Shown here: positions 1 to 64,000 of the stretch, one piece after another | Position numbering within the stretch: the first letter of the stretch is position 1 | How the letters are laid out: each line of letters starts with the position of its first letter | Source of the DNA: an uncultured Clostridia bacterium | GTDB lineage: Bacteria; Bacillota; Clostridia; Christensenellales; Borkfalkiaceae | DNA: 64,000 bases | Reading direction: 5' to 3' | Assembly (NCBI GenBank): GCA_944368155.1 | Contig: CALVWW010000002.1 | Location: 186,001-250,000, forward strand | Notes under the pieces: model-generated | The model's database searches: none | Told to the model about the DNA's origin: nothing | What the model saw: only the letters and a program-made list of their open reading frames with translations | Made by a program: the position numbers and the translations under genes

Positions 1-274
1 GAGGCCTGTATATGCATATTTACTTCAAAACATGTTTATTAAATTTCAATTTAATTTCGGCGCATTTAAATTCAGTTAATTATTTTTAAATATGTTTTCT
101 TTTGCAACTTTATCAGCGGCATGAAGCGGGAGCCCGGCCGCATATGGGTTGCGGCGCATATGCACGGCGCATGTTTCCGGGCGGAATCTGCCGCAAAAAC
201 ACACATGTCGCGGCTTGCACGCGGCAGCAAACGACGGCATAAATTAAAATCTGCCAAAAATTCAAAGCATAAAA
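1..274. other. Left-edge intergenic stretch, nothing recognised
   Basis: This stretch is AT-rich at its left end and has only short overlapping open frames on both strands, without ribosome binding sites or recognisable protein motifs. I see no RNA gene or repeat shared with the rest of the window. It lies downstream of the minus-strand SpoIVA-like gene and its terminator, so it may be the flank of a gene outside the window. Confidence 0.4.
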
Positions 275-304
275 AAATGCGGGAAAAATATATTCCCCGC
301 ATTT
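275..304 (-). terminator. Intrinsic terminator of the SpoIVA-like gene
   Basis: AAATGCGGG and CCCGCATTT form a 9-bp stem. On the minus strand the stem is followed by a run of seven T. It lies 30 nt past the stop codon of the minus-strand gene ending at 334. Confidence 0.75.
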
Positions 305-333
305 TAATTAGTGCGGCATTTTTTATTGACCTT

Positions 334-1425
334 TTATAATATTATACAAATAACTCCGCCCTTGCCCTCGTTGGCCATGCGCGTTATCGCCTTTCTGAGT
401 TTGGTGCGCGTCTCTTCGCCAATGCAGTTGACTTTTGAATTGAGCCCTTCGCTCACCATTGATTTTAATGACCTGCCGAACACATCGGTATTCCACGTCG
501 CCTCGGGGTCGCTTTCAAAACCCTTCATCATGCTTGCGACAAGGCTCTCGCTCTGCGTTCTGTCACCCATAATGGGGCTGACTTCGCCTGCCACATCCAC
601 CCTTATTATGTGATAGGCCGGCGCCGACGCGCGGAGCGTTATTCCCACGGCATTTCCCTGTTTTACAACATTGGGCTGTTCATATGTGAGGTCCTCCTCC
701 GACGGAGTTACTATGCCGTACCCGTTGACGCGTGCACAGTCGAGCGCGTCGCGCACTTTCTCGTAGCCGCGCTTTGCCTCTGCGGCAGAACGCACGTAGC
801 GCATGAGAGAATACTCCCCGTCTATCTCGGCTCCCGCAATCTCCGAGAGCATTGCAAAATAGATGCCGTCCTGCGCTCTGCAGGTAATTTTTGCATTTCC
901 CGTGGCAAAATCGTACGTCACCTCTATTGCAGGAGACCAGAATTCAGCGCCGGTGCACAGCCCGTCTAAAGCGGAAATGTCTTTGAATTTACTTATTTTT
1001 CCGCACCTGTCTTTAACTCTATCCAAAAGTTCCGCGATAGCCGAATTGTCGGCAGGCAGAAAACGCATCCAATCGGGAATGTTTATTCCGACCGAACGCA
1101 CGCAGAATTCGCCCGAAAGCAACCTTAAAAGTGCGTTGAGGGCGCCCTCGTCCCATATCTGGGGGCGTGCGCACGCGCAGCCGTATTGCTTCTCGAGCTC
1201 GGCGCCGTTGTCGCTGATTATAATAAACGGCCTGCCCGCGGCGACCGTGGCATAGTCCGTATCCCCTTCGTTGAATATCAGGGCGCCGGCGTTTTCCCCT
1301 TGACTGAATTTCAGTTCGCTGCCCTCGGCGTTGAACGCCGAAAACAGCCCGTCGTCGCCGCATACGGCAATTGCGCAGCCGCCAAGGCGCGCATTCAGGT
1401 CCCTGCAAATATCGCTATCGAGCAT
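334..1425 (-). CDS. SpoIVA-like protein lacking the ATPase domain
   Basis: The last ~260 of 363 residues match the middle and C-terminal domains of the spore-coat morphogenetic ATPase SpoIVA. Visible landmarks are INIPDWMRFLP, the AEAKRGYEKV helix, GYGIVTPSEEDL, the stretch ASAPAYHIIRVDV and the C-terminal NEGKGGVICIIL that anchors SpoIVA to the forespore surface. SpoIVA is normally ~490 residues with an N-terminal P-loop ATPase of ~240. Here only ~100 residues precede the middle domain and there is no Walker A or B motif. A GRPFIIISDN segment may be the remnant of the last ATPase strand. The start is firm: GGAGGAT sits 6 nt before the ATG. The gene stands alone and ends at a terminator. Family assignment is strong; what an ATPase-less version does is unknown, perhaps copolymerising with or modulating a full-length SpoIVA. 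Confidence 0.85.
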   Translation of the reverse strand: MLDSDICRDLNARLGGCAIAVCGDDGLFSAFNAEGSELKFSQGENAGALIFNEGDTDYATVAAGRPFIIISDNGAELEKQYGCACARPQIWDEGALNALLRLLSGEFCVRSVGINIPDWMRFLPADNSAIAELLDRVKDRCGKISKFKDISALDGLCTGAEFWSPAIEVTYDFATGNAKITCRAQDGIYFAMLSEIAGAEIDGEYSLMRYVRSAAEAKRGYEKVRDALDCARVNGYGIVTPSEEDLTYEQPNVVKQGNAVGITLRASAPAYHIIRVDVAGEVSPIMGDRTQSESLVASMMKGFESDPEATWNTDVFGRSLKSMVSEGLNSKVNCIGEETRTKLRKAITRMANEGKGGVICIIL

Positions 1426-1574
1426 ACCATCCTCCGCAAACTGTTTTGTATACGCTATTTTATTTGCCGCATGCGGAATTTAGAACTTTTGAAGTCTGAA
1501 AAATACGCTGAACTTGACAGCGATACATTCTGCGTGTTAATATATCCGCATCACCTGCTGAGGAGGAAAATTCT

Positions 1575-2447
1575 TTGAATACGATATGGTCTGAATGCGT
1601 ACAGGGCGCAAAAACGCTGTATTACAGCAGAAAACTGCGTTTCGGCGATTTGTTTGCCGAACAGTTTAAAAAGCTGTTAAAGCTCGACGGCAGAAGAAAG
1701 CTGAAAATTCTTGAAATAGGCTGCGGCCCCGGCGCGCTCGCTGGAGAGCTCCGCCGCTGGTATCCCAAAGCGGATATCTGCGGGCTTGACCGCGACAGCA
1801 ATTTCATAAACTTTGCGCGCGCGCATGAAGAGGGCATAAATTTTATAGAGGGAGACGCCACCGCTCTGCCGTTCAACGACGATACTTTCGACGTAACCAT
1901 ATCATACACAGTGAGCGAACATATCGAGCCCGATAAATTTTACGGCGAGCAATTGCGCGTTCTGAAACAGGGCGGCACATGCATTGTACTCTCTACGCGA
2001 AAGACCGTTTATGTGAACGCCCCCTGCCTTGACGAGCAGGAAAGCGAGCGTATATTTTGGGAAAAGGTTAAAAACTGCGACGATACAATGGAAAAATACG
2101 GAATAGGCAGATATCATATGAGCGAGGCCGAACTGCCCGCCGCCATGGAAAAATACGGATTTAAAAACATTGAAACCGGCTTTGCGGCAGTCGCGCTCAC
2201 GCCCGACAATCCGCAAATTCCGGAAGAACTTGCATGCAATATGATAAACGAACAGCGGCAGACCGCGCTCGACGCATTAAGCAGCGTTATGAACAGCATG
2301 CCCGGACAAATTACCGCGGCCGAAGTTGAGGAAATGGTCGGAATAACAAATAAAAAATACGACGCGCGCATTGCGCAGTACATCCGCGGAGAAAAACAGT
2401 GGGATACTGCGGTCAGCGTAATCATGTCTGTGCGCGGTACCAAATAA
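1575..2447 (+). CDS. Class I SAM-dependent methyltransferase
   Basis: A 290-residue protein starting at TTG, chosen because AGGAGG lies 8 nt upstream and no ATG fits better. Motif I, LEIGCGPG, is at residues 46-53. The acidic end of strand 2 (GLDRDSN) binds the SAM ribose, and GDATALPFNDDTFDVTISY covers motifs II-III of the Rossmann fold. The C-terminal third (from about residue 160) is family-specific and holds a helical region. It resembles UbiE/Methyltransf_11-type enzymes; the acceptor substrate cannot be told. The gene is monocistronic, transcribed away from the SpoIVA-like gene, and closes with a strong terminator. Confidence 0.85.
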   Translation: MNTIWSECVQGAKTLYYSRKLRFGDLFAEQFKKLLKLDGRRKLKILEIGCGPGALAGELRRWYPKADICGLDRDSNFINFARAHEEGINFIEGDATALPFNDDTFDVTISYTVSEHIEPDKFYGEQLRVLKQGGTCIVLSTRKTVYVNAPCLDEQESERIFWEKVKNCDDTMEKYGIGRYHMSEAELPAAMEKYGFKNIETGFAAVALTPDNPQIPEELACNMINEQRQTALDALSSVMNSMPGQITAAEVEEMVGITNKKYDARIAQYIRGEKQWDTAVSVIMSVRGTK

Positions 2448-2483
2448 AACCTTATACGGCGCTTCAAAAATGAGCATAACTCA

Positions 2484-2525
2484 GGCGCGGGCGCGGCAAC
2501 TGCTGTTGCCGCGCCCGCGCCTTTT
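2484..2525 (+). terminator. GC-rich terminator between converging genes
   Basis: A 17-bp perfect stem (GGCGCGGGCGCGGCAAC, loop TGCT) is followed by TTTT on the plus strand. It lies 36 nt after the methyltransferase stop and just before the end of the converging ATP-grasp gene. Confidence 0.8.
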
Positions 2526-2538
2526 CCTACTGTCTATT

Positions 2539-3732
2539 TTAAATTTCCTTAGTTAAAAGCACGTCCTTATAGAATGCGTCCATCTCCCCGCGCGTTTTGA
2601 AGTTGGCAAGGTACATGGTGTTGCCCATCGCCGCGGCGAGCGCGTCGGGTATCCTGTCGACCGCCTTTAAATTTGCGGCATACTTGCGCTCGATATCCCC
2701 CTCGCTGTACATAAACGGCTTACCGTCGCGCCTGCCTGCATAGGCACAGTAGAACTTTTCTCCCGTGGGAACGAGCGTGCTGTCGTAGGCAATCATATCG
2801 GCCCAGATTTTATAGACGTCGGTCGAGTTGGCGTAGTTCATCATATCGGGTGAAAATCCGCCGCAGGGGCGCATGTTTACCTCCAATGCGATTACGTCCC
2901 CCTTTTTGCCGAGATACTGGTCCTTTGTAAGTCTGAAAAATTCGAAGTGAACAAAGCGGCTCTTCACGCCGAAAGCTTTTACCGTGCGGCGGCCGGCGTC
3001 ACGGACATCAGGGGCAAGCTCGTTTACTATATAATAGATGCTGTTGCCGTTGGTGTTTACAATGTCCATTATGGACATGGGCGTAACGTTGCCCGTTTCA
3101 AAAACAGGCTCGCCGTGTGAATTAATTATGGCGTCGTAAGAATTGACCTCGGCCTCGACGAACTCCTCCATAATATACTCTACAGGAGGCTTTTCGTTTA
3201 AAAAGTTCCTCAAATCGTCGTCGCAGGCAAGTTTCCACGTATCGTTTGCGCCCACTCCGTTATCGGGCTTCACGATAACAGGATAGCCCACCTTTGAGAT
3301 AAATTTTTTACATGCTTCGAACGATGTGACCATGCAGTAACGCGCAGTGACTATGCCCGCCTTTTTATAATAGGGCTTCATGCCCGACTTGTATTTTATG
3401 CGCGCCATGTCTTCGTTTTTGAAGCCCGAGCAAACGTTGAAATCTGTACGCAGACGCGCGTCGAGCTCAAGCCAGTATTCATTATTGCTGTCGATAAAAT
3501 CTATCTTTCCGTACTTGAATGCATAGAGTGCCACGGCGCGGTATACCTCGTCGTAATTTTTTAGCGAATGCACCCAATAATATTCGGTGAGGCTGTCTTT
3601 AAGCTCCGGGGCCAGTTCGTCGTAGGGGCAGTCGCCTATGCCTAAAACGTCGAACCCGTTATTTTTCAGCTCACGGCAGAATCTCCAGTAATTTGTGGGA
3701 AAATTTGGCGAGATAAATACAAAGTTTTTCAT
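2539..3732 (-). CDS. ATP-grasp carboxylate ligase
   Basis: A 397-residue protein with an N-terminal pre-ATP-grasp region (FISPNFPTNYWRFCRELKNNGFDVLGIGD) and a central ATP-grasp fold. GYPVIVKPDNGVGAND is the nucleotide-binding lysine and glycine loop (about residues 150-165), EYIMEEFVEAE the adenine-contacting strand, and IALEVNMRPCGGFSPDM the Mg-binding Glu/Asn segment. Such enzymes activate a carboxylate as acyl phosphate for attack by an amine or thiol; the substrate is unknown. AGGGAGAA supports the start. The gene is third in a same-strand set behind two esterases, which suggests a shared pathway on an acylated or amide-containing substrate. The domain call is secure, the specific function open. 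Confidence 0.85.
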   Translation of the reverse strand: MKNFVFISPNFPTNYWRFCRELKNNGFDVLGIGDCPYDELAPELKDSLTEYYWVHSLKNYDEVYRAVALYAFKYGKIDFIDSNNEYWLELDARLRTDFNVCSGFKNEDMARIKYKSGMKPYYKKAGIVTARYCMVTSFEACKKFISKVGYPVIVKPDNGVGANDTWKLACDDDLRNFLNEKPPVEYIMEEFVEAEVNSYDAIINSHGEPVFETGNVTPMSIMDIVNTNGNSIYYIVNELAPDVRDAGRRTVKAFGVKSRFVHFEFFRLTKDQYLGKKGDVIALEVNMRPCGGFSPDMMNYANSTDVYKIWADMIAYDSTLVPTGEKFYCAYAGRRDGKPFMYSEGDIERKYAANLKAVDRIPDALAAAMGNTMYLANFKTRGEMDAFYKDVLLTKEI

Positions 3733-3778
3733 AATGTTTTTCTCCCTTTAACACTTTAACGCGTTAAATTTTTATACG

Positions 3779-3802
3779 ATATGGCGCGGCTGCCGCGCCA
3801 TA
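3779..3802. terminator. Perfect GC-rich hairpin between ATP-grasp and esterase genes
   Basis: TATGGCGCGG and CCGCGCCATA pair around CTG. There is no T-run on either side, so it may stabilise an RNA end or attenuate rather than act as a classical terminator. Confidence 0.45.
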
Positions 3803-3808
3803 AAATTA

Positions 3809-4561
3809 TCAATAACCTAAAATTAAAGGCAAAAAGTAAGCCGCCTGAACATACCACCAGTCCCAATCGTGACGGGAATCTTGTCCCCAGAAGTCGACCC
3901 AGGCGTTTATACCCTTATTTTTGAGCACTTCGGCAAAAGCCGCTGTGCTTTCAAGCGTTTCATTCTCCCATGCGCCCCTGCCCACGCACAGCACAATTCT
4001 GCCCTCGTTGTATTTGCGTATATAGGGATGGTCGGCGGGCATGTTAGCCACAAACTGCTGGGGAGAATTCATGTAAGTCAAATCGTCGTGATAACCGCCG
4101 AAGCAATACTCGTTGGTATACACTCCGCTGAGGGCAAGCAGAGCATCGAACACATCGGGATAGCGGAAAAACAGTGTGGCGGCATGCAGCGCGCCGAGGC
4201 TGAGGCCTGCGGCGAGAAAACGTATTTCCCAGCCGTTTGCCATGGTATTGATGTAGGAAAAGTGCGGAATGGCCTCCTCCATTATATAATTAATCCATGC
4301 CTCGTGGCGGCATATGCGCGCGCGGGAGTCGCCCTCCCCGAAGAGCGTTTCATAATCTATGCTGTCGATGGTAAACACCTGAATACGCCCGTCCTCTATA
4401 TAGGGAGCGTAGATGTCGAGCATGTGCATATCCTCGAACTCATAAAATCTGCCGCCCTGACAGGGAATGACAAGCACGGGCTTGCCGCGCGTGCCGTAAA
4501 TTTTGTATTCCATTTCGCGTCCGAGGTGGCGCGAATAAAATTTTCCGTAAGATATCTGCAT
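3809..4561 (-). CDS. Esterase of the alpha/beta hydrolase fold
   Basis: A 250-residue protein. The nucleophile elbow GLSLG places the catalytic serine at about residue 121; the likely catalytic histidine lies in the C-terminal DSRHDWDWWY. The N-terminus (SRHLGREMEYKIYGTRGKPVLVIPCQGG) supplies the oxyanion-hole region seen in the Firmicutes esterase D-like family. No signal peptide is visible, so it should be cytoplasmic. GGGGGA precedes the ATG. It sits between a second esterase (upstream) and the ATP-grasp ligase (downstream), with short gaps bearing hairpins. The family is usually listed only as 'esterase family protein'; its substrate is not known. Confidence 0.82.
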   Translation of the reverse strand: MQISYGKFYSRHLGREMEYKIYGTRGKPVLVIPCQGGRFYEFEDMHMLDIYAPYIEDGRIQVFTIDSIDYETLFGEGDSRARICRHEAWINYIMEEAIPHFSYINTMANGWEIRFLAAGLSLGALHAATLFFRYPDVFDALLALSGVYTNEYCFGGYHDDLTYMNSPQQFVANMPADHPYIRKYNEGRIVLCVGRGAWENETLESTAAFAEVLKNKGINAWVDFWGQDSRHDWDWWYVQAAYFLPLILGY

Positions 4562-4582
4562 TAAAAAATCCCCCTAATATAG

Positions 4583-4622
4583 TTACGAATTTTTGCGGCG
4601 GCCCGCACAAAAAAATCGTGAA
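4583..4622. repeat. Solo P3-like hairpin between the two esterase genes
   Basis: An imperfect palindrome beginning TTACGAATTTTTGCGG and ending ATCGTGAA. It shares its outer TTCACGA/TCGTGAA closure and GCGG core with the third hairpin of the dispersed element seen at 5398, 20587 and 22981. It fills most of the 63-bp gap between the esterases. Confidence 0.5.
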
Positions 4623-4624
4623 CA

Positions 4625-5386
4625 TTAATATTCCGGTTCGAACCCGAGCGCCGACATGAACACGGGAATCTGTCTCTGCCACGAGGCCTCGCTGTGAGTG
4701 CCGTATGGAACTATGCGCGAAGTGACGAACACTCCCTTTTCAATCAAATCTGCCGCCACTTCGGCAAAAATGCGCTTCTGCGATGAATGGTTTTTAAATT
4801 CTTTGCTGCCGTAGTCCATATACAGCTGCGTGGCTCTGCCGAACTTTGCCCTTGCCAAAAATTCGGGAGTGCCGCCGCCCACCCACAGGCTGGGAGAGAG
4901 CGCCGCCCCGCGTGAAAAATACCGGTTGTATGCGGCGAGGGCATACATTGTCATGAGTCCGCCCATGGAACTTCCCCCTATCGCCGTATTCAGCCTGTCG
5001 GGAAGGGTGCGGAAATTTTCGTCGATATACGGCTTGAACTCTCCGACGAGCCAGTCCATATATTTTTTGCCCTTGCCGCGAATCATAGTGTCGCCGAATT
5101 TAAAATTTAGGGGAGAATATTCCTCCAGCCTGCCGTTGCCCTCATGATTGCACTCGACGGCGGCAATGATGAGCTTGGTATCGGTATAATCGAGGTATTC
5201 ACCTATGCCCCAGCTCTTGCCGTAGGTCGCGTCCCCGTCGAAGAAGAGGTTGTGCCCGTCGAACATATACATGACGGGATAACGCCTTTCCTGCTCTTCA
5301 TAATATCCGTTGGGCAGATACACATACGCCCTGCGCGTACGCCCGCCCGTAAGTTTGGGTATTGTTATTTCCCATTTTTCAATCAT
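4625..5386 (-). CDS. Second esterase, putative esterase D family
   Basis: A 253-residue protein of the same broad fold as its downstream neighbour but a different subfamily. RYPVMYMFDGHNLF leads into the oxyanion hole and GGSSMGG holds the catalytic serine at about residue 140. A C-terminal GTHSEASW carries the probable catalytic histidine. The pattern is that of the putative-esterase/IroE-like group that cleaves acyl or lactone esters. Three in-frame starts exist (GTG 5401, ATG 5392, ATG 5386); 5386 is chosen because GAGAGG stands 7 nt upstream of it. It is the first gene of the esterase-esterase-ATP-grasp set and follows repeat copy B directly. Confidence 0.82.
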   Translation of the reverse strand: MIEKWEITIPKLTGGRTRRAYVYLPNGYYEEQERRYPVMYMFDGHNLFFDGDATYGKSWGIGEYLDYTDTKLIIAAVECNHEGNGRLEEYSPLNFKFGDTMIRGKGKKYMDWLVGEFKPYIDENFRTLPDRLNTAIGGSSMGGLMTMYALAAYNRYFSRGAALSPSLWVGGGTPEFLARAKFGRATQLYMDYGSKEFKNHSSQKRIFAEVAADLIEKGVFVTSRIVPYGTHSEASWQRQIPVFMSALGFEPEY

Positions 5387-5397
5387 AAACATACCTC

Positions 5398-5577
5398 TCA
5401 CGAATTTTTGCGGCTGGCCGCGCGAGGAAGCGTAGCTGACGACACTTTGCGGAGTGTTCCACGATAGGGGAAACCGTAAAACCGTAAAAATTCCGTGAAT
5501 TTAGGAACTAAGTTCCTCTTGCCGCGATATTTTAAGGGCCCGCCATTATATAATCGCGGCAATTCACCTCCGGTGAG
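5398..5577 (-). repeat. Dispersed structured element, copy B
   Basis: Read on the minus strand it contains P0 (GCTCACCGGAGGTGA), P1 (TTGCCGCGAT at 5553-5562 with ATCGCGGCAA at 5519-5528, a perfect 10-bp stem enclosing a TTATATAA...GGGCCCTTAAAA loop), P2 (AGGAACTTAGTTCCT) and P3 (TTCACGGAATTTTT with AAAAATTCGTGA), the last split by ~60 nt of extra sequence. The same order of parts occurs at 20587-20703 and 22981-23099. It occupies the gap upstream of the first esterase gene. Confidence 0.7.
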
Positions 5578-5620
5578 CCCTTGCCTCCCTTGCCTCGCGG
5601 GCGAAGCGACACTTTGCGGA
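5440..5620 (+). repeat. 14-bp direct repeat flanking the core of element copy B
   Basis: CGACACTTTGCGGA occurs at 5440-5453 and again at 5607-5620, each preceded by a GAAGCG-type stretch. One copy lies in the P3 insertion of element B and the other beyond its P0. The rest of the gap up to 5783 is AT-rich with no gene. Confidence 0.6.
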
Positions 5621-5783
5621 AGATTCAGCATTGCTTAAAACCGCAATTCGGGAGGCTGCCCGCCAAAATATACGGGAGAATATTCGCGGCAAACATGGCC
5701 GCGCCGCCCCTGTTGCGCAAAGTATTTATTTTAATATTTAATAAATTATTTATTCAAATTAAAATTAATTTTAATTAAATAAA

Positions 5784-6716
5784 TTAAATTAAAAATTGTT
5801 TTATCTGCGCAACGCGGCATATAAAGCCGAAGATATCTTCGCTCACGCAATCTCTGCAATCCTCGTTCAAAATTTCGTGCCGCGCACCCTCATACAACCT
5901 GAGCGACACATCCTTTACCCCCGCTTTGATATATTTTTTATATACCTTTTCAACGCCCCTGCCGTAGTCGCCCACGGGGTCGTCCCGCCCGGCGACGAAA
6001 AGAAGAGGCAAATCCTTTTTCACATCGGAAAAGGCACGGGAAGAACAAGCTTTGCCTATAATATTAAACAGCCCCATAAAGCCGCCGCAGGTAAAGCCGA
6101 AACCGCAGAGCCCGTCGGCGACGTAAGAGTCAACATTCTGCGCGTTGGCAGAGAGCCATTCATAGCCCGTTACCGACGGCGAAAAACGCTTGTTGTATGC
6201 GCCGAAAGCCAGCTTTGAAATAAGCTTGCTCTTGTGCTCCCAACCCCTTGACGCCCCGATGAGCCGCGTTAAAACACGCGCGAAAAACAGTGTGGCCTTA
6301 TCTTTATAGCCCGTGCCCATTATCACCGCTCCCGCAAACTCATTGCCTGAACGCGCAATATATTCACGGCAAAAAAAGGAACCCATGGAGTGACCCATAA
6401 CAAAATAGGGAACATCGGGGGCAAGCACTTTTGCGCGGGCGGTGAGCCGGGCTATGTCTTTGAGCACAATCTCTTCGCCGTTCTTTGGGAAGTGGCCCAA
6501 ATCTCCGTTTGCAGTTTTGCCGTGGCCGAGGTGGTCCTCCGCACAGACAAGTATTCCGCGCGCGGCCGCCTGTTCGGCAAACGACGCATAGCGGGCCGCA
6601 TATTCCTCCATGCCGTGAATTATCTGCAAAACGGCAACGACTTCGCCCCGGGGGCGCCATATGCAGGCATGAACTTTGTGCGAGCCGTCTGCCGAGGGAT
6701 AAAAAATTTCTTCCAT
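5784..6716 (-). CDS. Alpha/beta hydrolase, monoacylglycerol-lipase-like
   Basis: A 310-residue serine hydrolase of the lysophospholipase/monoglyceride lipase family (Hydrolase_4). IIHGMEEYAARY provides the HG oxyanion-hole motif, DHLGHGKT is the family's second signature, and MGHSMGS carries the nucleophile at about Ser110. FVAGRDDPVG and EGARHEIL supply the Asp and His of the triad. No signal peptide is seen. The start ATG at 6716 has no strong ribosome site. It is separated from panE by ~118 bp without a clear terminator, so it may end a longer transcript. Likely substrates are mono- or lysophospho-lipids, by family only. Confidence 0.85.
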   Translation of the reverse strand: MEEIFYPSADGSHKVHACIWRPRGEVVAVLQIIHGMEEYAARYASFAEQAAARGILVCAEDHLGHGKTANGDLGHFPKNGEEIVLKDIARLTARAKVLAPDVPYFVMGHSMGSFFCREYIARSGNEFAGAVIMGTGYKDKATLFFARVLTRLIGASRGWEHKSKLISKLAFGAYNKRFSPSVTGYEWLSANAQNVDSYVADGLCGFGFTCGGFMGLFNIIGKACSSRAFSDVKKDLPLLFVAGRDDPVGDYGRGVEKVYKKYIKAGVKDVSLRLYEGARHEILNEDCRDCVSEDIFGFICRVAQIKQFLI

Positions 6717-6834
6717 AAAAAATTAAACCACAGCGCCGCAGTTTGCGCGGCTGAAATTTATGCAAAATATATAAAAATTATAGCACCGAAAAAAGATATT
6801 TGCAACCAAAAGACGCCGCGCGCCGCCACGGCAT

Positions 6835-7845
6835 TTATATAAATTTTTTGAATTCTTTTATATTTTCAGGCGAAAGCGGGCGCTCTCCGCGCTCTATTTC
6901 ATGCGCTATGCTCTGCACCATTCCGTTCAGCGTGGCGGGCAGGCACACGCGGGAGCCGTAGGCCGATATCACACCGTTGACGAGGTCGGCCTCACACCTC
7001 TTGCCCGCCTTCAAATCGTAATACATGCCGGAAACAAGCTGCCTGTGCTTTTTCATTGCGACGGGGATAAGGGCATATGATATGCTCCTTTTGAGCGCAG
7101 TGCGGTAACCGATTATTGCGGCCACGTTGTGGCCCTGAACTTTTCCCGGGCGTATGCCGCACGCTTTGGCGACGTCGAAGCACTCTTTCAATATGGCCTG
7201 CGCCACCCTTCTTGCATACCTGTCGTCGCAAATCTGGCCGTAAGTTAAGCCGCTTATGGCAGAAAGGCCGGAAAAGGCGCAGTTTATCGCAAGTTTCGAC
7301 CAGCGCGCGCCTATAAAATTTTTTTCTGTTGTGACCTTTCCCATGAGCGAAAGCACATCCGCAACGCGCGCAAGCTTTTCGCAATTGTTATACAGCGTTC
7401 CGAGGGCGAACTCCAGACCGTCGGGACGGGTGGTGAGCCTAGCCTCGCCGCGGCCGACAAAGGTTGCGCCCCACGATACCGCACAGCCCGTGCAGCGCTC
7501 TTCGCCGACGACGGCGGCGACAGACGGTTCGGGCAGGCCGTTCTGAGTGGTGCACACGACGCCGTCCGCCTTGAGGTACGGCAATAAAAAGCGCAAAATT
7601 TCGGCGTTTTGCCGCTGTTTGGTCATCAGAAATATAATGTCGTACTCCCCCTCCATCTCCTCGGGGAAAAGCGCCTTTACAGGTACAGTGAAATCGACCG
7701 TGCCGGTTATATGCGCGCCGCCCGACTTAAGCGCCGAAACATGTTCTTTATTTCTCGTGATAAGGTCGACAGCCCCGCCGTTTTTGGTAATGTAGGCGCC
7801 GAGCACGGTGCCCATGGCTCCGGCGCCGTAAATTGCCACCCTCAT
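6835..7845 (-). CDS. panE: 2-dehydropantoate 2-reductase (ketopantoate reductase)
   Basis: A 336-residue enzyme of the ApbA/PanE family that reduces 2-dehydropantoate to pantoate with NADPH in pantothenate and CoA synthesis. The Rossmann motif GAGAMG is at residues 7-12 and TQNG (about 108-111) is the typical substrate-side loop. The ICAFSGLSAISGLTYGQI-type C-terminal helical domain starts near residue 185, with the catalytic lysine likely in the WSKLAIN segment. It begins inside the end of the GH3 gene (ATGA overlap), so the two are co-translated. No other pan genes are near, and ApbA paralogues of unknown substrate exist, so the exact substrate is less certain than the family. Confidence 0.85.
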   Translation of the reverse strand: MRVAIYGAGAMGTVLGAYITKNGGAVDLITRNKEHVSALKSGGAHITGTVDFTVPVKALFPEEMEGEYDIIFLMTKQRQNAEILRFLLPYLKADGVVCTTQNGLPEPSVAAVVGEERCTGCAVSWGATFVGRGEARLTTRPDGLEFALGTLYNNCEKLARVADVLSLMGKVTTEKNFIGARWSKLAINCAFSGLSAISGLTYGQICDDRYARRVAQAILKECFDVAKACGIRPGKVQGHNVAAIIGYRTALKRSISYALIPVAMKKHRQLVSGMYYDLKAGKRCEADLVNGVISAYGSRVCLPATLNGMVQSIAHEIERGERPLSPENIKEFKKFI

Positions 7846-10175
7846 TTTTTGTCCTCTCTTCTGGTTATTATCTTTTTAAGTCCTTTAAAAAACCTGCCGT
7901 TGCACGCATCTACAAAGCCGTGTGCCTGCGCGAGGTTGAAGCCGGCATACTGCATGGCAGAGCGCACGGTTATATAGCGGAACGTTAAGAGCGCCGTCTG
8001 CTTTTTGCCCGTGCAGTACAGGTCGGCAATTTTATATATAAGCCTGCCTGCCGCTCCCTTTGCATCCTTCAGCTCTATGAGCGGACTTGACATATTTATC
8101 TCCCTGCGGCCGCCGTTCTCCGTACGGCCGTTGCCGCAATCTTTAGCGGAACTTGCCTTTGCTGCGGCAATTATTTTTTCGGCATAAGCACCGCCGCCTG
8201 AAAGGAGCGGACTTTCGCCCGCTATTTTCACCTCGCCGAAGAGGCGGATATCGCGCGAGGAGGCTCCCACCTCAGCGCCGTACTTCCCGCCGAAAACGAC
8301 GAATTTTTTCCGTTCGGTATCGTATACGCGCAGCACATCCCTCTCAGGGATAAGCGTTACCGTCGTCTCTTCACCCGCTCCCAGCCACACCTTTTTAAAG
8401 GCGGCGAGCGTTTTTTTTGGCATTGCAACGCCGCAGTCGGGCGGGCAGAGATAGAGCTGCACGGTTTCAGCCCCCGCATATGCGCCCGTATTTATCAACC
8501 TGAACGAAATTTTCCCGTCGCTGCAGCTTAAGTCGGAATATTCAAACTTTGCGTACGAAAGGCCGTGCCCGAAGGGATATTTCACCTCCACATCCGCCAT
8601 ATCGTAATACCTGTAGCCGACAAAAATATCCTCTTCATAGCGGCACAAATACGGGTCGGCGGCATAGCTTCCCGAGCAGGGCACGTCGGCATAGCTGACG
8701 GGAAATGTCTGCGCAAGTTTGCCCGAAGGGTTGACCTTTCCGCAGAGAATATCTGCGGCCGCTCCGCCCGTGCCACCGCCCGTAAGGGGCATATACAACA
8801 CTGCCGAAGCCATGTCGTCCCACGAGCAGTCGACGGCGCTGCCTGCGCACAGCACGACTATCGGCCGCACGCCCGCCGAATACAACTGAGAAAGCAGTTT
8901 CAGCTGACACGCGGGGAGCGAAAGCGTCTGCCTGTCGGCACCCTCGGCGTCCTCACGGTCGGAAAGGCCCATGAAATACACGACGTGTTTTGCGTCCTCT
9001 GCCGCTGCGAGCGCGCGCTTTGCAAGTTTTTTGCTGTATTTTCCGTCGGCACGGTAACCGCGCCCGAATTTTACCTTAAATTTTTGCGACAGGCAGGCGA
9101 GCACGTCGTCGGTATGCGCGGAATTCACGCGCGAGGAACCGCCTCCCTGAATATGCGGATGTTCGGCGAGGCCGCCTATCACCGCAATTTCTTCGCCTGC
9201 GGCCAGCGGCAATACCCCGTCGTTTTTTAAGAGCACTGCGCAGTTTTCGGCGGCGCGCCTTGCAAAAGCGAGGTGCTCCTCCCTGTCATAACCACCCCCG
9301 TGCGGACGGGAATACCTTTTTGCAAATTTTGCAAGGCGGGCGTTGCATTTATCTATTTTGCGCTCGTCCAGCCGTCCGCTCCGCACGGCTTCCGCAATCT
9401 CCTCAGCCGTAAAATTGCACCGCGGCATCTCTAAATCTTCGCCTGCCGTTACGCCGGCAACGCGGTCGGATGTGCCTACCCAGTCGGATACGACTATGCC
9501 GTCAAAGCCCCACTCTCCGCGCAGAATGCCCGAAATGGCATTTTCATTCTCCGAACAATATACTCCGTTCACCTTGTTGTATGCCGTCATCACGGCGGCA
9601 ACTTTGCCTTTTTTTACGGCCCGTTCAAAGGGATACAGATATACTTCGCGCAGGGCGCGCTCGGAAATTTCGGCGGAATATACGGTTCGCGCCCACTCGC
9701 GGCTGTTGCAGCAGAAGTGCTTTACGCAGGCCGCCGTGCCCGTGCTCTGCACGCCGCTGATATACGCCGCAGCCAGCTCGCCGGCAAGGTAGCCGTCTTC
9801 GGAAAAATATTCAAAATTCCTGCCGCACAGAGGGTTGCGCTTTATGTTCGCGCCCGGGCCGAGCAACACGTTCACGCCGAAATGCGCCGCCTCCTGCCCG
9901 AGCATTTCCCCCACGGTTTGCACAAGGGAGACATCCCATGAGCAAGCCAGCGCCGCAAGCGTGGGAAAACATGTTGAAGGGTGCGAGCGCTCCAGCCCGA
10001 AATTATCGGCTGCGCCCGGCTGAACCCTGAGCCCGTGGGGGCCGTCGGCAAAGCGCACGGAGGGTATGCCGTTCTCTTCATCCGCGCGCGAACACCAGAA
10101 ATCGCGCCCTGTGAGCAGTTCAGCCTTTTTTAAAAGGGCAGAACTGCCCTGATTTTTGTTGTGCTTTTTATTCAT
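7842..10175 (-). CDS. Glycoside hydrolase family 3 beta-glycosidase
   Basis: A GH3 enzyme of about 777 residues. The N-terminal TIM barrel shows LGPGANIKRNPLCGRNFEYFSEDG, the KHFCCNSRE substrate loop and GIVVSDW, whose Asp is the catalytic nucleophile. The second alpha/beta-sandwich domain follows, then a fibronectin type III-like domain (MPKKTLAAFKKVWLGAGEETTVTL). A further ~120-residue C-terminal extension is hydrophilic first, then helical. No signal peptide is present, so it should act on imported oligosaccharides, probably beta-glucosides. ATG 10175 is preferred over an upstream GTG at 10193; neither has a clear ribosome site. It overlaps panE by 4 nt. Confidence 0.9.
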   Translation of the reverse strand: MNKKHNKNQGSSALLKKAELLTGRDFWCSRADEENGIPSVRFADGPHGLRVQPGAADNFGLERSHPSTCFPTLAALACSWDVSLVQTVGEMLGQEAAHFGVNVLLGPGANIKRNPLCGRNFEYFSEDGYLAGELAAAYISGVQSTGTAACVKHFCCNSREWARTVYSAEISERALREVYLYPFERAVKKGKVAAVMTAYNKVNGVYCSENENAISGILRGEWGFDGIVVSDWVGTSDRVAGVTAGEDLEMPRCNFTAEEIAEAVRSGRLDERKIDKCNARLAKFAKRYSRPHGGGYDREEHLAFARRAAENCAVLLKNDGVLPLAAGEEIAVIGGLAEHPHIQGGGSSRVNSAHTDDVLACLSQKFKVKFGRGYRADGKYSKKLAKRALAAAEDAKHVVYFMGLSDREDAEGADRQTLSLPACQLKLLSQLYSAGVRPIVVLCAGSAVDCSWDDMASAVLYMPLTGGGTGGAAADILCGKVNPSGKLAQTFPVSYADVPCSGSYAADPYLCRYEEDIFVGYRYYDMADVEVKYPFGHGLSYAKFEYSDLSCSDGKISFRLINTGAYAGAETVQLYLCPPDCGVAMPKKTLAAFKKVWLGAGEETTVTLIPERDVLRVYDTERKKFVVFGGKYGAEVGASSRDIRLFGEVKIAGESPLLSGGGAYAEKIIAAAKASSAKDCGNGRTENGGRREINMSSPLIELKDAKGAAGRLIYKIADLYCTGKKQTALLTFRYITVRSAMQYAGFNLAQAHGFVDACNGRFFKGLKKIITRREDKK

Positions 10176-10281
10176 ACAACTATATTTTAACACATGGTTG
10201 AACTAATTGCAATACCGGCGGGCAAAACGGGCGCATAAAGAGCGAATTCGGGTGCATACTTATTTGCAAGGAGATATTATC

Positions 10282-10527
10282 ATGTTGATAGCTAACTTTA
10301 TCGCCTATATCCTCTGCATAATAGGCGCGCTCAACTGGGGACTCTACGGCATATTCGACTTCAACCTCGTAAGCTGGATATTCCAGGGGCCGCGGACTGC
10401 GGGCGCCATAACGCTGTATGTGATAATCGCCATTGCGGCAATATGGCTCATTCTTTCGCCGATTATCACAGGCTGGGGCTTGAGACTTTCGCGTCACGAC
10501 ATGACCGAGGAAAAGGCACACAGGTAA
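10282..10527 (+). CDS. DUF378-like small membrane protein
   Basis: An 81-residue protein with two predicted transmembrane helices (about residues 3-28 and 40-60). The motif ALNWGLYGIFDFNLV is typical of the DUF378/YuzA family. AAGGAGAT lies 6 nt before the ATG, which fixes the start. It is a plus-strand single gene facing away from the GH3 gene and ends at a textbook terminator. The role of the family is unknown. Confidence 0.85.
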   Translation: MLIANFIAYILCIIGALNWGLYGIFDFNLVSWIFQGPRTAGAITLYVIIAIAAIWLILSPIITGWGLRLSRHDMTEEKAHR

Positions 10528-10531
10528 TTTT

Positions 10532-10562
10532 AAAACCCCGCGGCTTTTTGCCGCGGGGTTTT
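10532..10562 (+). terminator. Intrinsic terminator of the DUF378-like gene
   Basis: AAAACCCCGCGGC and GCCGCGGGGTTTT pair around a TTTTT loop, 4 nt after the stop codon. The symmetric A- and T-tails could let it act in both directions. Confidence 0.9.
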
Positions 10563-10613
10563 GCCGTACCTTAATGCATTTTCTGCACTCAATTGTAATG
10601 CTTTTTGCGCAAA

Positions 10614-11060
10614 TCAGCTCTGCGCGCCGAAACGCTTTAAAAGTTCGCTTTCGCTGTCGGCCGTTACTTTCAAAAGAGCGGTGAGATTGGAAATGTTTTC
10701 CTCGCCCAGCACCTCGACATATTTATCGAAATAACTTTCAAGATAGGCGTGCTTTCCTGCAAGGTGTTCCCTGCCGGGAGCGGTGATACTGACGAGCATC
10801 TTGCGCCTGTCATCGCCCGACACTTCCATTGAAACGTATCCCTTTTCACGCAGAGTGCGCAGAATGTTTGCCGTGCGCGCACGGCTTAAGTGCATATGTT
10901 CGCTTATCTCGCCCGGCGTAAGCGTTCTGTCGGCCGAGGCAATACATTCTAAAAGCGCCGTTTCGCCCACCAGAAATTCACGCAGATAGAGCATTATATC
11001 CATGCTGTACATGCGCCACAGCTGCGCCATTAACGCGTCGCGCAATTTTACTTTATCCAT
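10614..11060 (-). CDS. MarR-family transcriptional regulator
   Basis: A 148-residue winged-helix regulator. LTPGEISEHMHLSRARTANILRTLREKGYVS is the recognition helix-turn-helix and SGDDRRKMLVSITAPGREHL the wing, both standard MarR features. A longer reading from ATG 11123, overlapping the permease stop as TAATG, is possible; the start at 11060 gives the usual family length and has GGGGGA upstream. It is the last gene of an operon with an ABC ATPase and an FtsX-type permease. A perfect inverted repeat over the operon promoter (14720-14763) is a good candidate for its operator, so it probably autoregulates the efflux operon. Confidence 0.85.
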   Translation of the reverse strand: MDKVKLRDALMAQLWRMYSMDIMLYLREFLVGETALLECIASADRTLTPGEISEHMHLSRARTANILRTLREKGYVSMEVSGDDRRKMLVSITAPGREHLAGKHAYLESYFDKYVEVLGEENISNLTALLKVTADSESELLKRFGAQS

Positions 11061-11122
11061 AGGTCGTTCCCCCGAAATTTTTATGCACATGCGGCGCCTT
11101 AAAGGTGCGGCGCCGCGGTACA

Positions 11123-13825
11123 TTATTCGTTTGACTTCAAAGATTCGGCCATATTTACCTTATACAGCTTTATGAGCATAAATGCATATACCACTATGGC
11201 AAAGCCGAGGGTAATCAAAAATGCCCACAAAAAGCTGAGAGGCGAAATAGCCTTGCCGAACATCATCCACACGCTGTTTACCCTGCCCACGATGAACATG
11301 TGCAGCAACCAGCCGCCGAGCAGTCCGAACAGCGCGCCCACTATAGTGAGTATCGAACTTTCGCGGTAGATATAGCCGGCGACCTCCCACTTGGTATAGC
11401 CTAAAACGCGCAGCGTGGCAATTTCTTTGCGGCGCTCGTCGATATTCATATTTGTGAGGTTGTATAAAACTATCGCCGCAAGCGCGCCGGCACACACTAC
11501 GAGAATGAGTATTACAAAGCCCATTGTGTCGCTGAGCGCGTCGAAGGTGCGCACCGTCGTGTAAACGAACTCCACTCCCGTTACCGAGGAATCTGAAAGG
11601 AGACTCTCAGCGGCTTGGTCCATGGCGGTTTCGTCGGTGCCGTAGCCGTATTTTATCATGAGCGTGTTGTGCGAAACGTCGGCGGAGCTGCCCTCCGCCT
11701 CCACGGCGGCGGTGAAATTTTCCGCGCTCATGTATACCTGCGTGCCGGTATAGTATTCGCACACGCCGCTGACTTCAAGTCCGAGCTCGAGCCACTCCGC
11801 CGTGCGGTAAGTCACTTCGTCGCCCGCCGATATGTCGTATACCGTGGCAATATTCTCCGGAATAACTATTCCGTTTTGCGTTATGTCTATCATGTCGCCC
11901 GAACGGCGCGAATGAAGGCTTACAAAGTTTGCAAACTCCTCCTGATTTTCGACGAGATACAAGTCCACGCTCTCGCGCGAGTCGCCCAAGACGAGCTGAC
12001 CGCTCTCGCTGTATACGTCGAGATAGCTGCCCTCTTCCAGCCCGCCTATATATTCGTCGAGCGCGCCTTCGCCGTTTTCCTCATAGACATATCCGCTGTC
12101 GTGCGAAATGAGCGTGTCGTAGAATATGATATCGTTATATTGCAGGTCTGTAACCGCGTCTACGCTGTCGCCCAGGCCGAAGCCCGTTAAAATGAGCGCC
12201 GTGCAGCCTAATACGGAGATTATGGTGAGAATCATATTCTTTTTATAGCGGAATATATTGCGGATAGTCGCCTTCCACTTGAATTTTATTCTCTTCCATA
12301 CGGGGGTACAACGCTCTAAAAGTATGCGTTTGCCGGGCTTGGGGGCCTTGGGCTGCATCAGCACCGAAGGCTTTTCCTTGGTAGTGGCGCGGCAGGCGAT
12401 TACAGTTACGAGTATGGTTATGGCGAGCGAGCCGAACACCACCGCTATTGCCAGCCACCACGAGAAACCGAGATAGAGCGACGGCAGATAATACATTGTG
12501 GCGTACGCGTTCCAGAAAATATTGGGCATGATAGAGAAGCCCAGAAGTATTCCGACGGCAACGCCTATAAGGCAGGCGAGCGTGCAATAGATGAGGTACT
12601 TGAGCATTATTTTGCCCTCGTTATAGCCGAGAGCCTTTAAAGTGCCTATCTGCATTCTGTCCTCTTCGACCATTCGCGTCATGGAGGTGAGTGCGACGAG
12701 CGCGGCAACGACTATGAAGAATACGGGGAAAATGCCTGCGATATCCTCTACCTTTTCAACGTTCATATCGAAGCTTACATAGCTTACGTTGGTGCTCGCC
12801 CTGTCTAAAACGTACCAGCTTGCGTTGGCGGGCATCATAGAGCCGATTAAAGCGTTTCCCTCTATATCTGCGTTGACTTGGGCGTTTATTTCGTTTCCCA
12901 GCACCTCGATATAGGCGGTATTATTCAGAATGTAATCTTTATAATCGGTATAGAAACACTCGTAATCGTCAGCCCCCTCTATCTGCACCCACAGGTCGGT
13001 GTAAAGTATAGTTTCCTCCCTTATTGGCTGACTGCCGAATATGCTCATATTGAGAGCATAAAACGGCGTTTCCATTGTCTTGTGCAGATTGTATACGCTG
13101 TCTTCCGAGGCGGCGTATTCGGTTGTGCCGCCATCGGCCGCCTGCCCGGTGAGTGTATAGTTGCCGTACATTACAAGGCTGACGACGCCCGTACCTATCG
13201 TGGTGACTTCGCGTGCGTCGCGGTAGTAATAGTCGGGCGAGGAAACAATGCCGACTACCGTAAATTCAGTCTGCGCGTAAATGTCGCCGTAGGTGCTGTT
13301 GTTTGTATCGATTTCATCGGCAAGAGTAATTTTATCTCCTACCGCCACTTCTTCGAAGTAGTTATTGGAGCGCTCCACCACAACTTCATCTGCGGCGGCG
13401 GGCCAGTTGCCCTCCTCCAGAGTGAGATAGTTGAGATAGTCGCCCGAGGAATTTTCACCCGTGACAAGCGAAAAATCCAAACCTATAAGGTTTACCGCCG
13501 AAAGGCTGCTTGCCCCGTCGACGCCGGCCATTACCGAACTTGTGACGACGGGCATGTATGACGAAACTATTTCATGGCCATCATCGTCGGAGACGGCAGA
13601 AATTTTTTCGATGTCGCCGAGCGTGAGGCCGTAAGATGCCTTTATGTCGACATCGTACGCGGCATTTTCCTTAAGAAAGTCCGACATGGACGTCTTCATA
13701 TCGGGCGTGGCCTGGGAAATACCGATTAGAAAGCCGACGCCGAGGGCGATAATCGCCATTATTGCAAGGAATCTGCCGAAGCTCTTTTTAAATTCCTTGG
13801 CTATGTTTTTCGAAAATCTTTTCAT
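11123..13825 (-). CDS. FtsX/MacB-family ABC transporter permease
   Basis: A 900-residue permease. An N-terminal transmembrane helix (AKEFKKSFGRFLAIMAIIALGVGFLIG) is followed by a ~330-residue extracellular domain. Then come three helices with a cytoplasmic loop (MQIGTLKALGYNEGKIMLKYL, the FtsX signature), a second extracellular domain of ~200 residues, and a final three-helix FtsX block (RRKEIATLRVLGYTKWEV). This double-FtsX layout belongs to mechanotransmission-type exporters of lipoproteins, peptides or drugs. It works with the ATPase encoded 178 bp upstream. The substrate is unknown. Confidence 0.88.
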   Translation of the reverse strand: MKRFSKNIAKEFKKSFGRFLAIMAIIALGVGFLIGISQATPDMKTSMSDFLKENAAYDVDIKASYGLTLGDIEKISAVSDDDGHEIVSSYMPVVTSSVMAGVDGASSLSAVNLIGLDFSLVTGENSSGDYLNYLTLEEGNWPAAADEVVVERSNNYFEEVAVGDKITLADEIDTNNSTYGDIYAQTEFTVVGIVSSPDYYYRDAREVTTIGTGVVSLVMYGNYTLTGQAADGGTTEYAASEDSVYNLHKTMETPFYALNMSIFGSQPIREETILYTDLWVQIEGADDYECFYTDYKDYILNNTAYIEVLGNEINAQVNADIEGNALIGSMMPANASWYVLDRASTNVSYVSFDMNVEKVEDIAGIFPVFFIVVAALVALTSMTRMVEEDRMQIGTLKALGYNEGKIMLKYLIYCTLACLIGVAVGILLGFSIMPNIFWNAYATMYYLPSLYLGFSWWLAIAVVFGSLAITILVTVIACRATTKEKPSVLMQPKAPKPGKRILLERCTPVWKRIKFKWKATIRNIFRYKKNMILTIISVLGCTALILTGFGLGDSVDAVTDLQYNDIIFYDTLISHDSGYVYEENGEGALDEYIGGLEEGSYLDVYSESGQLVLGDSRESVDLYLVENQEEFANFVSLHSRRSGDMIDITQNGIVIPENIATVYDISAGDEVTYRTAEWLELGLEVSGVCEYYTGTQVYMSAENFTAAVEAEGSSADVSHNTLMIKYGYGTDETAMDQAAESLLSDSSVTGVEFVYTTVRTFDALSDTMGFVILILVVCAGALAAIVLYNLTNMNIDERRKEIATLRVLGYTKWEVAGYIYRESSILTIVGALFGLLGGWLLHMFIVGRVNSVWMMFGKAISPLSFLWAFLITLGFAIVVYAFMLIKLYKVNMAESLKSNE

Positions 13826-13952
13826 AATGACCTCTTAAAAAGGCAATATGCACGCTGAAAAAGCTAAAATTCCGCGAACCCTTCCCCGCTTAAAAAGCAG
13901 GCAAAACAAGAAACAATTTTATTTTAAAAAATTTTACGACCTCACTAAAAAC

Positions 13953-13995
13953 CTCACGGCAAAGATTTTTGCGTCGGCAAAAAGATTTGCGTGAA
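13953..13995. repeat. Solo P3-like hairpin with internal GA/GA mismatch
   Basis: CTCACGGCAAAGATTTTTGC pairs with GCAAAAAGATTTGCGTGA across a 4-nt loop, leaving a symmetric GA-opposite-GA internal mismatch. The reverse-complement form of the same hairpin is at 20411-20453 and a relative at 20661-20703. It lies between the permease and ATPase genes of the ABC operon. Confidence 0.65.
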
Positions 13996-14002
13996 ATTCT
14001 TT

Positions 14003-14704
14003 TTACCACTCTATGAGCGAAACATCCATAGGTTCGGGGTTGACTTCTTCGCCCACGACGGTGCCGTTTTTGATGTGAATGACCCTGTCGGCCATCTGCG
14101 TTATGGCAGTGTTGTGCGTGATGACGATAACCGTCTTTTGGTTATGACGGCAGACGTCGTGCAACAGCTTTAAAATATTCTTGCCCGTTTCATAGTCGAG
14201 TGCGCCCGTAGGTTCGTCGCATAAAAGCAGTTTGGGGTTTTTGGCTATCGCCCTCGCTATGGAAACCCTCTGCTGTTCGCCGCCCGAAAGCTGTGCGGGG
14301 AAATTTTTCATTCGCTCCGAAAGGCCGACTTCTTTGAGCGTTTCGGCGGCATCGAGCGGTTTTTTGCAGATTTCAGAAGCAATTTCCACGTTTTCGATTG
14401 CGGTGAGATTCTGAATGAGATTGTAAAACTGAAAAACAAACCCCACGTCGTAGCGGCGGTATTCGGTGAGCTTTTTTTCCTTGAAGTCGCTCACTTTTAC
14501 GCCGTCGACGATTATCTCGCCCGAAGTGACGCCGTCCATGCCTCCGAGCATATTCAGAACTGTCGTTTTGCCGGCGCCCGAAGGGCCTACAATTACGCAG
14601 AATTCACCCTTTTCAATGGTGAAATTCACGCCGTTGGCGGCCTTTATCACATTGTCGCCCATGGTGTAGTACTTGCAAACATCTGTAAACTGAACAAAAC
14701 TCAC
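14003..14704 (-). CDS. ABC transporter ATP-binding protein, MacB/LolD type
   Basis: A 233-residue ATPase. The Walker A motif is GPSGAGKTT, the signature [14 protein letters not shown] and Walker [13 protein letters not shown]; the H-loop is VITHN. The GALDYETG stretch after Walker B is typical of the MacB/LolD group that partners FtsX-like permeases. It is the first gene of the ATPase-permease-MarR operon. Its promoter carries a 10-bp perfect inverted repeat overlapping a TTGTCA -35 box. Confidence 0.92.
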
Positions 14705-14719
14705 GGTCTGCCTCCCTGC

Positions 14720-14763
14720 ATTGTCATATAATTACATTATTTGTTATCCGAAAATATGACAAT
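14720..14763 (-). promoter_or_regulatory. Promoter and putative MarR operator of the ABC efflux operon
   Basis: ATTGTCATAT (14720-14729) and ATATGACAAT (14754-14763) form a perfect 10-bp inverted repeat with a 24-bp spacer. Read on the minus strand, TTGTCA, 17 bp and TAATGT form a plausible promoter inside the repeat, so a bound dimer pair would block it. The assignment to the MarR protein encoded by the same operon is inference. Confidence 0.6.
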
Positions 14764-14911
14764 AGTGTTAATTGTTTTTACCCTTTACATATCTTCAGTT
14801 ACATTATATGCCGCGAGTGCTGTTATGTCAATACCTCTCCCGTTAAATTTGCGTGAAATAAACTTCACACGGGCAACTCAATAGCCGACGCCCGCAAAAA
14901 ATGCGGCATGC

Positions 14912-14956
14912 AAAAAGCCCGCCTTCAGCGCGTCATTTTGCGCTGAAGGCGGGCTT
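14912..14956 (-). terminator. Intrinsic terminator
   Basis: AAGCCCGCCTTCAGCG and CGCTGAAGGCGGGCTT flank a short loop. On the minus strand the stem is followed by TTTTT. It lies 12 nt past the stop of the gene ending at 14968. Confidence 0.9.
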
Positions 14957-14967
14957 ACATTAAAAAA

Positions 14968-15390
14968 TCAATCTTCGGTAAACTGTGCGCGTTTTGAAAC
15001 GAGCGAGTTTATTTCTTCCATGAGCGGAAGCGCGGCACTGCCCGAACCTTCTAAAAGCTCTCTCTTCAGGGCGTAAAGCCCGTCCCTTATTTTCCCGTCG
15101 AGCACAGCGGCCTCCTCTTCGGCAGAGGGCTGAATTTTAAGCAATGCGCGGTGCAATTGTCCGAGCGCGCTTTGCATTTGATTATCCGGCGCAAGCTTTT
15201 CAAGTTCCTGAACGGCGCGCAGATTTTCACCCAGCACGTCGCGGCTTGCAAGCACCGGTTCGCAGTCGTTCTTTCTGCGGCGGCGCACAAAGATGAGGGC
15301 GGCCGCAATAACGCAGGCAAACACGGCGGCGACGACAACAATTATAACTATCTCGTAAGTTTTTAATGCCGCAAGCAGATTAAAGCACAT
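14968..15390 (-). CDS. Hypothetical single-pass membrane protein
   Basis: A 140-residue protein with one hydrophobic helix near the N-terminus (about residues 13-33, IVIIVVVAAVFACVIAAALI) followed by RRRRK, so the long C-terminal part should be cytoplasmic. The rest is charged and helical, with no motif I recognise. ATG 15390 is chosen with GAGGTG 6 nt upstream; TTG 15393 is the alternative. It lies 117 bp downstream of the RelQ-type gene on the same strand and ends at a strong terminator. Function unknown. Confidence 0.75.
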   Translation of the reverse strand: MCFNLLAALKTYEIVIIVVVAAVFACVIAAALIFVRRRRKNDCEPVLASRDVLGENLRAVQELEKLAPDNQMQSALGQLHRALLKIQPSAEEEAAVLDGKIRDGLYALKRELLEGSGSAALPLMEEINSLVSKRAQFTED

Positions 15391-15506
15391 CAATACACCT
15401 CAAATATCAGGCTTAACCGAGGAATATTCTACCATAAACTTTAACTTTTGTAAATCAAAGCGCGGAAAATATGCAGCCGAAACGCCTGATTTGTTGCGAC
15501 TCAGCT

Positions 15507-16217
15507 TCAAATACCCTCCAAAACGGTGCGTATGCGCTGCATTTCGTCATCCAGAAGCGCGCTCTTTTCGGCGCACTCATACAGTCTTTTCGCCGTCGAG
15601 CGGGAAAGCTCGGGCGGAAGATTTTTTTTGTATTTCAACTTGTGCTCAAGGTTTGCCCAGAATTCCATGGCGATTGTGCGGAGCTGAACCTCCACCCTCA
15701 TCTGCCGCTTGCCCTCCTGCAAAAATATCGGCGTTTCCACTATAAGATGCAGACTGCGGTAGCCGTTTGGTTTGGGATTTTTTATGTAATCTTTTGCGGC
15801 TATAAGTTCTACGTCATCCTGCTTTAAAAGACAGTCGGCAAGCATATAGATGTCGTCTTTAAAGGAACAAATCACGCGGACGCCCGCTACGTCGTTAAGA
15901 TTTTTTTCGACAGACGACACCGTTTTGGGGAAGCCGCGCCGTTCGAGTTTTTCGAGTATACTCTCAGGCGACTTTAAACGGCTCTTTATGGTGTCTATAG
16001 GGTTGCGTTCGTGACGCGTGGAGAACTGCTCGTCGAGCACTCTGAACTTAGTTTCCACCTCCATCATCGCGCAGCGGTAATAAGACATCAGTCTGCGCAA
16101 TTTTTCGAGCATGTCTTTCATGCGCAGAACGTCGCCGCCCGCAAATACGCCCGCCATTCTCTTTTCGACGTCGGCCGAAACTATTATTTCGCTATGACTC
16201 TTCTCGCTGTTTTCCAC
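15507..16217 (-). CDS. Small alarmone synthetase, RelQ/YjbM type
   Basis: A 236-residue GTP pyrophosphokinase-family protein, which makes (p)ppGpp from ATP and GDP/GTP. It has only the RelA/SpoT synthetase domain: TIKSRLKSPESILEKL starts the fold, NDVAGVRVICSF carries the metal-binding Asp, KNPKPNGYRSLHLIV is the GTP-contacting loop and VEVQLRTIAMEFWANLEHKLKYK the distal acidic strand. The hydrolase and regulatory domains of full-length Rel are absent, as usual for small synthetases. The start is GTG, supported by AAGGAG 6 nt upstream. Whether it is a RelP or RelQ orthologue cannot be settled here. Confidence 0.9.
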   Translation of the reverse strand: MENSEKSHSEIIVSADVEKRMAGVFAGGDVLRMKDMLEKLRRLMSYYRCAMMEVETKFRVLDEQFSTRHERNPIDTIKSRLKSPESILEKLERRGFPKTVSSVEKNLNDVAGVRVICSFKDDIYMLADCLLKQDDVELIAAKDYIKNPKPNGYRSLHLIVETPIFLQEGKRQMRVEVQLRTIAMEFWANLEHKLKYKKNLPPELSRSTAKRLYECAEKSALLDDEMQRIRTVLEGI

Positions 16218-16338
16218 TTCTTACTCCTTGAAACGCACAGATATATAAGTTGATTATACAACAGCAATGTAAAAATAAAATGTTCAAACAGTAAAAACTG
16301 TCTGCAACATAAAAGTCTGTTTACACTATTCATAAAAC

Positions 16339-16363
16339 GCCGCCCGTATTTTTTCAGGCGGCG
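16339..16363 (-). terminator. Terminator of the small gene ending at 16367
   Basis: CGCCGCC and GGCGGCG pair around an A-rich loop (minus strand), followed by TTTT, directly after the stop codon. Confidence 0.7.
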
Positions 16364-16366
16364 CCC

Positions 16367-16543
16367 CTATTGTACCTCTTCAACCGTCAGACTGAACTGC
16401 TGTCCGTTCTTCAGACTCAACAGGGCGCACCCGCCGCTCTGCACGATTTTACAGTCAAAATACTCTTTTACCGTGATGATAATCTCTTGTAAAATACTTT
16501 TTTCGTCAGTCTTGTATATAATTTCATCCTTCATTTGAATCAT
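16367..16543 (-). CDS. Small uncharacterised protein, divergent from the XRE regulator
   Basis: A 58-residue product (MIQMKDEIIY...) with a mixed charged sequence and no membrane segment; I do not recognise it. A longer form from GTG 16573 (68 residues) is open, but AAGAGGA fits ATG 16543 better. The gene has its own promoter (TTGTCG, 17 bp, TATAAT on the minus strand at 16606-16634) lying inside a long inverted repeat shared with the divergent XRE gene, and its own terminator. The arrangement suggests that this small protein is the regulated partner of the XRE protein. Confidence 0.6.
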   Translation of the reverse strand: MIQMKDEIIYKTDEKSILQEIIITVKEYFDCKIVQSGGCALLSLKNGQQFSLTVEEVQ

Positions 16544-16605
16544 ATTAAATTTAATCCTCTTAGTATTATTCACTCCGGCCGCGCGCTGTTCCTTTGTGTA
16601 TTTCT

Positions 16606-16656
16606 ATTATACCTTCTGATTTCCGACACGACAAGTAAAATGTCGCTTATCAGAAG
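16606..16656. promoter_or_regulatory. Divergent promoter region with a long inverted repeat operator
   Basis: CTTCTGAT-TTC-CGACA (16613-16628) is mirrored by TGTCG-CTT-ATCAGAAG (16641-16656), separated by 12 bp. The minus-strand -10 (TATAAT, 16606-16611) and -35 (TTGTCG, 16629-16634) straddle the left arm. Two half-sites per arm fit a regulator with two helix-turn-helix domains, as encoded 30 bp to the right. Confidence 0.65.
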
Positions 16657-16685
16657 AGAATAGATTGTAGAAAAAGGTCTATTTT

Positions 16686-17126
16686 ATGGTTATTTTGTCG
16701 AAAGTGGCTGAGAGCTTAAAAGAACTCATGGACGAACACGGTTTAAATCAGGTCATGCTTTCAGAAAAGCTGGGAACAGGGCGCACAAAATTTTCGGATA
16801 TTTTAAACGCAAAAAGTGCGCCCAATTACAGGACATTTATAAAATTAATTGAATTTTTTAATTGTTCCGCGGATTTTTTGCTCGGGTTGAAAGATTATCC
16901 GTACGAGGACACCAAATATAAACCCGTTCAACCGTTCAGCGCGCAGATGTATAAAATTTTAAAGGAAAAGCACATCAGCCAAAAAACCTTTATTACTGAA
17001 ACGGGCATATCGTGGAGTATTCTGTATGGATGGCTGAAAGACAAAACATTGCCCTCTATGGATAATCTTGTCAAAGTCGCCGCCTACTTTGACTGCTCGG
17101 TTGACTTCCTGCTCGGCAGGGTGTAA
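16686..17126 (+). CDS. XRE-family regulator with two helix-turn-helix domains
   Basis: A 146-residue protein made of two Cro/CI-type helix-turn-helix domains in tandem. The first spans about residues 7-67 (LNQVMLSEKLGTGRTKFSDILNAKSAPNYRTFIKLIEFFNCSADFLLG) and the second about 82-146 (ISQKTFITETGISWSILYGWLKDKTLPSMDNLVKVAAYFDCSVDFLLGRV). Both end in the same FNCSADFLLG/FDCSVDFLLG helix, which indicates an internal duplication. It probably binds the two-part inverted repeat upstream and controls the divergent small gene and itself. No phage or toxin genes are adjacent. Confidence 0.85.
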   Translation: MVILSKVAESLKELMDEHGLNQVMLSEKLGTGRTKFSDILNAKSAPNYRTFIKLIEFFNCSADFLLGLKDYPYEDTKYKPVQPFSAQMYKILKEKHISQKTFITETGISWSILYGWLKDKTLPSMDNLVKVAAYFDCSVDFLLGRV

Positions 17127-17130
17127 AAGT

Positions 17131-17170
17131 GAGCGCCCGCGCAATTGTTGCGCGGGCGCTCATTTAATTT
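17131..17170. terminator. Bidirectional terminator between XRE gene and ppk
   Basis: GAGCGCCCGCGCAA and TTGCGCGGGCGCTC form a 14-bp perfect stem followed on the plus strand by ATTTAATTTT and on the minus strand by ACTTTT. It serves both converging genes. Confidence 0.85.
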
Positions 17171-17182
17171 TAATCGGAATTT

Positions 17183-19252
17183 TTACACGTTCTTCAAAAA
17201 ATAGTCCTGAGAATCTATCCTTTCGCCGTCAGACTCAACACGCACATAGGTGCCGTCGGGCAAAAGCCTGCGCGCATTGACATTATCGGCAAACATGACC
17301 TCGAGCATCTTATAAATTTCGTTTTCGATATCCTTGTCGAGCACGGGGGTGGCTATCTCCACACGCCTGTCGGTGTTGCGCGTCATGAGGTCGGCAGAGG
17401 AGATATACATTACCCTGTCATTGCCCTCGCCGAAGCAGTATATGCGCGAATGTTCGAGGAACCTGCCCACTATGCTTATAACGCTTATGTTCTCCGTCTT
17501 GCCCGCTTTGCCGGGTAAGAAACAACATATGCCGCGGATGATGAGCTTTATCTCGACTCCGGCGCACGAGGCCTCTACAAGCTTATCAATTATCACCCTA
17601 TCGGTCAAACTGTTCATTTTGCCGAGGAAAACGCCGCGCCTGCCCGCCTTTGCCTTGGCGATTTCGCCGTCGAGGCACTCCAGAATTTTTTGCTTGAAAT
17701 ACTTGGGAGCTATCTGAAGGCGGGAATATTCGCCGTCGACGTTGGAAATAGAAACATTCCTGAAGAAAGCGGCGCCGTCTTCGCCTATCGCGCGGTCGGC
17801 GGTGATTATGTTGAGGTCGGTATACTGTTTTGCAGTGCTCTCGTTATAGTTGCCGGTGCCGAGGTGAGTGATGTAGCTTATTCCGCCGTCCTCGTCGGAG
17901 AATACTATGGAAATAATTTTGGAATGAACTTTGTAGTTTTCCATTCCGTATATTATATTGCAACCCGCGTCGTGCAGCTGGCCGGCGAAATACAGGTTAT
18001 TCTCCTCGTCGAAGCGGGCACACAGCTCTATAACGACGGTGACGTCAATGCCGTTTTCGCTTGCGCGCTTTAAGGCCTCGACTATCCGCGAATGGTCTGC
18101 AAGGCGGTATATCGTAATCTTTATGGCAAGGCAGTCCTTTCTTTCGGCGCACTCGTTAAGGAGCTTGATGAGCGGCTCCATACTCTCGAAGGGATATCTG
18201 AGGAGAACGTCCTTCTTTCTTACCTCGTCAATCATGCTGGTTGCCTTGGAAAGCCTTTCGGATATCTTCGGTTTGAAGGGCTGATAGGTAAGTTTTGCCG
18301 CAAGCTCTTTATCTATCCGCCTAGGCAGGCTGAACAGATATTTGAACGAAAAGTTGGAGCGAACTTTATAGATAAGGTTTTCCTCTATATCCAGCGCCTC
18401 GGTCACAAATTTCATGAGCGACTTGCTTTCGCCGAACACTTCCAGCCTGACAGCGTTTTGCACAAGGCGCGTTTCCACCTGACTTTTCATATACCGCGAA
18501 AAATCGTAGTTATATTCCATGTCGGCGTCTTCGACATAGGTCTCTATGTCGGCGTTGCGCGTCACCCTTATCATTATCGACGACGAAGCAGTGTATCCGG
18601 GGAAGGCGAGGTAACCCAAATTGCGGATTACCTCCTCCATGGTGATAAAGCTGCACTTTTTGCCGCTCGAAAAGCGGTACAGCGTGTCGAGCTTGTCGGA
18701 AAAATCCATTACGCCAATCATGGTATGGTCGTTCTTTTTAAGCTTATAGAGCATGTAGCACCTTAAATTCTCAAACCTGAGAAGAGGGTGCTTTGCGTCT
18801 ATCACCATGGGCGACAGGAGCGGCAGCACTTTTGCATTGAACATCTTTTTAAGCTCTGCCTTTCTGCCGTCGGAGAGTTGGGCATATGTGAGTATGTTAA
18901 TGCCCGCCTCGGATAAATCGCGCTTCAAATGGGTGAAAACATGCTCGCGCATTTCATACAGGCGGGGCGTTTTTTCGGCAATGGCTTTAAGCTGCATGCC
19001 GAACGTGAGTTTGGTTTTATTGTCGCGCGCGTCGGGGTGCATCCTGTCTTCATTGTAGAGGCTGCCCATGCGGACCATAAAAAACTCATCGAGATTGGAA
19101 GTGAAGATTGAGAGGAATTTACCCCTTTCGAGTACGGGCGTATCTTCGTCTGCCGCCTGCTCCAGAACGCGCAGGTTGAACTTTATCCACGAAAGTTCGC
19201 GGTTCATGTACACGCCCTTAATAAGTTTGATAGGTGTTTTGTCGTTTGCCAT
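17183..19252 (-). CDS. ppk: Polyphosphate kinase 1
   Basis: A 689-residue PPK1, which reversibly polymerises the gamma-phosphate of ATP into inorganic polyphosphate. The N-terminal domain starts MNRELSWIKFNLRVLEQAADEDTPVLERGKFLSIFTSNLDEFFMVRMG, a classic PPK1 block. The catalytic phospholipase-D-like domains hold the autophosphorylated histidine in NYKVHSKI and the GTGNYNESTAKQYTDLN segment. The C-terminal part has SSADLMTRNTDRRVEIATPV. ATG 19252 has AAGGA 5 nt upstream and is preferred to an upstream in-frame start. The exopolyphosphatase gene lies 88 bp upstream on the same strand, so synthesis and breakdown of polyphosphate are probably co-transcribed. Confidence 0.95.
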   Translation of the reverse strand: MANDKTPIKLIKGVYMNRELSWIKFNLRVLEQAADEDTPVLERGKFLSIFTSNLDEFFMVRMGSLYNEDRMHPDARDNKTKLTFGMQLKAIAEKTPRLYEMREHVFTHLKRDLSEAGINILTYAQLSDGRKAELKKMFNAKVLPLLSPMVIDAKHPLLRFENLRCYMLYKLKKNDHTMIGVMDFSDKLDTLYRFSSGKKCSFITMEEVIRNLGYLAFPGYTASSSIMIRVTRNADIETYVEDADMEYNYDFSRYMKSQVETRLVQNAVRLEVFGESKSLMKFVTEALDIEENLIYKVRSNFSFKYLFSLPRRIDKELAAKLTYQPFKPKISERLSKATSMIDEVRKKDVLLRYPFESMEPLIKLLNECAERKDCLAIKITIYRLADHSRIVEALKRASENGIDVTVVIELCARFDEENNLYFAGQLHDAGCNIIYGMENYKVHSKIISIVFSDEDGGISYITHLGTGNYNESTAKQYTDLNIITADRAIGEDGAAFFRNVSISNVDGEYSRLQIAPKYFKQKILECLDGEIAKAKAGRRGVFLGKMNSLTDRVIIDKLVEASCAGVEIKLIIRGICCFLPGKAGKTENISVISIVGRFLEHSRIYCFGEGNDRVMYISSADLMTRNTDRRVEIATPVLDKDIENEIYKMLEVMFADNVNARRLLPDGTYVRVESDGERIDSQDYFLKNV

Positions 19253-19340
19253 AATTCCTTGCCCGCGCACAGAAAGAAAAACTATACTGCGCGCATTTTT
19301 TTGTTATTTGAAGCTGAAAAACAGAGGTTTGCCCGCAGGC

Positions 19341-20387
19341 TTATTCTCCTTTTTCTCCCTCTTTTACAGCTCTCTCGTCCTTCTTCTTAGCGGGCGTCTT
19401 TCCCGCTTTCTGGCGAAGCTTTATGTGCTCGGCAAGCTCTTCTACAGACTTTATTTCCTTTACCGGCCTTTCGGGAAAGAAGGGGGAAATTTCCGCCTTC
19501 TCCTCGCCTGATAGCGCGAGCTTTAAATAGCCCTCCTTAACGCCGTAGTCGCTTACAGCTATGCTGGTGAAACCGAACTTCTTTAAAAGCTGAACGAGCG
19601 TTATGAGTGCAACGACGATAAAGTAAATCTTTTCGGGCGCATTTTTGATTAAAAGGTGCGACCTGTCGGGAGCCTCTATGAGCTTCTTTGCCAGTTTTTT
19701 GAGCTTTTCAAGCTCAATCGTCATATTTTCAGATACATCTATATCGTAATAATCGCGGTAAATTTCGTAAACGGAGCGGTTTGTTGCGCCTACTAAAACG
19801 GCGGTTCCGCCTGCAAACGCGGGTATTTCAGCCTTGGCAAGCGCCTTTTTGATAAATTTTTTGATTTTGGCGCATTCGCCCTCGTCGGGATAGACGCTCT
19901 TAACAAATTTGCGCTGCAGGGTGAGCGCGCCGAAGTTGAGGCAGGATATGCCCTCCCTGCCCTCTTTCGTAAGGTCGCACAGCTCTATGCTGGCGCCGCC
20001 GATGTCTATTATCACGGGCTTTTCCATCGTGCGGAACTTTTCATTGGCGACTACGTCGCAATATGCTTCAGTTTCGCCGTCTATCTGGTTTACTATCGCG
20101 CCCGTCTTTGCACGTATGGCGGCAAACACTTCCTCTGCGTTTTCAACAAAGCGCATAGCCGCGGTCGAAAGTACGTACAGCATTTCTACGCCCAGCTTTT
20201 TGCACTGGTCCTGAAAAATTGAAATCTTTTCGCAGATTTTTTCCACGCCGTGCTCAGTAAGTTTGCCGTCCTCAACAAAGCTGAGGGCGGAGAGGCTCTC
20301 TCTGTACTTATAGGCCGGACGCGTCCCGTCTTTTCCGCACACGAGCATCGAAAGGCTCGTCGAGCTTATGTCTATTACTGCATACAT
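19341..20387 (-). CDS. ppx: Exopolyphosphatase, Ppx/GppA family
   Basis: A 348-residue protein of the ASKHA fold. YAVIDISSTSLSMLV is the phosphate-1 loop, VLSTAAMRFVENAEEV the RxA(T)SA-like block, GETEAYCDVVANEKF the catalytic glutamate region and PVIIDIGGASIELCDL the phosphate-2 loop. It lacks the C-terminal HD domain of longer Ppx enzymes. A lysine/alanine-rich tail (about the last 25 residues) looks disordered. The start at 20387 has GGAGG 7 nt upstream. Placed just before ppk, it most likely hydrolyses polyphosphate; a pppGpp phosphatase role (GppA) is the alternative. Confidence 0.88.
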   Translation of the reverse strand: MYAVIDISSTSLSMLVCGKDGTRPAYKYRESLSALSFVEDGKLTEHGVEKICEKISIFQDQCKKLGVEMLYVLSTAAMRFVENAEEVFAAIRAKTGAIVNQIDGETEAYCDVVANEKFRTMEKPVIIDIGGASIELCDLTKEGREGISCLNFGALTLQRKFVKSVYPDEGECAKIKKFIKKALAKAEIPAFAGGTAVLVGATNRSVYEIYRDYYDIDVSENMTIELEKLKKLAKKLIEAPDRSHLLIKNAPEKIYFIVVALITLVQLLKKFGFTSIAVSDYGVKEGYLKLALSGEEKAEISPFFPERPVKEIKSVEELAEHIKLRQKAGKTPAKKKDERAVKEGEKGE

Positions 20388-20410
20388 CCTTTTTTCCTCC
20401 ACGATACAAG

Positions 20411-20453
20411 TTCACGCAAATCTTTTTGCTGCGCAAAAATCTTTGCCGTGAGA
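20411..20453. repeat. Solo P3-like hairpin with internal TC/TC mismatch
   Basis: TTCACGCAAATCTTTTTGC and GCAAAAATCTTTGCCGTGA pair around a short loop with a symmetric TC-opposite-TC mismatch. It is nearly the reverse complement of the hairpin at 13953-13995 and lies just upstream of the ppx start. Confidence 0.65.
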
Positions 20454-20479
20454 TTTATTTTGTCGTAGTCCGGCTTAAC

Positions 20480-20580
20480 GCCCGAACTAAATTCGGGCTA
20501 CCGTGCTTCGGCATTATTTTAAGAATAAATAATGTGCGCAAGCAGGGTTTCCCTGCGTTAGCGCGACACAATTTGTCGCG
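20480..20580. other. Array of four small hairpins between pfkA and ppx
   Basis: In ~100 bp there are four consecutive perfect small palindromes: GCCCGAA/TTCGGGC (20480-20498), an AT-rich CATTATT...AATAATG (20512-20534), GCAGGG/CCCTGC (20542-20556) and CGCGACA/TGTCGCG (20562-20580). No open frame or ribosome site is present. They join the solo hairpin on the left to element copy C on the right, so the whole gap is structured. Confidence 0.5.
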
Positions 20581-20586
20581 AAAGCG

Positions 20587-20703
20587 AGCTCACTGGGTGA
20601 GCGCGCAATTATATGATATGAGAGCCCTTATGATTGTGCGCGCGAGGGCAAAGCCCTCAAGTCACGGAAAAAGATTTGCGGCACCGGCAAAGATTTTTCG
20701 TGA
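20587..20703 (+). repeat. Dispersed structured element, copy C
   Basis: The parts occur in the same order as in copies A and B: P0 (GCTCACTGGGTGAGC), P1 (GCGCGCAAT 20601-20609 with ATTGTGCGC 20633-20641, loop TATATGATATGAGAGCCCTTATG), P2 (GAGGGC-AAA-GCCCTC, 20644-20658) and P3 (TCACGGAAAAAGATTTGCGG to TTTTTCGTGA). P2 has a different sequence from copies A and B (GAGGAAC/GTTCCTC) but keeps full pairing. It lies directly downstream of pfkA. Confidence 0.7.
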
Positions 20704-20708
20704 ACTTT

Positions 20709-21776
20709 TTACTCGCCGAAATATATCCCCATATCCTTTGCCAGCAACACCAGCTGTCCGTCCGAAGGCACACGCTTGGTTTTGCCGGCTATATCTACGA
20801 GCATGTTGTAGCCGAGTTTGTTGCCGCGCACGCACACGGTGACCCCGAAACGGCCTATTTTTGCAAGGTGTGCGCCGAAAGCGCCAATCTCCGTCGAAAT
20901 GAATTTATCGTATGCGCAGGGCTCGCCGCCGCGCTGAATATGGCCGAGGATAGTAGAACGGCACTGCATGCCCGTCTTCTGCGACATCACGGCAGAGAGC
21001 CTCTCCGCCGCTGTAGCAACGCCGAACTGCGAGAGATATTCTTTGCGCTCCTTTTTGCTCATAGCCGCCTCGCGGGCACTTATGACGCCCTCAGCCACAG
21101 CCACTATCACCGAACGCGAGGAAGATTTTTTGCCCTTTATGAACCCCGCGAGTTTATCCTCGTCGTAAGCGATTTCAGGAATAAGAATACAGTCGGCGCC
21201 AGAGGCAAGGCCTGCATAGAGCGTAAGCCAGCCCACCTTGTTGCCCATCACCTCGACGAAGAACACGCGGGAATGACTGTCGGCCGTGGTGCGTATGCGC
21301 TTTATGGCGCCTGCGGCAATATCGACGGCGGTGTGAAAACCGAACGTAACATCTGTACCGTAAATATCGTTGTCGATGGTTTTGGGAAGCCCTATCACAT
21401 TGCAACCTTCTACCGAGAGGAGAGAGGCCGTTTTATGCGTGCCCGCGCCGCCGAGCGTCACAAGGCAGTCGAGCCCGAGCTTTTTATAATTTTCCACCAT
21501 CATCTGCAATTTTGTGGGAGCGTCGCCCTCCTTCACTGTCATCAGCTTATACGGCTGACGGGAAGTGCCCAAAACAGTGCCGCCGACATCCAGAATATTC
21601 TCAACGTCGGCAAGGCTGAGCCGGCGGTATTGCCTGTTCATCAGACCGGCGTAGCCCTCGAGAAAGCCGTATATTTCAACGTCATCCATAATATTGAAGG
21701 CACACTTGCAAAAACCGCGGAGAACCGCGTTGAGCCCGGGACAGTCGCCTCCGCTCGTAAGTATTCCTATCCTCAT
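20709..21776 (-). CDS. pfkA: 6-phosphofructokinase
   Basis: A 355-residue phosphofructokinase that converts fructose 6-phosphate to fructose 1,6-bisphosphate in glycolysis. GILTSGGDCPGLNAVLRG is the N-terminal nucleotide loop, GLPKTIDNDIYGTDVTFGF holds the catalytic Asp of the PKTIDND motif, and VEVMGNKVGWLTLYAG contacts the sugar phosphate. The residue pair that decides ATP versus pyrophosphate use reads GGAGT: the second key glycine favours ATP, but the Mg-binding Asp of GGDG is an alanine, so the donor is not certain. The start is the ATG of MRIGIL, with an AGAGA ribosome site. A minus-strand TATAAT is at 21858-21863. Confidence 0.9.
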   Translation of the reverse strand: MRIGILTSGGDCPGLNAVLRGFCKCAFNIMDDVEIYGFLEGYAGLMNRQYRRLSLADVENILDVGGTVLGTSRQPYKLMTVKEGDAPTKLQMMVENYKKLGLDCLVTLGGAGTHKTASLLSVEGCNVIGLPKTIDNDIYGTDVTFGFHTAVDIAAGAIKRIRTTADSHSRVFFVEVMGNKVGWLTLYAGLASGADCILIPEIAYDEDKLAGFIKGKKSSSRSVIVAVAEGVISAREAAMSKKERKEYLSQFGVATAAERLSAVMSQKTGMQCRSTILGHIQRGGEPCAYDKFISTEIGAFGAHLAKIGRFGVTVCVRGNKLGYNMLVDIAGKTKRVPSDGQLVLLAKDMGIYFGE

Positions 21777-22000
21777 ATCTCTTTTTCTCTCCGTGCGCAT
21801 AGAAGACGCAGCGCGCTTCTGTGCGCAAATATTTATCGACCTGAATCGTGTGGATATATTATAACATAAAATTTTGATTTGTGGAGACAAAAACGCAAAT
21901 TTAATAAATTCAATTGTAAAAAAGTTGTAAAAAAAGCTGAAATCTTGAGGTCCATACAAAAACTTGCGGTTTTTTGTAAATAAAACTTTATAAATAAATC
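21777..22000. other. Upstream region of pfkA
   Basis: This AT-rich stretch has a TATAAT on the minus strand at 21858-21863 and several A/T runs further upstream, but no gene on either strand. It holds the pfkA promoter; the -35 box is not clear. Confidence 0.5.
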
Positions 22001-22045
22001 GTGGCGCAGGCGCGCGCAAACTTTATTTGCGCGCGCCTGCGCCAC
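22001..22045 (-). terminator. Long GC-rich hairpin downstream of the PHP phosphatase
   Basis: GTGGCGCAGGCGCGCGCAAA is perfectly paired over 20 bp with its mirror across a CTTTA loop. On the minus strand it is followed by GATTTATTTAT, a weak T-tract. It lies 84 nt past the phosphatase stop. Confidence 0.65.
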
Positions 22046-22128
22046 GTAAGCTTCTTTAAGTCCCGTGCAGGGCAGCAAAACAAGCGCGGTGCAAGAACTA
22101 AAAAATTGCCAGATTATATTTGCAGATA

Positions 22129-22932
22129 TTACAGTTCAACCTCTTCGATTTTATTCCCGGAATACCGCGCCAGAGATTTTACGCCCAGCTCTTTGAGCTG
22201 TTTGCAAGTCTCGTCGAACATAAAGCCGAGCGCCTCTTTTTTGTGCGCGTCGGAGGAGAGCATGAAGCGGCAACCGCGCGCGTTCAGCTCCCGCACAAGC
22301 CACGGCGAGGGGTACATTCCGCCCTGCCCGCGGAACAGGCGGCCGAGATTAACTTCCACCACGGCACCCCGCGGCAATTTTTCAACGGCGGAGAGTGCCG
22401 CGCGCCTGTAGCGCGGGTTATCCTCGTCGATGAGGCCGTGCTCCGCGTTGGAGCAGGTAATCAGGTCGAAGTGGCCGTATACGTCGGGGGCGACGCTTTC
22501 CGAAAGTTCGCCCGCCTCGCGGTAAAACAGTTCTGCGGCGGCATAGACATCGCCGGCAAATACCTTTTCAATAATCTTTACAAACCCGGGGGCGCGGCAA
22601 TCCACAGGATAATGCCTCCCGCCCACCCTGAAATAGTGCACCGAGCCTATCACATAGTCGCACACCGAGGGGCGCTCGCCGTAAAGGTCAAGCTCCACCC
22701 CGTTTAAAAGGCATATTCTGCCATCGTACTCCCTCTTTAAGCGTTCAAATTCCATCATGTAGGCAAGATAGTCGCGTATGCAATATGAAGGGTCGAAGGC
22801 GGTATATGAGTGAAAGGAAAGCCCGAGGGTATCGAAGCCGACTTCAACCGCCGCCTTTATCATATCCTCCATGCTGTCTTTTCCGTCGCAGAATGTGGTG
22901 TGCGTGTGCACGTTTGACTTTATCAGTGGCAT
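22129..22932 (-). CDS. PHP-family histidinol-phosphatase
   Basis: A 267-residue PHP-domain phosphoesterase. HTHTTFCDGKDSMEDMIKAA gives the first metal ligands, GLSFHSY and LNGVELDLYG further ones, DYVIGSVHYF the next block and SSDAHKKEALG the last Asp-His pair. It matches HisJ/HisK, the histidinol-phosphatase of Firmicutes, and stands directly after hisIE on the same strand. Because hisB here is only the dehydratase, this enzyme would complete the pathway by hydrolysing L-histidinol phosphate. The ribosome site is weak (GGTAAA). It is separated from hisIE by repeat copy A. Confidence 0.87.
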   Translation of the reverse strand: MPLIKSNVHTHTTFCDGKDSMEDMIKAAVEVGFDTLGLSFHSYTAFDPSYCIRDYLAYMMEFERLKREYDGRICLLNGVELDLYGERPSVCDYVIGSVHYFRVGGRHYPVDCRAPGFVKIIEKVFAGDVYAAAELFYREAGELSESVAPDVYGHFDLITCSNAEHGLIDEDNPRYRRAALSAVEKLPRGAVVEVNLGRLFRGQGGMYPSPWLVRELNARGCRFMLSSDAHKKEALGFMFDETCKQLKELGVKSLARYSGNKIEEVEL

Positions 22933-22980
22933 ATTTTTACCGTTTTATTTGATTAAAATAATTCCCGGAAGTGGATGTCG

Positions 22981-23099
22981 GCGATTATATAACCGTGGGC
23001 ACTCAAAAAACTGAGGGACCTTTAAAATCGCGCGAAGAGGAACTTAGTTCCTCAAACTCACGAAAAATTTAGCGCGCGGCCCGCGCTAAATTTTTATGA
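22981..23099 (+). repeat. Dispersed structured element, copy A
   Basis: P1 pairs GCGATT (22981-22986) with AATCGC (23026-23031) around a loop containing ATATAA and GGGACCTTTAAA; P2 is GAGGAAC-TTA-GTTCCTC (23037-23053); P3 pairs TCACGAAAAATTTAGCGCG with CGCGCTAAATTTTTATGA (23058-23099). The order and spacing follow copies B and C, with an inserted ACTCAAAAAACTGAG hairpin in the P1 loop. It lies between hisIE and the histidinol-phosphatase gene, where P3 read on the minus strand could terminate the his operon. Confidence 0.7.
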
Positions 23100-23102
23100 A
23101 GG

Positions 23103-23756
23103 CTATTGCATCTTTTCCTGTTTAACTTTTTTATCCACGACGTGACGGGAGGCAAGCTGAGCTTTTATGTCGCCCGTGGTTATACCGTATTCAGCCATGA
23201 GGACGAGCACGTGGTACGTAAGGTCGGATATCTCGAAAATCGTCTCCGCCTTGTCTCCGCCCTTTGCGGCAATCACCACCTCGGTGCACTCCTCGCCTAC
23301 CTTTTTAAGAATTTTATCGAGTCCCTTATCGAACAGGTACGAGGTATAGGAACCGTCCTGCGGGTTATCCTTTCTGCCCTTTATCAGCTCGTACAGTTCC
23401 TCGAGCGAAAAATCGGAGAGGTCCTCGTTTTCGAATACGGCGTTGGTAAAACAACTGTCGGTGCCGAGGTGGCAGGCCGGGCCGTCCTTTGCCACTTCAA
23501 TAACAAGGCTGTCCATATCGCAGTCTGCGGTTATGGAAACTATATGCTGGAAGTTGCCCGAAGTTTCGCCCTTGAGCCACAGTTTTTTACGCGAACGCGA
23601 ATAAAAACAGGTAAGTTTACGCTTTATGCTTATCTCCAGACTCTCCCTGTTCATGTAGGCGACGGTCAGAACTTTTTTGGAATATACGTCCTGCACCACC
23701 GCGGGGATTAGTCCGTCTTTATCGAACACAAGTTTATCCAAATCTAAAAGCTTCAT
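23103..23756 (-). CDS. hisIE: Bifunctional phosphoribosyl-AMP cyclohydrolase / phosphoribosyl-ATP pyrophosphohydrolase
   Basis: A 217-residue fusion for steps 2 and 3 of histidine synthesis. The HisI part (residues 1-~110) shows [33 protein letters not shown] and the zinc-binding [11 protein letters not shown]...[10 protein letters not shown] block. The HisE part (from about 125) has [34 protein letters not shown], the MazG-like metal site. ATG 23756 is chosen with GGAGGC upstream; the frame is open further upstream but without a ribosome site. It is the last gene of the his operon. Confidence 0.95.
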
Positions 23757-23830
23757 ATAAATTGCCTCCCTCATTATGTTATATAAACCGCAAAACAAAA
23801 TTGCCGCGGATATATGCCGCAACTAACGCG

Positions 23831-24589
23831 CTATATGCGCATACATATCCCGTTATCGGCAAGATAACTTTTAAGCCCGCCTATATCCACTTCGCCGAAG
23901 TGGAATATTGAGGCGGCAAGGCCTGCGTCGGCCTGCGGCACCGTTTTGAACAGCGTTAAAAAGTCCTCTTTTCTGCCCGCGCCGCCGCTGGCTATTACCG
24001 GGATAGACAGCTTTGCGCATACCTTTTGCAACATTTCGCAGTCGAACCCGCCCTTAACGCCGTCGGTATCTATGCTGTTCAAAACGAGCTCGCCCGCGCC
24101 TTCCTCCTGTCCGCGGTATGCCCATTCCTCGGCGGATATACCGGTATCAATGCGCCCTCCGTGCGAAAACACGGTGAATCTGCCGTTCACCCTCTTTACA
24201 TCCATAGACAGCACCACACACTGGTCGCCGTACAGCTTTGCCGCCCTGCCTATGAGCGATGGGTCACGTATCGCGCCCGTGTTTACGCTCACCTTGTCGG
24301 CGCCGCATTTTAAAACGCGGTCAAAGTCTTCAAGCGAATTTATGCCGCCGCCTACCGTGAGGGGAATGAATATGCAGGAGGCCACTTCCTTCAATGTATC
24401 TGAAAAGAGCGCCCTCCCTTCGGCGGAGGCCGTTATGTCGTAAAATACAAGTTCATCCGCGCCGGAAAGGTTGTAGCGCTGGGCGAGGGCGACGGGTGAC
24501 TCCACCTCGCGTATTCCCTCGAAATTTTTACCCTTTACCACCATGCCGTCGCGCACATCGAGGCAGGGGATAATTCGTTTAGCCAGCAT
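23831..24589 (-). CDS. hisF: Imidazole glycerol phosphate synthase subunit HisF
   Basis: A 252-residue TIM barrel, the cyclase half of IGP synthase, which makes IGP and AICAR with ammonia delivered by HisH. The catalytic aspartates are in IIPCLDVRDG (about residue 11) and VVLSMDVKR (about 130). Phosphate-binding loops are LTVGGGI and IASGGAG. Its start lies 11 nt inside hisA, so the two are translationally coupled. Confidence 0.96.
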   Translation of the reverse strand: MLAKRIIPCLDVRDGMVVKGKNFEGIREVESPVALAQRYNLSGADELVFYDITASAEGRALFSDTLKEVASCIFIPLTVGGGINSLEDFDRVLKCGADKVSVNTGAIRDPSLIGRAAKLYGDQCVVLSMDVKRVNGRFTVFSHGGRIDTGISAEEWAYRGQEEGAGELVLNSIDTDGVKGGFDCEMLQKVCAKLSIPVIASGGAGRKEDFLTLFKTVPQADAGLAASIFHFGEVDIGGLKSYLADNGICMRI

Positions 24590-25301
24590 CTCGCACCGCC
24601 GTTATCGCCTGTTTTAAATCTATTGCGCCGTCGTATACCGCCTTGCCGAGTATGGCTGCCGATATACCCATATTTCTAAGCTCAATGAGTTCGTCCACCG
24701 AAGTTATACCGCCGGAGGCGACTATCTGCACGCCTGAAAGCGCCGACAGCTCCCTGTAAGCGGCAAGATTTGTGCCTGAGAGCGTGCCGTCGCGCGAGAT
24801 ATCGGTGAAAATTATCGTGCGCACGCCCACATCTTTAAGCTTCCGGCAAAAATCGAAGGAGAAAATGTCCGTTACGTTTTTCCAGCCGTGCGTGGCAACC
24901 CTGCCGCCGAGGGCGTCTACGCCTACGGCAATCTTATCGCCGAAGAGCCTTACGGCGTCGAGCACAAGCGAAAACTTTTCTACTGCGGCCGAACCGAGAA
25001 TGACCCTGCCGGCGCCGGCTTCGAGATAACTTTCTATGCGGGAGAGCGAGCGCACCCCGCCGCCCACCTCGGCAAAGAAGCCGCCGACGGATATGACCTC
25101 CCTGATAGTACTGAAATTTACGGGAACGCCTTCGAGGGCGCCGTCCAAATCGACAATATGCAGACAGTCTGCGCCCGCCTCTTTGAATTTCAGCGCCACG
25201 GCGCGCGGGTCGTCGGAATATACCTTCTCTTTGGAGTAGTCGCCCTGAAAGAGGCGCACGGCATTGCCGCCGCGTATATCTATTGCGGGAAAAATTTTCA
25301 T
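24579..25301 (-). CDS. hisA: ProFAR isomerase
   Basis: A 240-residue TIM barrel catalysing the Amadori rearrangement of ProFAR to PRFAR. Catalytic Asp residues lie in FPAIDIRGG (Asp8) and VGVDALGGRVATHGW (about 128); phosphate loops are EVGGGVR and VASGGI. It is preceded by hisH (68-bp gap) and overlaps hisF. Confidence 0.96.
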   Translation of the reverse strand: MKIFPAIDIRGGNAVRLFQGDYSKEKVYSDDPRAVALKFKEAGADCLHIVDLDGALEGVPVNFSTIREVISVGGFFAEVGGGVRSLSRIESYLEAGAGRVILGSAAVEKFSLVLDAVRLFGDKIAVGVDALGGRVATHGWKNVTDIFSFDFCRKLKDVGVRTIIFTDISRDGTLSGTNLAAYRELSALSGVQIVASGGITSVDELIELRNMGISAAILGKAVYDGAIDLKQAITAVRDAG

Positions 25302-25369
25302 TCTGTTTTCCTTATGTTACTTTTTTAAGCTTGCCTGAATGAAGTATTTGCGGCATATGTGCGCGGCAA

Positions 25370-25984
25370 TTAAACAAGTTCCGAAAATGCGCGCAATATT
25401 TTAAGCCCTGCGGCTCCGCTCTTTTCGGGGTGAAACTGAGTGCCGAAAACATTGCCGCGCTCAACCGATGCGGTGAGCTCAGCACCGCCGTATGCACAGG
25501 TGGCGGAAGTGTGAGCGGCACAGTTTTTTGCGTAGTAAGAATGCACGAAGTATACGTATTCACCGCCAGAAAGATACTTATACAGCGGTGAATAGCCCTT
25601 GAAGTCGAGGCTGTTCCACCCCATATGCGGTACCTTGAGTTTATACTTCAAATCGGGCGCTATGGGACAGACCTCCCCGGGAATAAAGCCCAGCCCGGGA
25701 TGTTCGCCGTACTCGTAGCTCTTATCGAACAGCAGCTGCATGCCGAGGCAGATGCCGAGCAGCGGCTTGCCGCCCTTTGCCTGTTCGCGCAGAACGGGAA
25801 TAAGACCGCTTTGTTCCAGCTTTTTATATGCGTCGCCGAAGGCGCCCACGCCGGGAAGAATTATTGCGCCGCTGTCTCTGATGATATGTTCGTCGCGCGT
25901 GACGACGCTTTCGGCGCCGATATATCTCAGCGATGCGGCCAGAGAGAAGAGATTGCCCACGCCGTAATCGATTACCGCTATCAT
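25370..25984 (-). CDS. hisH: Imidazole glycerol phosphate synthase subunit HisH
   Basis: A 204-residue class I glutamine amidotransferase that feeds ammonia to HisF. The nucleophile is in LLGICLGMQLL (about Cys80), with the His-Glu pair in TQFHPEKSG near the C-terminus. GVGAFGDAY and HMGWNSL are standard HisH segments. It starts inside the stop of hisB (ATGA overlap). Confidence 0.96.
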   Translation of the reverse strand: MIAVIDYGVGNLFSLAASLRYIGAESVVTRDEHIIRDSGAIILPGVGAFGDAYKKLEQSGLIPVLREQAKGGKPLLGICLGMQLLFDKSYEYGEHPGLGFIPGEVCPIAPDLKYKLKVPHMGWNSLDFKGYSPLYKYLSGGEYVYFVHSYYAKNCAAHTSATCAYGGAELTASVERGNVFGTQFHPEKSGAAGLKILRAFSELV

Positions 25985-26571
25985 AACACGCCCTTTGTGG
26001 TAGGCAACGCGCCGCCCCTTTCGGGGTCGATTTTTACGGCCTGCGCCATAACCTTTGCAAACGCCTTGAACACGCCCTCTGCGACATGGTGGTTATTTTC
26101 GCCGTACAGCTTTTTAAAATGCAGCGCCATAGGGCAGGCACGCGTAAAAGCAAGGAAGAATTCCTTGAACAGCTCGCAGTCGAAGTCGCCGAGGCGGTAT
26201 TCGCCGGGGAAGGGAACGTCGAAGTTGAGCGCAGTGCGGCCGCTCAAATCGGCGGCGCACAATATGAGCGCCTCGTCCATGGGCAGCGCCGCCCAACCGT
26301 AGCGGCATATGCCGCGCTTGTCGCCAAGGGCCCTTAAAAACGCCTCGCCGAGCGCAATTCCGCAGTCCTCGGCCGAGTGGTGAAAATCTACCTGCGTATC
26401 GCCGCTGCACGCAAGTTCGAGGTCGAAGCCGCCGTGGCGGGCAAACTGCTCGAGCATATGGTCGAAAAATCCGTTGCCCGAGCTGATATTATATTTCCCT
26501 TCCCCTTCGAGCGTGAGTTTTATTTTTATGTCAGTTTCGTTGGTCTTTCTTTCAACTTCGGCATATCTCAT
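25981..26571 (-). CDS. hisB: Imidazoleglycerol-phosphate dehydratase
   Basis: A 196-residue monofunctional IGP dehydratase. Metal-binding blocks are GNGFFDHMLEQFARHGGFDL, DFHHSAEDCGIALG and NNHHVAEGVFKAFAK, all intact. The N-terminal phosphatase of enterobacterial HisB is absent, in line with the separate PHP phosphatase at 22129. It overlaps hisC and hisH by 4 nt at each end. Confidence 0.96.
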   Translation of the reverse strand: MRYAEVERKTNETDIKIKLTLEGEGKYNISSGNGFFDHMLEQFARHGGFDLELACSGDTQVDFHHSAEDCGIALGEAFLRALGDKRGICRYGWAALPMDEALILCAADLSGRTALNFDVPFPGEYRLGDFDCELFKEFFLAFTRACPMALHFKKLYGENNHHVAEGVFKAFAKVMAQAVKIDPERGGALPTTKGVL

Positions 26572-27632
26572 TTTGCCACCTCGGAAAGTATATTTTTTAC
26601 CGCCTGCAACAGCGCCGCCATCTGCCCGTCCGTGCCTATGCTTATTCGCACGAAATCTGTTATGCGCTCGTCGCTGAAGTGACGGACGAGAATTCCGCGC
26701 TCTTTGAGCGCAGAGTAGAGCCGGCCGCCCCCTATGGCGCTGTGCCGCGCGAGCAGGAAATTTGCCGTCGACGGCAACACTTCAAAGCCCATTTCTTTTA
26801 ATTTGGTTGCGGCATATTCCCGCGTCAATTTAATTTTTTGAGTGCACTCTTCAAAATATTTTTTATCTTTGAAGCTTGCCTCCGCGGCAAACATGCTCAT
26901 GCGGTTTATGTTGTACGGATTGAAGGAGGCGCGCACGCTCTCAAGGTCGGCTATAATCTCCCCGCAGGCGAACGCAAAGCCCACCCTTGCGCCGGCGAGA
27001 GAGCGCGATTTCGACATTGTCTGCACCACAATGAGATTTTTATATTTATTTACAAGCGGTGCGCACGATATGCCCCCGAAATCGATATAGGCCTCGTCCA
27101 CAATAACAAGTCTGCTTTCGTTCTGCAATATCAGCGCCTCAATTCCATCGGGCGGCAGATATATGCCGGTCTGCGCATTCGGGTTGGCTATGCATACGGG
27201 ACATGTTATGCCTTTATAGTCGGAAACAGCTATTTTAAAATCGTGCCTTAAGGGTATTATTTTATATTCTATTCCGATAAGAGAACACAGCACGGGATAA
27301 AAACCGTAGGTTATATCGGGAAAAGCCACACCCTTATCGGTTAAAAACGCACGGAATATGTGCGCCAGATTTTCGTCGGAGCCGTTTCCCGCCATAACGT
27401 TATCGGGCGCAAGCCCGTAAACGGCCGCCGCCGCACGCTTTAACGGCAGGCACGTCGGGTCGGAATAGAGATTGAGCCGCTCCGTCTCCGCCGCTGCCGC
27501 CGCTGCCGCGCCCGGAGCGGGGGGATAGGGGCTCTCGTTTGTATTGAGTTTTATATAGCTCTTATCCTGCGGCTGTTCGCCTGGGACATACGGCCTGAGC
27601 GCCGCCAGATTTTTGCTTAAAAAGTTGCTCAT
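26568..27632 (-). CDS. hisC: Histidinol-phosphate aminotransferase
   Basis: A 354-residue PLP enzyme of fold type I that transaminates imidazole acetol phosphate to histidinol phosphate. KLNTNESPYPPAP is the substrate-side N-terminal motif, NGSDENL the cofactor phosphate loop, NPNAQTG and VDEAYIDF the PLP-ring contacts, and MSKSRSLAGARVGF carries the Schiff-base lysine. Three possible starts exist; ATG 27632 gives the usual length and a GGGGG upstream. It follows hisD by 61 bp. Confidence 0.94.
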   Translation of the reverse strand: MSNFLSKNLAALRPYVPGEQPQDKSYIKLNTNESPYPPAPGAAAAAAAETERLNLYSDPTCLPLKRAAAAVYGLAPDNVMAGNGSDENLAHIFRAFLTDKGVAFPDITYGFYPVLCSLIGIEYKIIPLRHDFKIAVSDYKGITCPVCIANPNAQTGIYLPPDGIEALILQNESRLVIVDEAYIDFGGISCAPLVNKYKNLIVVQTMSKSRSLAGARVGFAFACGEIIADLESVRASFNPYNINRMSMFAAEASFKDKKYFEECTQKIKLTREYAATKLKEMGFEVLPSTANFLLARHSAIGGGRLYSALKERGILVRHFSDERITDFVRISIGTDGQMAALLQAVKNILSEVAK

Positions 27633-27693
27633 AATTAAAATTGCCCCCATACTATGCGCCAATCAATGCATATAAGCGCATATAAAACCACAG

Positions 27694-28983
27694 TCAGTTT
27701 TTACTGTTTTTAGCGGCTGTTACGCGCACCTTCACTGAATTTGCGTGGCCGAACAGACCTTCGCTCTCGGCGAACGCGGTAACTGTGTCTGCCGCCTTTA
27801 AAAGTTCGCTCTCGGTGTAGCGGATGTAGGAAGATTTTTTAACAAAATCGTCTACCGAAAGCGGCGAAGAGAACTTTGCCGCTCCGTTTGTGGGCAGGGT
27901 GTGGTTGGGCCCGGCAAAGTAGTCGCCGAGCGCCTCGGGAGTATATCTGCCGAGGAATATCGAGCCGGCATTTTTTATTTTGCCGAGATATGCCATCGGC
28001 TCGTCCACGCACACCTCAAGGTGCTCGGGAGCGATTTGGTTGGCTATGTCTATCGCCTCGTCTATGCTGCCGCAAACTATTATTTTGCCGTTGTTTTCTA
28101 TCGAAACGCGGGCAATCTCCTCACGTTCCATCGAGCATAGTTGCCGCTCAATTTCCTCTTGCACGGCGCAGGCCAGCTGTTCGCTGTCGGTAACCAGCAC
28201 GGCGGAGGCGAGTTTGTCGTGCTCGGCCTGCGAAAGCATATCGGCAGCAACGAACACGGGATTGGACTTTCCGTCGGCAATGACGAGTATCTCGGAAGGG
28301 CCGGCTATCATATCTACATTCACTATGCCGTAGACGAGTTTTTTGGCAAGCGCGACAAAGATATTGCCCGGCCCGACGATTACATCGGCCTTGGGTATGG
28401 TCTGCGTTCCGTAGGCAAGCGCTGCTATCGCCTGCGCTCCGCCGACTTTGAACACCATGTCGGCCCCTGCAACGCGCGCGGCATATAAAATTTCCGGCCT
28501 GACCTTACCGCCGCATTTGACGGGAGTTACCATGACTATTTTGCCGACTCCCGCTATTTTTGCAGGTATTACGTCCATCAGCACTGTGGAGGGGTAACTT
28601 GCCGTGCCGCCCGGCACATATACGCCCGCAACGGCAACGGGAGTGTACTTCTGGCCGAGGATTACCCCGCCCTCCCTGACTATTTCGAAGCCCTCTTTGA
28701 CCTGTTTTTTGTGAAAGAATGTGATATTTTCCGCCGAAGCGCGCACGACGGACTTGTATTCTTCGGAGAGCGCGGCCTCCGCCTCGTCAAACTCCGCCCG
28801 GGTGACCTCGAGCGACTTTAAGGCATTGCCGTCAAATTTAAGATTATATTCCCGCACGGCTTCATCGCCGCGTGCGGCGACATTTTTTAAAATATCCTTT
28901 ACGACAGATTCATAATCGCCGTAATCATCAATCTTGCGCGATAAAATTTCTTCCGTTCTGTAATCTTTATAAATTTTAATCAT
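27694..28983 (-). CDS. hisD: Histidinol dehydrogenase
   Basis: A 429-residue zinc- and NAD-dependent enzyme for the last two oxidations to histidine. Landmarks are GVYVPGGTASYPSTVLM, KVGGAQAIAALAYGT, IVGPGN, AGPSEILVIAD and the zinc site around SQAEHD, then PEHLEV and NHTLPTNGAAKFSSPLSV near the C-terminus. Its ATG overlaps the hisG stop (ATGA) and GGAG lies 8 nt upstream. Confidence 0.96.
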   Translation of the reverse strand: MIKIYKDYRTEEILSRKIDDYGDYESVVKDILKNVAARGDEAVREYNLKFDGNALKSLEVTRAEFDEAEAALSEEYKSVVRASAENITFFHKKQVKEGFEIVREGGVILGQKYTPVAVAGVYVPGGTASYPSTVLMDVIPAKIAGVGKIVMVTPVKCGGKVRPEILYAARVAGADMVFKVGGAQAIAALAYGTQTIPKADVIVGPGNIFVALAKKLVYGIVNVDMIAGPSEILVIADGKSNPVFVAADMLSQAEHDKLASAVLVTDSEQLACAVQEEIERQLCSMEREEIARVSIENNGKIIVCGSIDEAIDIANQIAPEHLEVCVDEPMAYLGKIKNAGSIFLGRYTPEALGDYFAGPNHTLPTNGAAKFSSPLSVDDFVKKSSYIRYTESELLKAADTVTAFAESEGLFGHANSVKVRVTAAKNSKN

Positions 28984-29603
28984 TCGGGCAACTCCTTTTT
29001 CAACCTCTCCACGCACGACTCGATTTCAGCTCGTTTAAACTTATAACGCGCCTTGTTGGCAATAAGACGCGCGGATATGGGGAATATTTCCTCCAGAACG
29101 CTCATATTGTTTTCGCGCAACGTCGAACCGGTCTCGACTATATCGACAATTACGTCCGAAAGCCCCAGAATGGGCGCGAGCTCTATCGAGCCGTAGAGCT
29201 TTATGACCTCTATATCCCTGTTGCGTGAAGAAAAATACCTCTCCGCCACGTGGGGGAATTTTGTGGCAACGCGCAGCGGGCGCGTGCCGTCCTCACGGAA
29301 ATCGTTGACCGAAGCCACGCACATCCTGCACTTGCCGACATTCAAATCGAGCAGTTCATACACGTCGGCGCCGCTTTCAGCCAATATGTCCTTTCCGGCA
29401 ACGCCTATATCCGCCACGCCGTGTTCAACGTATACTGTGACGTCGGTCGGCTTTACCCAGAAATAACTGACCCCGTTCTCCTCGTCGGTAAACACCAGCT
29501 TCCGCGTATCTTTAAGGAGCTCCTCGCAGGAATAACCCGCGCGCTCCAGCATCTTATAAACTTTTTCGCCAAGTCTTCCCTTGGGCAGTGCCACATTTAG
29601 CAT
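28980..29603 (-). CDS. hisG: ATP phosphoribosyltransferase, short form
   Basis: A 207-residue HisG of the short type, which catalyses the first step of histidine synthesis and requires HisZ. VALPKGRLGEK opens the periplasmic-binding-like fold, VEHGVADIGVAGKDIL and VDIVETGSTLREN are the PRPP-binding loops. The C-terminal ACT-like regulatory domain of long HisG is absent, so feedback inhibition would act through HisZ. AAAGGT precedes the ATG. Confidence 0.96.
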   Translation of the reverse strand: MLNVALPKGRLGEKVYKMLERAGYSCEELLKDTRKLVFTDEENGVSYFWVKPTDVTVYVEHGVADIGVAGKDILAESGADVYELLDLNVGKCRMCVASVNDFREDGTRPLRVATKFPHVAERYFSSRNRDIEVIKLYGSIELAPILGLSDVIVDIVETGSTLRENNMSVLEEIFPISARLIANKARYKFKRAEIESCVERLKKELPE

Positions 29604-29668
29604 ATTAACCTTTAATAAAAAGTTTTATTTTCTGATTTTGCATGATTTAAATAGTTTTATTTGCAAAT

Positions 29669-30748
29669 TTACAGTTTTATAATCTCTTTAAAACGCTTGC
29701 CTTCGGGGAAAAACGGCAACGCCTCAGTGCGCTTGCCCGAAGATATAAGCTCCTTTACCTTTCTTAAAACTGCTCCGCTTTGGGTATCTTTGCCGTAAAG
29801 TACAAGGCAGTCGCCGTCGTATTCGCTCGGCTCTTTGAAATAGAAATCCAGCTCGTCGGGATAGAGTGCAAAACCTGCTCCTCCGCTGCCGGCGCCCAGC
29901 TTTTTCACGAGATTATCGTACCTGCCGCCCGAAAGTACGGCGCGGGGGAATTTTTCGATATACCCCTGAAAGATTACGCCGTTGTAATAGGCAGGGTCGT
30001 TTATAAGCGAAAAGTCGACCTCGAAGGCCGCTCCGTCTCCTGCGAGCGATTTTAAAAGATTTTCAAGCTCATCTGCGGCGTTTATGCACTTTTCGCTCGA
30101 AGGAAAGAGCGAGCGCAGCGCCGTGAGCTTTTTTGCATTGCTGCCGCCCGCTGAAAGCAACGTGCGCAGCTTTGCAGCTGTATCCTCGCCCATGCCGCAG
30201 GATATGCAGATATTTTTCATGTCATGCAGGTTGCGCGAACGTATGCATGCCATGACCTCGTCAGGGAGGGCAGACATGCCGCAACTCTCGGCAATACCCT
30301 CGAGCGCACCCATATGCGATATATCCATTACATATCCGCCGCCCACAGCTTTTAAACTTTCGGCAGCAAGCGAGAGCACTTCAAGCATGGCGTAGCCGTC
30401 CAGCTCGCCCACGTATTCAAGTCCTATCTGGCTGATTTCACGGAACTGCCCGCCGGGACGGTCGGGGCGGTATACGCTCTCGCGGTAATATACCTTGCGC
30501 ACGCGCTCCTTTATGCCCTTGCAATTTTTAACTATCGAAAGCGTTACGTCCGGTTTTAAAGCGAGAAGGCGGCCGTCGCGTCCGCCGAATGTTATTATAT
30601 CGCGGCTCCTTAAAAAATTCAGATTGTCGGAATACAGCGAATATTCCTCGAACCGCCTCATCTGAAAACGCGAGTAACCGAAACTTTCAAAGAGCCCCTT
30701 TAAACTTAGATAGAGCCTCTCCTCACCGCTCAGAGCGCCGCTATTCAT
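29669..30748 (-). CDS. hisZ: ATP phosphoribosyltransferase regulatory subunit
   Basis: A 359-residue histidyl-tRNA-synthetase paralogue without the anticodon-binding domain, needed for activity and histidine feedback of short HisG. Class II motif remnants are visible: YSRFQMRRFEEY, LKPDVTLSIVK, KVYYRESVYRPDRPGGQFREISQIGLEYVG and LSGGRYDNLVKKLG. It overlaps the regulator gene upstream by 8 nt and lies 65 bp ahead of hisG. Confidence 0.93.
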   Translation of the reverse strand: MNSGALSGEERLYLSLKGLFESFGYSRFQMRRFEEYSLYSDNLNFLRSRDIITFGGRDGRLLALKPDVTLSIVKNCKGIKERVRKVYYRESVYRPDRPGGQFREISQIGLEYVGELDGYAMLEVLSLAAESLKAVGGGYVMDISHMGALEGIAESCGMSALPDEVMACIRSRNLHDMKNICISCGMGEDTAAKLRTLLSAGGSNAKKLTALRSLFPSSEKCINAADELENLLKSLAGDGAAFEVDFSLINDPAYYNGVIFQGYIEKFPRAVLSGGRYDNLVKKLGAGSGGAGFALYPDELDFYFKEPSEYDGDCLVLYGKDTQSGAVLRKVKELISSGKRTEALPFFPEGKRFKEIIKL

Positions 30749-31061
30749 CTTGCCCTTCCCCGCCGTTGTATTTGCCGAGCACTTCGCGGTATCCCCCGCT
30801 GCCGTGTTGCAGACAGCGCGACACCCGCGAGAGCGTGGCAGAAGATATATCGGTAATTTCTATAATTTTATTGTAGGTATAGCCTTTTAAAAGCAGTTTT
30901 GCACACAGAAGGCGCTGCGAAAGTTGCTCCACCTCGGTATAGGTGCAAAGGTCGGCCAGCAACTTTTCAAAATCGTCTGCGGTGGTTATCCCGGCAAACA
31001 GCTCGTACAAATCTCTTCTCGCCTGCTCCTTGTCAAATTTCTCGTTCAAATTTTCGGCCAT
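30741..31061 (-). CDS. YerC/TrpR-family regulator heading the his operon
   Basis: A 106-residue TrpR-superfamily protein of the YerC/YecD type. EVEQLSQRLLCAKLLLKGYTYNKIIEITDISSATLSRVSRCLQHGSGGYREVL is the helix-turn-helix core with the family's typical end. It is the first gene of the histidine operon and overlaps hisZ by 8 nt, as expected for a histidine-responsive autoregulator (HisR-like role in Firmicutes, by family knowledge). GGAAGG lies 8 nt before the ATG. Confidence 0.88.
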   Translation of the reverse strand: MAENLNEKFDKEQARRDLYELFAGITTADDFEKLLADLCTYTEVEQLSQRLLCAKLLLKGYTYNKIIEITDISSATLSRVSRCLQHGSGGYREVLGKYNGGEGQDE

Positions 31062-31101
31062 AGCAATAACCTTCCTTTTGGCAAAATAAATTGTGTCTAC
31101 T

Positions 31102-31107
31102 ATTATA
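31102..31107 (-). promoter_or_regulatory. Probable -10 box of the his operon
   Basis: TATAAT on the minus strand, 41 bp upstream of the regulator's start, in an AT-rich stretch. A clear -35 and an operator could not be fixed; a short GTAGACACAA segment lies just downstream. Confidence 0.5.
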
Positions 31108-31185
31108 TTTTACTTTCATACTTTAAATTTGTAAAGCGTTTTGAGGGTGTTTTAATAATTTTTTTACTTCATGCAGCCGCGCGCT

Positions 31186-31217
31186 AAAAAAAGTGCCGCA
31201 CCTAATCGGTGCGGCAC
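31186..31217 (-). terminator. Intrinsic terminator of the first P-type ATPase gene
   Basis: GTGCCGCACC and GGTGCGGCAC form a 10-bp stem with a TAATC loop, followed by seven T on the minus strand. Confidence 0.92.
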
Positions 31218-31265
31218 TGAGCCTGCATTACATTATTGCATTGATATAAAATTATACGCGGCAAA

Positions 31266-34007
31266 TCAGTCCAAAGTTTCAGGCAGGGCGGCAGTGTGCT
31301 TCTTCTTCCATATGCGCATGAAAATTTTGCTCATCTCCACAGCTACAAGCGGGAAGAGTGCAAGACCGACCACTATGAGATACTGGTACCACTCGAGATA
31401 AACGAGTTCGAAGAAGTCCATAACTCCCGGCACAAAACATACGAAGGCGAGTATCGCGAGCGAGGCAGCCATGGCGCCGTATAAGAAATGGTTATGCCCC
31501 TGGCCGGGACGGAACACGCTGTCGTAATTGGAACGCTGGTTGATGGCATGCACAAGCTGCGAGAGCGCGAGCACCATGAAAGTCATAGTCATAGCTATGG
31601 CGTGTTTAGAGCCGTCGTCAACGTTTCCGTAGCACGCCTCGGCTATCCAGTAAGCCGAGAGCGACGCCGCCGTTATGAACAATCCGTGCACTACAATACG
31701 TATAATAACGCCCTTTTCAAAGAGAGTTCCGCTCTTTACAGGCGGTACTTTCATGACGTTTCTGTCGGCAGGGTCAACACCGAGTGCGATTGCGGGGAGC
31801 GAGTCGGTCGCAAGATTGATGAGCAACACATGTATGGCAAGAATAGGGTCCTCCCAGCCAAAGATAAAGGCCAGAAAGAGCGTTAAAATTTCTGATATGT
31901 TGCCGGCGACAAGGAACTGAATAACTTTTTGTATGTTGCGGTAAACGCGCCTGCCCTCACGCACGGCATGCTCTATAGTCGTAAAATTGTCGTCGAGCAA
32001 AATCATGTCGGCCGCTTCTTTTGCGACGTCGGTGCCTGTGATGCCCATGGCCACGCCGATGTCAGCCTCCTTTAAAGCCGGACTGTCGTTTACTCCGTCG
32101 CCCGTCATGGCGGCGACTTCGCCCGTGCGCTTTAAAGACTTGATGATTCTCAGTTTATCCGAAGGCGACACGCGCGCAAACACAACGCACGTTTTAACGG
32201 CCTCGTCGAGCTGCTCATCGGTCATCTCGTCGAGCTCGGGGCCGGTTATTACGGTATTGCCCTTGCGGAATATGTGCAGCTGTTTTGCAATTGCAAGCGC
32301 AGTGACTTTATGGTCGCCCGTTATCATTATAACGCGTATTCCCGCTTCGTGGCAGGTCTCTACGGCGCCTATAACCTCCTTTCTGGGAGGGTCTATCATG
32401 CCGACTGCACCGACAAAAGTCATGCCGAACTCTATGTTTTCGGTCTCATCCTCGGGCACCTTTGTGAGCTGGCGCTTGGCAAAGCCTAAAACGCGGAGTG
32501 CATTTTTAGACATATCGTTGCACAAATCGAGTATTTTGCGCCTGTCGACCTCCGTCATCTCCCTTACGCCTGTATTTGTAAGGTAGTGCGTGCAAAGCGG
32601 CAGCATTTCATCTACGGCGCCCTTGGTATAGGCTATCATCCCCTCCGCCATCTGGTTTAATGTAGTCATTCTCTTCCTGTCGGAATCGAACGGCTGTTCA
32701 AACAGCCTCGGGTGCTCGTCGCCATAGTCCTCGGAATTTATTCCGAATTTATCGGCAAAAAGTATCAGCGCGCCTTCTGTGGGGTCGCCCATCGTTTCAC
32801 CGGGACGGTCGGGGTCCATATGTGCATTTCCGCAAAGCGCGCAGCCGTCCAAAAGGTCCTGATATACTGCGCGGTGGTACTTATCCTGCAGATTTTCCGT
32901 GAGCGTCGTTGTACCCATCTCAAAATCTGCGCCGACGGCGACATGCGTAACCGTCATTTTGTTGAGCGTGAGCGTACCCGTCTTGTCACAGCACACAACG
33001 GTGGCCGAACCGAGCGTTTCCACCGCGGGCAGGCTTTTGACCAGCGCGTTCTTCTTCGCCATTCTCTGTACGCCGAAGGCCATTATTATCGTGGCAGTCG
33101 CAGGCAGTCCCTCGGGTATAATTGAAATAGCCAAAGATATGCCGAGGAACACGAGCGATACCCAGTCCCTGCCGCGCACAAGGCCTATTATAACTATCGC
33201 TAGGCAAACGGCAAGTCCTATTGCGGTAAGTATTTTACCGACGGAATTGAGCTTCTTCTTTATGGGTGTCTGGAAGTCGTCCTGCGTTTTGAGCATATCG
33301 GCAATCTTGCCGACTTCGGTATTCATACCCGTGCCCACTACGATGCCGACGGCATTGCCGTACATTACTATCGACGAGGAGAACGCCATGTTCACCCTGT
33401 CGCCAAGAGGTGCGTCCTCGGGCAGAACGGTGGGACCGTCTTTGGGGACAGGCACGCTCTCGCCGGTGAGCGACGCCTCCTGAATGCTCATATTGTTGTC
33501 GTTGATTATTCTTATGTCCGCGGGGACGATAGCGCCGTCCTCGAGGTAAACTATATCGCCGGGCACGAGCTCGCTGGCGGGAATTACGCTGTCCTCACCG
33601 TTTCTTAAAACCCGCGCGTTCGGCGCCGTCATATTTTTCAGCGCTTCGAGAGCGTCTGCGGCCTTCTTCTCCTGAATGACGCCGACAGTGGCGTTAAGTA
33701 CTATAACGCACAGAATGACTATGGCTTCGGGCAAGCCTTCGCCGCCGCCCATATCTTCGGGCAGAAAGTACATTACGAGCGAAAATGCCATGGCTATAAA
33801 AAGTATGATGACCATGACGTCTGATATCTGCTCTAAAATCATCTTCCCGATGCTCTTGGGCTTAACTTCTTTGAGTACGTTTTTGCCGTACTTTTGCAAT
33901 CGGGCCGCCGCCTCCTCGTCGGAGAGGCCCTCTTCGCTGGTCTGTAAAACCTCTTCGGTTTCCTGGTAAGACATCGCGTGCCAAGGCCGTTGTTGTTGGT
34001 CTTCCAT
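31266..34007 (-). CDS. Cation-transporting P-type ATPase (PMR1/PacL-like)
   Basis: A 913-residue P2-type ATPase. The N-terminal cation ATPase domain (WHAMSYQETEEVLQTSEEGLSDEEAAARLQKYGKN) is followed by TM1-2, the TGES actuator motif, TM3-4 with IIPEGLP, the phosphorylation site CDKTGTLT, the nucleotide domain with KGAVDEML and TGDGVNDSPALKEADIGVAMG, and six C-terminal helices with NLATDSLPAIALG. This is the Ca2+/Mn2+ pump family. The leader, with a GGAGTAG core and a terminator, resembles the Mn2+-sensing yybP-ykoY riboswitch, so Mn2+ export is the likelier job. An AGGAGG lies rather far (17 nt) from ATG 34007, but an in-frame stop excludes an earlier start. Confidence 0.92.
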   Translation of the reverse strand: MEDQQQRPWHAMSYQETEEVLQTSEEGLSDEEAAARLQKYGKNVLKEVKPKSIGKMILEQISDVMVIILFIAMAFSLVMYFLPEDMGGGEGLPEAIVILCVIVLNATVGVIQEKKAADALEALKNMTAPNARVLRNGEDSVIPASELVPGDIVYLEDGAIVPADIRIINDNNMSIQEASLTGESVPVPKDGPTVLPEDAPLGDRVNMAFSSSIVMYGNAVGIVVGTGMNTEVGKIADMLKTQDDFQTPIKKKLNSVGKILTAIGLAVCLAIVIIGLVRGRDWVSLVFLGISLAISIIPEGLPATATIIMAFGVQRMAKKNALVKSLPAVETLGSATVVCCDKTGTLTLNKMTVTHVAVGADFEMGTTTLTENLQDKYHRAVYQDLLDGCALCGNAHMDPDRPGETMGDPTEGALILFADKFGINSEDYGDEHPRLFEQPFDSDRKRMTTLNQMAEGMIAYTKGAVDEMLPLCTHYLTNTGVREMTEVDRRKILDLCNDMSKNALRVLGFAKRQLTKVPEDETENIEFGMTFVGAVGMIDPPRKEVIGAVETCHEAGIRVIMITGDHKVTALAIAKQLHIFRKGNTVITGPELDEMTDEQLDEAVKTCVVFARVSPSDKLRIIKSLKRTGEVAAMTGDGVNDSPALKEADIGVAMGITGTDVAKEAADMILLDDNFTTIEHAVREGRRVYRNIQKVIQFLVAGNISEILTLFLAFIFGWEDPILAIHVLLINLATDSLPAIALGVDPADRNVMKVPPVKSGTLFEKGVIIRIVVHGLFITAASLSAYWIAEACYGNVDDGSKHAIAMTMTFMVLALSQLVHAINQRSNYDSVFRPGQGHNHFLYGAMAASLAILAFVCFVPGVMDFFELVYLEWYQYLIVVGLALFPLVAVEMSKIFMRIWKKKHTAALPETLD

Positions 34008-34052
34008 GGTGTCTTTTTAAAAATCCTCCTGCAAGAAAAAAATTTAAAACGC

Positions 34053-34094
34053 AAAAAGACATAACCATGAGGGTACAAACCCTATGGCTATGCC
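34053..34094 (-). terminator. Leader terminator of the first P-type ATPase
   Basis: GGCATAGCCATAGGGT and ACCCTCATGGTTATGTC pair with one bulge and are followed by TTTTT on the minus strand. It stands between the riboswitch-like aptamer and the coding start, the place expected for a ligand-controlled terminator. Confidence 0.75.
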
Positions 34095-34175
34095 TTTACA
34101 AAGTTCTATCTTAAATTGCCGTTATCTATTCGTGGGTTGGCGTCGCTACAGTCGCCTACTCCTTCAGACATGACT
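34095..34175 (-). promoter_or_regulatory. Putative yybP-ykoY (manganese) riboswitch
   Basis: On the minus strand the leader contains GAAGGAGTAGGCGACTG (GGAGTAG at 34157-34163), matching the most conserved GGGGAGUAG segment of the yybP-ykoY class, then paired segments (GGCGAC...GACGCC) and a terminator. The same GGAGTAG segment heads the leader of the second P-type ATPase gene at 53131. The class is known to sense Mn2+ and to sit before P-type ATPases. The 3' conserved half is not clear to me. Confidence 0.55.
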
Positions 34176-34290
34176 TTAAAACCTCTTGCGTTTTAGTGAT
34201 TGCTATTATAACACACACCGAGCGTTCTGTCAAGGGTTTACATGCACATTAAAACGCAGCGGAGCCCGCTCCGGTTTTCCGATGGCAGCG

Positions 34291-34662
34291 TTAATTATCG
34301 CTCTTGTTTAAAATCTTATCCGAAAGAGCGATAACTTCGGCAGAGAACCTGCGCTTGCGGCTCTTTAAAACGGCGCTGTAGATGAAGTAGTTTGCCACGA
34401 CTATTATTATTCCCAATGCACCTACCGCGATGCCGAGAGGCATAAGGTTTGCCGTGCCGACGACCTGCATAGCTATGCACATGCCTACGCCGAGTACGAG
34501 CGAGCCTATAACGCCCAAGGTATAGGCAAGGATTTCTGCCGGGCGTTTAACCTTGCCGTCGAGCTTTCTGAGCTTTTCAATGTCGCTTTCGCCGCGTTCG
34601 CTGTAAGCTTCGCGGATATGCTCCGCAGTTTTCAACTCTTTCTCCTGATATGAAAATTCCAT
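34291..34662 (-). CDS. Hypothetical membrane protein with two helices
   Basis: A 123-residue protein: a charged N-terminal region (about residues 1-40), then two transmembrane helices (about 45-70 and 76-97) and a basic tail. The same layout occurs in small Firmicutes proteins sometimes mislabelled as dihydropteridine reductase; no catalytic motif is seen. AAGGAG abuts the first ATG (34671) but stands 9 nt before ATG 34662, which is therefore chosen. Confidence 0.7.
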   Translation of the reverse strand: MEFSYQEKELKTAEHIREAYSERGESDIEKLRKLDGKVKRPAEILAYTLGVIGSLVLGVGMCIAMQVVGTANLMPLGIAVGALGIIIVVANYFIYSAVLKSRKRRFSAEVIALSDKILNKSDN

Positions 34663-34796
34663 AACTTTCATCTCCTTGATTTAGTTTGTAACTGCATTAT
34701 ATCCGCACAATGTTTTTGTTTTTATAATCAACGGTAAATGTTATGTATTTATTTTGTTAAAAAAATATTAACAGGGCAACCGCTACGCCGGCCGGC

Positions 34797-35030
34797 CTAT
34801 TCCGCCGCTCTCTGAGCGCGCTTCTTCGCGCGGGAGATGAGCGCCGCCGGAAGGCTGACGACCGCAACCGCCGCAAGCACAATGTAAACGGGCAAACCGA
34901 GTATAAACTCTACAGCCACGCCGAGCACGGCGGCAATTACTGCAGCGGCCTTTTTTGCATTTTTGCGGCGCGCCGGCCCCTCGGCCACAGAGAGTTCACC
35001 GTTCTTTTCTTCGAGTTCGTATACCTTCAT
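34797..35030 (-). CDS. Small membrane protein
   Basis: A 77-residue protein with a polar N-terminus, a basic RRKNAKK stretch, then a hydrophobic region likely forming two short helices (about residues 27-66) and a basic C-terminus RAKKRAQR. AAGGAG is 7 nt before the ATG. It shares the opening MKV and general layout with its downstream neighbour. Function unknown. Confidence 0.65.
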   Translation of the reverse strand: MKVYELEEKNGELSVAEGPARRKNAKKAAAVIAAVLGVAVEFILGLPVYIVLAAVAVVSLPAALISRAKKRAQRAAE

Positions 35031-35237
35031 ACCTTACTCCTTCAATACAGCAGCCTGTATTTATTGTTATTACCATTATATGGCATAAATATTTAAATTT
35101 TTAAAAGGCTGAATAAAGGTTTTGTATATATTTTGTTAAAGGCGTGTTAAAACGGACGCCCCGCATTTTGAATCAAACAAAAAGCCGCAGGGTTGCAAAT
35201 CAACACACTCTGCGGCACAAATAAATTATATCCTTGT

Positions 35238-35849
35238 TCAAAGCAGACTGGCGAGAATGGCAAGGCTCGCCGCCACATCGATATTTCGCACGACCACGCT
35301 TTCGGGAGCCTTCAGCTGGACGGGGGCGAAGTTAAGTATGCCCTTTATGCCCGCTTGCACCAAACTGTCGCAAACAGCTTGCGCGGAAGAAGCAGGCACG
35401 GCAAGTATCGCAAGCACGGCGCCGCATCCGGCTACTCCGTCGCACAGGTCCTCGTCCGCGCGCACAGGCTTGCCGGCTACGCTTGTGCCGACCTTTTTGC
35501 TGTCGCTGTCGAAAGCCTCGACTATCTCTATGCCGTACTTTGAAAAGCCGCCGTATGCAAGCAGCGCGCTGCCAAGCCCGCCGACCCCGACGAGCACGGC
35601 GTTCTTTTTCTGATTGCAGCCGAGGTAATCCTCGATGGCGGCAATGAGCTGCGCGCGGACATACCCCACCTTGGGACGGCCCGAGCTGTTCGTATATGCA
35701 AGGTCCTTTCTCACAAGGACCTCGCCCATGCCGAGAGCGGCGGCTATCGCGCCGGAGGATATGTATTTATCTCCCTCGGGCAAAGATTTTAAATAGTTGA
35801 GGTATACGGGAAGTCTCTGAAGGGAAATTTCGGGAATATCTTTTATCAT
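35238..35849 (-). CDS. rex: Redox-sensing transcriptional repressor Rex
   Basis: A 203-residue Rex. The N-terminal winged helix shows PEISLQRLPVYLNYLKSL and ISSGAIAAALGMGEVLVRKDLAY (recognition helix); the NADH-binding Rossmann domain has VLVGVGGLGSALL, then EAFDSDSKKVG and the C-terminal swapped helix. Rex represses fermentation and respiration genes when NADH is low. It overlaps the ROK kinase gene by 4 nt. No perfect Rex box was found in its own neighbourhood. Confidence 0.95.
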   Translation of the reverse strand: MIKDIPEISLQRLPVYLNYLKSLPEGDKYISSGAIAAALGMGEVLVRKDLAYTNSSGRPKVGYVRAQLIAAIEDYLGCNQKKNAVLVGVGGLGSALLAYGGFSKYGIEIVEAFDSDSKKVGTSVAGKPVRADEDLCDGVAGCGAVLAILAVPASSAQAVCDSLVQAGIKGILNFAPVQLKAPESVVVRNIDVAASLAILASLL

Positions 35850-36796
35850 AGCGCAATCCTCATCGCCAGTGCCGCCGCGCCGTAAGCGCCGGCCTTGCTG
35901 CCGAGCGACGCCCTAACTATCTTTACGGGAGCATATTCCGTGCCGCCGAAAAGCTCTTTATCCACAAGTTTCTGCAAAGGTTCGGTAAGTTTTTCGCCCT
36001 GTTCGGAAACGCCGCCGCCCAGCATTATTATTTCGGGACGGAATATGTTGGCAAGGTTTGCAATTCCGCAGGCGAGATACTTCAGGTACCAGTCCACGAC
36101 CTCTTTGGCGTCGATATCGCTGTCGGCAAACTCAAACGCCGTTTTGCCGTTGGCTGTTTCGGCGGTATATTTTGTCCACATAGCCGAGCGGGGATTTTCC
36201 TCCATCTGAAGTTTTGTGCGCCTGATGAGCGCCGTTGCCGAGCAATAAGCCTCAAAGCACCCCCTCCTGCCGCAAGTGCAGTGGTCGCCGTGGCGCTCTA
36301 AGACCATATGGCCTATCTCGGCGCCGGCCGAAGCATGTCCTTCAAAAAGTTTGCCGTCGATAATAATTCCGCCGCCTACCCCCGTGCCTAACGTGACCAA
36401 TATACTGTCTTTATAATTTTTGCCGGCGCCGAACCTCGCCTCGCCGAGAGCGGCGGCATTGGCGTCGTTTGTCACCTTTACGCTCACACCTATGCGCTTT
36501 TCAAGCTCCTCCGCGAGGGGAAAATTGCGCAAGTTAAGATTGCCCGAGAAAACGAGCACGCCGCGGGAACTGTCTATAACTCCGGGGCAACCGACTCCTA
36601 TATGCACATCGTCCCTGCTTGCGCCGCACCTGGCAATCATTGAGAGCGCAAGTTCGGCAATCGAATCGCACATGGCGGCGCCGCCGCGCTCCGAGCCTGT
36701 GACTACGGCGTCCTCGCATAGGGCGTTGCCGTCGCTGTCGAGCACGATTCCCTTTACCGTCATGCCGCCTATATCTATACCTACATAATATTCCAT
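35846..36796 (-). CDS. ROK-family sugar kinase, glucokinase type
   Basis: A 316-residue ROK kinase. GIDIGGMTVKG is the phosphate-1 loop, NDANAAALGEARFGAG the ATP/sugar contact with the catalytic Asp, TLGTGVGGGIIIDGKL the phosphate-2 loop and CTCGRRGCFEAYCSA the zinc-binding ROK signature; EIGHM binds the sugar. The glucokinase assignment rests on overall resemblance to Firmicutes GlcK; other hexoses are possible. GGAG precedes the ATG, and the gene is co-translated with rex, linking sugar phosphorylation to redox control. Confidence 0.88.
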   Translation of the reverse strand: MEYYVGIDIGGMTVKGIVLDSDGNALCEDAVVTGSERGGAAMCDSIAELALSMIARCGASRDDVHIGVGCPGVIDSSRGVLVFSGNLNLRNFPLAEELEKRIGVSVKVTNDANAAALGEARFGAGKNYKDSILVTLGTGVGGGIIIDGKLFEGHASAGAEIGHMVLERHGDHCTCGRRGCFEAYCSATALIRRTKLQMEENPRSAMWTKYTAETANGKTAFEFADSDIDAKEVVDWYLKYLACGIANLANIFRPEIIMLGGGVSEQGEKLTEPLQKLVDKELFGGTEYAPVKIVRASLGSKAGAYGAAALAMRIAL

Positions 36797-36980
36797 ATCA
36801 AAACTCCCCGCAGCGCCGACGCAGCAATAAACTTTGCGCCCGCCGCCCGAATAAGTAATTAATTACTTATATAGTTTACTATTCAGGCGGCAGATTTGTC
36901 AAGTATATCGAAAAAGAGTAACATAATTTGTTAATTTGAATGAGAAAAAGGCACAAAAATTTCTTCAAAAACAAGAAAAA

Positions 36981-37023
36981 ACAGGTGCGCCGCCGCTCGG
37001 GCTTTTTGCCCGAGCGGCGGCGC
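36981..37023 (-). terminator. Terminator of the MacB-like transporter gene
   Basis: GCGCCGCCGCTCGGGC pairs perfectly over 16 bp with its mirror around a 5-nt loop; the minus strand continues ACCTGTTTTTTC. Confidence 0.85.
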
Positions 37024-37044
37024 GAATGTAAGTCAACTATATTA

Positions 37045-39339
37045 TCAACCTTCCCTGAGAAAGCGGGCCGCACTCTTTTTTACGGCACTCAGATATACAA
37101 ACAGCGCACCGAAACCAAACGCAAGAGCCGCAGCGCCGACCGCCACAGCGAGACAGACAGGGGCAAAATACACCGTCATGGCGCCCGCCACCGAGAATGC
37201 CGCCGCGTTCCATGCAGGTATAGCCGCGACGGACACAACCGCCCCGGCAACGAGGGACGCCGCCACCGCCATGCACAGCTGGCAGAAAAATACCGCCGAA
37301 GCACGCACAGCCGAAAGCCCGAACGAACGCAGAATACCAACCTCGCGCCCGCACTTTGCAAAGGAGTAAGCGGCGTAGAAGGCGAGCGCCGCAAGAGCGC
37401 ACACCGCCGATACCGCGCACACTATAAAGAGGATATCGGCTATACTGTCGAACCACCCGAGCGCTTCGGAAATGTTTTCGGTGAGGTAGGAGCTCTCCGA
37501 AAAGCCCGCCTCTTTCAGTTCACGCACGTCGCTTTCGCTGTATTCGGGCAGACATATGCCGCTTCTTCCGTTCATCCGCCACTCGCCGAATTTCATTATG
37601 AGGTCGAGCGCGTCCCCGTCGGAGAGCACGCAATAATTCATATACATGGTATCGAACACGCCCGTCACCGTGAATGTGTACGGCACGAAACTGCCGTCGG
37701 GCGCAATAAAAGTATAAGTAATTTGGGTACCGAGCACGGCATCTGTTCCGCCGTTCTGCGAGGCGTACCTCTCCGAAACGTACATTTCGCCCGCCTGCGG
37801 TCCGTTTTCGCCGTATACGGGCGCGAAGTACATTGAATTATCTTTAACCAGCGAATATGCGCCCAGGCGGAGCTCGCCGTAGCCGCCGTTTACTCCCGGC
37901 GTCCTCAGGCGCGTGGTGCAAAGTTGCCCGTATTCGGCCGAAATGAACTGCAGGAACGCGGACTCGGGCATTATCACCCTGTTCTCGAAGTCGCCGCGCG
38001 ACTCTAAGCCGGACAGCATGTTGGCCTCGTATGCCTCGCTCGCGGCGGAATATATGCAGGATATGGTAAAGCCGCCCGCCTGCATGCCTATCATATCGGC
38101 AATGTTATCCACGCCGAAGCCGTCTTTGTGCGCCTCGGCGGACACGGAGCTTATCGCAATGCCGCCGCTTAAATCGGCAGAGCCGTATAAAACGGGAAAA
38201 AAGCAGGTATCGGACACATATACGCGCCTCACCGTTATATCTCCGCTCAACGAATCGGCGGGCACGCTGAGCATGCCGCCGCTTATATCAACGAACGGAA
38301 CGGCGCCGTATTTTTCGCCGAACTCTTCTATCTGCCCGTCGGTTATTGGCGAAGTATCGCCGCCGTTCACCGTGGAGTTGAGGTAGTAGTCGCCGTAGTC
38401 GACGAAGTCCTTCTTCAAATCTAAACTTAAGGAACCGTCGGCCCTGACCGCCGAGCTGCTTGCCCGTATATCGTCCGAGAAGAAGATATTCGAACAAGTG
38501 GCGAGCGAAAATATACACACGACGAGAAACACCATCGTAAGCGCCACAGCCACCGCAGTGCGGCGGAGCGTTTTGCCCGCCAGCCAAAAGGCCGTTTTTG
38601 CGGCGAAGCGTGGCGCACAATTGTTTATTGAGCCGCTCAGCGCGGCGCCGTCCGCTTTTACCACGGGCGGCGCCGCATTTGACTGTTGTTCAGCGGCCTG
38701 CGCGCCTCTTTTATATTCGTCCTTTTGAATATCGGAAACTACGGCACCGCGCTTTAAAAATATTATACGGTCGGCAATATCCTCAAAATATCCGCGATCG
38801 TGCGTGGAGACGATAACCAGCCTTTCATGCGAAATTTCCTTTAAAAGCCCCGCCGCCATACGGCAGTTCTCTTCGTCGAGATTTGCCGTCGGCTCGTCGG
38901 CGAACAGCACGGGGCGGTTGGCCATGGCGGCGCGCAAAATTGCGGCGCGCTGCACCTCGCCGAAGGAGAGTTCCGAAGGTTTACGCTTTAAAAGGCCGGC
39001 AAGGCCGAACTGTTCCGCCTGCACGCGAAAATCGCTGCACTTTCCGGGAAACATTCTGTTTACGAGTTCAAAATTCTCCTCCACGGTGAGGCTGTCTGAA
39101 AGCCTGCCGCCCTGAAAGACAAACGAAGCGTAATTTTTGCCGTACGAGCACTCCACCTCTCCCGAAGAGGGTGTATCGGTGCCGGCAAGTATGCTTAAAA
39201 TGGTGGTCTTTCCGCAGCCACTCTCGCCGCAGACGAGCACAAGCCCGCATTCGCCGAATTCAATCGAGCAGGGCGCAAGCGCCGTGACCTCGCCGCGTTT
39301 TGTTATGTATGTTTTACTTATATCTGTCGCTTTAAGCAT
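37045..39339 (-). CDS. MacB-like ABC transporter, ATPase and permease in one chain
   Basis: A 764-residue fusion. Residues 1-~205 are the ATPase: Walker A GESGCGKTT, signature LSFGEVQRAAILRA, Walker B PVLFADEPTANLD and H-loop VSTHD. After a linker comes TM1 (VAVALTMVFLVVCIFSLATC), a ~300-residue extracellular domain and three C-terminal helices with the FtsX motif CGREVGILRSFGLSAVRA. This is the MacB layout with order ATPase-permease, used to export or sense peptides and surface molecules. It begins 13 bp after the exported AT-rich protein, so the two probably form an operon. Confidence 0.88.
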   Translation of the reverse strand: MLKATDISKTYITKRGEVTALAPCSIEFGECGLVLVCGESGCGKTTILSILAGTDTPSSGEVECSYGKNYASFVFQGGRLSDSLTVEENFELVNRMFPGKCSDFRVQAEQFGLAGLLKRKPSELSFGEVQRAAILRAAMANRPVLFADEPTANLDEENCRMAAGLLKEISHERLVIVSTHDRGYFEDIADRIIFLKRGAVVSDIQKDEYKRGAQAAEQQSNAAPPVVKADGAALSGSINNCAPRFAAKTAFWLAGKTLRRTAVAVALTMVFLVVCIFSLATCSNIFFSDDIRASSSAVRADGSLSLDLKKDFVDYGDYYLNSTVNGGDTSPITDGQIEEFGEKYGAVPFVDISGGMLSVPADSLSGDITVRRVYVSDTCFFPVLYGSADLSGGIAISSVSAEAHKDGFGVDNIADMIGMQAGGFTISCIYSAASEAYEANMLSGLESRGDFENRVIMPESAFLQFISAEYGQLCTTRLRTPGVNGGYGELRLGAYSLVKDNSMYFAPVYGENGPQAGEMYVSERYASQNGGTDAVLGTQITYTFIAPDGSFVPYTFTVTGVFDTMYMNYCVLSDGDALDLIMKFGEWRMNGRSGICLPEYSESDVRELKEAGFSESSYLTENISEALGWFDSIADILFIVCAVSAVCALAALAFYAAYSFAKCGREVGILRSFGLSAVRASAVFFCQLCMAVAASLVAGAVVSVAAIPAWNAAAFSVAGAMTVYFAPVCLAVAVGAAALAFGFGALFVYLSAVKKSAARFLREG

Positions 39340-39352
39340 ATTTTATACCTAA

Positions 39353-40150
39353 TTATTGTCCAGTAATTTTGCTACCACAGTAAAATTTAATATTCTCTGG
39401 ATAAGTTTCCTCTCCATAATAAAGACTGCTGGTAAAATCAACCATGAATGTGTCAGAATCGGAGTCATAGTTTGGATTAGAATTAAAATCCACTTTAAAG
39501 ATGACAGCTATTTTTCTTATAATTTCACCATGATATGGAGAAACAATGCCCGCTGAAGAAGGGGAATACCAATTTAATACATATTGCACACCTGTACGTT
39601 GCATATCAGTTGTTGTATCTTCAACATTATTATATGTATAACAGAGCATATCAATATTTGGATAAGTTCTTCCTACATCAAAGCTATATCCAGCAAAAAT
39701 ATTTTCACCATTTATACCTATTTCAATTGTTTCAGACACAGTAGAAGAGCCACCATATGATTCTGTAGGAGAATAAGTAACAAGCTCAGAATCTTTACCA
39801 TCAAGATGATATATGTCGATTACCATCTGATTATTTTTTGCTTTGCTGTGTGAAGCACAAATTCTTGCCTCAATAAATAAGGCAGTATACGTCTGATTAT
39901 CTGCAGCATATAAATTATATTTACCTACCCACAAAGACATATTGCCTAAAGTTGTACCGCCATTTTTTATTACCTTATTATTTACAGACTTATCTGTTGA
40001 GTAATTAAACCCTTCAATATTGAACCCCTTTAAGGCCGCATATTCTCTGCTTGCATTTACACTTAATACATTAGTGAAAATAATTGAAGCCATTACAATA
40101 ATTGCAACCAATAAACTAACTATAGCAATAATTTTTCTTTTTATTGTCAT
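39353..40150 (-). CDS. AT-rich exported or membrane-anchored protein, unknown function
   Basis: A 265-residue protein with an N-terminal hydrophobic helix (about residues 8-30, IIAIVSLLVAIIVMASIIFTNVL) after MTIKRK, serving as signal peptide or anchor; VNASRE could be a cleavage region. The rest is beta-rich, low in charged clusters, with many Asn, Ser and Tyr. I recognise no family. Its codons are clearly richer in A and T than those of its neighbours, which suggests recent transfer. GGGGGT lies before the ATG. The MacB-like transporter follows at 13 bp, so it may be that transporter's substrate or partner. Confidence 0.75.
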   Translation of the reverse strand: MTIKRKIIAIVSLLVAIIVMASIIFTNVLSVNASREYAALKGFNIEGFNYSTDKSVNNKVIKNGGTTLGNMSLWVGKYNLYAADNQTYTALFIEARICASHSKAKNNQMVIDIYHLDGKDSELVTYSPTESYGGSSTVSETIEIGINGENIFAGYSFDVGRTYPNIDMLCYTYNNVEDTTTDMQRTGVQYVLNWYSPSSAGIVSPYHGEIIRKIAVIFKVDFNSNPNYDSDSDTFMVDFTSSLYYGEETYPENIKFYCGSKITGQ

Positions 40151-40296
40151 AAAATACCCCCAATTGAATTATTATTTTTATTATACATTTTAAAATAATC
40201 AATGTAAACAATATAAAGTATCACAAATGTAATAAGTCTGTAATAAATTTGTAAAACCTTACTTTACCTCTATTGTACTTAATAGTATGATTTATC

Positions 40297-40350
40297 AAAA
40301 TATTAAACAGTGCGGTTGCTTTTAAAAGCAGCCGCACTGTTTAATATTTT
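40297..40350. terminator. Terminator after dut, 27-nt arms
   Basis: Two 27-nt arms pair with one G-U in RNA (core ACAGTGCGGTTGC / GCAGCCGCACTGT) and end in A4/T4 tails. It lies 17 nt past the dut stop and can act in both directions. Confidence 0.85.
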
Positions 40351-40367
40351 TACTCATAAAACAACAT

Positions 40368-40805
40368 TTAATTTTTGCCCGTAGAGCCGAAGCCGCCCGC
40401 GCCGCGCACCGTTTCGGAGAGTTCGGCACGCTCTTCGAACACGGCGGTGATATAGGGCGTTATGACGAGCTGGGCAATTCTGTCGCCCGGGGCGACAGTG
40501 CGCTCCTCCTTTGAATGATTGAATAGCGCGACTTTTACCTCGCCGCGGTAGTCGCAATCAACGACGCCCACTTTATTTGCGGGCGCAAGCCCCTGCTTTG
40601 TGGCAAGGCCGCTGCGAGCATATATCAGGCCGGCGAAACCTACGGGCAGCTCCAGGGCAATTCCCGTGGGAATTATAACCGTTTCCCCCGCGGGAATTTT
40701 TACTTCTTCACCGAGGCAGGCATATAAATCTGCGCCGGCTGCATACTCGCTTCCGTACACGGGAATTTTTGCATTTTTGTCGAGCTTTTGTATTTTTACT
40801 TTCAT
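40368..40805 (-). CDS. dut: dUTP diphosphatase
   Basis: A 145-residue trimeric dUTPase, hydrolysing dUTP to dUMP. All five motifs are present: AAGADLYA, YARSGLATKQG, GVVDCDYRGEV, GDRIAQLVI and the C-terminal RGAGGFGSTG arm. AGAGGAT lies before the ATG. It follows the NrdG-GNAT gene on the same strand with a ~46-bp gap, so deoxynucleotide synthesis and cleanup are probably transcribed together. Confidence 0.96.
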   Translation of the reverse strand: MKVKIQKLDKNAKIPVYGSEYAAGADLYACLGEEVKIPAGETVIIPTGIALELPVGFAGLIYARSGLATKQGLAPANKVGVVDCDYRGEVKVALFNHSKEERTVAPGDRIAQLVITPYITAVFEERAELSETVRGAGGFGSTGKN

Positions 40806-40851
40806 AAATTATCCTCTGCGCAAACAGCACGGACGGCACATTTTGCCGCGG

Positions 40852-41847
40852 CTATTTATTTCCTTTGGTCTTTTCATATACCAGCAATGTATTTGCGCCC
40901 TCCTTTTCCGAGCGCACGTACTTCATGCCCAGTCCCTTTGCGAGCGCCAGCGACGGAGCATTGCGCTCGTCTACCGCGGCGGTGAACTTATAGGCTCCAA
41001 GCTCTGTCAGGGCGTGGTCGAACACGGCGTTTACCGCTTCGTACGCGTAACCCAAACCGTGATAATCTCTGTGGAATATCCAGCCCGCCTCGAACCGGCG
41101 CTCGCCAAGCGGCTTCAACAGAATATATCCTATAAGTTTTTCGCAATCTTTCAGTTCTACGGCGAAGACGTTGTCGTTGCCGACGCAGTTGCCGCGCAAA
41201 AATTCCGCCGTTTTTTCGCGGCTGAACGGCGGTTCGACATATTGCATAGTCTGCCCGTCGCCGAGAATTTCAAACAGTCCGTCGCCGTCATGCGGAGTAA
41301 ACGCGCGCACATAGAGCCTGTCGGTTTCGGCCATCATCCGGACCAGTTCATCCCGTTCGAGCGACTGGCGGACAAGTATAATGCGCTGATTGGATGAGCC
41401 GCGGAATAAAAGTTCAGGGTTTTTAAGCGCCTCGACAAATCTCCCGTCGACAAGCACGTCGATACAACGCAAAAGCCGCATAGTCACATCAGGGTCACCC
41501 TTTTTGCCTGTCAGCAGGTCGGCCTCAAAGTCGTAACCCGTCCATGCCCACACCGATTTTTCGGGAAAGATTTTTTTTATCCGCTCCATAAAATCAACAA
41601 GCGCGAGCTGATTTTCAGGCTCGAACGGGTCGCCGCCCAAAAGAGAAAAGCCCTTGATATACGAGGGCTCCAGCCCCTTTAAAATTTTATCCTCGACCTC
41701 GGGCGTGAAGGGCTGTCCATATGCAAAATCCCATGTTTCAGGGTTGAAACAGTTTTTGCAGTGATTGCGGCAGCCGCTTACATACAGCGAAACACGCACA
41801 CCCGGCCCGTTGGCTATATCGTAATATTTAATATTTGCATAGTTCAT
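40852..41847 (-). CDS. Anaerobic RNR activase fused to a GNAT acetyltransferase
   Basis: A 331-residue two-domain protein. Residues 1-~165 are NrdG, the radical-SAM activase that installs the glycyl radical on NrdD: NYANIKYYDIANGPGVRVSLYVSGC, the iron-sulfur motif CRNHCKNC (CxxxCxxC), GFSLLGGDPFEPEN and VWAWTGYDFE. From about residue 180 a GNAT fold follows: RLYVRAFTPHDGDGLFEILGD, then GWIFHRDYHGLGYAYEAVNAVFDHAL (acetyl-CoA loop) and NAPSLALAKGLGMKYV, the RimJ/RimL type. A single uninterrupted frame joins them. ATG 41847 fits the NrdG start better than 41868. NrdD is encoded ~250 bp upstream. Confidence 0.92.
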   Translation of the reverse strand: MNYANIKYYDIANGPGVRVSLYVSGCRNHCKNCFNPETWDFAYGQPFTPEVEDKILKGLEPSYIKGFSLLGGDPFEPENQLALVDFMERIKKIFPEKSVWAWTGYDFEADLLTGKKGDPDVTMRLLRCIDVLVDGRFVEALKNPELLFRGSSNQRIILVRQSLERDELVRMMAETDRLYVRAFTPHDGDGLFEILGDGQTMQYVEPPFSREKTAEFLRGNCVGNDNVFAVELKDCEKLIGYILLKPLGERRFEAGWIFHRDYHGLGYAYEAVNAVFDHALTELGAYKFTAAVDERNAPSLALAKGLGMKYVRSEKEGANTLLVYEKTKGNK

Positions 41848-41978
41848 AATAGCACCCTGTTTATGCAAAATTTATTGCTGAATTACAAACGCGGCGCGCA
41901 TATCACTTTTTGCATATGCGCGCCGCGCGTTAAAAACTATTTTTTACCTTATAAAACTCTCATAGTGACCTCGGAGAT

Positions 41979-42077
41979 GCGAGCAGTACGCGGAGCCGGC
42001 GGAACGCCGCGAAGGAGCTTACTTAAGCGTAAGTGACTGAGCGGAACCGTAACAGCGACAATGTAATGCGACGCATA
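41979..42077 (+). repeat. Second dispersed element family, copy D
   Basis: It starts GCGAGCAGTAC and ends near GCGACGCATAT, 99 nt. It contains hairpins CGGCG-GAA-CGCCG and CTTAC-TTAAGC-GTAAG, and its ends can pair (ATGCG/GCA/TAC with GTA/TGC/CGCAT). The copy at 49687-49786 is similar throughout. It fills the gap between nrdD and the NrdG-GNAT gene. Confidence 0.65.
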
Positions 42078-42097
42078 TACGAGGGCAGGCGGAGTAA

Positions 42098-44224
42098 TTA
42101 TAAATGCAGAACGCGTGCTTTTATTTCTTTCGTCTTGCCCACATTCCAGAAATTCTCGCCGAGATATCCGCACGTTCTGCGCGTTACGTTCATCTTGCGC
42201 TGGTCCTTGTTATGGCATATGGGGCATTCCCACTCGTTGTCGTCGTTGATGATTATTTCGCCGTCAAAACCGCACACATGGCAATAGTCGGACTTGGTGT
42301 TGAATTCCGCATACTGGATATTGTCGTATATAAACTTTACGACATCCTCCATCGCGGTGAGATTCTGGCGCATGTTGGGTATTTCAACATATGAGATTGC
42401 GCCGCCCGAAGATATCTTCTGGAACTGGCTCTCGAACTCAAACTTATGGAAAGCATCTATATGTTCGCGCACGTCTACATGATATGAGTTCGTATAGTAA
42501 CCCTTGTCGGTCACGTCCTTGATAGTGCCGAAGCGCTCCTTATCGATGCGGGCGAAGCGATAGCACAGCGACTCTGCAGGGGTACCGTAGAGTGCAAAAC
42601 CTATGTTGGTCTCTTCCTTCCACTTATCGCAGTGGTCGCGCAGGCACTGCATGACTTTGAGCGCAAACGCCTGTCCCTTTTCGGTGGTGTGCGATTCGCC
42701 CGTCATCAGCTTGGTCACCTCATAGAGGCCTATATATCCGAGGGATATCGAAGAATAACCGCCGAACAGGTACTTGTCTATCTTCTCACCCTTGTCGAGG
42801 CGGGCTATGGCGCCGTACTGCCAATGAATGGGCGATACATCTGAAGATACGCCCATGAGCGCGTTATGGCGCACCATGAGTGCATCGAAGCAGAGCTGCA
42901 GCCTCTCCTCCATAAGATTCCAGAATTTTTCTTCATCGCCGCGGGCAAGTATGCCTATCTGAGGCAGATTTATAGAAACAACGCCCTGATTGAAGCGGCC
43001 TTCGAACTTATAGTTGCCGTTCTCGTCCTTCCACGGGGAGAGGAACGAACGGCAGCCCATGGGCGAGAATACGTTGCCCTCGTAATTTTCGCGCATCTTT
43101 TTCGCCGAAATATAGTCGGGATAGAGGCGCTTTGAGGAGCACTTCACTGCAAGCTTGGTAAGATAGTCGTACTTGCCGCCCTTAAGGCAGTTGTTTTCAT
43201 CGAGCACATATACAAGCTTGGGGAACGCGGGAGTCACATATACTCCCACTTCGTTCTTTATGCCCTGATAGCGCTGGCGGAGTATTTCCTCTATAATCAT
43301 GGCGTTCTCCTCGATATAGGGGTCGTCGGGCTTTAAATAGAGGAACAGCGTCACGAACGGCGACTGGCCGTTTGTCGTCATCAATGTGTTTATCTGATAC
43401 TGTATTGTCTGCACGCCGGCCTTGAGCTCGTCTTTAAGGCGCATGGAGACAATCTTTTCCTTCTCTTCCTTGCTAACCTCGTCGCCGAACTGCTCGTCGC
43501 ACTGTTTCATATATTTTTCCTTGGTGCGGCGGAGATACTTGCCGAGGTGCGCCATGTTTACAGACTGGCCGCCGTACTGCGAGGAGGCAACGGAGGCGAT
43601 TATCTGCGTGACTACAGTGCAGGCGACCTGGAAAGACTTGGGACTCTCTATCATCTTGCCGTTCATAACTGTGCCGTTATCGAGCATATCCTGTATATTT
43701 ATAAGACAGCAGTTGAATATCGGCTGAAGGAAATAGTCGGCGTCGTGGAAGTGAATGGCGCCCTCGTCGTGAGCTTTGGATATATATTCGGGCAGAAGTA
43801 TCCTGCGGGTCAGGTCCTTTGAAACTTCGCCTGCTATGAGGTCGCGCTGGGTAGACGCCGTGCGGGCGTTTTTGTTGGAATTCTCCTCCATTACGTCCTT
43901 GTTGGCGTTGCGTATGAGCGAAAGTATGCTCTCGTCTGTGGTGTTTGCCTTTCTCACGAGAGCGCGCTCATAGCGGTAGAGAATATACGACTTCATGAGC
44001 TGATATTTCTGCAGCTCCATAAGTTTTTCCTCTACCATATCCTGAATGTCTTCCACGAGAAGGCGTGCCCTGTGACGGGAAGATATATCGTCAACTATTT
44101 TAGTAATCTGCTCGTCGGTTATCCTGTCCTCAAAATCTACAGACTGGTTGGCCTTCTGAATGGCCACGGCTATTTTATTGCCGTCGAAATCGCATGTCGA
44201 ACCGTCCCTTTTGATAACTTTCAT
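42098..44224 (-). CDS. nrdD: Anaerobic ribonucleoside-triphosphate reductase (class III)
   Basis: A 708-residue glycyl-radical enzyme that reduces NTPs to dNTPs without oxygen. The N-terminal ATP-cone (KRDGSTCDFDGNKIAVAIQKAN..., residues 1-~95) is the allosteric domain. The barrel contains the substrate and cysteine-radical loops. The C-terminus has the zinc ribbon (YCHVCG ... ECPIC) and the radical glycine in RRTCGYLG, about 30 residues from the end. AAGGAGGAG precedes the ATG. Two tandem pairs of NrdR boxes upstream show control by NrdR, and the activase gene lies downstream. Confidence 0.97.
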   Translation of the reverse strand: MKVIKRDGSTCDFDGNKIAVAIQKANQSVDFEDRITDEQITKIVDDISSRHRARLLVEDIQDMVEEKLMELQKYQLMKSYILYRYERALVRKANTTDESILSLIRNANKDVMEENSNKNARTASTQRDLIAGEVSKDLTRRILLPEYISKAHDEGAIHFHDADYFLQPIFNCCLINIQDMLDNGTVMNGKMIESPKSFQVACTVVTQIIASVASSQYGGQSVNMAHLGKYLRRTKEKYMKQCDEQFGDEVSKEEKEKIVSMRLKDELKAGVQTIQYQINTLMTTNGQSPFVTLFLYLKPDDPYIEENAMIIEEILRQRYQGIKNEVGVYVTPAFPKLVYVLDENNCLKGGKYDYLTKLAVKCSSKRLYPDYISAKKMRENYEGNVFSPMGCRSFLSPWKDENGNYKFEGRFNQGVVSINLPQIGILARGDEEKFWNLMEERLQLCFDALMVRHNALMGVSSDVSPIHWQYGAIARLDKGEKIDKYLFGGYSSISLGYIGLYEVTKLMTGESHTTEKGQAFALKVMQCLRDHCDKWKEETNIGFALYGTPAESLCYRFARIDKERFGTIKDVTDKGYYTNSYHVDVREHIDAFHKFEFESQFQKISSGGAISYVEIPNMRQNLTAMEDVVKFIYDNIQYAEFNTKSDYCHVCGFDGEIIINDDNEWECPICHNKDQRKMNVTRRTCGYLGENFWNVGKTKEIKARVLHL

Positions 44225-44360
44225 AAAATCTCCTCCTTAAGGCGGCGCAAAAAAACGCGCCCGTACAAAACTTTGCTTTAAATTCTTAATCAACGCAACC
44301 GGGAATCCGCCCGAAAAATGAAAAGTATTTCCCCTTATCTTCGGCGAACACTTACAGTGT

Positions 44361-44408
44361 AGCACATATATTGTGCTTTGTCAATACCAAACACACAATA
44401 TCTTGTAT
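44361..44408 (-). promoter_or_regulatory. Tandem NrdR boxes, proximal pair
   Basis: AGCACATATATTGTGC (44361-44376) and ACACAATATCTTGTAT (44393-44408) match the NrdR box consensus and are centred 32 bp apart, three helical turns, as is usual for this repressor. They lie ~137 bp upstream of nrdD. Confidence 0.85.
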
Positions 44409-44544
44409 AAAAAATTTTAATGACAAATTTTTCGTCATAAACCGCCCGCGCTTAAAGCGCATTGCTTTACAAAATAATGCAAAACACGCAAAACCCGGGC
44501 AACGCCGCTCCCGACTCCGTTTTGCAGGCGGCATAGGCTAGTAT

Positions 44545-44592
44545 ATAACAGATATAGTGCGCTGTCAAGCCGGGCAGCACAATATGTTGTAT
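44545..44592 (-). promoter_or_regulatory. Tandem NrdR boxes, distal pair
   Basis: ATAACAGATATAGTGC (44545-44560) and GCACAATATGTTGTAT (44577-44592) form a second pair, again 32 bp apart and 184 bp further upstream. No gene lies between the pairs, so a second nrdD promoter or a cooperative upstream site is likely. Confidence 0.75.
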
Positions 44593-44749
44593 GTTTTTTT
44601 ATAACAATGTACATAATGCACAAAAAACGCCGTTTCAGGCGCAAAACCGAGGCTTTTCCCCCGCTATGTTAATAAAAGCATGCGCAATGTTGAAAACTTT
44701 TTACAAAACACAGGCAAACACCCCTCCGCGCTTTTGTTATTTTATATCA

Positions 44750-44805
44750 GCATAACTTTCCGGCGCCCCGTTCAAATTTCTGAACGGGGCGCCGGAAAGT
44801 TATGC
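44750..44805. other. Perfect 25-bp GC-rich hairpin
   Basis: The arm starting GCATAACTTTCCGGCG at 44750-44774 is exactly complementary to 44781-44805, with loop AATTTC. Neither side has a T-run. It lies in the 683-bp gap between nrdD and the HNH gene, which otherwise holds only the NrdR boxes. It is longer and more perfect than the terminators here. Confidence 0.7.
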
Positions 44806-44907
44806 CGCAGCCGCGCGAGCTTACGGCGCTCCTGCAGACGGAATAGCGGTCATTACAAAAAGAGCGGCATATATGCCGCGAGCAACGTAGCAATCAGCCC
44901 ATAGAAA

Positions 44908-45351
44908 TCAAATTAATTCAATCAATTTTGAAATATCCAGCTTCCATTCGGGGACTTTATTGCGGCGGATATGCGCCGCGTTGGCCTCGCCTAAAGCTGC
45001 GCGGTATTCGGAATAGCTGCAGCCATTCACCTTCATGAAATGTTCCTCGGCGGCGCGGATATCGCCCTTTAGCTGCGTGCGTCCGATATGAATGACCGCA
45101 TGGCAGGCTGGGCAGACGGCAATTATATTTTTCAGCCGCTGAACGGCGTTTTTCTCGTCGTACTCCCACTGCTCGTGCGCCTCCAGCCTGTGCGGCATGG
45201 CGCCGCATATCATGCACTTTCCCTCTGCCCGCGCATATGCCTTTTTGCGCAAAGCATTCCATTGCCCCTCGGGAAGAATGCTGCGCAGGTTCGAATACCA
45301 GCAACTGTCGGGCACGAGCTCAAAATTTAATTTTAATTTTTTATTTTTCAT
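44908..45351 (-). CDS. HNH nuclease-like protein
   Basis: A 147-residue protein with a treble-clef HNH site: CMICG, LEAHEQWEYD (the catalytic His region) and CPACHAVIHIGR. The N-terminal WYSNLRSILPEGQWNALRKKAYARAEGKC is typical of small stand-alone HNH proteins of unknown role. The ATG has no good ribosome site and is preceded by an extremely AT-rich tract (45352-45403), which separates it from glpK. No intron or phage context is seen. Confidence 0.75.
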   Translation of the reverse strand: MKNKKLKLNFELVPDSCWYSNLRSILPEGQWNALRKKAYARAEGKCMICGAMPHRLEAHEQWEYDEKNAVQRLKNIIAVCPACHAVIHIGRTQLKGDIRAAEEHFMKVNGCSYSEYRAALGEANAAHIRRNKVPEWKLDISKLIELI

Positions 45352-45403
45352 AAATTTTAATTTAATTAATTTTTTTAATTAATTTTAAATTAATTTTTAT
45401 TTT

Positions 45404-46885
45404 TTAATTCATGCGGGATTTATTTACCGCACAGCGCCAGCCGCCGAGCAATTTACCGCGTTCCTCAGCAGACATCTCAGGTTGAAAAATTCTGTCTACG
45501 CGCACATTTCCGCGTACCTCGTCTATATTTTTCCAAAACCCCGAGGCAAGCCCCGCAATATATGCCGCACCAAGCGACGTGACCTCGGTTATTGCCGGGC
45601 GCACCACCTCGCAATCAGAAATATCCGCCTGAAAACCCATTAAAAAATTATTTGCGCTTGCACCGCCGTCTACGGCAAGGCGGGATAAACTCACGCCCGA
45701 GGCCGTCTCCATCGCTCGCAGGACGTCGTTCACGCGGTACGCCATGCCCTCCAGCACGGCGCGTACTATGTGCTCCCTCTTTGCTCCGCGGGTAATGCCG
45801 CTTAAAATTCCGCAGGCGGAACCGTCCCAATAGGGCGCGCCGAGGCCGTTGAAGGCGGGAACGAAATACATCCCGGCACTGTCCTTTACCCTGAGCGCAA
45901 GCTCCTCGGTCTCCGCGGCGGAAGAGATTATGCCCAGTCCGTCACGCAGCCACTGCACGGCTGCGCCGCCTATGAATACCGAACCTTCAAGCGCGTACTG
46001 CGGCCTTCCGCCGACGCAAGCGGCGAGCGTAGTTAAAAGCCCGCTCTCCGCACATGCTTTTCTGCCGGCATTCATTAAAAGGAAACAGCCTGTACCGTAA
46101 GTATTTTTGGCGTCGCCTTCCTCTACGCACAGGTGCCCGAAAAGCGCGGCCTGCTGGTCGCCCGCCACACCGCAAACAGGTATGCCGCCGCCGAAAAAGC
46201 TGTCGTCCGTCACGCCGAAATCGCCGCCGCAGGGCAGAACTTCGGGCAGCATGCACCGCGGCACGCCGAAGAGCGCAAGCAACTCGTCGTCCCATTCAAG
46301 CGTGTGTATATTGAACAGCATCGTGCGCGAAGCGTTTGTATAATCGGTAGCGAAAACTCTTCCGCCCGTTAGCCGCCATACGAGCCATGTGTCGACGGTA
46401 CCGAATAAAAGCTCGCCGCGCTCCGCCCGCTCGCGCGCACGGGGAATGTTGCAAAGTATCCACTCCAGTTTTGTGGCCGAAAAGTACGGGTCGGGGATAA
46501 GTCCTGTCTTTTTTCGTATTTTATCGGCTAATCCGCACTTATTCAGCTCATCCACCCTCTTCGCCGTACGGCGGCACTGCCACACTATTGCATTGCATAT
46601 CGGGCGGCCCGTAGTTTTTTCCCATACCACGACAGTTTCGCGCTGATTGGTGATTCCGAGCGCGGCAATATCGGCGGCCGAAGCTCCCGCAAGCTCCATG
46701 GCGCGCTGAACGGCGCGCAGCGAGGAGAAAAAGAGCTCCTCCGGGTCGTGCTCGACAAAACCCGGTTCGGGATAGAACTGCTCTATTTCCCTTCCGTAGG
46801 AAGAAACTATTTTGCCGCACCTGTTGAACAGAACGGCGCGCGTGCTCGTGGTTCCCTGGTCAAGGGCTATAACAAACTTTTTCAT
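45404..46885 (-). CDS. glpK: Glycerol kinase
   Basis: A 493-residue FGGY kinase that makes sn-glycerol 3-phosphate. KKFVIALDQGTTSTRAVLF is the phosphate loop, ITNQRETVVVWEK and VWQCRRT the glycerol-binding blocks, FATDYTNASRTML contains the catalytic Asp, GVAGDQQAALFGH and NTYGTGCFLLMNAG contact ATP. ATG 46885 starts the canonical N-terminus; an upstream open frame lacks family similarity. A consensus promoter (46944-46972) serves it. No glpF or glpO is next to it. Confidence 0.95.
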   Translation of the reverse strand: MKKFVIALDQGTTSTRAVLFNRCGKIVSSYGREIEQFYPEPGFVEHDPEELFFSSLRAVQRAMELAGASAADIAALGITNQRETVVVWEKTTGRPICNAIVWQCRRTAKRVDELNKCGLADKIRKKTGLIPDPYFSATKLEWILCNIPRARERAERGELLFGTVDTWLVWRLTGGRVFATDYTNASRTMLFNIHTLEWDDELLALFGVPRCMLPEVLPCGGDFGVTDDSFFGGGIPVCGVAGDQQAALFGHLCVEEGDAKNTYGTGCFLLMNAGRKACAESGLLTTLAACVGGRPQYALEGSVFIGGAAVQWLRDGLGIISSAAETEELALRVKDSAGMYFVPAFNGLGAPYWDGSACGILSGITRGAKREHIVRAVLEGMAYRVNDVLRAMETASGVSLSRLAVDGGASANNFLMGFQADISDCEVVRPAITEVTSLGAAYIAGLASGFWKNIDEVRGNVRVDRIFQPEMSAEERGKLLGGWRCAVNKSRMN

Positions 46886-46898
46886 CTTGCGCCCTATG

Positions 46899-46914
46899 GC
46901 GCACATATGTGCGC
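46899..46914. promoter_or_regulatory. Perfect palindrome in the glpK leader
   Basis: GCGCACATATGTGCGC, 16 bp, lies 14 nt upstream of the glpK start and just past the promoter. It could be an operator or an RNA hairpin close to the ribosome site. Confidence 0.45.
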
Positions 46915-46943
46915 ACAAATAAAGAATAGAAATAATATACAGT

Positions 46944-46972
46944 ATTATATACCCGCCGCACGCAGTTGTCAA
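46944..46972 (-). promoter_or_regulatory. Consensus sigma-70-type promoter of glpK
   Basis: On the minus strand TTGACA (46967-46972) and TATAAT (46944-46949) are separated by exactly 17 bp. Confidence 0.85.
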
Positions 46973-47176
46973 CGGCGCTTTTTGCCCGACGACGGCGCAA
47001 GTTACAGCCGCAAAAGTGCCCCGCCGCAATTTACAATAGTTTTACATTTTACAAATTAAATTTTAATTGCATGGCGATAATATAACTGCACAAAAAGGCG
47101 CATAGGGGGACATGGATATATTTTACAGCAAAATATGCGCGGTTTTTTTGAATGTTTATGTTAGATTTATAAATGA

Positions 47177-47206
47177 TTTACAGTTAATTTATAAAAATGC
47201 TATACA
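47177..47206 (+). promoter_or_regulatory. Promoter of the membrane protein at 47240
   Basis: TTTACA (47177-47182), 18 bp, TATACA (47201-47206), ending 34 bp before the start codon. The rest of the 46973-47176 gap shows no gene. Confidence 0.6.
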
Positions 47207-47239
47207 TTTAAGTTGCAGAATGCAATAAAGGAGGGCAGT

Positions 47240-47944
47240 ATGGAAGACGCTTGCATTATTCAGGGCGAAAACGTAGCGGCGGAAAGCCGGCCGGACAGCA
47301 AAAAGGCGCGCGCAAATAAACGTAAAAAAAAGGCCGCAACCATTTTCGGCTACGACATACGTTATTTCTTCGTCGGAATGATAGTTTTTGCATTTTTCGG
47401 CTTTTGCGCAGAGAACATAGGCCGGATGGCAGTCCAGCACATATTTGATTGCCGTCACCAGATATTGCCGTTCCTGTTTGCGTACGGAATAGCGTTGCTT
47501 GCCGTATATGTGCTCATGGGGACGCCCGATGAACTCAGATTTTTCAACATACGCATATTCAAAAGCATGACGCGGGGCAGGCGGGTGCTGTCGCACTTAA
47601 TATATTTCGCCGTAATTTTCTTCTTTATAATGGTCGGCGAAATAGCCGTAGGAATGATTTATGAAAAATTTGCCGGAGTCATACTCTGGGACTACAGTAA
47701 TATCCCCACGCACATCACGCGCTATACAAGCATTATAACCACGCTTTTATACGGCGGAGGCGTATACCTGTTGATGGCGTTTGCATTTAAGCCGATGATG
47801 AATCTCATCTCAAAGATGGGCACGAAGGCGGCAACCATTATCGACTGTACGCTCGGCGTTGCAATAGTTCTGGACTTTATCGCCACTCTTATTATAATGT
47901 TTGCCACGGGAGAAGCTCCGAATTATTGGTCCGTAAAATTTTAA
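47240..47944 (+). CDS. Multi-pass membrane protein, putative ABC-type permease family
   Basis: A 234-residue protein: a polar, lysine-rich N-terminus (residues 1-~35) and about five transmembrane helices. FFVGMIVFAFFGFCAENIGRMA and the GVILWDYSNIP motif resemble the Firmicutes family annotated as putative ABC transporter permease (CmpB-like), where WDYS is conserved. No ATPase gene is adjacent. AAGGAGGG lies 5 nt before the ATG, so this start replaces a longer open frame. Function unknown. Confidence 0.75.
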   Translation: MEDACIIQGENVAAESRPDSKKARANKRKKKAATIFGYDIRYFFVGMIVFAFFGFCAENIGRMAVQHIFDCRHQILPFLFAYGIALLAVYVLMGTPDELRFFNIRIFKSMTRGRRVLSHLIYFAVIFFFIMVGEIAVGMIYEKFAGVILWDYSNIPTHITRYTSIITTLLYGGGVYLLMAFAFKPMMNLISKMGTKAATIIDCTLGVAIVLDFIATLIIMFATGEAPNYWSVKF

Positions 47945-48010
47945 GCGGCAGGTGCACAACCTGTTGCACAGCCTTTTGTATACTCATAGTTCTTTTATTC
48001 TCCTCCATAA

Positions 48011-48047
48011 GGCGCCCCGCAAATAAATTTGCGGGGCGCCGATATTT
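48011..48047 (+). terminator. Terminator after the membrane protein gene
   Basis: GGCGCCCCGCAAAT and ATTTGCGGGGCGCC form a 14-bp stem followed by GATATTTTTG. It is 66 nt past the stop codon. Confidence 0.75.
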
Positions 48048-48141
48048 TTGTTTACTTATGTTATTTAAGGCATATGTACGGGGCAATATTAAAATTAAAC
48101 GGTACATATTCAATATTTGCAGCGAAAATCTGAAACAGAAA

Positions 48142-48177
48142 GGCGCGGCTGGCAAAATTAATTTTGCCAGCCGCGCC
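48142..48177 (-). terminator. Terminator of the GH4 gene
   Basis: A 36-nt perfect palindrome (GGCGCGGCTGGCAAAATT and its mirror). The minus strand continues TTTCTGTTT. It lies 14 nt past the GH4 stop. Confidence 0.8.
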
Positions 48178-48191
48178 ATATTTAATATTGA

Positions 48192-49586
48192 TTACAATTT
48201 TGACAAATCAAAAAATTCATCGAGGTATTCGCGCGTGTTCAAACACATCTCTTTGAAGAGCGCGCGGCTTTCGTCCATCGAAAGCTTGTCGCACAGCGCC
48301 TGATTTGCAAACGAGAGATAAATCTTGTTTAAATCGCGCTCCTTTATACCCTCGTAGCACACGTCGATGTTTACGCAGGCGCGGTAAACGAGGTTGCACA
48401 CCGCCTTGGGCAGAGGGTTTGATACGACGGGTTTCACCTGACCGTTGGAGAACACACAGTTGGTTTCGACAATGGAGCCGAGAGGCATCTGCGGCATCTG
48501 GCCGGAGTTTGGCATATTTACGTTGGACACAACTGTTTCGAAGCCCATTATTGCCTTCATCAGCTCGACGGCCTCTTCCTGCGACTTCACGACGGGGAAC
48601 TTCTTTCTGCCCTCCGCCATCTCTATCGTTTCTGCTATTCGTTCGGCCTGCTGGACCTCGCGGTAGTCTACGGTGGTGAGATTAAACAGCCAGCTTTTCA
48701 CCGTTTGAGGGTCCTTTAAGTACCAGCCCGAAGGCATGAACTCCGCAAGGTGCCTGTCGCCCGCGGCGGCAAGGGCGCCGTATTTGTTGAAAAGGTCGAG
48801 TTTGAGTTTGTTGCCGTAACAGAAAGGGTCGGTCAAAAAGTCGAACCTGCCGTGGCCTATCTGCTCGCAGTACCCCTCCTCATAAAACCGCTCTTCAAAT
48901 TCGGGAAGAAGCGCAAGGAGGTCGATATCTTTATACCGTGCCTCGGTTATCCACGTGAAGTGGTTTACGCCGCAGGCGTCGGTATATATTTCATTGCGCT
49001 CGACGTTGAGCCCCTTAAGCTCCTTAAGCGCACAGCACAGCAATTCCTGAGCGTGGAAAACCTCGTGGCAGCAACCAAAGGCCTTTATTCCGGGGAATAC
49101 GTCGTACAGCGTTTTAACGCATATGCTCATGGGATTTGTAAAGTTTATAACCCACGCGTCGGGGCATATCTCCTTAATTTTGCGCGCAAAGCCCTCGTAA
49201 AGGGGCACGGTGCGCATGGCGCGGAGCGCGCCGCCGGGGCCCGCCGTGTCGCCGACAGACTGCCAGATTCCGTACTTTTCGGGCGCGTGCACGTCGCTCC
49301 TCATCTCCTTAAATGTGCCGGGAAGAATGGATATAACCACAAAGTCGGCGCCTTCGAGCGCGCCTTCTATATTTTTATAAACCCTGTAGTCAAACTTGGA
49401 TTTTGTGGCAGGGTCGGCATTTATGTAGCCTCCGATTGCCGCGTTACGCTCCGCCGCAGGGATATCGATATCGTAAAGGGCGATTTCGCCGCCCAGCCCT
49501 TCGGCTATGGCAAGGTCCGACATGAATACTCTTGCCCACATCTTGCTGCCGCCGCCTATATAGGCGATTTTAATTTTTTTAGTCAT
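48192..49586 (-). CDS. Glycoside hydrolase family 4 enzyme
   Basis: A 464-residue NAD+- and Mn2+-dependent GH4 glycosidase, which works by oxidation and elimination. IAYIGGGSKMWARVFMSDLA is the Rossmann loop, NFTNPMSICVKTL the substrate-phosphate/diol region, GCCHEVFHAQ the Cys-His metal site and GVNHFTWITEARY the second histidine. The family contains alpha-galactosidase, alpha-glucosidase and glucuronidase types; the residues seen suggest the alpha-galactosidase/alpha-glucosidase group acting on an unphosphorylated sugar, but this is not certain. AAGGTGG precedes the ATG. Confidence 0.9.
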   Translation of the reverse strand: MTKKIKIAYIGGGSKMWARVFMSDLAIAEGLGGEIALYDIDIPAAERNAAIGGYINADPATKSKFDYRVYKNIEGALEGADFVVISILPGTFKEMRSDVHAPEKYGIWQSVGDTAGPGGALRAMRTVPLYEGFARKIKEICPDAWVINFTNPMSICVKTLYDVFPGIKAFGCCHEVFHAQELLCCALKELKGLNVERNEIYTDACGVNHFTWITEARYKDIDLLALLPEFEERFYEEGYCEQIGHGRFDFLTDPFCYGNKLKLDLFNKYGALAAAGDRHLAEFMPSGWYLKDPQTVKSWLFNLTTVDYREVQQAERIAETIEMAEGRKKFPVVKSQEEAVELMKAIMGFETVVSNVNMPNSGQMPQMPLGSIVETNCVFSNGQVKPVVSNPLPKAVCNLVYRACVNIDVCYEGIKERDLNKIYLSFANQALCDKLSMDESRALFKEMCLNTREYLDEFFDLSKL

Positions 49587-49686
49587 TATTTTCCACCTTA
49601 AAAAATATAGTTAATCGGGGCATATTGCCGTAGCAATTGCCAATATTGCAGGCAATCAATGGCCGGCAATTATAAACTTAATAGTT

Positions 49687-49786
49687 GCGAGCAGTACAAG
49701 GCGTTCGAGGAAAACTTGAGGGAGTTTACTTAGAGGTAAATGACCGAAAGTTGCCGCAGAACAACAAAGTAATTCGAAGTAAATAT
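49687..49786 (+). repeat. Second dispersed element family, copy E
   Basis: It starts GCGAGCAGTAC like copy D and keeps its order of parts: hairpin TCGAG-GAAAA-CTTGA, then TTTAC-TTAGAG-GTAAA, then ACAAC...GTAATTCGAAGTAAATAT. The second stem differs from copy D by a compensatory change (TTTAC/GTAAA versus CTTAC/GTAAG). It lies directly downstream of bcp. Confidence 0.65.
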
Positions 49787-49791
49787 TAAGT

Positions 49792-50253
49792 TTAACGATT
49801 TTTTAAAAATTCGAGAACCTCCGCGGGGTTGCTATCGGGCGAAACTCCCGCCTTGGCATAGATGATATTGCCGTCTCCGTCTACGACATAGGTCGTGCGT
49901 ATCGTGCCCACCGTGACCTTGCCGTAGAGCTTCTTTTCTCCGATTGCCTCATATGCTTCGTGTACCGACTTATCGGTGTCTGAGAGCAGAATAAACGGCA
50001 GGGAATGCTTTTCGGCAAACTTTGCGTGCGAGGCGGGCGAATCTTTGCTTATGCCGACAACTTCGGCGCCGAGCGCCCTGAACTGCCCGTACAGTGCCCC
50101 GAAAGCGCACGCCTGACGGGTGCAACCGGGGGTATTATCCTTGGGATAAAAATATAAAACTAAAATTTTGCCGGCAAAATCTGCAAGCGAATACGTTTTT
50201 CCCTCTGCATCGGAAAGAGTAAAATCGGGCGCCTTACGGCCGGTTGCAAGCAT
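49792..50253 (-). CDS. bcp: Thiol peroxidase, BCP/PrxQ type
   Basis: A 153-residue peroxiredoxin that reduces hydrogen and organic peroxides with thioredoxin. YFYPKDNTPGCTRQACAF holds the peroxidatic Cys (first) and the resolving Cys five residues on, as in the two-cysteine BCP type. APDFTLSDAEGKTYSLADFAGK is the typical N-terminus. AAGGAGG fixes ATG 50253 against a longer open frame. It stands alone in the oxidative-defence sense. Confidence 0.94.
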   Translation of the reverse strand: MLATGRKAPDFTLSDAEGKTYSLADFAGKILVLYFYPKDNTPGCTRQACAFGALYGQFRALGAEVVGISKDSPASHAKFAEKHSLPFILLSDTDKSVHEAYEAIGEKKLYGKVTVGTIRTTYVVDGDGNIIYAKAGVSPDSNPAEVLEFLKNR

Positions 50254-50446
50254 AAACGCCGCCTCCTTGTTTAAATCTTCCATTTGATTATAACGCCGCG
50301 GAGCCAAAGTGTCAACAGAGATAATTAAACTTTACCTTTATTTTGAAACATCAAACATACATGCTGCAAATTTTTGCCGATTTATGCCCGTAAAAAATTC
50401 CCCGCGGAAACCGCGGGGAGTATGTTATATTTTACAACGCATAATG

Positions 50447-53131
50447 TTACGCCGCTCTGCGCTTTGAACGTATCTTGCCTGCAACGGTACGCACGAGCTT
50501 TACAATCTCGGATACGGCGATTATCGAAAGCGACATTGCGAACACTTTGAGCCAGTCGATAATATTCAGGCCGTTGGTGTCGAACACCGTGCCGCCGAAC
50601 TGAGTGATTATTATCTGCAGAACGAAGGTACCTGCAAACACGGCGAGCATGATATGGTTCTTGAGGAAATTTTTGAAGATGCTTGCATTGCCCAGCTCGC
50701 GCGCGTTGAAGGCGTTGAACAGCTGGAAGAGAACAAACAACGTGAATACCGCAGTTTCCTCATGTCCCGCCGCTATGGCAAGGAAGTTGAACTCAACCTG
50801 CAAAATCACAACCAGTGTCATGAACAGGCCGTTGACAATAATGCGTGAGAGCATATCCTTCGAAACAATGCTCGAATTCCTCGGCGTGGGGCTGCGGTCC
50901 ATAAGACCGTTGCGCATGGGTTCGAGTCCGAGCGTCACCGCGGGAGGGCCGTCCATGATGAGGTTTATCCACAGCATCTGTATTGCTGTGAAGGGGTTGC
51001 CTATGTTGAGCACAACGCAGATAAATACTATGAGCACGGACGAAAGGTTTACCGTGAGCTGGAACTGAATGAAGCGCTGGAAATTTTCATAAATTCCCCT
51101 GCCCCACTGCACGGCCTTTACAATCGTGGAGAACGAATCGTCTAAAAGCACGATGTCGCTCGCCTCTTTCGAAACTTCGGTGCCGGTTATGCCCATTGCA
51201 ACGCCTACGTCGGCGTTCTTGATTGCCGGTGCGTCGTTTATGCCGTCGCCCGTTACCGCAACGACGTTACCCTGCGCTTTGAGCGCCTTTACCACGCGCA
51301 TCTTTATTACGGGCGTGGAACGCGCTATTACGCGAATCTTTTTGATTATCTCGGAGAACTCCTCATCGGAGAGGTTCTCCACGTCCTTGGCCTCGACGGC
51401 TATATGCTCGTCGTCCAGAATTCCGAGCTGGGTAGCTATCGCCTTGGCGGTAATGATATTGTCGCCCGTGAGCATCTTTATGTCTATACCCGCATGGCGG
51501 CAGCGCTCTACCGCGGCAAACACGTCGGCTCGGAGCGGGTCGCTTATTACGACGAAGCCGTCGAAAATCATGTTGCTCTCTACGAGAGCGCGTTCCTCGC
51601 CGAAGTCGTATTCGCGCTCCAAGGTGCGGTGAGCAAAGCCGATTACCCTGCCCGCCTGCGCCTGATAGGAAGCTATCGCGTCCTCGGCGGCCTTTTTATC
51701 TTCGGGAGCCATATTGCACATGGCAATTATTTTTTCGGGGCTGCCCTTTGTGTAAGCTATGACTTCTCCCATTTCCTCCACTACCGTTGTCATGTTCTTG
51801 GTCTCGGAGGAGAAGGGGTAGCGGTGCACCTGCCTGTAGCCGCTGCGCACCGACTGATATTCCACGCCCGACTTGTGCGCGGCAACGAGCATTGCGCACT
51901 CTGTAGGGTTGCCTATAAATTCCGTTCTGTCGCCGTTGAAGTGCACATCTGCGGTGGAATTGACGCAGAAGTTGCGCATCATAGAGGTATCTGCGGGAAT
52001 TTCCGAAGGAGCGAGGCGGGTATTGCCGAGCTGCACATCGGTCACGGTCATCCTGTTCTCCGTTAAAGTTCCCGTTTTATCCGAACAGATTACGTTGATG
52101 CAGCCGACAGTTTCACACGCGACAAGTTTTTTGACGAGCGCGTTCTGCTTTGACATTTTGATAATGTTTATCGCAAGCGTTACAGCCACTATCGTGGGCA
52201 GGCCCTCGGGAACTGCGGCGACAATAAGAACTATACTGTCGATAAACGCGGCGGAAATTTCGCGGAATATTTCTGCGCCGTCGGCGGGGAATCCGGCTAC
52301 GGCAAGCTCTATTATCTGAATTATAAATATAAGAGCGGCGGCGATGGCGCCGATGAGAGTTATTAATTTGCCGAGTTTTGCAAGCTTTTCCTGAAGAGGC
52401 GTGCTCGACTTATCCTGATTTGTGAGCTCGCGTGCAATTTTGCCGAATTCGGTATTGTCGCCAACGCCCGTTATGACCGCCTTGCCAGAGCCGCCCGTTA
52501 TAAAGCAACCCGAATAGAGCATATTGTGCCTTTCGGCAACGGGAGTATTTTCAGCCGCGCAAACAAAGGACGCGTCCTTATGCACCGCCATGCTCTCACC
52601 GGTTAAAGCGCTCTCGTCGGACATGAGCTGAGTGCTCTCTATAAGTCTGCCGTCGGCGGGAAGTTTTGCGCCCGTCTCCACGCAGAGAATATCGCCGACT
52701 ACCACCTCTTTCTGCGGTATCATCTTCACGTCGCCGTCGCGTATGACTTTGACGAGCGTATCCTCGCCCATACGCGCAAGCGCTTCGAACGCCTTGGCGC
52801 TCCTGTGTTCCATCACCACCGATATAGCGACGGAAATAACTATCGCTACGACGATGCCCACACATTCAATCCAGTCGAATTCGCCGCCCATGACCACGTT
52901 TACGATTTGCACGGCAATGGTAATGGCGAGCGCTACAAGCAGGATAATGAGCATCGGTTCGCAGATTGCTTCCCAGATACGGCGAAGAATGGACTTGGGT
53001 TTTTCGCGCGTGAACTGGTTTTCGCCGTTTGCGCGCCTGCTCTCTTCCACTTCAGCGGCAGTAAGGCCCTTGCTCGGGTCCACGCCCTTTTCGGCGAGCA
53101 CGTCGCGCGATGACTGCATGTACTCTTTCAT
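50447..53131 (-). CDS. Second cation-transporting P-type ATPase (PMCA-like)
   Basis: An 894-residue P2-type ATPase, a paralogue of the one at 31266. TGES, VAAVPEGLPTIVAVTL (TM4), CSDKTGTLTENRM, YTKGSPEKI and TGDGINDAPAIKNADVGVAMG are intact; MLWINLIMDGPPAVTLGLEP is TM6. The DGPPA sequence replaces the TDSLPA of the first pump, nearer to plasma-membrane Ca2+ pumps. ATG 53131 has GGAGGG upstream. A yybP-ykoY-like leader precedes it, so it is probably a Mn2+/Ca2+ exporter controlled by the metal. Confidence 0.92.
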   Translation of the reverse strand: MKEYMQSSRDVLAEKGVDPSKGLTAAEVEESRRANGENQFTREKPKSILRRIWEAICEPMLIILLVALAITIAVQIVNVVMGGEFDWIECVGIVVAIVISVAISVVMEHRSAKAFEALARMGEDTLVKVIRDGDVKMIPQKEVVVGDILCVETGAKLPADGRLIESTQLMSDESALTGESMAVHKDASFVCAAENTPVAERHNMLYSGCFITGGSGKAVITGVGDNTEFGKIARELTNQDKSSTPLQEKLAKLGKLITLIGAIAAALIFIIQIIELAVAGFPADGAEIFREISAAFIDSIVLIVAAVPEGLPTIVAVTLAINIIKMSKQNALVKKLVACETVGCINVICSDKTGTLTENRMTVTDVQLGNTRLAPSEIPADTSMMRNFCVNSTADVHFNGDRTEFIGNPTECAMLVAAHKSGVEYQSVRSGYRQVHRYPFSSETKNMTTVVEEMGEVIAYTKGSPEKIIAMCNMAPEDKKAAEDAIASYQAQAGRVIGFAHRTLEREYDFGEERALVESNMIFDGFVVISDPLRADVFAAVERCRHAGIDIKMLTGDNIITAKAIATQLGILDDEHIAVEAKDVENLSDEEFSEIIKKIRVIARSTPVIKMRVVKALKAQGNVVAVTGDGINDAPAIKNADVGVAMGITGTEVSKEASDIVLLDDSFSTIVKAVQWGRGIYENFQRFIQFQLTVNLSSVLIVFICVVLNIGNPFTAIQMLWINLIMDGPPAVTLGLEPMRNGLMDRSPTPRNSSIVSKDMLSRIIVNGLFMTLVVILQVEFNFLAIAAGHEETAVFTLFVLFQLFNAFNARELGNASIFKNFLKNHIMLAVFAGTFVLQIIITQFGGTVFDTNGLNIIDWLKVFAMSLSIIAVSEIVKLVRTVAGKIRSKRRAA

Positions 53132-53177
53132 TAAAGCCCTCCGTTTTTTGTATGCCGCAAAAGCGGCACCGATATAC

Positions 53178-53212
53178 AAAAAAATACCCGTAAGCTACCT
53201 TTAAGCTTACGG
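53178..53212 (-). terminator. Leader terminator of the second P-type ATPase
   Basis: CCGTAAGC and GCTTACGG pair and are followed by ATTTTTTT on the minus strand, ~47 nt before the start codon. It is the expected expression platform of the leader riboswitch. Confidence 0.8.
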
Positions 53213-53214
53213 TT

Positions 53215-53343
53215 CGAAAAGGACTCCGTATAGCCAGAAGGTTATACGTGAGTCTGATAATTTAAGGCAGGCCAGGCTTGAAGCCACGATGTTGGTTGAC
53301 TGCCACTCGCCTGAATAAGCGAGCTTACTACTCCCCCACGGGA
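53215..53343 (-). promoter_or_regulatory. Putative yybP-ykoY (manganese) riboswitch
   Basis: The minus strand has GGGGGAGTAGTAAGC (53322-53336), the hallmark GGGGAGUAG segment, then GCTCGC/GCGAGT and GGCAG/CTGCC pairings around AGTCAACCAACATCGTGGC, and a GACTC/GAGTC hairpin with GTATA/TATAC before the terminator. Position ahead of a P-type ATPase agrees with the class. Confidence 0.65.
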
Positions 53344-53490
53344 TTTAATTGTAATTAGATATTAACAAAAGTGCAGAAATTTGTCAAACGAATAAGACAA
53401 AAAATTTTTAAAAATAAGCAAAATTTTACAGCGCTGCAAATGCGGTGCAAACTCGGCGCAACCACCCTGCGCCAAAAATCCGGGCGGGGT

Positions 53491-54084
53491 TTAAACGGCG
53501 CGCGCAGTCTGCTCCTCGTCGTCGAAATGCGCCACCGCCCCCTTTGAAAGTATAGTATATTCGATAAAACGTGCGGCCTGCGCGCAGTTTACCACATATT
53601 TTACCGACTTTTTTACAATATTTTTGCCGTCGGAAATAAAAAATATCACCTTCCCGTAGTTGAGATTGCCCGAGTAAGCCCAGCCGTTCAACACAAACGC
53701 CAGTTTTGCACGCGAAGATTTTACCCCGACAATTTTATCGGCGGGAATATACTCGCGCTCTCCGCTCTTGTGGCAGAGCACGAAGAAACCGTCGTGCCGG
53801 TATGCAACGGTATACGGTGCGGCGGAGGCGCTTGTGCCGGCGTCGGAGAGGGCGCGGCGGAATATCAGCGCGCACATAACTGCGTCAAGCACGACAAGCA
53901 CAGCTGTGAGCGGCCAGAACAACGCGGGTATGCTGCGGAAAAGAAACACGTTGAAAGCCTGAACGAGCACGAGAATGAATATGCTTAAAAGAATCGCAAG
54001 AAAGACTGAACCGGTTATCGCCTCTCTTTTATTTATTATCACCCTGCCTGCAAGCGGTGTGAGCTTTACTCCGTCCTCTGTCAT
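53491..54084 (-). CDS. Membrane protein with PH-like C-terminal domain
   Basis: A 197-residue protein. Two transmembrane helices (about residues 25-45 and 53-72) follow a short polar N-terminus. The C-terminal ~110 residues form an alternating hydrophobic pattern (TVAYRHDGFFVLC...YIPADKIVGVKSS...VIFFISDGKNIVKKSVKYVVNCAQAARFI) like bacterial PH domains of small membrane proteins; this is a resemblance only. GGAGGAGGG fixes ATG 54084 against a much longer open frame. Function unknown. Confidence 0.7.
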   Translation of the reverse strand: MTEDGVKLTPLAGRVIINKREAITGSVFLAILLSIFILVLVQAFNVFLFRSIPALFWPLTAVLVVLDAVMCALIFRRALSDAGTSASAAPYTVAYRHDGFFVLCHKSGEREYIPADKIVGVKSSRAKLAFVLNGWAYSGNLNYGKVIFFISDGKNIVKKSVKYVVNCAQAARFIEYTILSKGAVAHFDDEEQTARAV

Positions 54085-54312
54085 TTTTCCCTCCTCCGCA
54101 ACGACGGCGCAAACTTTAAACAATTTGATTTTATCACCGAAAAAAAGATATGTCAAACGGTGAAATTTTTTAGTTATGCAGCTAAATGTTATTCCAAACT
54201 GACAGTTTTTCGGGCTTGACTTGCATTTCTGCACTAAATTTACCTGATTTTTTGCAAAAAAGGTGCAAATTACGCCTGCCCGCACTCTTTGCGGTAAAAT
54301 TGAATTATACAT

Positions 54313-54342
54313 AAAAAAATCGGGCGCCTGACCGCACCCGAT
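54313..54342 (-). terminator. Terminator of the STAS gene
   Basis: ATCGGGTGC and GCGCCCGAT pair (one G-U) and are followed by seven T on the minus strand. Confidence 0.85.
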
Positions 54343-54383
54343 AGCATTTCTATTCAGTTTTAATCAGCTGGCGGCCCTGCCGT

Positions 54384-54686
54384 TCATTCCGCCTTGCTTA
54401 TATCTATCAGGGTTGTTATACCCTGCTCGTCGAGCATATCATATAGTTGCTCACTGACATTTATCAGCGACATCTCCACTCCCGCAAGCTTCTTTTTTGT
54501 GGAGAGCAGCAGCATTACCCCCTCTTTGGTGAGACGCCTGACATTGCCGAAATCGATGACGAGTTTCTCAACGCCCGAAAGACTGCTGTTTAAAAACGCC
54601 TCGGTCTGCGGCACACATTCAGAGCACACGTCACCCTCCAGCCAGATTGTGAGAACGGAGCCTTCGCGTTCGCTTTTTATATCCAT
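54384..54686 (-). CDS. STAS-domain protein, anti-sigma-factor-antagonist-like
   Basis: A 100-residue STAS domain of the SpoIIAA/RsbV type, which in regulatory networks binds an anti-sigma kinase when unphosphorylated. LTIWLEGDVCSECVPQTEAFLNSSL and KLVIDFGNVRRLTKEGVMLLLSTKKKL outline the fold. The usual DSSG phosphorylation motif reads TKEG, with Glu where the phosphorylated Ser should be. GGAGG fixes ATG 54686. No kinase or sigma gene is adjacent. Confidence 0.85.
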   Translation of the reverse strand: MDIKSEREGSVLTIWLEGDVCSECVPQTEAFLNSSLSGVEKLVIDFGNVRRLTKEGVMLLLSTKKKLAGVEMSLINVSEQLYDMLDEQGITTLIDISKAE

Positions 54687-55010
54687 AAAACCTCCGCGGC
54701 AGAGGCGCCGCACAAAAGTTATTTTGTTCAGTAAATATAACCCACGGGGAGAATTTTGTCAAGCCTTTTACCGCCTGAAATGACATTGCAAAGGCTTAAA
54801 CAAGAAAGTTTATCACATAAAACGCACGGATTCAGCGGTTGCTGCGAAAGGTCTTTTTATGTTCCCTGCGCGTTTTTGCAAAAGATTGCGCACATAATTG
54901 CCTTTTGCAGAAAAAGCCGATACAACAAAGATTATATTTGCTGCAATGCCTGCATGTGCGCGCCAGCACACAACCCGCAAAAAAATTTTAAAAAATTTTT
55001 GATTTACCCC
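54687..55010. other. Gene-free stretch before the large RNA gene
   Basis: A plus-strand open frame of ~90 codons (54756-55037), rich in Cys, crosses this region but has no ribosome site and runs into the promoter of the RNA gene. No repeat or motif is recognised. Confidence 0.4.
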
Positions 55011-55038
55011 TTGACAAACACAAAATCAATGCTATAAT
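55011..55038 (+). promoter_or_regulatory. Strong promoter of the large noncoding RNA
   Basis: TTGACA (55011-55016), 16 bp, TATAAT (55033-55038): both boxes match the consensus. Transcription should start near 55045. An imperfect palindrome centred on AGCGCT (55067-55089) lies just inside the transcript and may be an operator or a 5' hairpin. Confidence 0.85.
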
Positions 55039-55115
55039 GAAGGTACAAAAAGATAAAAACGAACAAAAAATGTTAGCGCTAAACATTTTGACCAATAACT
55101 TTGAAGAGGTAAAAG

Positions 55116-55130
55116 ATGAAGTTCAAGTAG
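55116..55130 (+). CDS. Mini-ORF 1 (MKFK)
   Basis: Four codons and TAG, with GAGGT 5 nt before the ATG. A CCCC-GAAA-GGGG hairpin follows the stop immediately, as in translation-coupled leaders. Whether it is translated is unknown. Confidence 0.35.
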   Translation: MKFK

Positions 55131-55224
55131 CCCCGAAAGGGGGTCAATGTTATACCGTAGAGCGGGAAGCGCAACGCGTACCGCCCGTTGATATAAATTG
55201 AATAGCAAGAAGGAGGTAAAAACC

Positions 55225-55266
55225 ATGACTAAAAAAATTCTTTACTTCCGCAAAGCTACTACGTAA
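55225..55266 (+). CDS. Mini-ORF 2, 13 residues
   Basis: MTKKILYFRKATT, with AAGGAGGT 7 nt before the ATG, a near-ideal ribosome site. The peptide is basic and has no leader-peptide codon run. Confidence 0.5.
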   Translation: MTKKILYFRKATT

Positions 55267-55283
55267 TCAAGGAGGGTAGTCCA

Positions 55284-55316
55284 ATGAACAGTTTTACCCG
55301 GGAGACCTTATTCTGA
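55284..55316 (+). CDS. Mini-ORF 3, 10 residues
   Basis: MNSFTRETLF, with AAGGAGGG 7 nt before the ATG, 17 nt after the stop of mini-ORF 2. Two such strong sites in a row on tiny frames are unlikely by chance. Confidence 0.5.
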   Translation: MNSFTRETLF

Positions 55317-55773
55317 AAACACGGTTTTAATTTCGCAGGGATTTAAATCGGTTTTCGAAAATCGGGTCTGAAAGCCGGCCGACCGCACGGAACAGAAGAT
55401 GAGCGGAGCAATCCTGAACTAATTTTTAAATAATTCAAACGACCGCAACTTGATGAAAATATTCGTACAAAGAAATTTTTGAGTGACTGAAAGAAAGGAC
55501 TTTCAAATTCCGGATACGAAAATTCTGACAGACGGAAAGTTAAAAACAATTTGCCCGATATTTAAATTGAGGCGCGGAAGCCTGATTTATTAAAAATAAG
55601 ATTGAGGATAGTTCCACTCCCCTTTAAAGCCGCAAGGAAGAGCGATTTGAAGATGCGAGGGACGGAAACTAAGAGATTTAACCTGTATGGCGTTTGCCGC
55701 AAGTGCATATGATGGCACCGTAAACAGCGGAAGCGGGTCTCGAAATTAAAATTTAATAACTTTGTAAACAATA

Positions 55774-55802
55774 CCTGCACAGACGTAATTGTGCAGGTTT
55801 TT
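55774..55802 (+). terminator. Terminator of the large noncoding RNA
   Basis: CCTGCACA and TGTGCAGG with an 8-nt loop, followed by TTTTT. Confidence 0.9.
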
Positions 55803-55879
55803 GTGCCCGAGTTGCCGATTTACGGGAAGGCGCGCATTCCCCCACCGCTGAAATGTTTGCAAAATCGGTCGAGCAGAGG

Positions 55880-56295
55880 GTTACAAAAATATAAGAGCCG
55901 CGGGGCAGATGAAACTCCACGCACAAAACAAGCAGGTATTATTTAAAAATTACGGTGCACGGTAATTCATCTGAATGCAAATTAGCGGACCCTGCGCCTT
56001 TAGAAGACTTTTTTATTAAAGCTGCGGAGCATTCCGCAAACAACATGAACGGCGCGACGCCGTGCAACTCACCGGGACAGGAATTTTGTCGCAGACGGAA
56101 GCAAAAGAGCCTTAAAGCCGCAATGTTGCGGCAAAGAAAATCAGCGCAGTGCAGCACGGAAGCGTGCGGGATTTGGGCACCCGCAAAGCTGCATAAATTT
56201 AAGGTCTGCGGGGAGGATGAGGCTATTCCCTCTCCGCCTGCCGTTTGCGAATCATGTATCACCTGTGCGGAAATTCCGCACAGGTGATATTTTTT
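55880..56295 (+). ncRNA. Second hairpin-rich noncoding RNA candidate
   Basis: About 400 nt with a chain of local hairpins: ATTACG/GGTAAT (about 55952), TGCGGA-GCA-TTCCGCA (56022), ACGGCG-CGA-CGCCGT (56050), GCCGCAA-TG-TTGCGGC (56117), GCACG-GAAG-CGTGC (56154), TGCGGG/CCCGCA (56167-56187) and GCGGGGAG/CTCTCCGC (56206-56237), ending in a strong plus-strand terminator. No clear promoter was found; it may start weakly near 55880 or arise by read-through from the first RNA. A 110-codon open frame crosses it but lacks a ribosome site. Confidence 0.5.
56257..56295 (+). terminator. Terminator after the second RNA candidate
   Basis: TATCACCTGTGCGG and CCGCACAGGTGATA form a 14-bp stem followed by six T on the plus strand. 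Confidence 0.9.
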
Positions 56296-56402
56296 GTTTA
56301 CACGTTATTATATTTGCGCGGGATGCCCGTCTTTGCATAATATGCGCCGCGAAACGAGTAATCGTAATGCAGCCGAAGATTTACCGCGGCATTTTAACGC
56401 GG

Positions 56403-57269
56403 TCAACTCTGCTCTTCAAGCAAAGAGAGCACGTTTAAATCGGCGGAAATGCAAACCGATTGCGCGGCTATTTCTTCGGGTGCGTATGCCATGTCGAGAT
56501 TGATGCACGCATAGCGCGCATTTTTATTTTTATACGTCATCCGCCAGAAAGGATATTTTATAATCACAGGCGTATTCATGCCTACTCCGAGCTCGAGAAA
56601 GAGAATGCGGCCGCCTGAATTCCGGTCTAAAAATTTATTGTACCTGGCGCACGCCGCATGCCAGCCCTCGTCCTCTACAAACTTGTCGTCGGCGCGCAGA
56701 TTCAATGTCATTTCCCTGCCGCACACCGGACAACGGGGAATGAGCCGCGCGGGTATCTTCATATCCCTCTGCTCCCTCACCATTGCGCGCACGGCTGCCT
56801 CGTTATCATAAGTTTTATTGCAGCATGGCCCCGAACACTGAAAAAGGCCGTAGTCGCCCTGTGTATAAAACAGCCTGTCTTTATCGAACCCCGCTACCTG
56901 AAAGCGATGGTCTACGTTTGTGGTGATGACAAAATAATTTTTATGCTTCACAAGCCGCAAAAGGCTGTCGTAAACCCCGCCGGCAGGCTGGTCGTAACGG
57001 TTCACAAAGATATAGCGCGACCAGAACGCCCAGAACTCCTCGCGCGAAGGGAAGGGATAGAATCCGCCCGTATACATATCGTGAAAACCAAACTTTTTTT
57101 CGAAATCGGAAAAATATTTTTCGAACCTCGCTCCCGAATAGGTAAAGCCCGCGGCGGCAGAAAGTCCGGCACCCGCGCCTATCAATACCGCCTCGGCTCC
57201 ATTCAGCCAGCTTCCTAACTTTTTGAGTTTTCCGTAAATTTCATCCGCCTTAGGCAAGTTCATGTTCAT
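56403..57269 (-). CDS. Sirtuin of the macrodomain-linked class M (SirTM-like)
   Basis: A 288-residue Sir2-family protein. LIGAGAGLSAAAGFTYSG is the NAD loop, ITTNVDHRFQVAGFDKDRLFYTQGDYGLFQC carries the TNxD and catalytic region, and CSGPCCNK with CPVCGREM form the zinc ribbon; ELGVGMNTPVIIKYPFW follows. The FHDMYTGGFYPF block marks the SirTM class, which ADP-ribosylates protein rather than deacetylating it. ATG 57269, with GAGGA 5 nt upstream, lies within the end of the macrodomain gene, so the pair is co-translated. Confidence 0.88.
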   Translation of the reverse strand: MNMNLPKADEIYGKLKKLGSWLNGAEAVLIGAGAGLSAAAGFTYSGARFEKYFSDFEKKFGFHDMYTGGFYPFPSREEFWAFWSRYIFVNRYDQPAGGVYDSLLRLVKHKNYFVITTNVDHRFQVAGFDKDRLFYTQGDYGLFQCSGPCCNKTYDNEAAVRAMVREQRDMKIPARLIPRCPVCGREMTLNLRADDKFVEDEGWHAACARYNKFLDRNSGGRILFLELGVGMNTPVIIKYPFWRMTYKNKNARYACINLDMAYAPEEIAAQSVCISADLNVLSLLEEQS

Positions 57270-58005
57270 AAATATCCTCGTCCTCCGCTGTAAACACATT
57301 AAAGACGACCTTCAGGCTGTTGCAGCAGCTTTTAAGCCAGTCCTTTACCGTTGAAACTGCGAGGGCGCACGCCTCATCCTTCGGGTAGCCGTATACGCCC
57401 GTGGAAATACAGCAGAAAACAATCGAGCCTAGCCCCATCTCCTTTGCCTTGTTCAGGCACGAGAGATAGCAGTTTTTAAGGTCTGCTCTGTTTGTATCGG
57501 TGACCTTTCCATCTACCTGCGGCCCTACGGTGTGGAAAATATATCTGCACGGCAGATTGTAGCCTTTGGTGACGCGCACCCTGCCGTTCGGCTCAAGCGA
57601 GCCGTTCATCATTCCGTTGCAGTCCAGCCGCACCTGCACGCCGGCGGCCGAATGAATTGCATTATCTATGCAACCGTGAAGCGGGATAAAACAGCCGAGC
57701 AAAGCGCAGTTGCATGCATTGACAACGGCATCGGCGTTGAGACGGGTAATATCTCCCCGCCAGAGCGCAATATTGCCGTTGTATTTCAACTTGCCTGCAT
57801 CAACCACTCCCCGCTCGCGAGTGCGGGCTGAGAGATATTCATCCTGCAGTTGCAAAAAATCATCGCTCACGGGCTCGGGCGGCCGTACGTTGCACAGCGC
57901 GCGGAAATAACCGGGCTTTTGCCCGTCGGTAAGCGGGGGCGCTTTTTCGCCGCGCTCCGCACTCAGGATATCAATGAGTTTATCAAGTACAGTGCCGTAA
58001 TTCAT
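57250..58005 (-). CDS. Zinc-dependent macrodomain ADP-ribosylhydrolase
   Basis: A 251-residue protein. An N-terminal helical extension (about residues 1-75) precedes the macrodomain, which begins IALWRGDITRLNADAVVNACN; ALLGCFIPLHGCIDNAIHSAAG carries the Cys/His/Cys zinc ligands of the Zn-macro group, and CCISTGVYGYP is the ADP-ribose phosphate loop. Such enzymes remove ADP-ribose placed by SirTM. ATG 58005 is preferred to TTG 58017. It lies between the FMN/ferredoxin gene and the sirtuin gene on one strand. Confidence 0.9.
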   Translation of the reverse strand: MNYGTVLDKLIDILSAERGEKAPPLTDGQKPGYFRALCNVRPPEPVSDDFLQLQDEYLSARTRERGVVDAGKLKYNGNIALWRGDITRLNADAVVNACNCALLGCFIPLHGCIDNAIHSAAGVQVRLDCNGMMNGSLEPNGRVRVTKGYNLPCRYIFHTVGPQVDGKVTDTNRADLKNCYLSCLNKAKEMGLGSIVFCCISTGVYGYPKDEACALAVSTVKDWLKSCCNSLKVVFNVFTAEDEDIYEHELA

Positions 58006-58066
58006 AAAATTTTCCAACGCCTCAGATGGTACGAATCTGCTTCAGTCTATGTGCGCCGTCTGACTT

Positions 58067-58690
58067 TTAGTTCTTTAAAATGACGGCTCCGCAGGGACAT
58101 ACGGCCTTACAATTGCCGCAGCGCAGGCAGTGTTCCCCGTCTATCCGGGCACCGCTGTCGCCGAATATTATACAGTTCTGCGGACAGACCTCCCTGCATT
58201 TACCGCACAGCACACATTCTTTTGTTATCGAATATCCGTATTCTGCGGCCGGCTGACCGCCGAAAACAAAATCATTCCGCACAACAGGCAATTTTGAAAG
58301 GTCGAATATCTCGCCTTTGCCGCGGTACAATCTGAACGCCGCAAGTGCCGTGCGCGAAGCCTCGTCGGGATATATTTTATACATGTATCTGTTTTTGTCA
58401 AGCAGTGTTGAGAGCTCTTCGCGCCCTAACTCTTCTATGCAACCGCTGACCGACACCGCAACGCGTGTAAGCGTCGAATCGCCCTTTATCCCCGTGAGCG
58501 AAACGTGTGGGCGGGTTTTGAGGCGGGCATACAGACTCTTGCCGCGCGCCGTTAAAAAATACAGTCCTCCGGCGTCACAGTCCATTATATCTACGGCGCA
58601 GGTCACGGCATTGCCGCCGTCATCCACCGTGGCCATGACTACGGTATGAATGTCGTCGCGTAAAAATTTAAAAATTTCAACAGTCTGCAT
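58067..58690 (-). CDS. Flavin-binding split-barrel protein with two [4Fe-4S] sites
   Basis: A 207-residue protein. Residues 1-~130 resemble pyridoxamine 5'-phosphate oxidase-like FMN split barrels (VVMATVDDGGNAVTCAVDIMD, LYFLTARGKSLYARLKTRPHVSL). The C-terminus holds a ferredoxin domain with two clusters: CVLCGKCREVCPQNC and CLRCGNCKAVCPCG. It probably transfers electrons between ferredoxin-type donors and FMN. AAGGAG precedes the ATG. It begins the three-gene set with the macrodomain protein and the sirtuin, 61 bp upstream of the former. Confidence 0.88.
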   Translation of the reverse strand: MQTVEIFKFLRDDIHTVVMATVDDGGNAVTCAVDIMDCDAGGLYFLTARGKSLYARLKTRPHVSLTGIKGDSTLTRVAVSVSGCIEELGREELSTLLDKNRYMYKIYPDEASRTALAAFRLYRGKGEIFDLSKLPVVRNDFVFGGQPAAEYGYSITKECVLCGKCREVCPQNCIIFGDSGARIDGEHCLRCGNCKAVCPCGAVILKN

Positions 58691-58753
58691 ATCCGCACTC
58701 CTTGTTTTTGCGGCGGCGCAAAATTATTGCGCCGCACACGCTCTCTTATTTAA

Positions 58754-59392
58754 TTATTTCCCTATTACTGAAAAGCGCTCGCCGACGTGGGCGGCATTTT
58801 CAACCTCGTCAATCATGGCGATTGCATAATCTGCATAGCTTATGCGGCTCTCGCCCTTATCGTTTACGAAGTATTCCTCGCCGCCCGTAATATATTTGCC
58901 TGTGCGGGCGCCGTCGGCAACAAAGTCGCCCGCGGGGGAAAGGAAAGTCCACTTTACGTCATTTCTCTTGCGGAGTTCGTCAAGCGCCGCGCCCTGCGCG
59001 TTTGCAAGCGGTTTGAATATGTCGGGGAAACTATCCAAATCTTTTACCTGAACGGTGTGTTCGGGGGTTACATACAGGCTGCCCGCGCCGCCCACGACGA
59101 GAAGGCGAACGTCCGTTCCGCTTAAGATATCGCACAGGTGCTTCAAAGATTCACCGTGCAGATGAAGCGTTTCGGGCGTCCATGCGCCGAAGGCGTCGAT
59201 AACTGCGTCGAAGTCCTTAAGGTCGTCGGCGGTGATATCGAACAGGTCCTTAACCACCTTCTTTGCCCTGACGTCAACCGCGCTGCTCTCCGAGCGAACA
59301 AAGCCGGTTACGCTATAGCCGCGGCTTAAAGCCTCCTCCACGAGCAACTTGCCCTCTTTGCCTGCCGCACATACAATTGCAATCTTTTTCAT
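58754..59392 (-). CDS. NAD(P)-binding oxidoreductase, YwnB-like
   Basis: A 212-residue Rossmann protein of the NmrA/flavin-reductase-like atypical SDR group. IAIVCAAGKEGKLLVEEALSRGYSVTGFVRS is the nucleotide loop and VVGGAGSLYV the substrate-side block; a YxxxK catalytic pair is not evident, as usual for this group. GGAGG precedes the ATG. In Bacillus subtilis the neighbour genes ywnA (Rrf2) and ywnB have the same pairing, and an Rrf2-type operator lies in this gene's promoter. Confidence 0.87.
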   Translation of the reverse strand: MKKIAIVCAAGKEGKLLVEEALSRGYSVTGFVRSESSAVDVRAKKVVKDLFDITADDLKDFDAVIDAFGAWTPETLHLHGESLKHLCDILSGTDVRLLVVGGAGSLYVTPEHTVQVKDLDSFPDIFKPLANAQGAALDELRKRNDVKWTFLSPAGDFVADGARTGKYITGGEEYFVNDKGESRISYADYAIAMIDEVENAAHVGERFSVIGK

Positions 59393-59422
59393 GATAAAAT
59401 GCCTCCGAAATTTTTAATCTTG

Positions 59423-59485
59423 TTGTAATCTTATTGATTACAGCTATAATATAACACGCCTGTGTTGTAATGTCAAGCGTTACAA
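59423..59485 (-). promoter_or_regulatory. Two Rrf2-type operators upstream of the YwnB-like gene
   Basis: TTGTAATC-N5-GATTACAG (59423-59443) and TTGTAATG-N5-CGTTACAA (59465-59485) are two 21-bp near-palindromes, 42 bp apart. A TTATAT sequence between them may be the -10. Confidence 0.75.
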
Positions 59486-59512
59486 CTAAATTTTTTTAAA
59501 TTTTTTTTGCAC

Positions 59513-59538
59513 AAAAAAAGGCCCGCCAAAAGGCGGGT
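59513..59538 (-). terminator. Terminator of the Rrf2 gene
   Basis: ACCCGCC and GGCGGGC around TTTT, followed by seven T on the minus strand. Confidence 0.85.
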
Positions 59539-59583
59539 CTGCGTCTTTATTTTACAACAGAGCACTTTATTATATAATATATG

Positions 59584-60033
59584 TTAAGCTTGCGCGGGCG
59601 CCTGCGCCCTTATTTTCTCTGCAAGCTCGCCGCTGAGGTCGGCCAGCGTAGTTTTTTTAAGCTCGTTTTCCATAGCCCGTTGAGCGTCGGAGAGATGGCC
59701 GTCGAGCAGCGAGTGGATATTTTTGCCAACGGGACATGCGGGATTTGGATTTTCGTGAAAGTGGAAGAGCTCCCCCTCCACGCTGTCCACCGCGCGGTAT
59801 ACATCGTATAGAGTAATATCCTTCAGGTCTTTTACTATGCTTGCGCCGCCGCTGCCCGCCTTTACCTCTATCATGCCCGCCGCCTTTAAACTTAAGAGCG
59901 TGCGGCGGATGACCACGGGATTGACCTGAACGCTTTCGGCGATAAATTCCGAAGTCGTTTTACGCTCGCCGCCGAAGAGATAAATTACAAGCAGCGTATG
60001 AACGGCCACTGTAAACCTTGACGTAATCTTCAT
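59584..60033 (-). CDS. Rrf2-family regulator, YwnA-like
   Basis: A 149-residue winged-helix regulator. RFTVAVHTLLVIYLFGGERKTTSEFIAESVQVNPVVIRRTLLSLKAAGMIEVKAGSGGASIVKDLKDITLYDVYRAV is the standard Rrf2/YwnA fold. Only one cysteine (PACPVGKNI) is present, so an iron-sulfur cluster is unlikely; a single-Cys thiol sensor is possible. AGGAGA precedes the ATG. Its own promoter carries TTGTAATG-N5-CATTACAA, the same operator as the downstream redox gene. Confidence 0.9.
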   Translation of the reverse strand: MKITSRFTVAVHTLLVIYLFGGERKTTSEFIAESVQVNPVVIRRTLLSLKAAGMIEVKAGSGGASIVKDLKDITLYDVYRAVDSVEGELFHFHENPNPACPVGKNIHSLLDGHLSDAQRAMENELKKTTLADLSGELAEKIRAQAPAQA

Positions 60034-60074
60034 TTATCCATCTCCTGTACGGCTTATATTATACGCCCAAAGAA

Positions 60075-60095
60075 TTGTAATGTCAAGCATTACAA
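60075..60095 (-). promoter_or_regulatory. Rrf2-type operator of the regulator gene
   Basis: TTGTAATG-N5-CATTACAA, 20 of 21 positions identical to the site at 59465-59485. It supports autoregulation. Confidence 0.8.
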
Positions 60096-60117
60096 CAAGA
60101 TTTATGCGGAAACACAG

Positions 60118-60708
60118 TTACATTATCCCTTTTTCCAGCTCGTCTAAGGTGAGAGTGAACGCAGGGATAAAGTTCTCCATGAAATAATTTACCGCACGCA
60201 TATCGCGGGAAGTTATGTCGTCCTTTATGCTCTTTTCAGCCTTTTCGAACTCGGTGTTGCCGCAACGGCGTTCCTCTAAGCACTTGATATATGCCGAAAG
60301 TCTGTCAGCCGCCTTTACTATCTTCCACTCCGCGCTCTGCGTATCGGGCTTTAAGTAGGGCGCAAGCTCCTCTTCAAGCTCCTTAGGCAGGGTGGAGAGA
60401 AGCTTATCGCACGCTTCCCCCTCTATATCTTTGTAAGCGCCTGTGATAGAGCGGTTGAAATATTTTATCGGCGTGGGCAAATCGCCCGTTAAAACTTCAG
60501 GGCACTCATGATAGATTGCATAAAGCGCGCACTTATTTTCGTCGACAGAGCCGCCGAACAATTTATTTTCAATTACTGCAAGGGCGTGTGCGAGAAACGC
60601 CACCTGCTGGGAGTGTTCCATAATATTCTCTTCCCGCACCGAACGCATGAGCGACCAGCGCTTTATATACTTCATTCTGTCCATAAAGGCGTAAAAATTG
60701 TAGGGCAT
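60118..60708 (-). CDS. 5'-deoxynucleotidase, YfbR-type HD hydrolase
   Basis: A 196-residue YfbR-like phosphohydrolase acting on deoxynucleoside 5'-monophosphates. RWSLMRSVREENIMEHSQQVAFLAHAL provides the first metal histidine, AIYHECPEVLTGDLPTPIKYFN the second block and KAADRLSAYIKC the distal Asp. The name-giving HD pair reads HE here. GAGGT precedes ATG 60708; a longer open frame is not used. It is a single gene upstream of the riboswitch region. Confidence 0.88.
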   Translation of the reverse strand: MPYNFYAFMDRMKYIKRWSLMRSVREENIMEHSQQVAFLAHALAVIENKLFGGSVDENKCALYAIYHECPEVLTGDLPTPIKYFNRSITGAYKDIEGEACDKLLSTLPKELEEELAPYLKPDTQSAEWKIVKAADRLSAYIKCLEERRCGNTEFEKAEKSIKDDITSRDMRAVNYFMENFIPAFTLTLDELEKGIM

Positions 60709-60809
60709 AAAATTACCTCGTTTAATTATATGGTACGCGCGAACGCGCGCGGCAGAAGAAAGACTGCCGATGTAAAAAATATTATAATACATTTTGTGTG
60801 TAATTTCAA

Positions 60810-60838
60810 TTGACTTAAAGCTTCTTTTGGCATATAAT
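60810..60838 (+). promoter_or_regulatory. Promoter of the thiamin transporter transcript
   Basis: TTGACT (60810-60815), 17 bp, TATAAT (60833-60838), ~40 bp before the riboswitch. Confidence 0.85.
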
Positions 60839-60876
60839 TTTTGTGCAATGCAGAGCATTGCAGTTTACAAATTAAT

Positions 60877-60967
60877 ACCGTCGGGGGTGTCCGCAAATTT
60901 GCCGTATGGCGCGCGGGCTGAGATTATACCCTTTGAATCGGCAAGGTAATGCTTGAGCGATAGTACA
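60877..60967 (+). promoter_or_regulatory. TPP riboswitch (THI element)
   Basis: The conserved segments occur in order: CGGGGGTG, GGCTGAGATTATACCC, TTTGAATCGGCAAGGTAATGC and TTGAGCGATAG. They match the thiamin-pyrophosphate aptamer, with GCGCGC extending the variable stem. A pyrimidine-rich AAAGAAAAG.../CTTTTTCTTT region before the coding start is a possible expression platform. Confidence 0.95.
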
Positions 60968-61057
60968 TTGGCCATATAATTTTGGGTCGCTTTCTTTATT
61001 TTGCGCGTTAAAGAAAAGCGGCTCTTTTTCTTTTCGACGGTAAAAGGAGGAGATTTT

Positions 61058-62302
61058 ATGAATTTTTCGCTTCTGGCATTTTCAGACCTGCTTGGCGATA
61101 TTGAAAATTACTTCGCCAACTTTGAAACTGCCGCCGACAGCTGCCGCACCGTTATGCTGTGGCTGGCAATAGCGCTCGTAGTTGCGTTTATTGCAGTTAA
61201 AATTGCGTTTCGCTTTACGGCGCCTAAGCCCGTTCAGGGGGAGGCAACTCCCGATAAAAGGCAGAAAATAGCCAACAGGGCGGGGCTTTTTGTTGCGCTT
61301 GCGTATGCAGTAGCTGCGATAATAGCTTTTTCGGTTTTCTATTTCCGCGACGTGAGCACCGGAGAAGATTTCCTTGTGCCCATAACGTTCTATCCCCTGC
61401 TCGTATTTGCGATTGTCGCCATAGCGGGAGGTATTGCAGTAGCGTTCAAACCGATAAAGCCCGTTAAAATTGCCGCTTTAAGCCTTGCGGGTGCGGCGCT
61501 TGTTGCAGCCATTGTCTGCCTTATAGTTTACTATGCCACCGGCGAGGCCGGCAATTGGAACGGCGTTACGCTGAGCGGTGCTACCGACGCGGGACTCTAT
61601 ATAAGCGCTGTTGCTCTTACTGCTATTATTATTGTTGTATCTTTTATAACAGATAAAACCAGGGGCTTCGACACGCGCTCGATAACTTTCGCCGCAATAT
61701 GCATCGCGCTTTCGTTCGCGCTCTCTTACATAAGAATATTGCATATGCCCATGGGCGGCTCCATAACTTTCGCCTCCATGCTTCCCTTAATGCTCTACAG
61801 TTATATGTTCGGATGCAAAAAAGGACTTATAGCGGGAGTTGTGTATGGCTTTTTGCAGGCGATACAAGACCCCTGGCTGTTGCACCCTGCACAGTTTGCG
61901 CTCGACTATCTCGTGGCGTTTATGGCGATAGCTCTCACCGGTTGCCTGAGAAACGTGGCTTCACTTAAAGGAAAGATGCGTTCGCAATTTACACTCGGCG
62001 CAATTATAGCAGGTGTTACGCGCTATATTTCGCACTATTTTTCGGGTGTGTTCGCATTCGGCACATTCGGCGCAAGTTATGCGGAAGAATACGGCATTTC
62101 AGCGCTCGCAAACCCCTATTTTTATTCTTTTGTTTATCAGTCGATGTATGTAATCCCCGAAATAATAATAGTAATAGTTGTAGGCGTGATTCTGCTCTCT
62201 TCTGCCAATTTCCGCAAGCAAGTTTTGCGCTACGGAAACTTTGAAAAGGTTGCCGAGCATGTGCCCGCGGAAGAGATTCCCACGGCAGAGAACGCAAAAT
62301 AA
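61058..62302 (+). CDS. thiT: Thiamin ECF transporter S component with an N-terminal membrane extension
   Basis: A 414-residue protein. Residues ~215-400 are ThiT: FAAICIALSFALSYIRILHMPMGGSITFASMLPLMLYSYMFGCKKGLIAGVVYGFLQAIQDPWLLHPAQFALDYLVAF and GVFAFGTF, the thiamin-binding helices. ThiT is usually ~190 residues; here ~210 residues with about five extra helices come first (AIALVVAFIAVKIAF, AYAVAAIIAFSVFYF, LVFAIVAIAGGIAVAF, ALVAAIVCLIVYYA). AAAAGGAGGAG fixes ATG 61058. The TPP riboswitch upstream confirms the substrate; the energising EcfA/EcfT genes must lie elsewhere. Confidence 0.92.
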   Translation: MNFSLLAFSDLLGDIENYFANFETAADSCRTVMLWLAIALVVAFIAVKIAFRFTAPKPVQGEATPDKRQKIANRAGLFVALAYAVAAIIAFSVFYFRDVSTGEDFLVPITFYPLLVFAIVAIAGGIAVAFKPIKPVKIAALSLAGAALVAAIVCLIVYYATGEAGNWNGVTLSGATDAGLYISAVALTAIIIVVSFITDKTRGFDTRSITFAAICIALSFALSYIRILHMPMGGSITFASMLPLMLYSYMFGCKKGLIAGVVYGFLQAIQDPWLLHPAQFALDYLVAFMAIALTGCLRNVASLKGKMRSQFTLGAIIAGVTRYISHYFSGVFAFGTFGASYAEEYGISALANPYFYSFVYQSMYVIPEIIIVIVVGVILLSSANFRKQVLRYGNFEKVAEHVPAEEIPTAENAK

Positions 62303-62411
62303 ATATTATATCTTACGCGCAAAAATCAAAAATAACTTAAACACGCCTGCGCGGCTTTCAAGCCGAGCAGGCGCGTGTTTTATTTGTATATGGTTTATTA
62401 TAAAAAGGCTA

Positions 62412-63533
62412 TCAACACCGCGCAAACTGCAAGATATCGACCAGCACGGCGAAGGCAAGAATCAAAATAAAGCCCGCGGCGTGAATGGCCGCCTCAATCT
62501 TGCGCGGCACCGGCTTGCCGCGGACCCATTCGATAAGGCAGAACACAACTTTGCTGCCGTCGAGAGCGGGTATCGGAAGAAGATTGAATACGGCAAGGTT
62601 TACGCCGATGTAGGCGGCTATCTCCAAAAAACTCTGCACGCCCTGCGATGCGAGTTGGGAAGTCAGCTTTATCGTCGTAACAGGTCCGCCTATGGCGCTT
62701 ATACCTATATCGCCCGTTATCAGCTCACCGAGCACATGGAATATTGTGCCCGCAATCTTGAACGAATACCCGAAGGCGCGGCCTATACTTTCGAACGGAG
62801 AAAAGCGGTAACTCTCTACCCCGACCGTCCAATAGGCGTTGCCGTCATCGCGAACTTCGGTGTCCAGCCCGAGCGCACCCCACAGACGGGAAGTATCGGC
62901 AGAATTTTCAAACAGGCAGTCCTGCCGCAGGGAGACATATATATCTGTAATACTGCCGCCGCGCACAACGGTGAATTGCACTTTATCGCCCGCAGAGTTT
63001 CCCTCGAGCACGCCCATCAAATCTGATGTCAGGTATACGCCCTCCCCGTCCGCCTCCAATATGATATCTCCGGCGACGAAGCTGTTCGACTGGTCGTAAC
63101 CTTCGGGATAGGTGACGCCGTCGATTCGTATTACCATCTGACCGAAAACGAGGAAAGTTACAATCAAAATAATTACAGCTGTGATATAGTTGAAAAGCGC
63201 GCCGGATATGAGCACGATGATGCGTTGCCACGGCGGCTTTGAATTGAAGCTGTTTTTAGAGAGCAGCCCCTCTTCAGTTTCCTCTCCTTCGAATGCGCAA
63301 TAGCCGCCGAGCGGAATGGCCCGCACAGAAAACACTTCGCCCGATTTTTTACTCTTATGCTTTATGAGCGCGGGACCGAAACCTATGGCAAATTCATTTA
63401 TTTTAAAGCCGAGCGTTTTGCCCGCGACATAGTGTCCGAACTCGTGCACGGTTATCATGGCGAGAAGTATGAGTATTGCCAGCGCGACGGCGGAGGCCGT
63501 GCCGAGTGCGGACGAAACGGAAAGTAAAAGCAT
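62412..63533 (-). CDS. rseP: RIP-family zinc metalloprotease
   Basis: A 373-residue site-2 protease that cleaves transmembrane substrates within the membrane. HEFGHYVAGK is the catalytic zinc motif (about residues 30-39), PLGGYCAFEGEE follows, a PDZ domain lies at about 150-225 and LAVFNLLPIPALDGSKVVF is the third metal-ligand block. Four helices are expected. AAGGGG precedes the ATG. It follows dxr, the common order in Firmicutes, where it processes anti-sigma factors and signal peptides. Confidence 0.94.
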   Translation of the reverse strand: MLLLSVSSALGTASAVALAILILLAMITVHEFGHYVAGKTLGFKINEFAIGFGPALIKHKSKKSGEVFSVRAIPLGGYCAFEGEETEEGLLSKNSFNSKPPWQRIIVLISGALFNYITAVIILIVTFLVFGQMVIRIDGVTYPEGYDQSNSFVAGDIILEADGEGVYLTSDLMGVLEGNSAGDKVQFTVVRGGSITDIYVSLRQDCLFENSADTSRLWGALGLDTEVRDDGNAYWTVGVESYRFSPFESIGRAFGYSFKIAGTIFHVLGELITGDIGISAIGGPVTTIKLTSQLASQGVQSFLEIAAYIGVNLAVFNLLPIPALDGSKVVFCLIEWVRGKPVPRKIEAAIHAAGFILILAFAVLVDILQFARC

Positions 63534-63549
63534 CTGTCCCCTTTATAGC

Positions 63550-63587
63550 AAGGCGCGCCCGCCGCTTTTTAGCGGCGGGCGCGCCTT
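63550..63587. terminator. 17-bp GC-rich hairpin between dxr and rseP
   Basis: AAGGCGCGCCCGCCGCT pairs perfectly with its mirror around TTTT. No T-run follows on the minus strand, so dxr-rseP read-through may be reduced rather than blocked. Confidence 0.6.
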
Positions 63588-63616
63588 AAAGTTTTATGTA
63601 CCGCGACTGAAATATT

Positions 63617-64000
63617 TTACCTGCCGCATCCCAAGATAAGTTTTTGCGCATACGCGCGGGCACGCGCGTCCGTTTCGCAGAGCTGAGCATAACTTTGCAC
63701 CTCTTCCGAAACGGTGTGTTCGGTTACGCCGCCGATAACGCGCGCGATATCGGTAAATTTTATCTTTTCCGCAAGGAATGCCCGAACAGCCTCCTCCCCC
63801 GCCGCATTGAGCGCGCAGGGATAAGTTCCGCCCGCCCTTGCGCATGCAAGCGCGGTATCAAAGCAGGGAAACATTCCCTCTGACACGGGCGAAAATTCAA
63901 GCGAAAGCGCGTCGCCGAAAGAAAGCCTTGATTCCTCCAGTTCTATCCGCTCGGGATATTCGAGCGCGAGCTGAATGGGAAGTTTCATCGTCGGCCGCGA
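63617..64000 (-). CDS. dxr: 1-deoxy-D-xylulose 5-phosphate reductoisomerase, C-terminal part
   Basis: The open frame runs off the right edge, so only the last ~127 residues are seen. RPTMKLPIQLALEYPERI is the conserved end of the Dxr catalytic domain, and FPCFDTALACARAGGTYPCALNAAGEEAVRAFLAEKIKFTDI the C-terminal helical domain with the Asn-Ala-Ala-Glu stretch. Dxr makes MEP in isoprenoid synthesis. Its place directly before rseP is usual. Confidence 0.93.
   Translation of the reverse strand, partial: SRPTMKLPIQLALEYPERIELEESRLSFGDALSLEFSPVSEGMFPCFDTALACARAGGTYPCALNAAGEEAVRAFLAEKIKFTDIARVIGGVTEHTVSEEVQSYAQLCETDARARAYAQKLILGCGR

Follow-up and report, generated by a model that had tools for sequence, protein, structure and literature searches.

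An apparently undescribed structured RNA gene of uncultured Clostridia with a putative kissing loop and short Shine-Dalgarno-led frames

Homo-oligomers are seldom seen among natural RNAs, and conservation forms part of the argument for their relevance in the cell; OLE, GOLLD and ROOL are described as homo-oligomers whose kissing loops are symmetric, with palindromic covariation in two of these loops, and the logic of reading pairing between copies from loop palindromes is also applied to OLE and GOLLD (PMC12286853). The L9.3 palindrome of OLE changes from GGCC to GAUC or AGCU, and a monomeric state is reported for the raiA motif (PMC12286853). The raiA motif, or ModT RNA, is presented in a second paper as a structured RNA of Clostridia that acts in trans, a likeness to what is proposed below (PMC11706538).

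The RNA described in this study resembles OLE, GOLLD and ROOL in being a large structured bacterial RNA of unknown function; it differs from them in that it has no Rfam match and most of its homologues are smaller, that it carries Shine-Dalgarno-led mini-ORFs, that its palindrome switches more often, and that it is absent from the viral and phage collections searched and restricted, as far as searched, to one family. It gives no covariance-model match to the raiA motif. With tmRNA it would share structure, a short internal frame and pseudoknots. In the HIV-1 dimerization initiation site, a hairpin loop of 7 to 9 nt holds a GC-rich palindrome of 6 nt, and a GC-rich 6-nt palindrome in a hairpin loop, with proposed kissing, is also present here. 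The two are unrelated; the present RNA is the product of a bacterial chromosomal gene, and its hexamer varies between species. Lambda bar minigenes are start-stop frames of a few codons, and comparably short frames are found here inside a structured, stand-alone RNA. By analogy, the proposed contact is like that of OLE or of the HIV-1 site, and the RNA is a member of neither. We regard it as categorically new because it unites a palindromic loop that switches with several start-stop frames and with a long-range stem that overlaps a frame; on a stricter view, it could be a new class within the known kind of large structured RNAs of unknown function.

The gene lies in a 64,000-nt stretch of contig CALVWW010000002.1 from an uncultured Clostridia bacterium (the window). 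A first-pass annotation had placed an RNA gene at 55045 to 55802 on the plus strand and assigned it a promoter and a terminator of its own; these coordinates proved correct, and both the TTGACA-16-TATAAT promoter at 55011-55038 and an intrinsic terminator were found. The length of about 760 nt given there applies to the clade of the window and not to the family as a whole, in which 30 of 51 homologues measure about 300 to 455 nt, and the phrase "many local hairpins" does not do justice to a core with long-range and possibly pseudoknotted pairing, or to the self-complementary loop. The annotation lacked the palindromic loop, the long-range stem, the three Shine-Dalgarno-led mini-ORFs and the short homologue forms. 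The features of the region are as follows.

55011..55038, plus strand: sigma-70-type promoter, TTGACA-16-TATAAT with a TG-extended -10 box (TGCTATAAT), matching the consensus at 12/12 positions and also present in homologues
55067..55089, plus strand: 5' hairpin AAAATGTT-AGCGCTA-AACATTTT with the self-complementary loop hexamer AGCGCT (55075-55080), the proposed homodimer kissing loop
55106..55130, plus strand: Shine-Dalgarno sequence and mini-ORF1 (55116-55130), ATGAAGTTCAAGTAG, M-K-F-K-stop, found in its 4-codon form in homologues
55131..55142, plus strand: GAAA-tetraloop hairpin CCCC-GAAA-GGGG, directly 3' of the ORF1 stop
55160..55187, plus strand: local hairpin GAGCGG...CCGCCC, seen by eye in homologues
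55210..55266, plus strand: Shine-Dalgarno sequence (55210-55219) and ORF2 (55225-55266), MTKKILYFRKATT, about 14 codons, with a third-position excess
55269..55316, plus strand: Shine-Dalgarno sequence (55269-55279) and ORF3 (55284-55316), MNSFTRETLF, about 10 codons, recurring in homologues
55302..55307, plus strand: 5' strand of stem a (GAGACC), within the final codons of ORF3
55322..55324, plus strand: 5' strand of stem d, CGG
55325..55333, plus strand: 5' strand of stem c, TTTTAATTT; pairing here would cross stem a and make a pseudoknot
55340..55710, plus strand: arm enlarged in the window's clade; by length comparison, most other homologues have a short one
55718..55720, plus strand: 3' strand of stem d, CCG, the partner of 55322..55324
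55736..55741, plus strand: 3' strand of stem a, GGTCTC, just before the terminator
55743..55759, plus strand: A-rich 3' strand of stem c with a conserved tail, AAATTAAAATTTAATAA; a related tail is present in sister genera
55773..55803, plus strand: intrinsic terminator (55773-55798 plus T-run) from a sequence scan, with a GC hairpin in homologues

The promoter is the single perfect site within 53500-57000, a region with 12 promoter-like sites against 4.7 expected; terminator-like sites in the region are not enriched (6 versus 5.3 expected). Of 54 homologues, 50 have a GC hairpin after the 3' motif, although the motif finder itself required one. By eye, the terminator loop (55782-55787 in the window) contains GACGTA or something close to it in many homologues, despite a varying stem. 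As the annotation had also indicated, there is no plus-strand frame of usual length: the longest has 54 amino acids (55037-55201), its start lies inside the -10 box, and the frame is disrupted in homologues such as L002 and L008 (by eye). The predicted folding energy of the RNA is -203.1 kcal/mol (z score, -3.99), and none of 20 shuffles was equally stable.

The covariance models of Rfam 15, including those of ROOL, GOLLD, OLE, raiA and HEARO, gave no match at gathering score in the window or in 20 homologue loci, in agreement with the first assignment to no known class; 11 weak matches in the window, at E values up to 10, were all far under the gathering scores. Three described RNA types were considered and rejected. 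Neither the tmRNA nor the 6S RNA model matched in the window, and separate copies exist elsewhere, tmRNA over the Rfam cutoff in 34 of 41 same-genus genomes and 6S RNA in 36 of the 41, that of the window included. A CsrB-like sponge RNA is disfavored by the finding of CsrA in 0/41 genomes (control genomes were positive in 3/14). The window's own assembly (G000) has no tmRNA over the cutoff, possibly an assembly gap, as 34/41 genus genomes carry one. A phage or plasmid origin was likewise rejected: the RNA was unmatched in collections of viral contigs, phages and plasmids (one query each). A limited look at titles in the open-licence literature turned up nothing describing such an RNA.

Homologues and covarying pairs, the evidence named in the first-pass annotation, were both found in relatives. 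BLASTN located relatives in 26 of 61 genomes, all of the window's genus, and a pattern that includes the GAAA hairpin yielded 47 stretches from GTDB genomes (labeled Clostridia, Clostridiales, Eubacteriales and Christensenella, with five from Candidatus Coproplasma). A covariance model of the 3' region (R1) matched 71 of 93 same-genus genomes, with one match apiece, and a model of the 5' region (R2) matched 79 of the 93, which is also the union of the two. Beyond the genus, R1 found nothing credible among the 396 sampled genomes of the order, a negative that is a matter of sensitivity, because R2 did find diverged relatives elsewhere in the family; the match of the 3' model at G209/L118 was spurious by eye. 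With R2, matches were obtained in 192 of 398 family genomes and 4 of 18 genera, 113 of these genomes belonging to three genera other than that of the window and many of the latter matches having E values between 1e-4 and 1e-2. From the better-scoring of the 113 genomes, 20 sister-genus loci were taken (13 from genus g27, 6 from g28 and 1 from g30); the promoter, leader and mini-ORFs could be seen by eye in all 20, and the 3' tail in 16/20 within the stretch fetched.

Size varies widely across the family. Measured from the -10 box to the 3' motif, with the terminator not counted, 30 of 51 homologues span 301 to 454 nt, those with repeated ORF units 528 to 694 nt and the long forms, including the window's clade, 637 to 737 nt, the window itself having 720 nt. 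R1 and alignment A2 were built from 36 of 53 homologues, with the long forms left out, and the 3' ends of L008, L037, L039 and L074 were placed by hand. Comparison across genomes has shown 55045-55802 to be a real, conserved and apparently undescribed gene for a structured bacterial RNA.

The leader is marked by a self-complementary loop. Seventy loops were extracted under a counting rule fixed beforehand, and one (L038) was dropped as a false promoter; 68 of the remaining 69 same-genus leaders have a 7-nt loop with a perfectly self-complementary hexamer. The last leader, L101, has GCUGGC, which is self-complementary via G-U pairs and one transition away from GCTAGC. Against the 68 observed, column shuffles of the 70 loops contained 8.2 palindromes on average and never more than 19, and when each loop type was counted once, 14 of 16 were palindromic (shuffled mean, 1.3; maximum, 6). 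Seven distinct leaders missed by the script (L024=L091, L042=L084, L061=L119, L083, L122, L126 and L131), which are not counted within the 69, are all palindromic by eye; the loop has 9 nt in L042, L061 and L131, and that of L024, GCGCGCG, can be read as GCGCGC or CGCGCG. An earlier extraction gave 61 perfect palindromes in 63 leaders, and a freer hairpin rule gave 64 of 73, the other nine being L101 with its G-U pairs, the false promoters L015, L017 and L033, and five leaders in which another hairpin was picked.

There are ten types of perfect hexamer, plus one or two more by eye, each type with at least four G/C. Parsimony on one quick tree of the RNA itself, computed without the hairpin, required 21 hexamer changes for 11 types (floor, 10), with 28 of the 66 inner branches of that tree under 80% support. 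The arms of the hairpin covary as well (n=70), being ATGTT/AACAT in 44 leaders, GTGTT/AACAC in 8, TTGTT/AACAA in 2 and TTAGT/ACTAA in 2. An inverted repeat about 30 nt past the -10 box, mostly with ATGTT/AACAT arms, is also what a DNA operator for a repressor in the initially transcribed region would look like. We consider that explanation improbable, given the ten or more hexamers and 21 inferred switches, arms that vary together, the G/C content of every hexamer type and, in the 7-nt loops, a hexamer axis that lies half a nucleotide off the arm axis, unlike a single DNA dyad. Neighboring loop bases are unable to pair within one chain; the pattern therefore argues for pairing between two copies, and a homodimer kissing loop in the window's genus is probable, the comparative evidence for it being strong though indirect. 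By the same criterion, 0/20 sister-genus leaders have a self-complementary loop, and several of these loci instead show, by eye, a longer stem around an A-rich loop; dimerization thus cannot be the core function of the whole family. With the palindrome switching within one genus and the sister genera providing a natural negative comparison, the RNA makes for an unusually clear case in evolutionary terms.

The term "noncoding" used in the first-pass annotation is incomplete, as two or three Shine-Dalgarno-led mini-ORFs recur and ORF2 has a codon-position signal. ORF1, with four codons ending in UAG, is present in 49 of 69 same-genus leaders and missing or changed in 20/69, a frequency biased upward because loci (the 47-stretch search and all A3 rows) were chosen by a pattern with the ORF1 stop and GAAA hairpin; tandem copies occur in L033, L047 and L070. 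ORF2 and ORF3 were both seen in 48 of 49 rows, the ORF3 of the exception, L035, being found under L097. Across homologues, ORF2 has 10 to 20 codons and ORF3 has 5 to 11. From the ORF2 stop to the ORF3 start there are 6 nt in 51 of 63 rows, an overlap (-4) in 3 and 14 to 18 nt in 9 (17 nt in the window); these 63 rows were found by requiring ORF2 and ORF3 and are no measure of how often the two exist. The Shine-Dalgarno sequence of ORF3 overlaps the 5' arm of the hairpin GGGTA/TACCC (55274-55299), which is paired in 74.6% of cells. Five frames tried in the middle arm, on both strands, were rejected as long coding frames, since most of 11 long-form homologues differ there in length by numbers not divisible by three.

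Differences at third positions of ORF2 exceed the null both for the whole frame (75 versus 59.4; P=0.002) and without its last four codons (55 versus 40.3; 0/1,000), and there is no such excess in the +1 and +2 frames of ORF2. For ORF2, the excess of synonymous codons falls short of significance (P=0.385 whole; P=0.088 trimmed), and ORF3 gave no codon-level signal in the same test. Translation of the mini-ORFs is plausible from these comparisons; so is weak selection on ORF2 at most, with ORF1 and ORF3 selected for translation rather than for a peptide, if they are translated at all. In the sister genera, the first frame has 2 to 5 codons in 17 of 20 loci (MN, MH, MHR, MNR and the like; two by eye) and 8 to 11 in the other three, and ORF3 contains MIGAE in 6/20. 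Several g28 loci (L167, L180, L181 and L182) have additional Shine-Dalgarno-led frames, one with a GGAGGG that could pair with CCTTCC after the start, and in most of the g27 loci L166, L168 to L172, L174, L176 and L177, the ORF2 start lies in a likely hairpin, CATATCG-(Shine-Dalgarno)-CGATATG (both by eye).

The molecule could be a miniature polycistronic messenger that makes the ORF2 and ORF3 peptides, with a structure that merely controls translation. Recurrent Shine-Dalgarno sequences, starts and stops, the third-position excess, the presence of ORF2 two or three times with similar peptides in L007, L055, L062, L067 and L074, and an ORF3 that begins MY in several sister-genus loci too would all fit. 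We nonetheless judge this unlikely: ORF3 lacks codon-level selection and the synonymous excess of ORF2 is not significant, an ORF1 of four codons and a sister-genus first frame of two to five are too short for a typical product, and palindrome switching and stem a are constraints at the RNA level. Somewhat lower still do we rate a decoy for ribosomes or initiation, in which a plentiful RNA would occupy 30S subunits through several strong Shine-Dalgarno/AUG sites or trap peptidyl-tRNA through the minigenes; several short frames per RNA, multiplied in some lineages and reminiscent of the bar minigenes, agree with such a role, which leaves stem a and the palindromic loop unexplained.

Stem a, in which the end of ORF3 takes part in a covarying long-range pairing, is well supported by the alignments. 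In the 36 short-form homologues, 95.8% of cells are paired and double changes occur in 6/6 pairs; for the whole structure, the covariation is 0.212, compared with 0.130 in shuffled alignments (0/500) and at most 0.098 in slid ones. RNAalifold on 12 long forms also found stem a, although covariation within that clade was low (double changes in 7 of 57 pairs overall). In the sister genera, a stem of at least five pairs with other letters stands at the place of stem a in 13 of 15 loci. When stem a partners were swapped between loci, mean scores fell from 15.7 to 11.4 in the genus and from 16.6 to 13.5 in the sister genera, and own pairs lay above the 90th percentile of swapped pairs in 18 of 53 and 7 of 15 loci, respectively, an effect that is only modest because relatives share letters.

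The other helices vary in their support. Stem d is paired in 96% of cells, with two of its three pairs never varying. Stem c is paired in only 65 to 71% of cells, with weak support confined to a clade; a pseudoknot between it and stem a is possible. The GAAA hairpin is paired in 100% of cells with double changes in 2/4 pairs, in rows chosen by a pattern that contains it. For the 5' structure, two of five measures were not above shuffles (double-change pairs, 5 versus 4.3; pair types, 10 versus 10.2), and the outer leader stem (helix 1), paired in 68.6% of cells, is not claimed. The extra arm of the window's clade keeps no frame across homologues.

We see about an even chance that these loci form a new RNA family whose members are structured, stand-alone and strongly promoted, probably also translated, and dimeric, ribosome gated and trans-acting. 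Two copies would join via the 6-bp kissing loop, as in the HIV dimerization initiation site, and ribosomes would load on the mini-ORFs, with termination at ORF2 near the Shine-Dalgarno sequence of ORF3 favoring coupled translation of the latter. Since stem a takes its 5' strand from the end of ORF3, ribosomes translating that frame would hold the 3' core open, and the core would close when ribosomes are scarce or stalled; the dimeric RNA may then act in trans, reporting or buffering the state of translation. More tentatively, and with clearly less confidence than in that explanation, we propose an RNA-based sensor or buffer of translation capacity, in which a kissing-loop dimer has a pseudoknotted core opened and closed by minigene translation and lineages swap palindromes while staying self-compatible. 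If confirmed, the RNA would be of an unusual kind, with folding that is possibly dependent on ribosomes; with structure and start-stop frames in one molecule, ribosome gating of the folding of a stand-alone RNA becomes testable.

Leader-peptide-like ORFs ahead of a terminator also bring to mind a cis-acting leader, a riboswitch or attenuator of a downstream gene. The surroundings make this very improbable, and it comes last after the peptide messenger, the ribosome decoy and the DNA operator, in that order. Among 48 contexts, no same-strand downstream gene is widely recurrent (an ABC-type ATPase, for example, occurs in 2), the largest same-strand downstream group having five members in a mixed cluster of seven, and the next likely gene in the window, at 56403-57299, is on the minus strand. 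Upstream neighbors in the 48 contexts include a Kef-type antiporter cluster (19 contexts, divergent), nitroreductase-like genes (4) and STAS-like genes (3), all on the opposite strand, and a YfbR-like protein is encoded downstream on the opposite strand in 8 of the 48; these four names are our assignments from the sequences. Other neighbors were left unclassified, and some of the frames picked shadow real genes.

In the window, the upstream gene is divergent and presumably encodes a STAS-like protein, and the convergent downstream gene encodes what we take to be a SIR2-like protein. Between the RNA region and the latter, a 16-pair inverted repeat followed by a T-run (56256-56290) matches the opposite strand at 97% and looks like a bidirectional terminator. 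At 56403-58017 on the minus strand, the SIR2-like protein is encoded next to what is presumably a macrodomain-like protein, a pairing known from SirTM operons.
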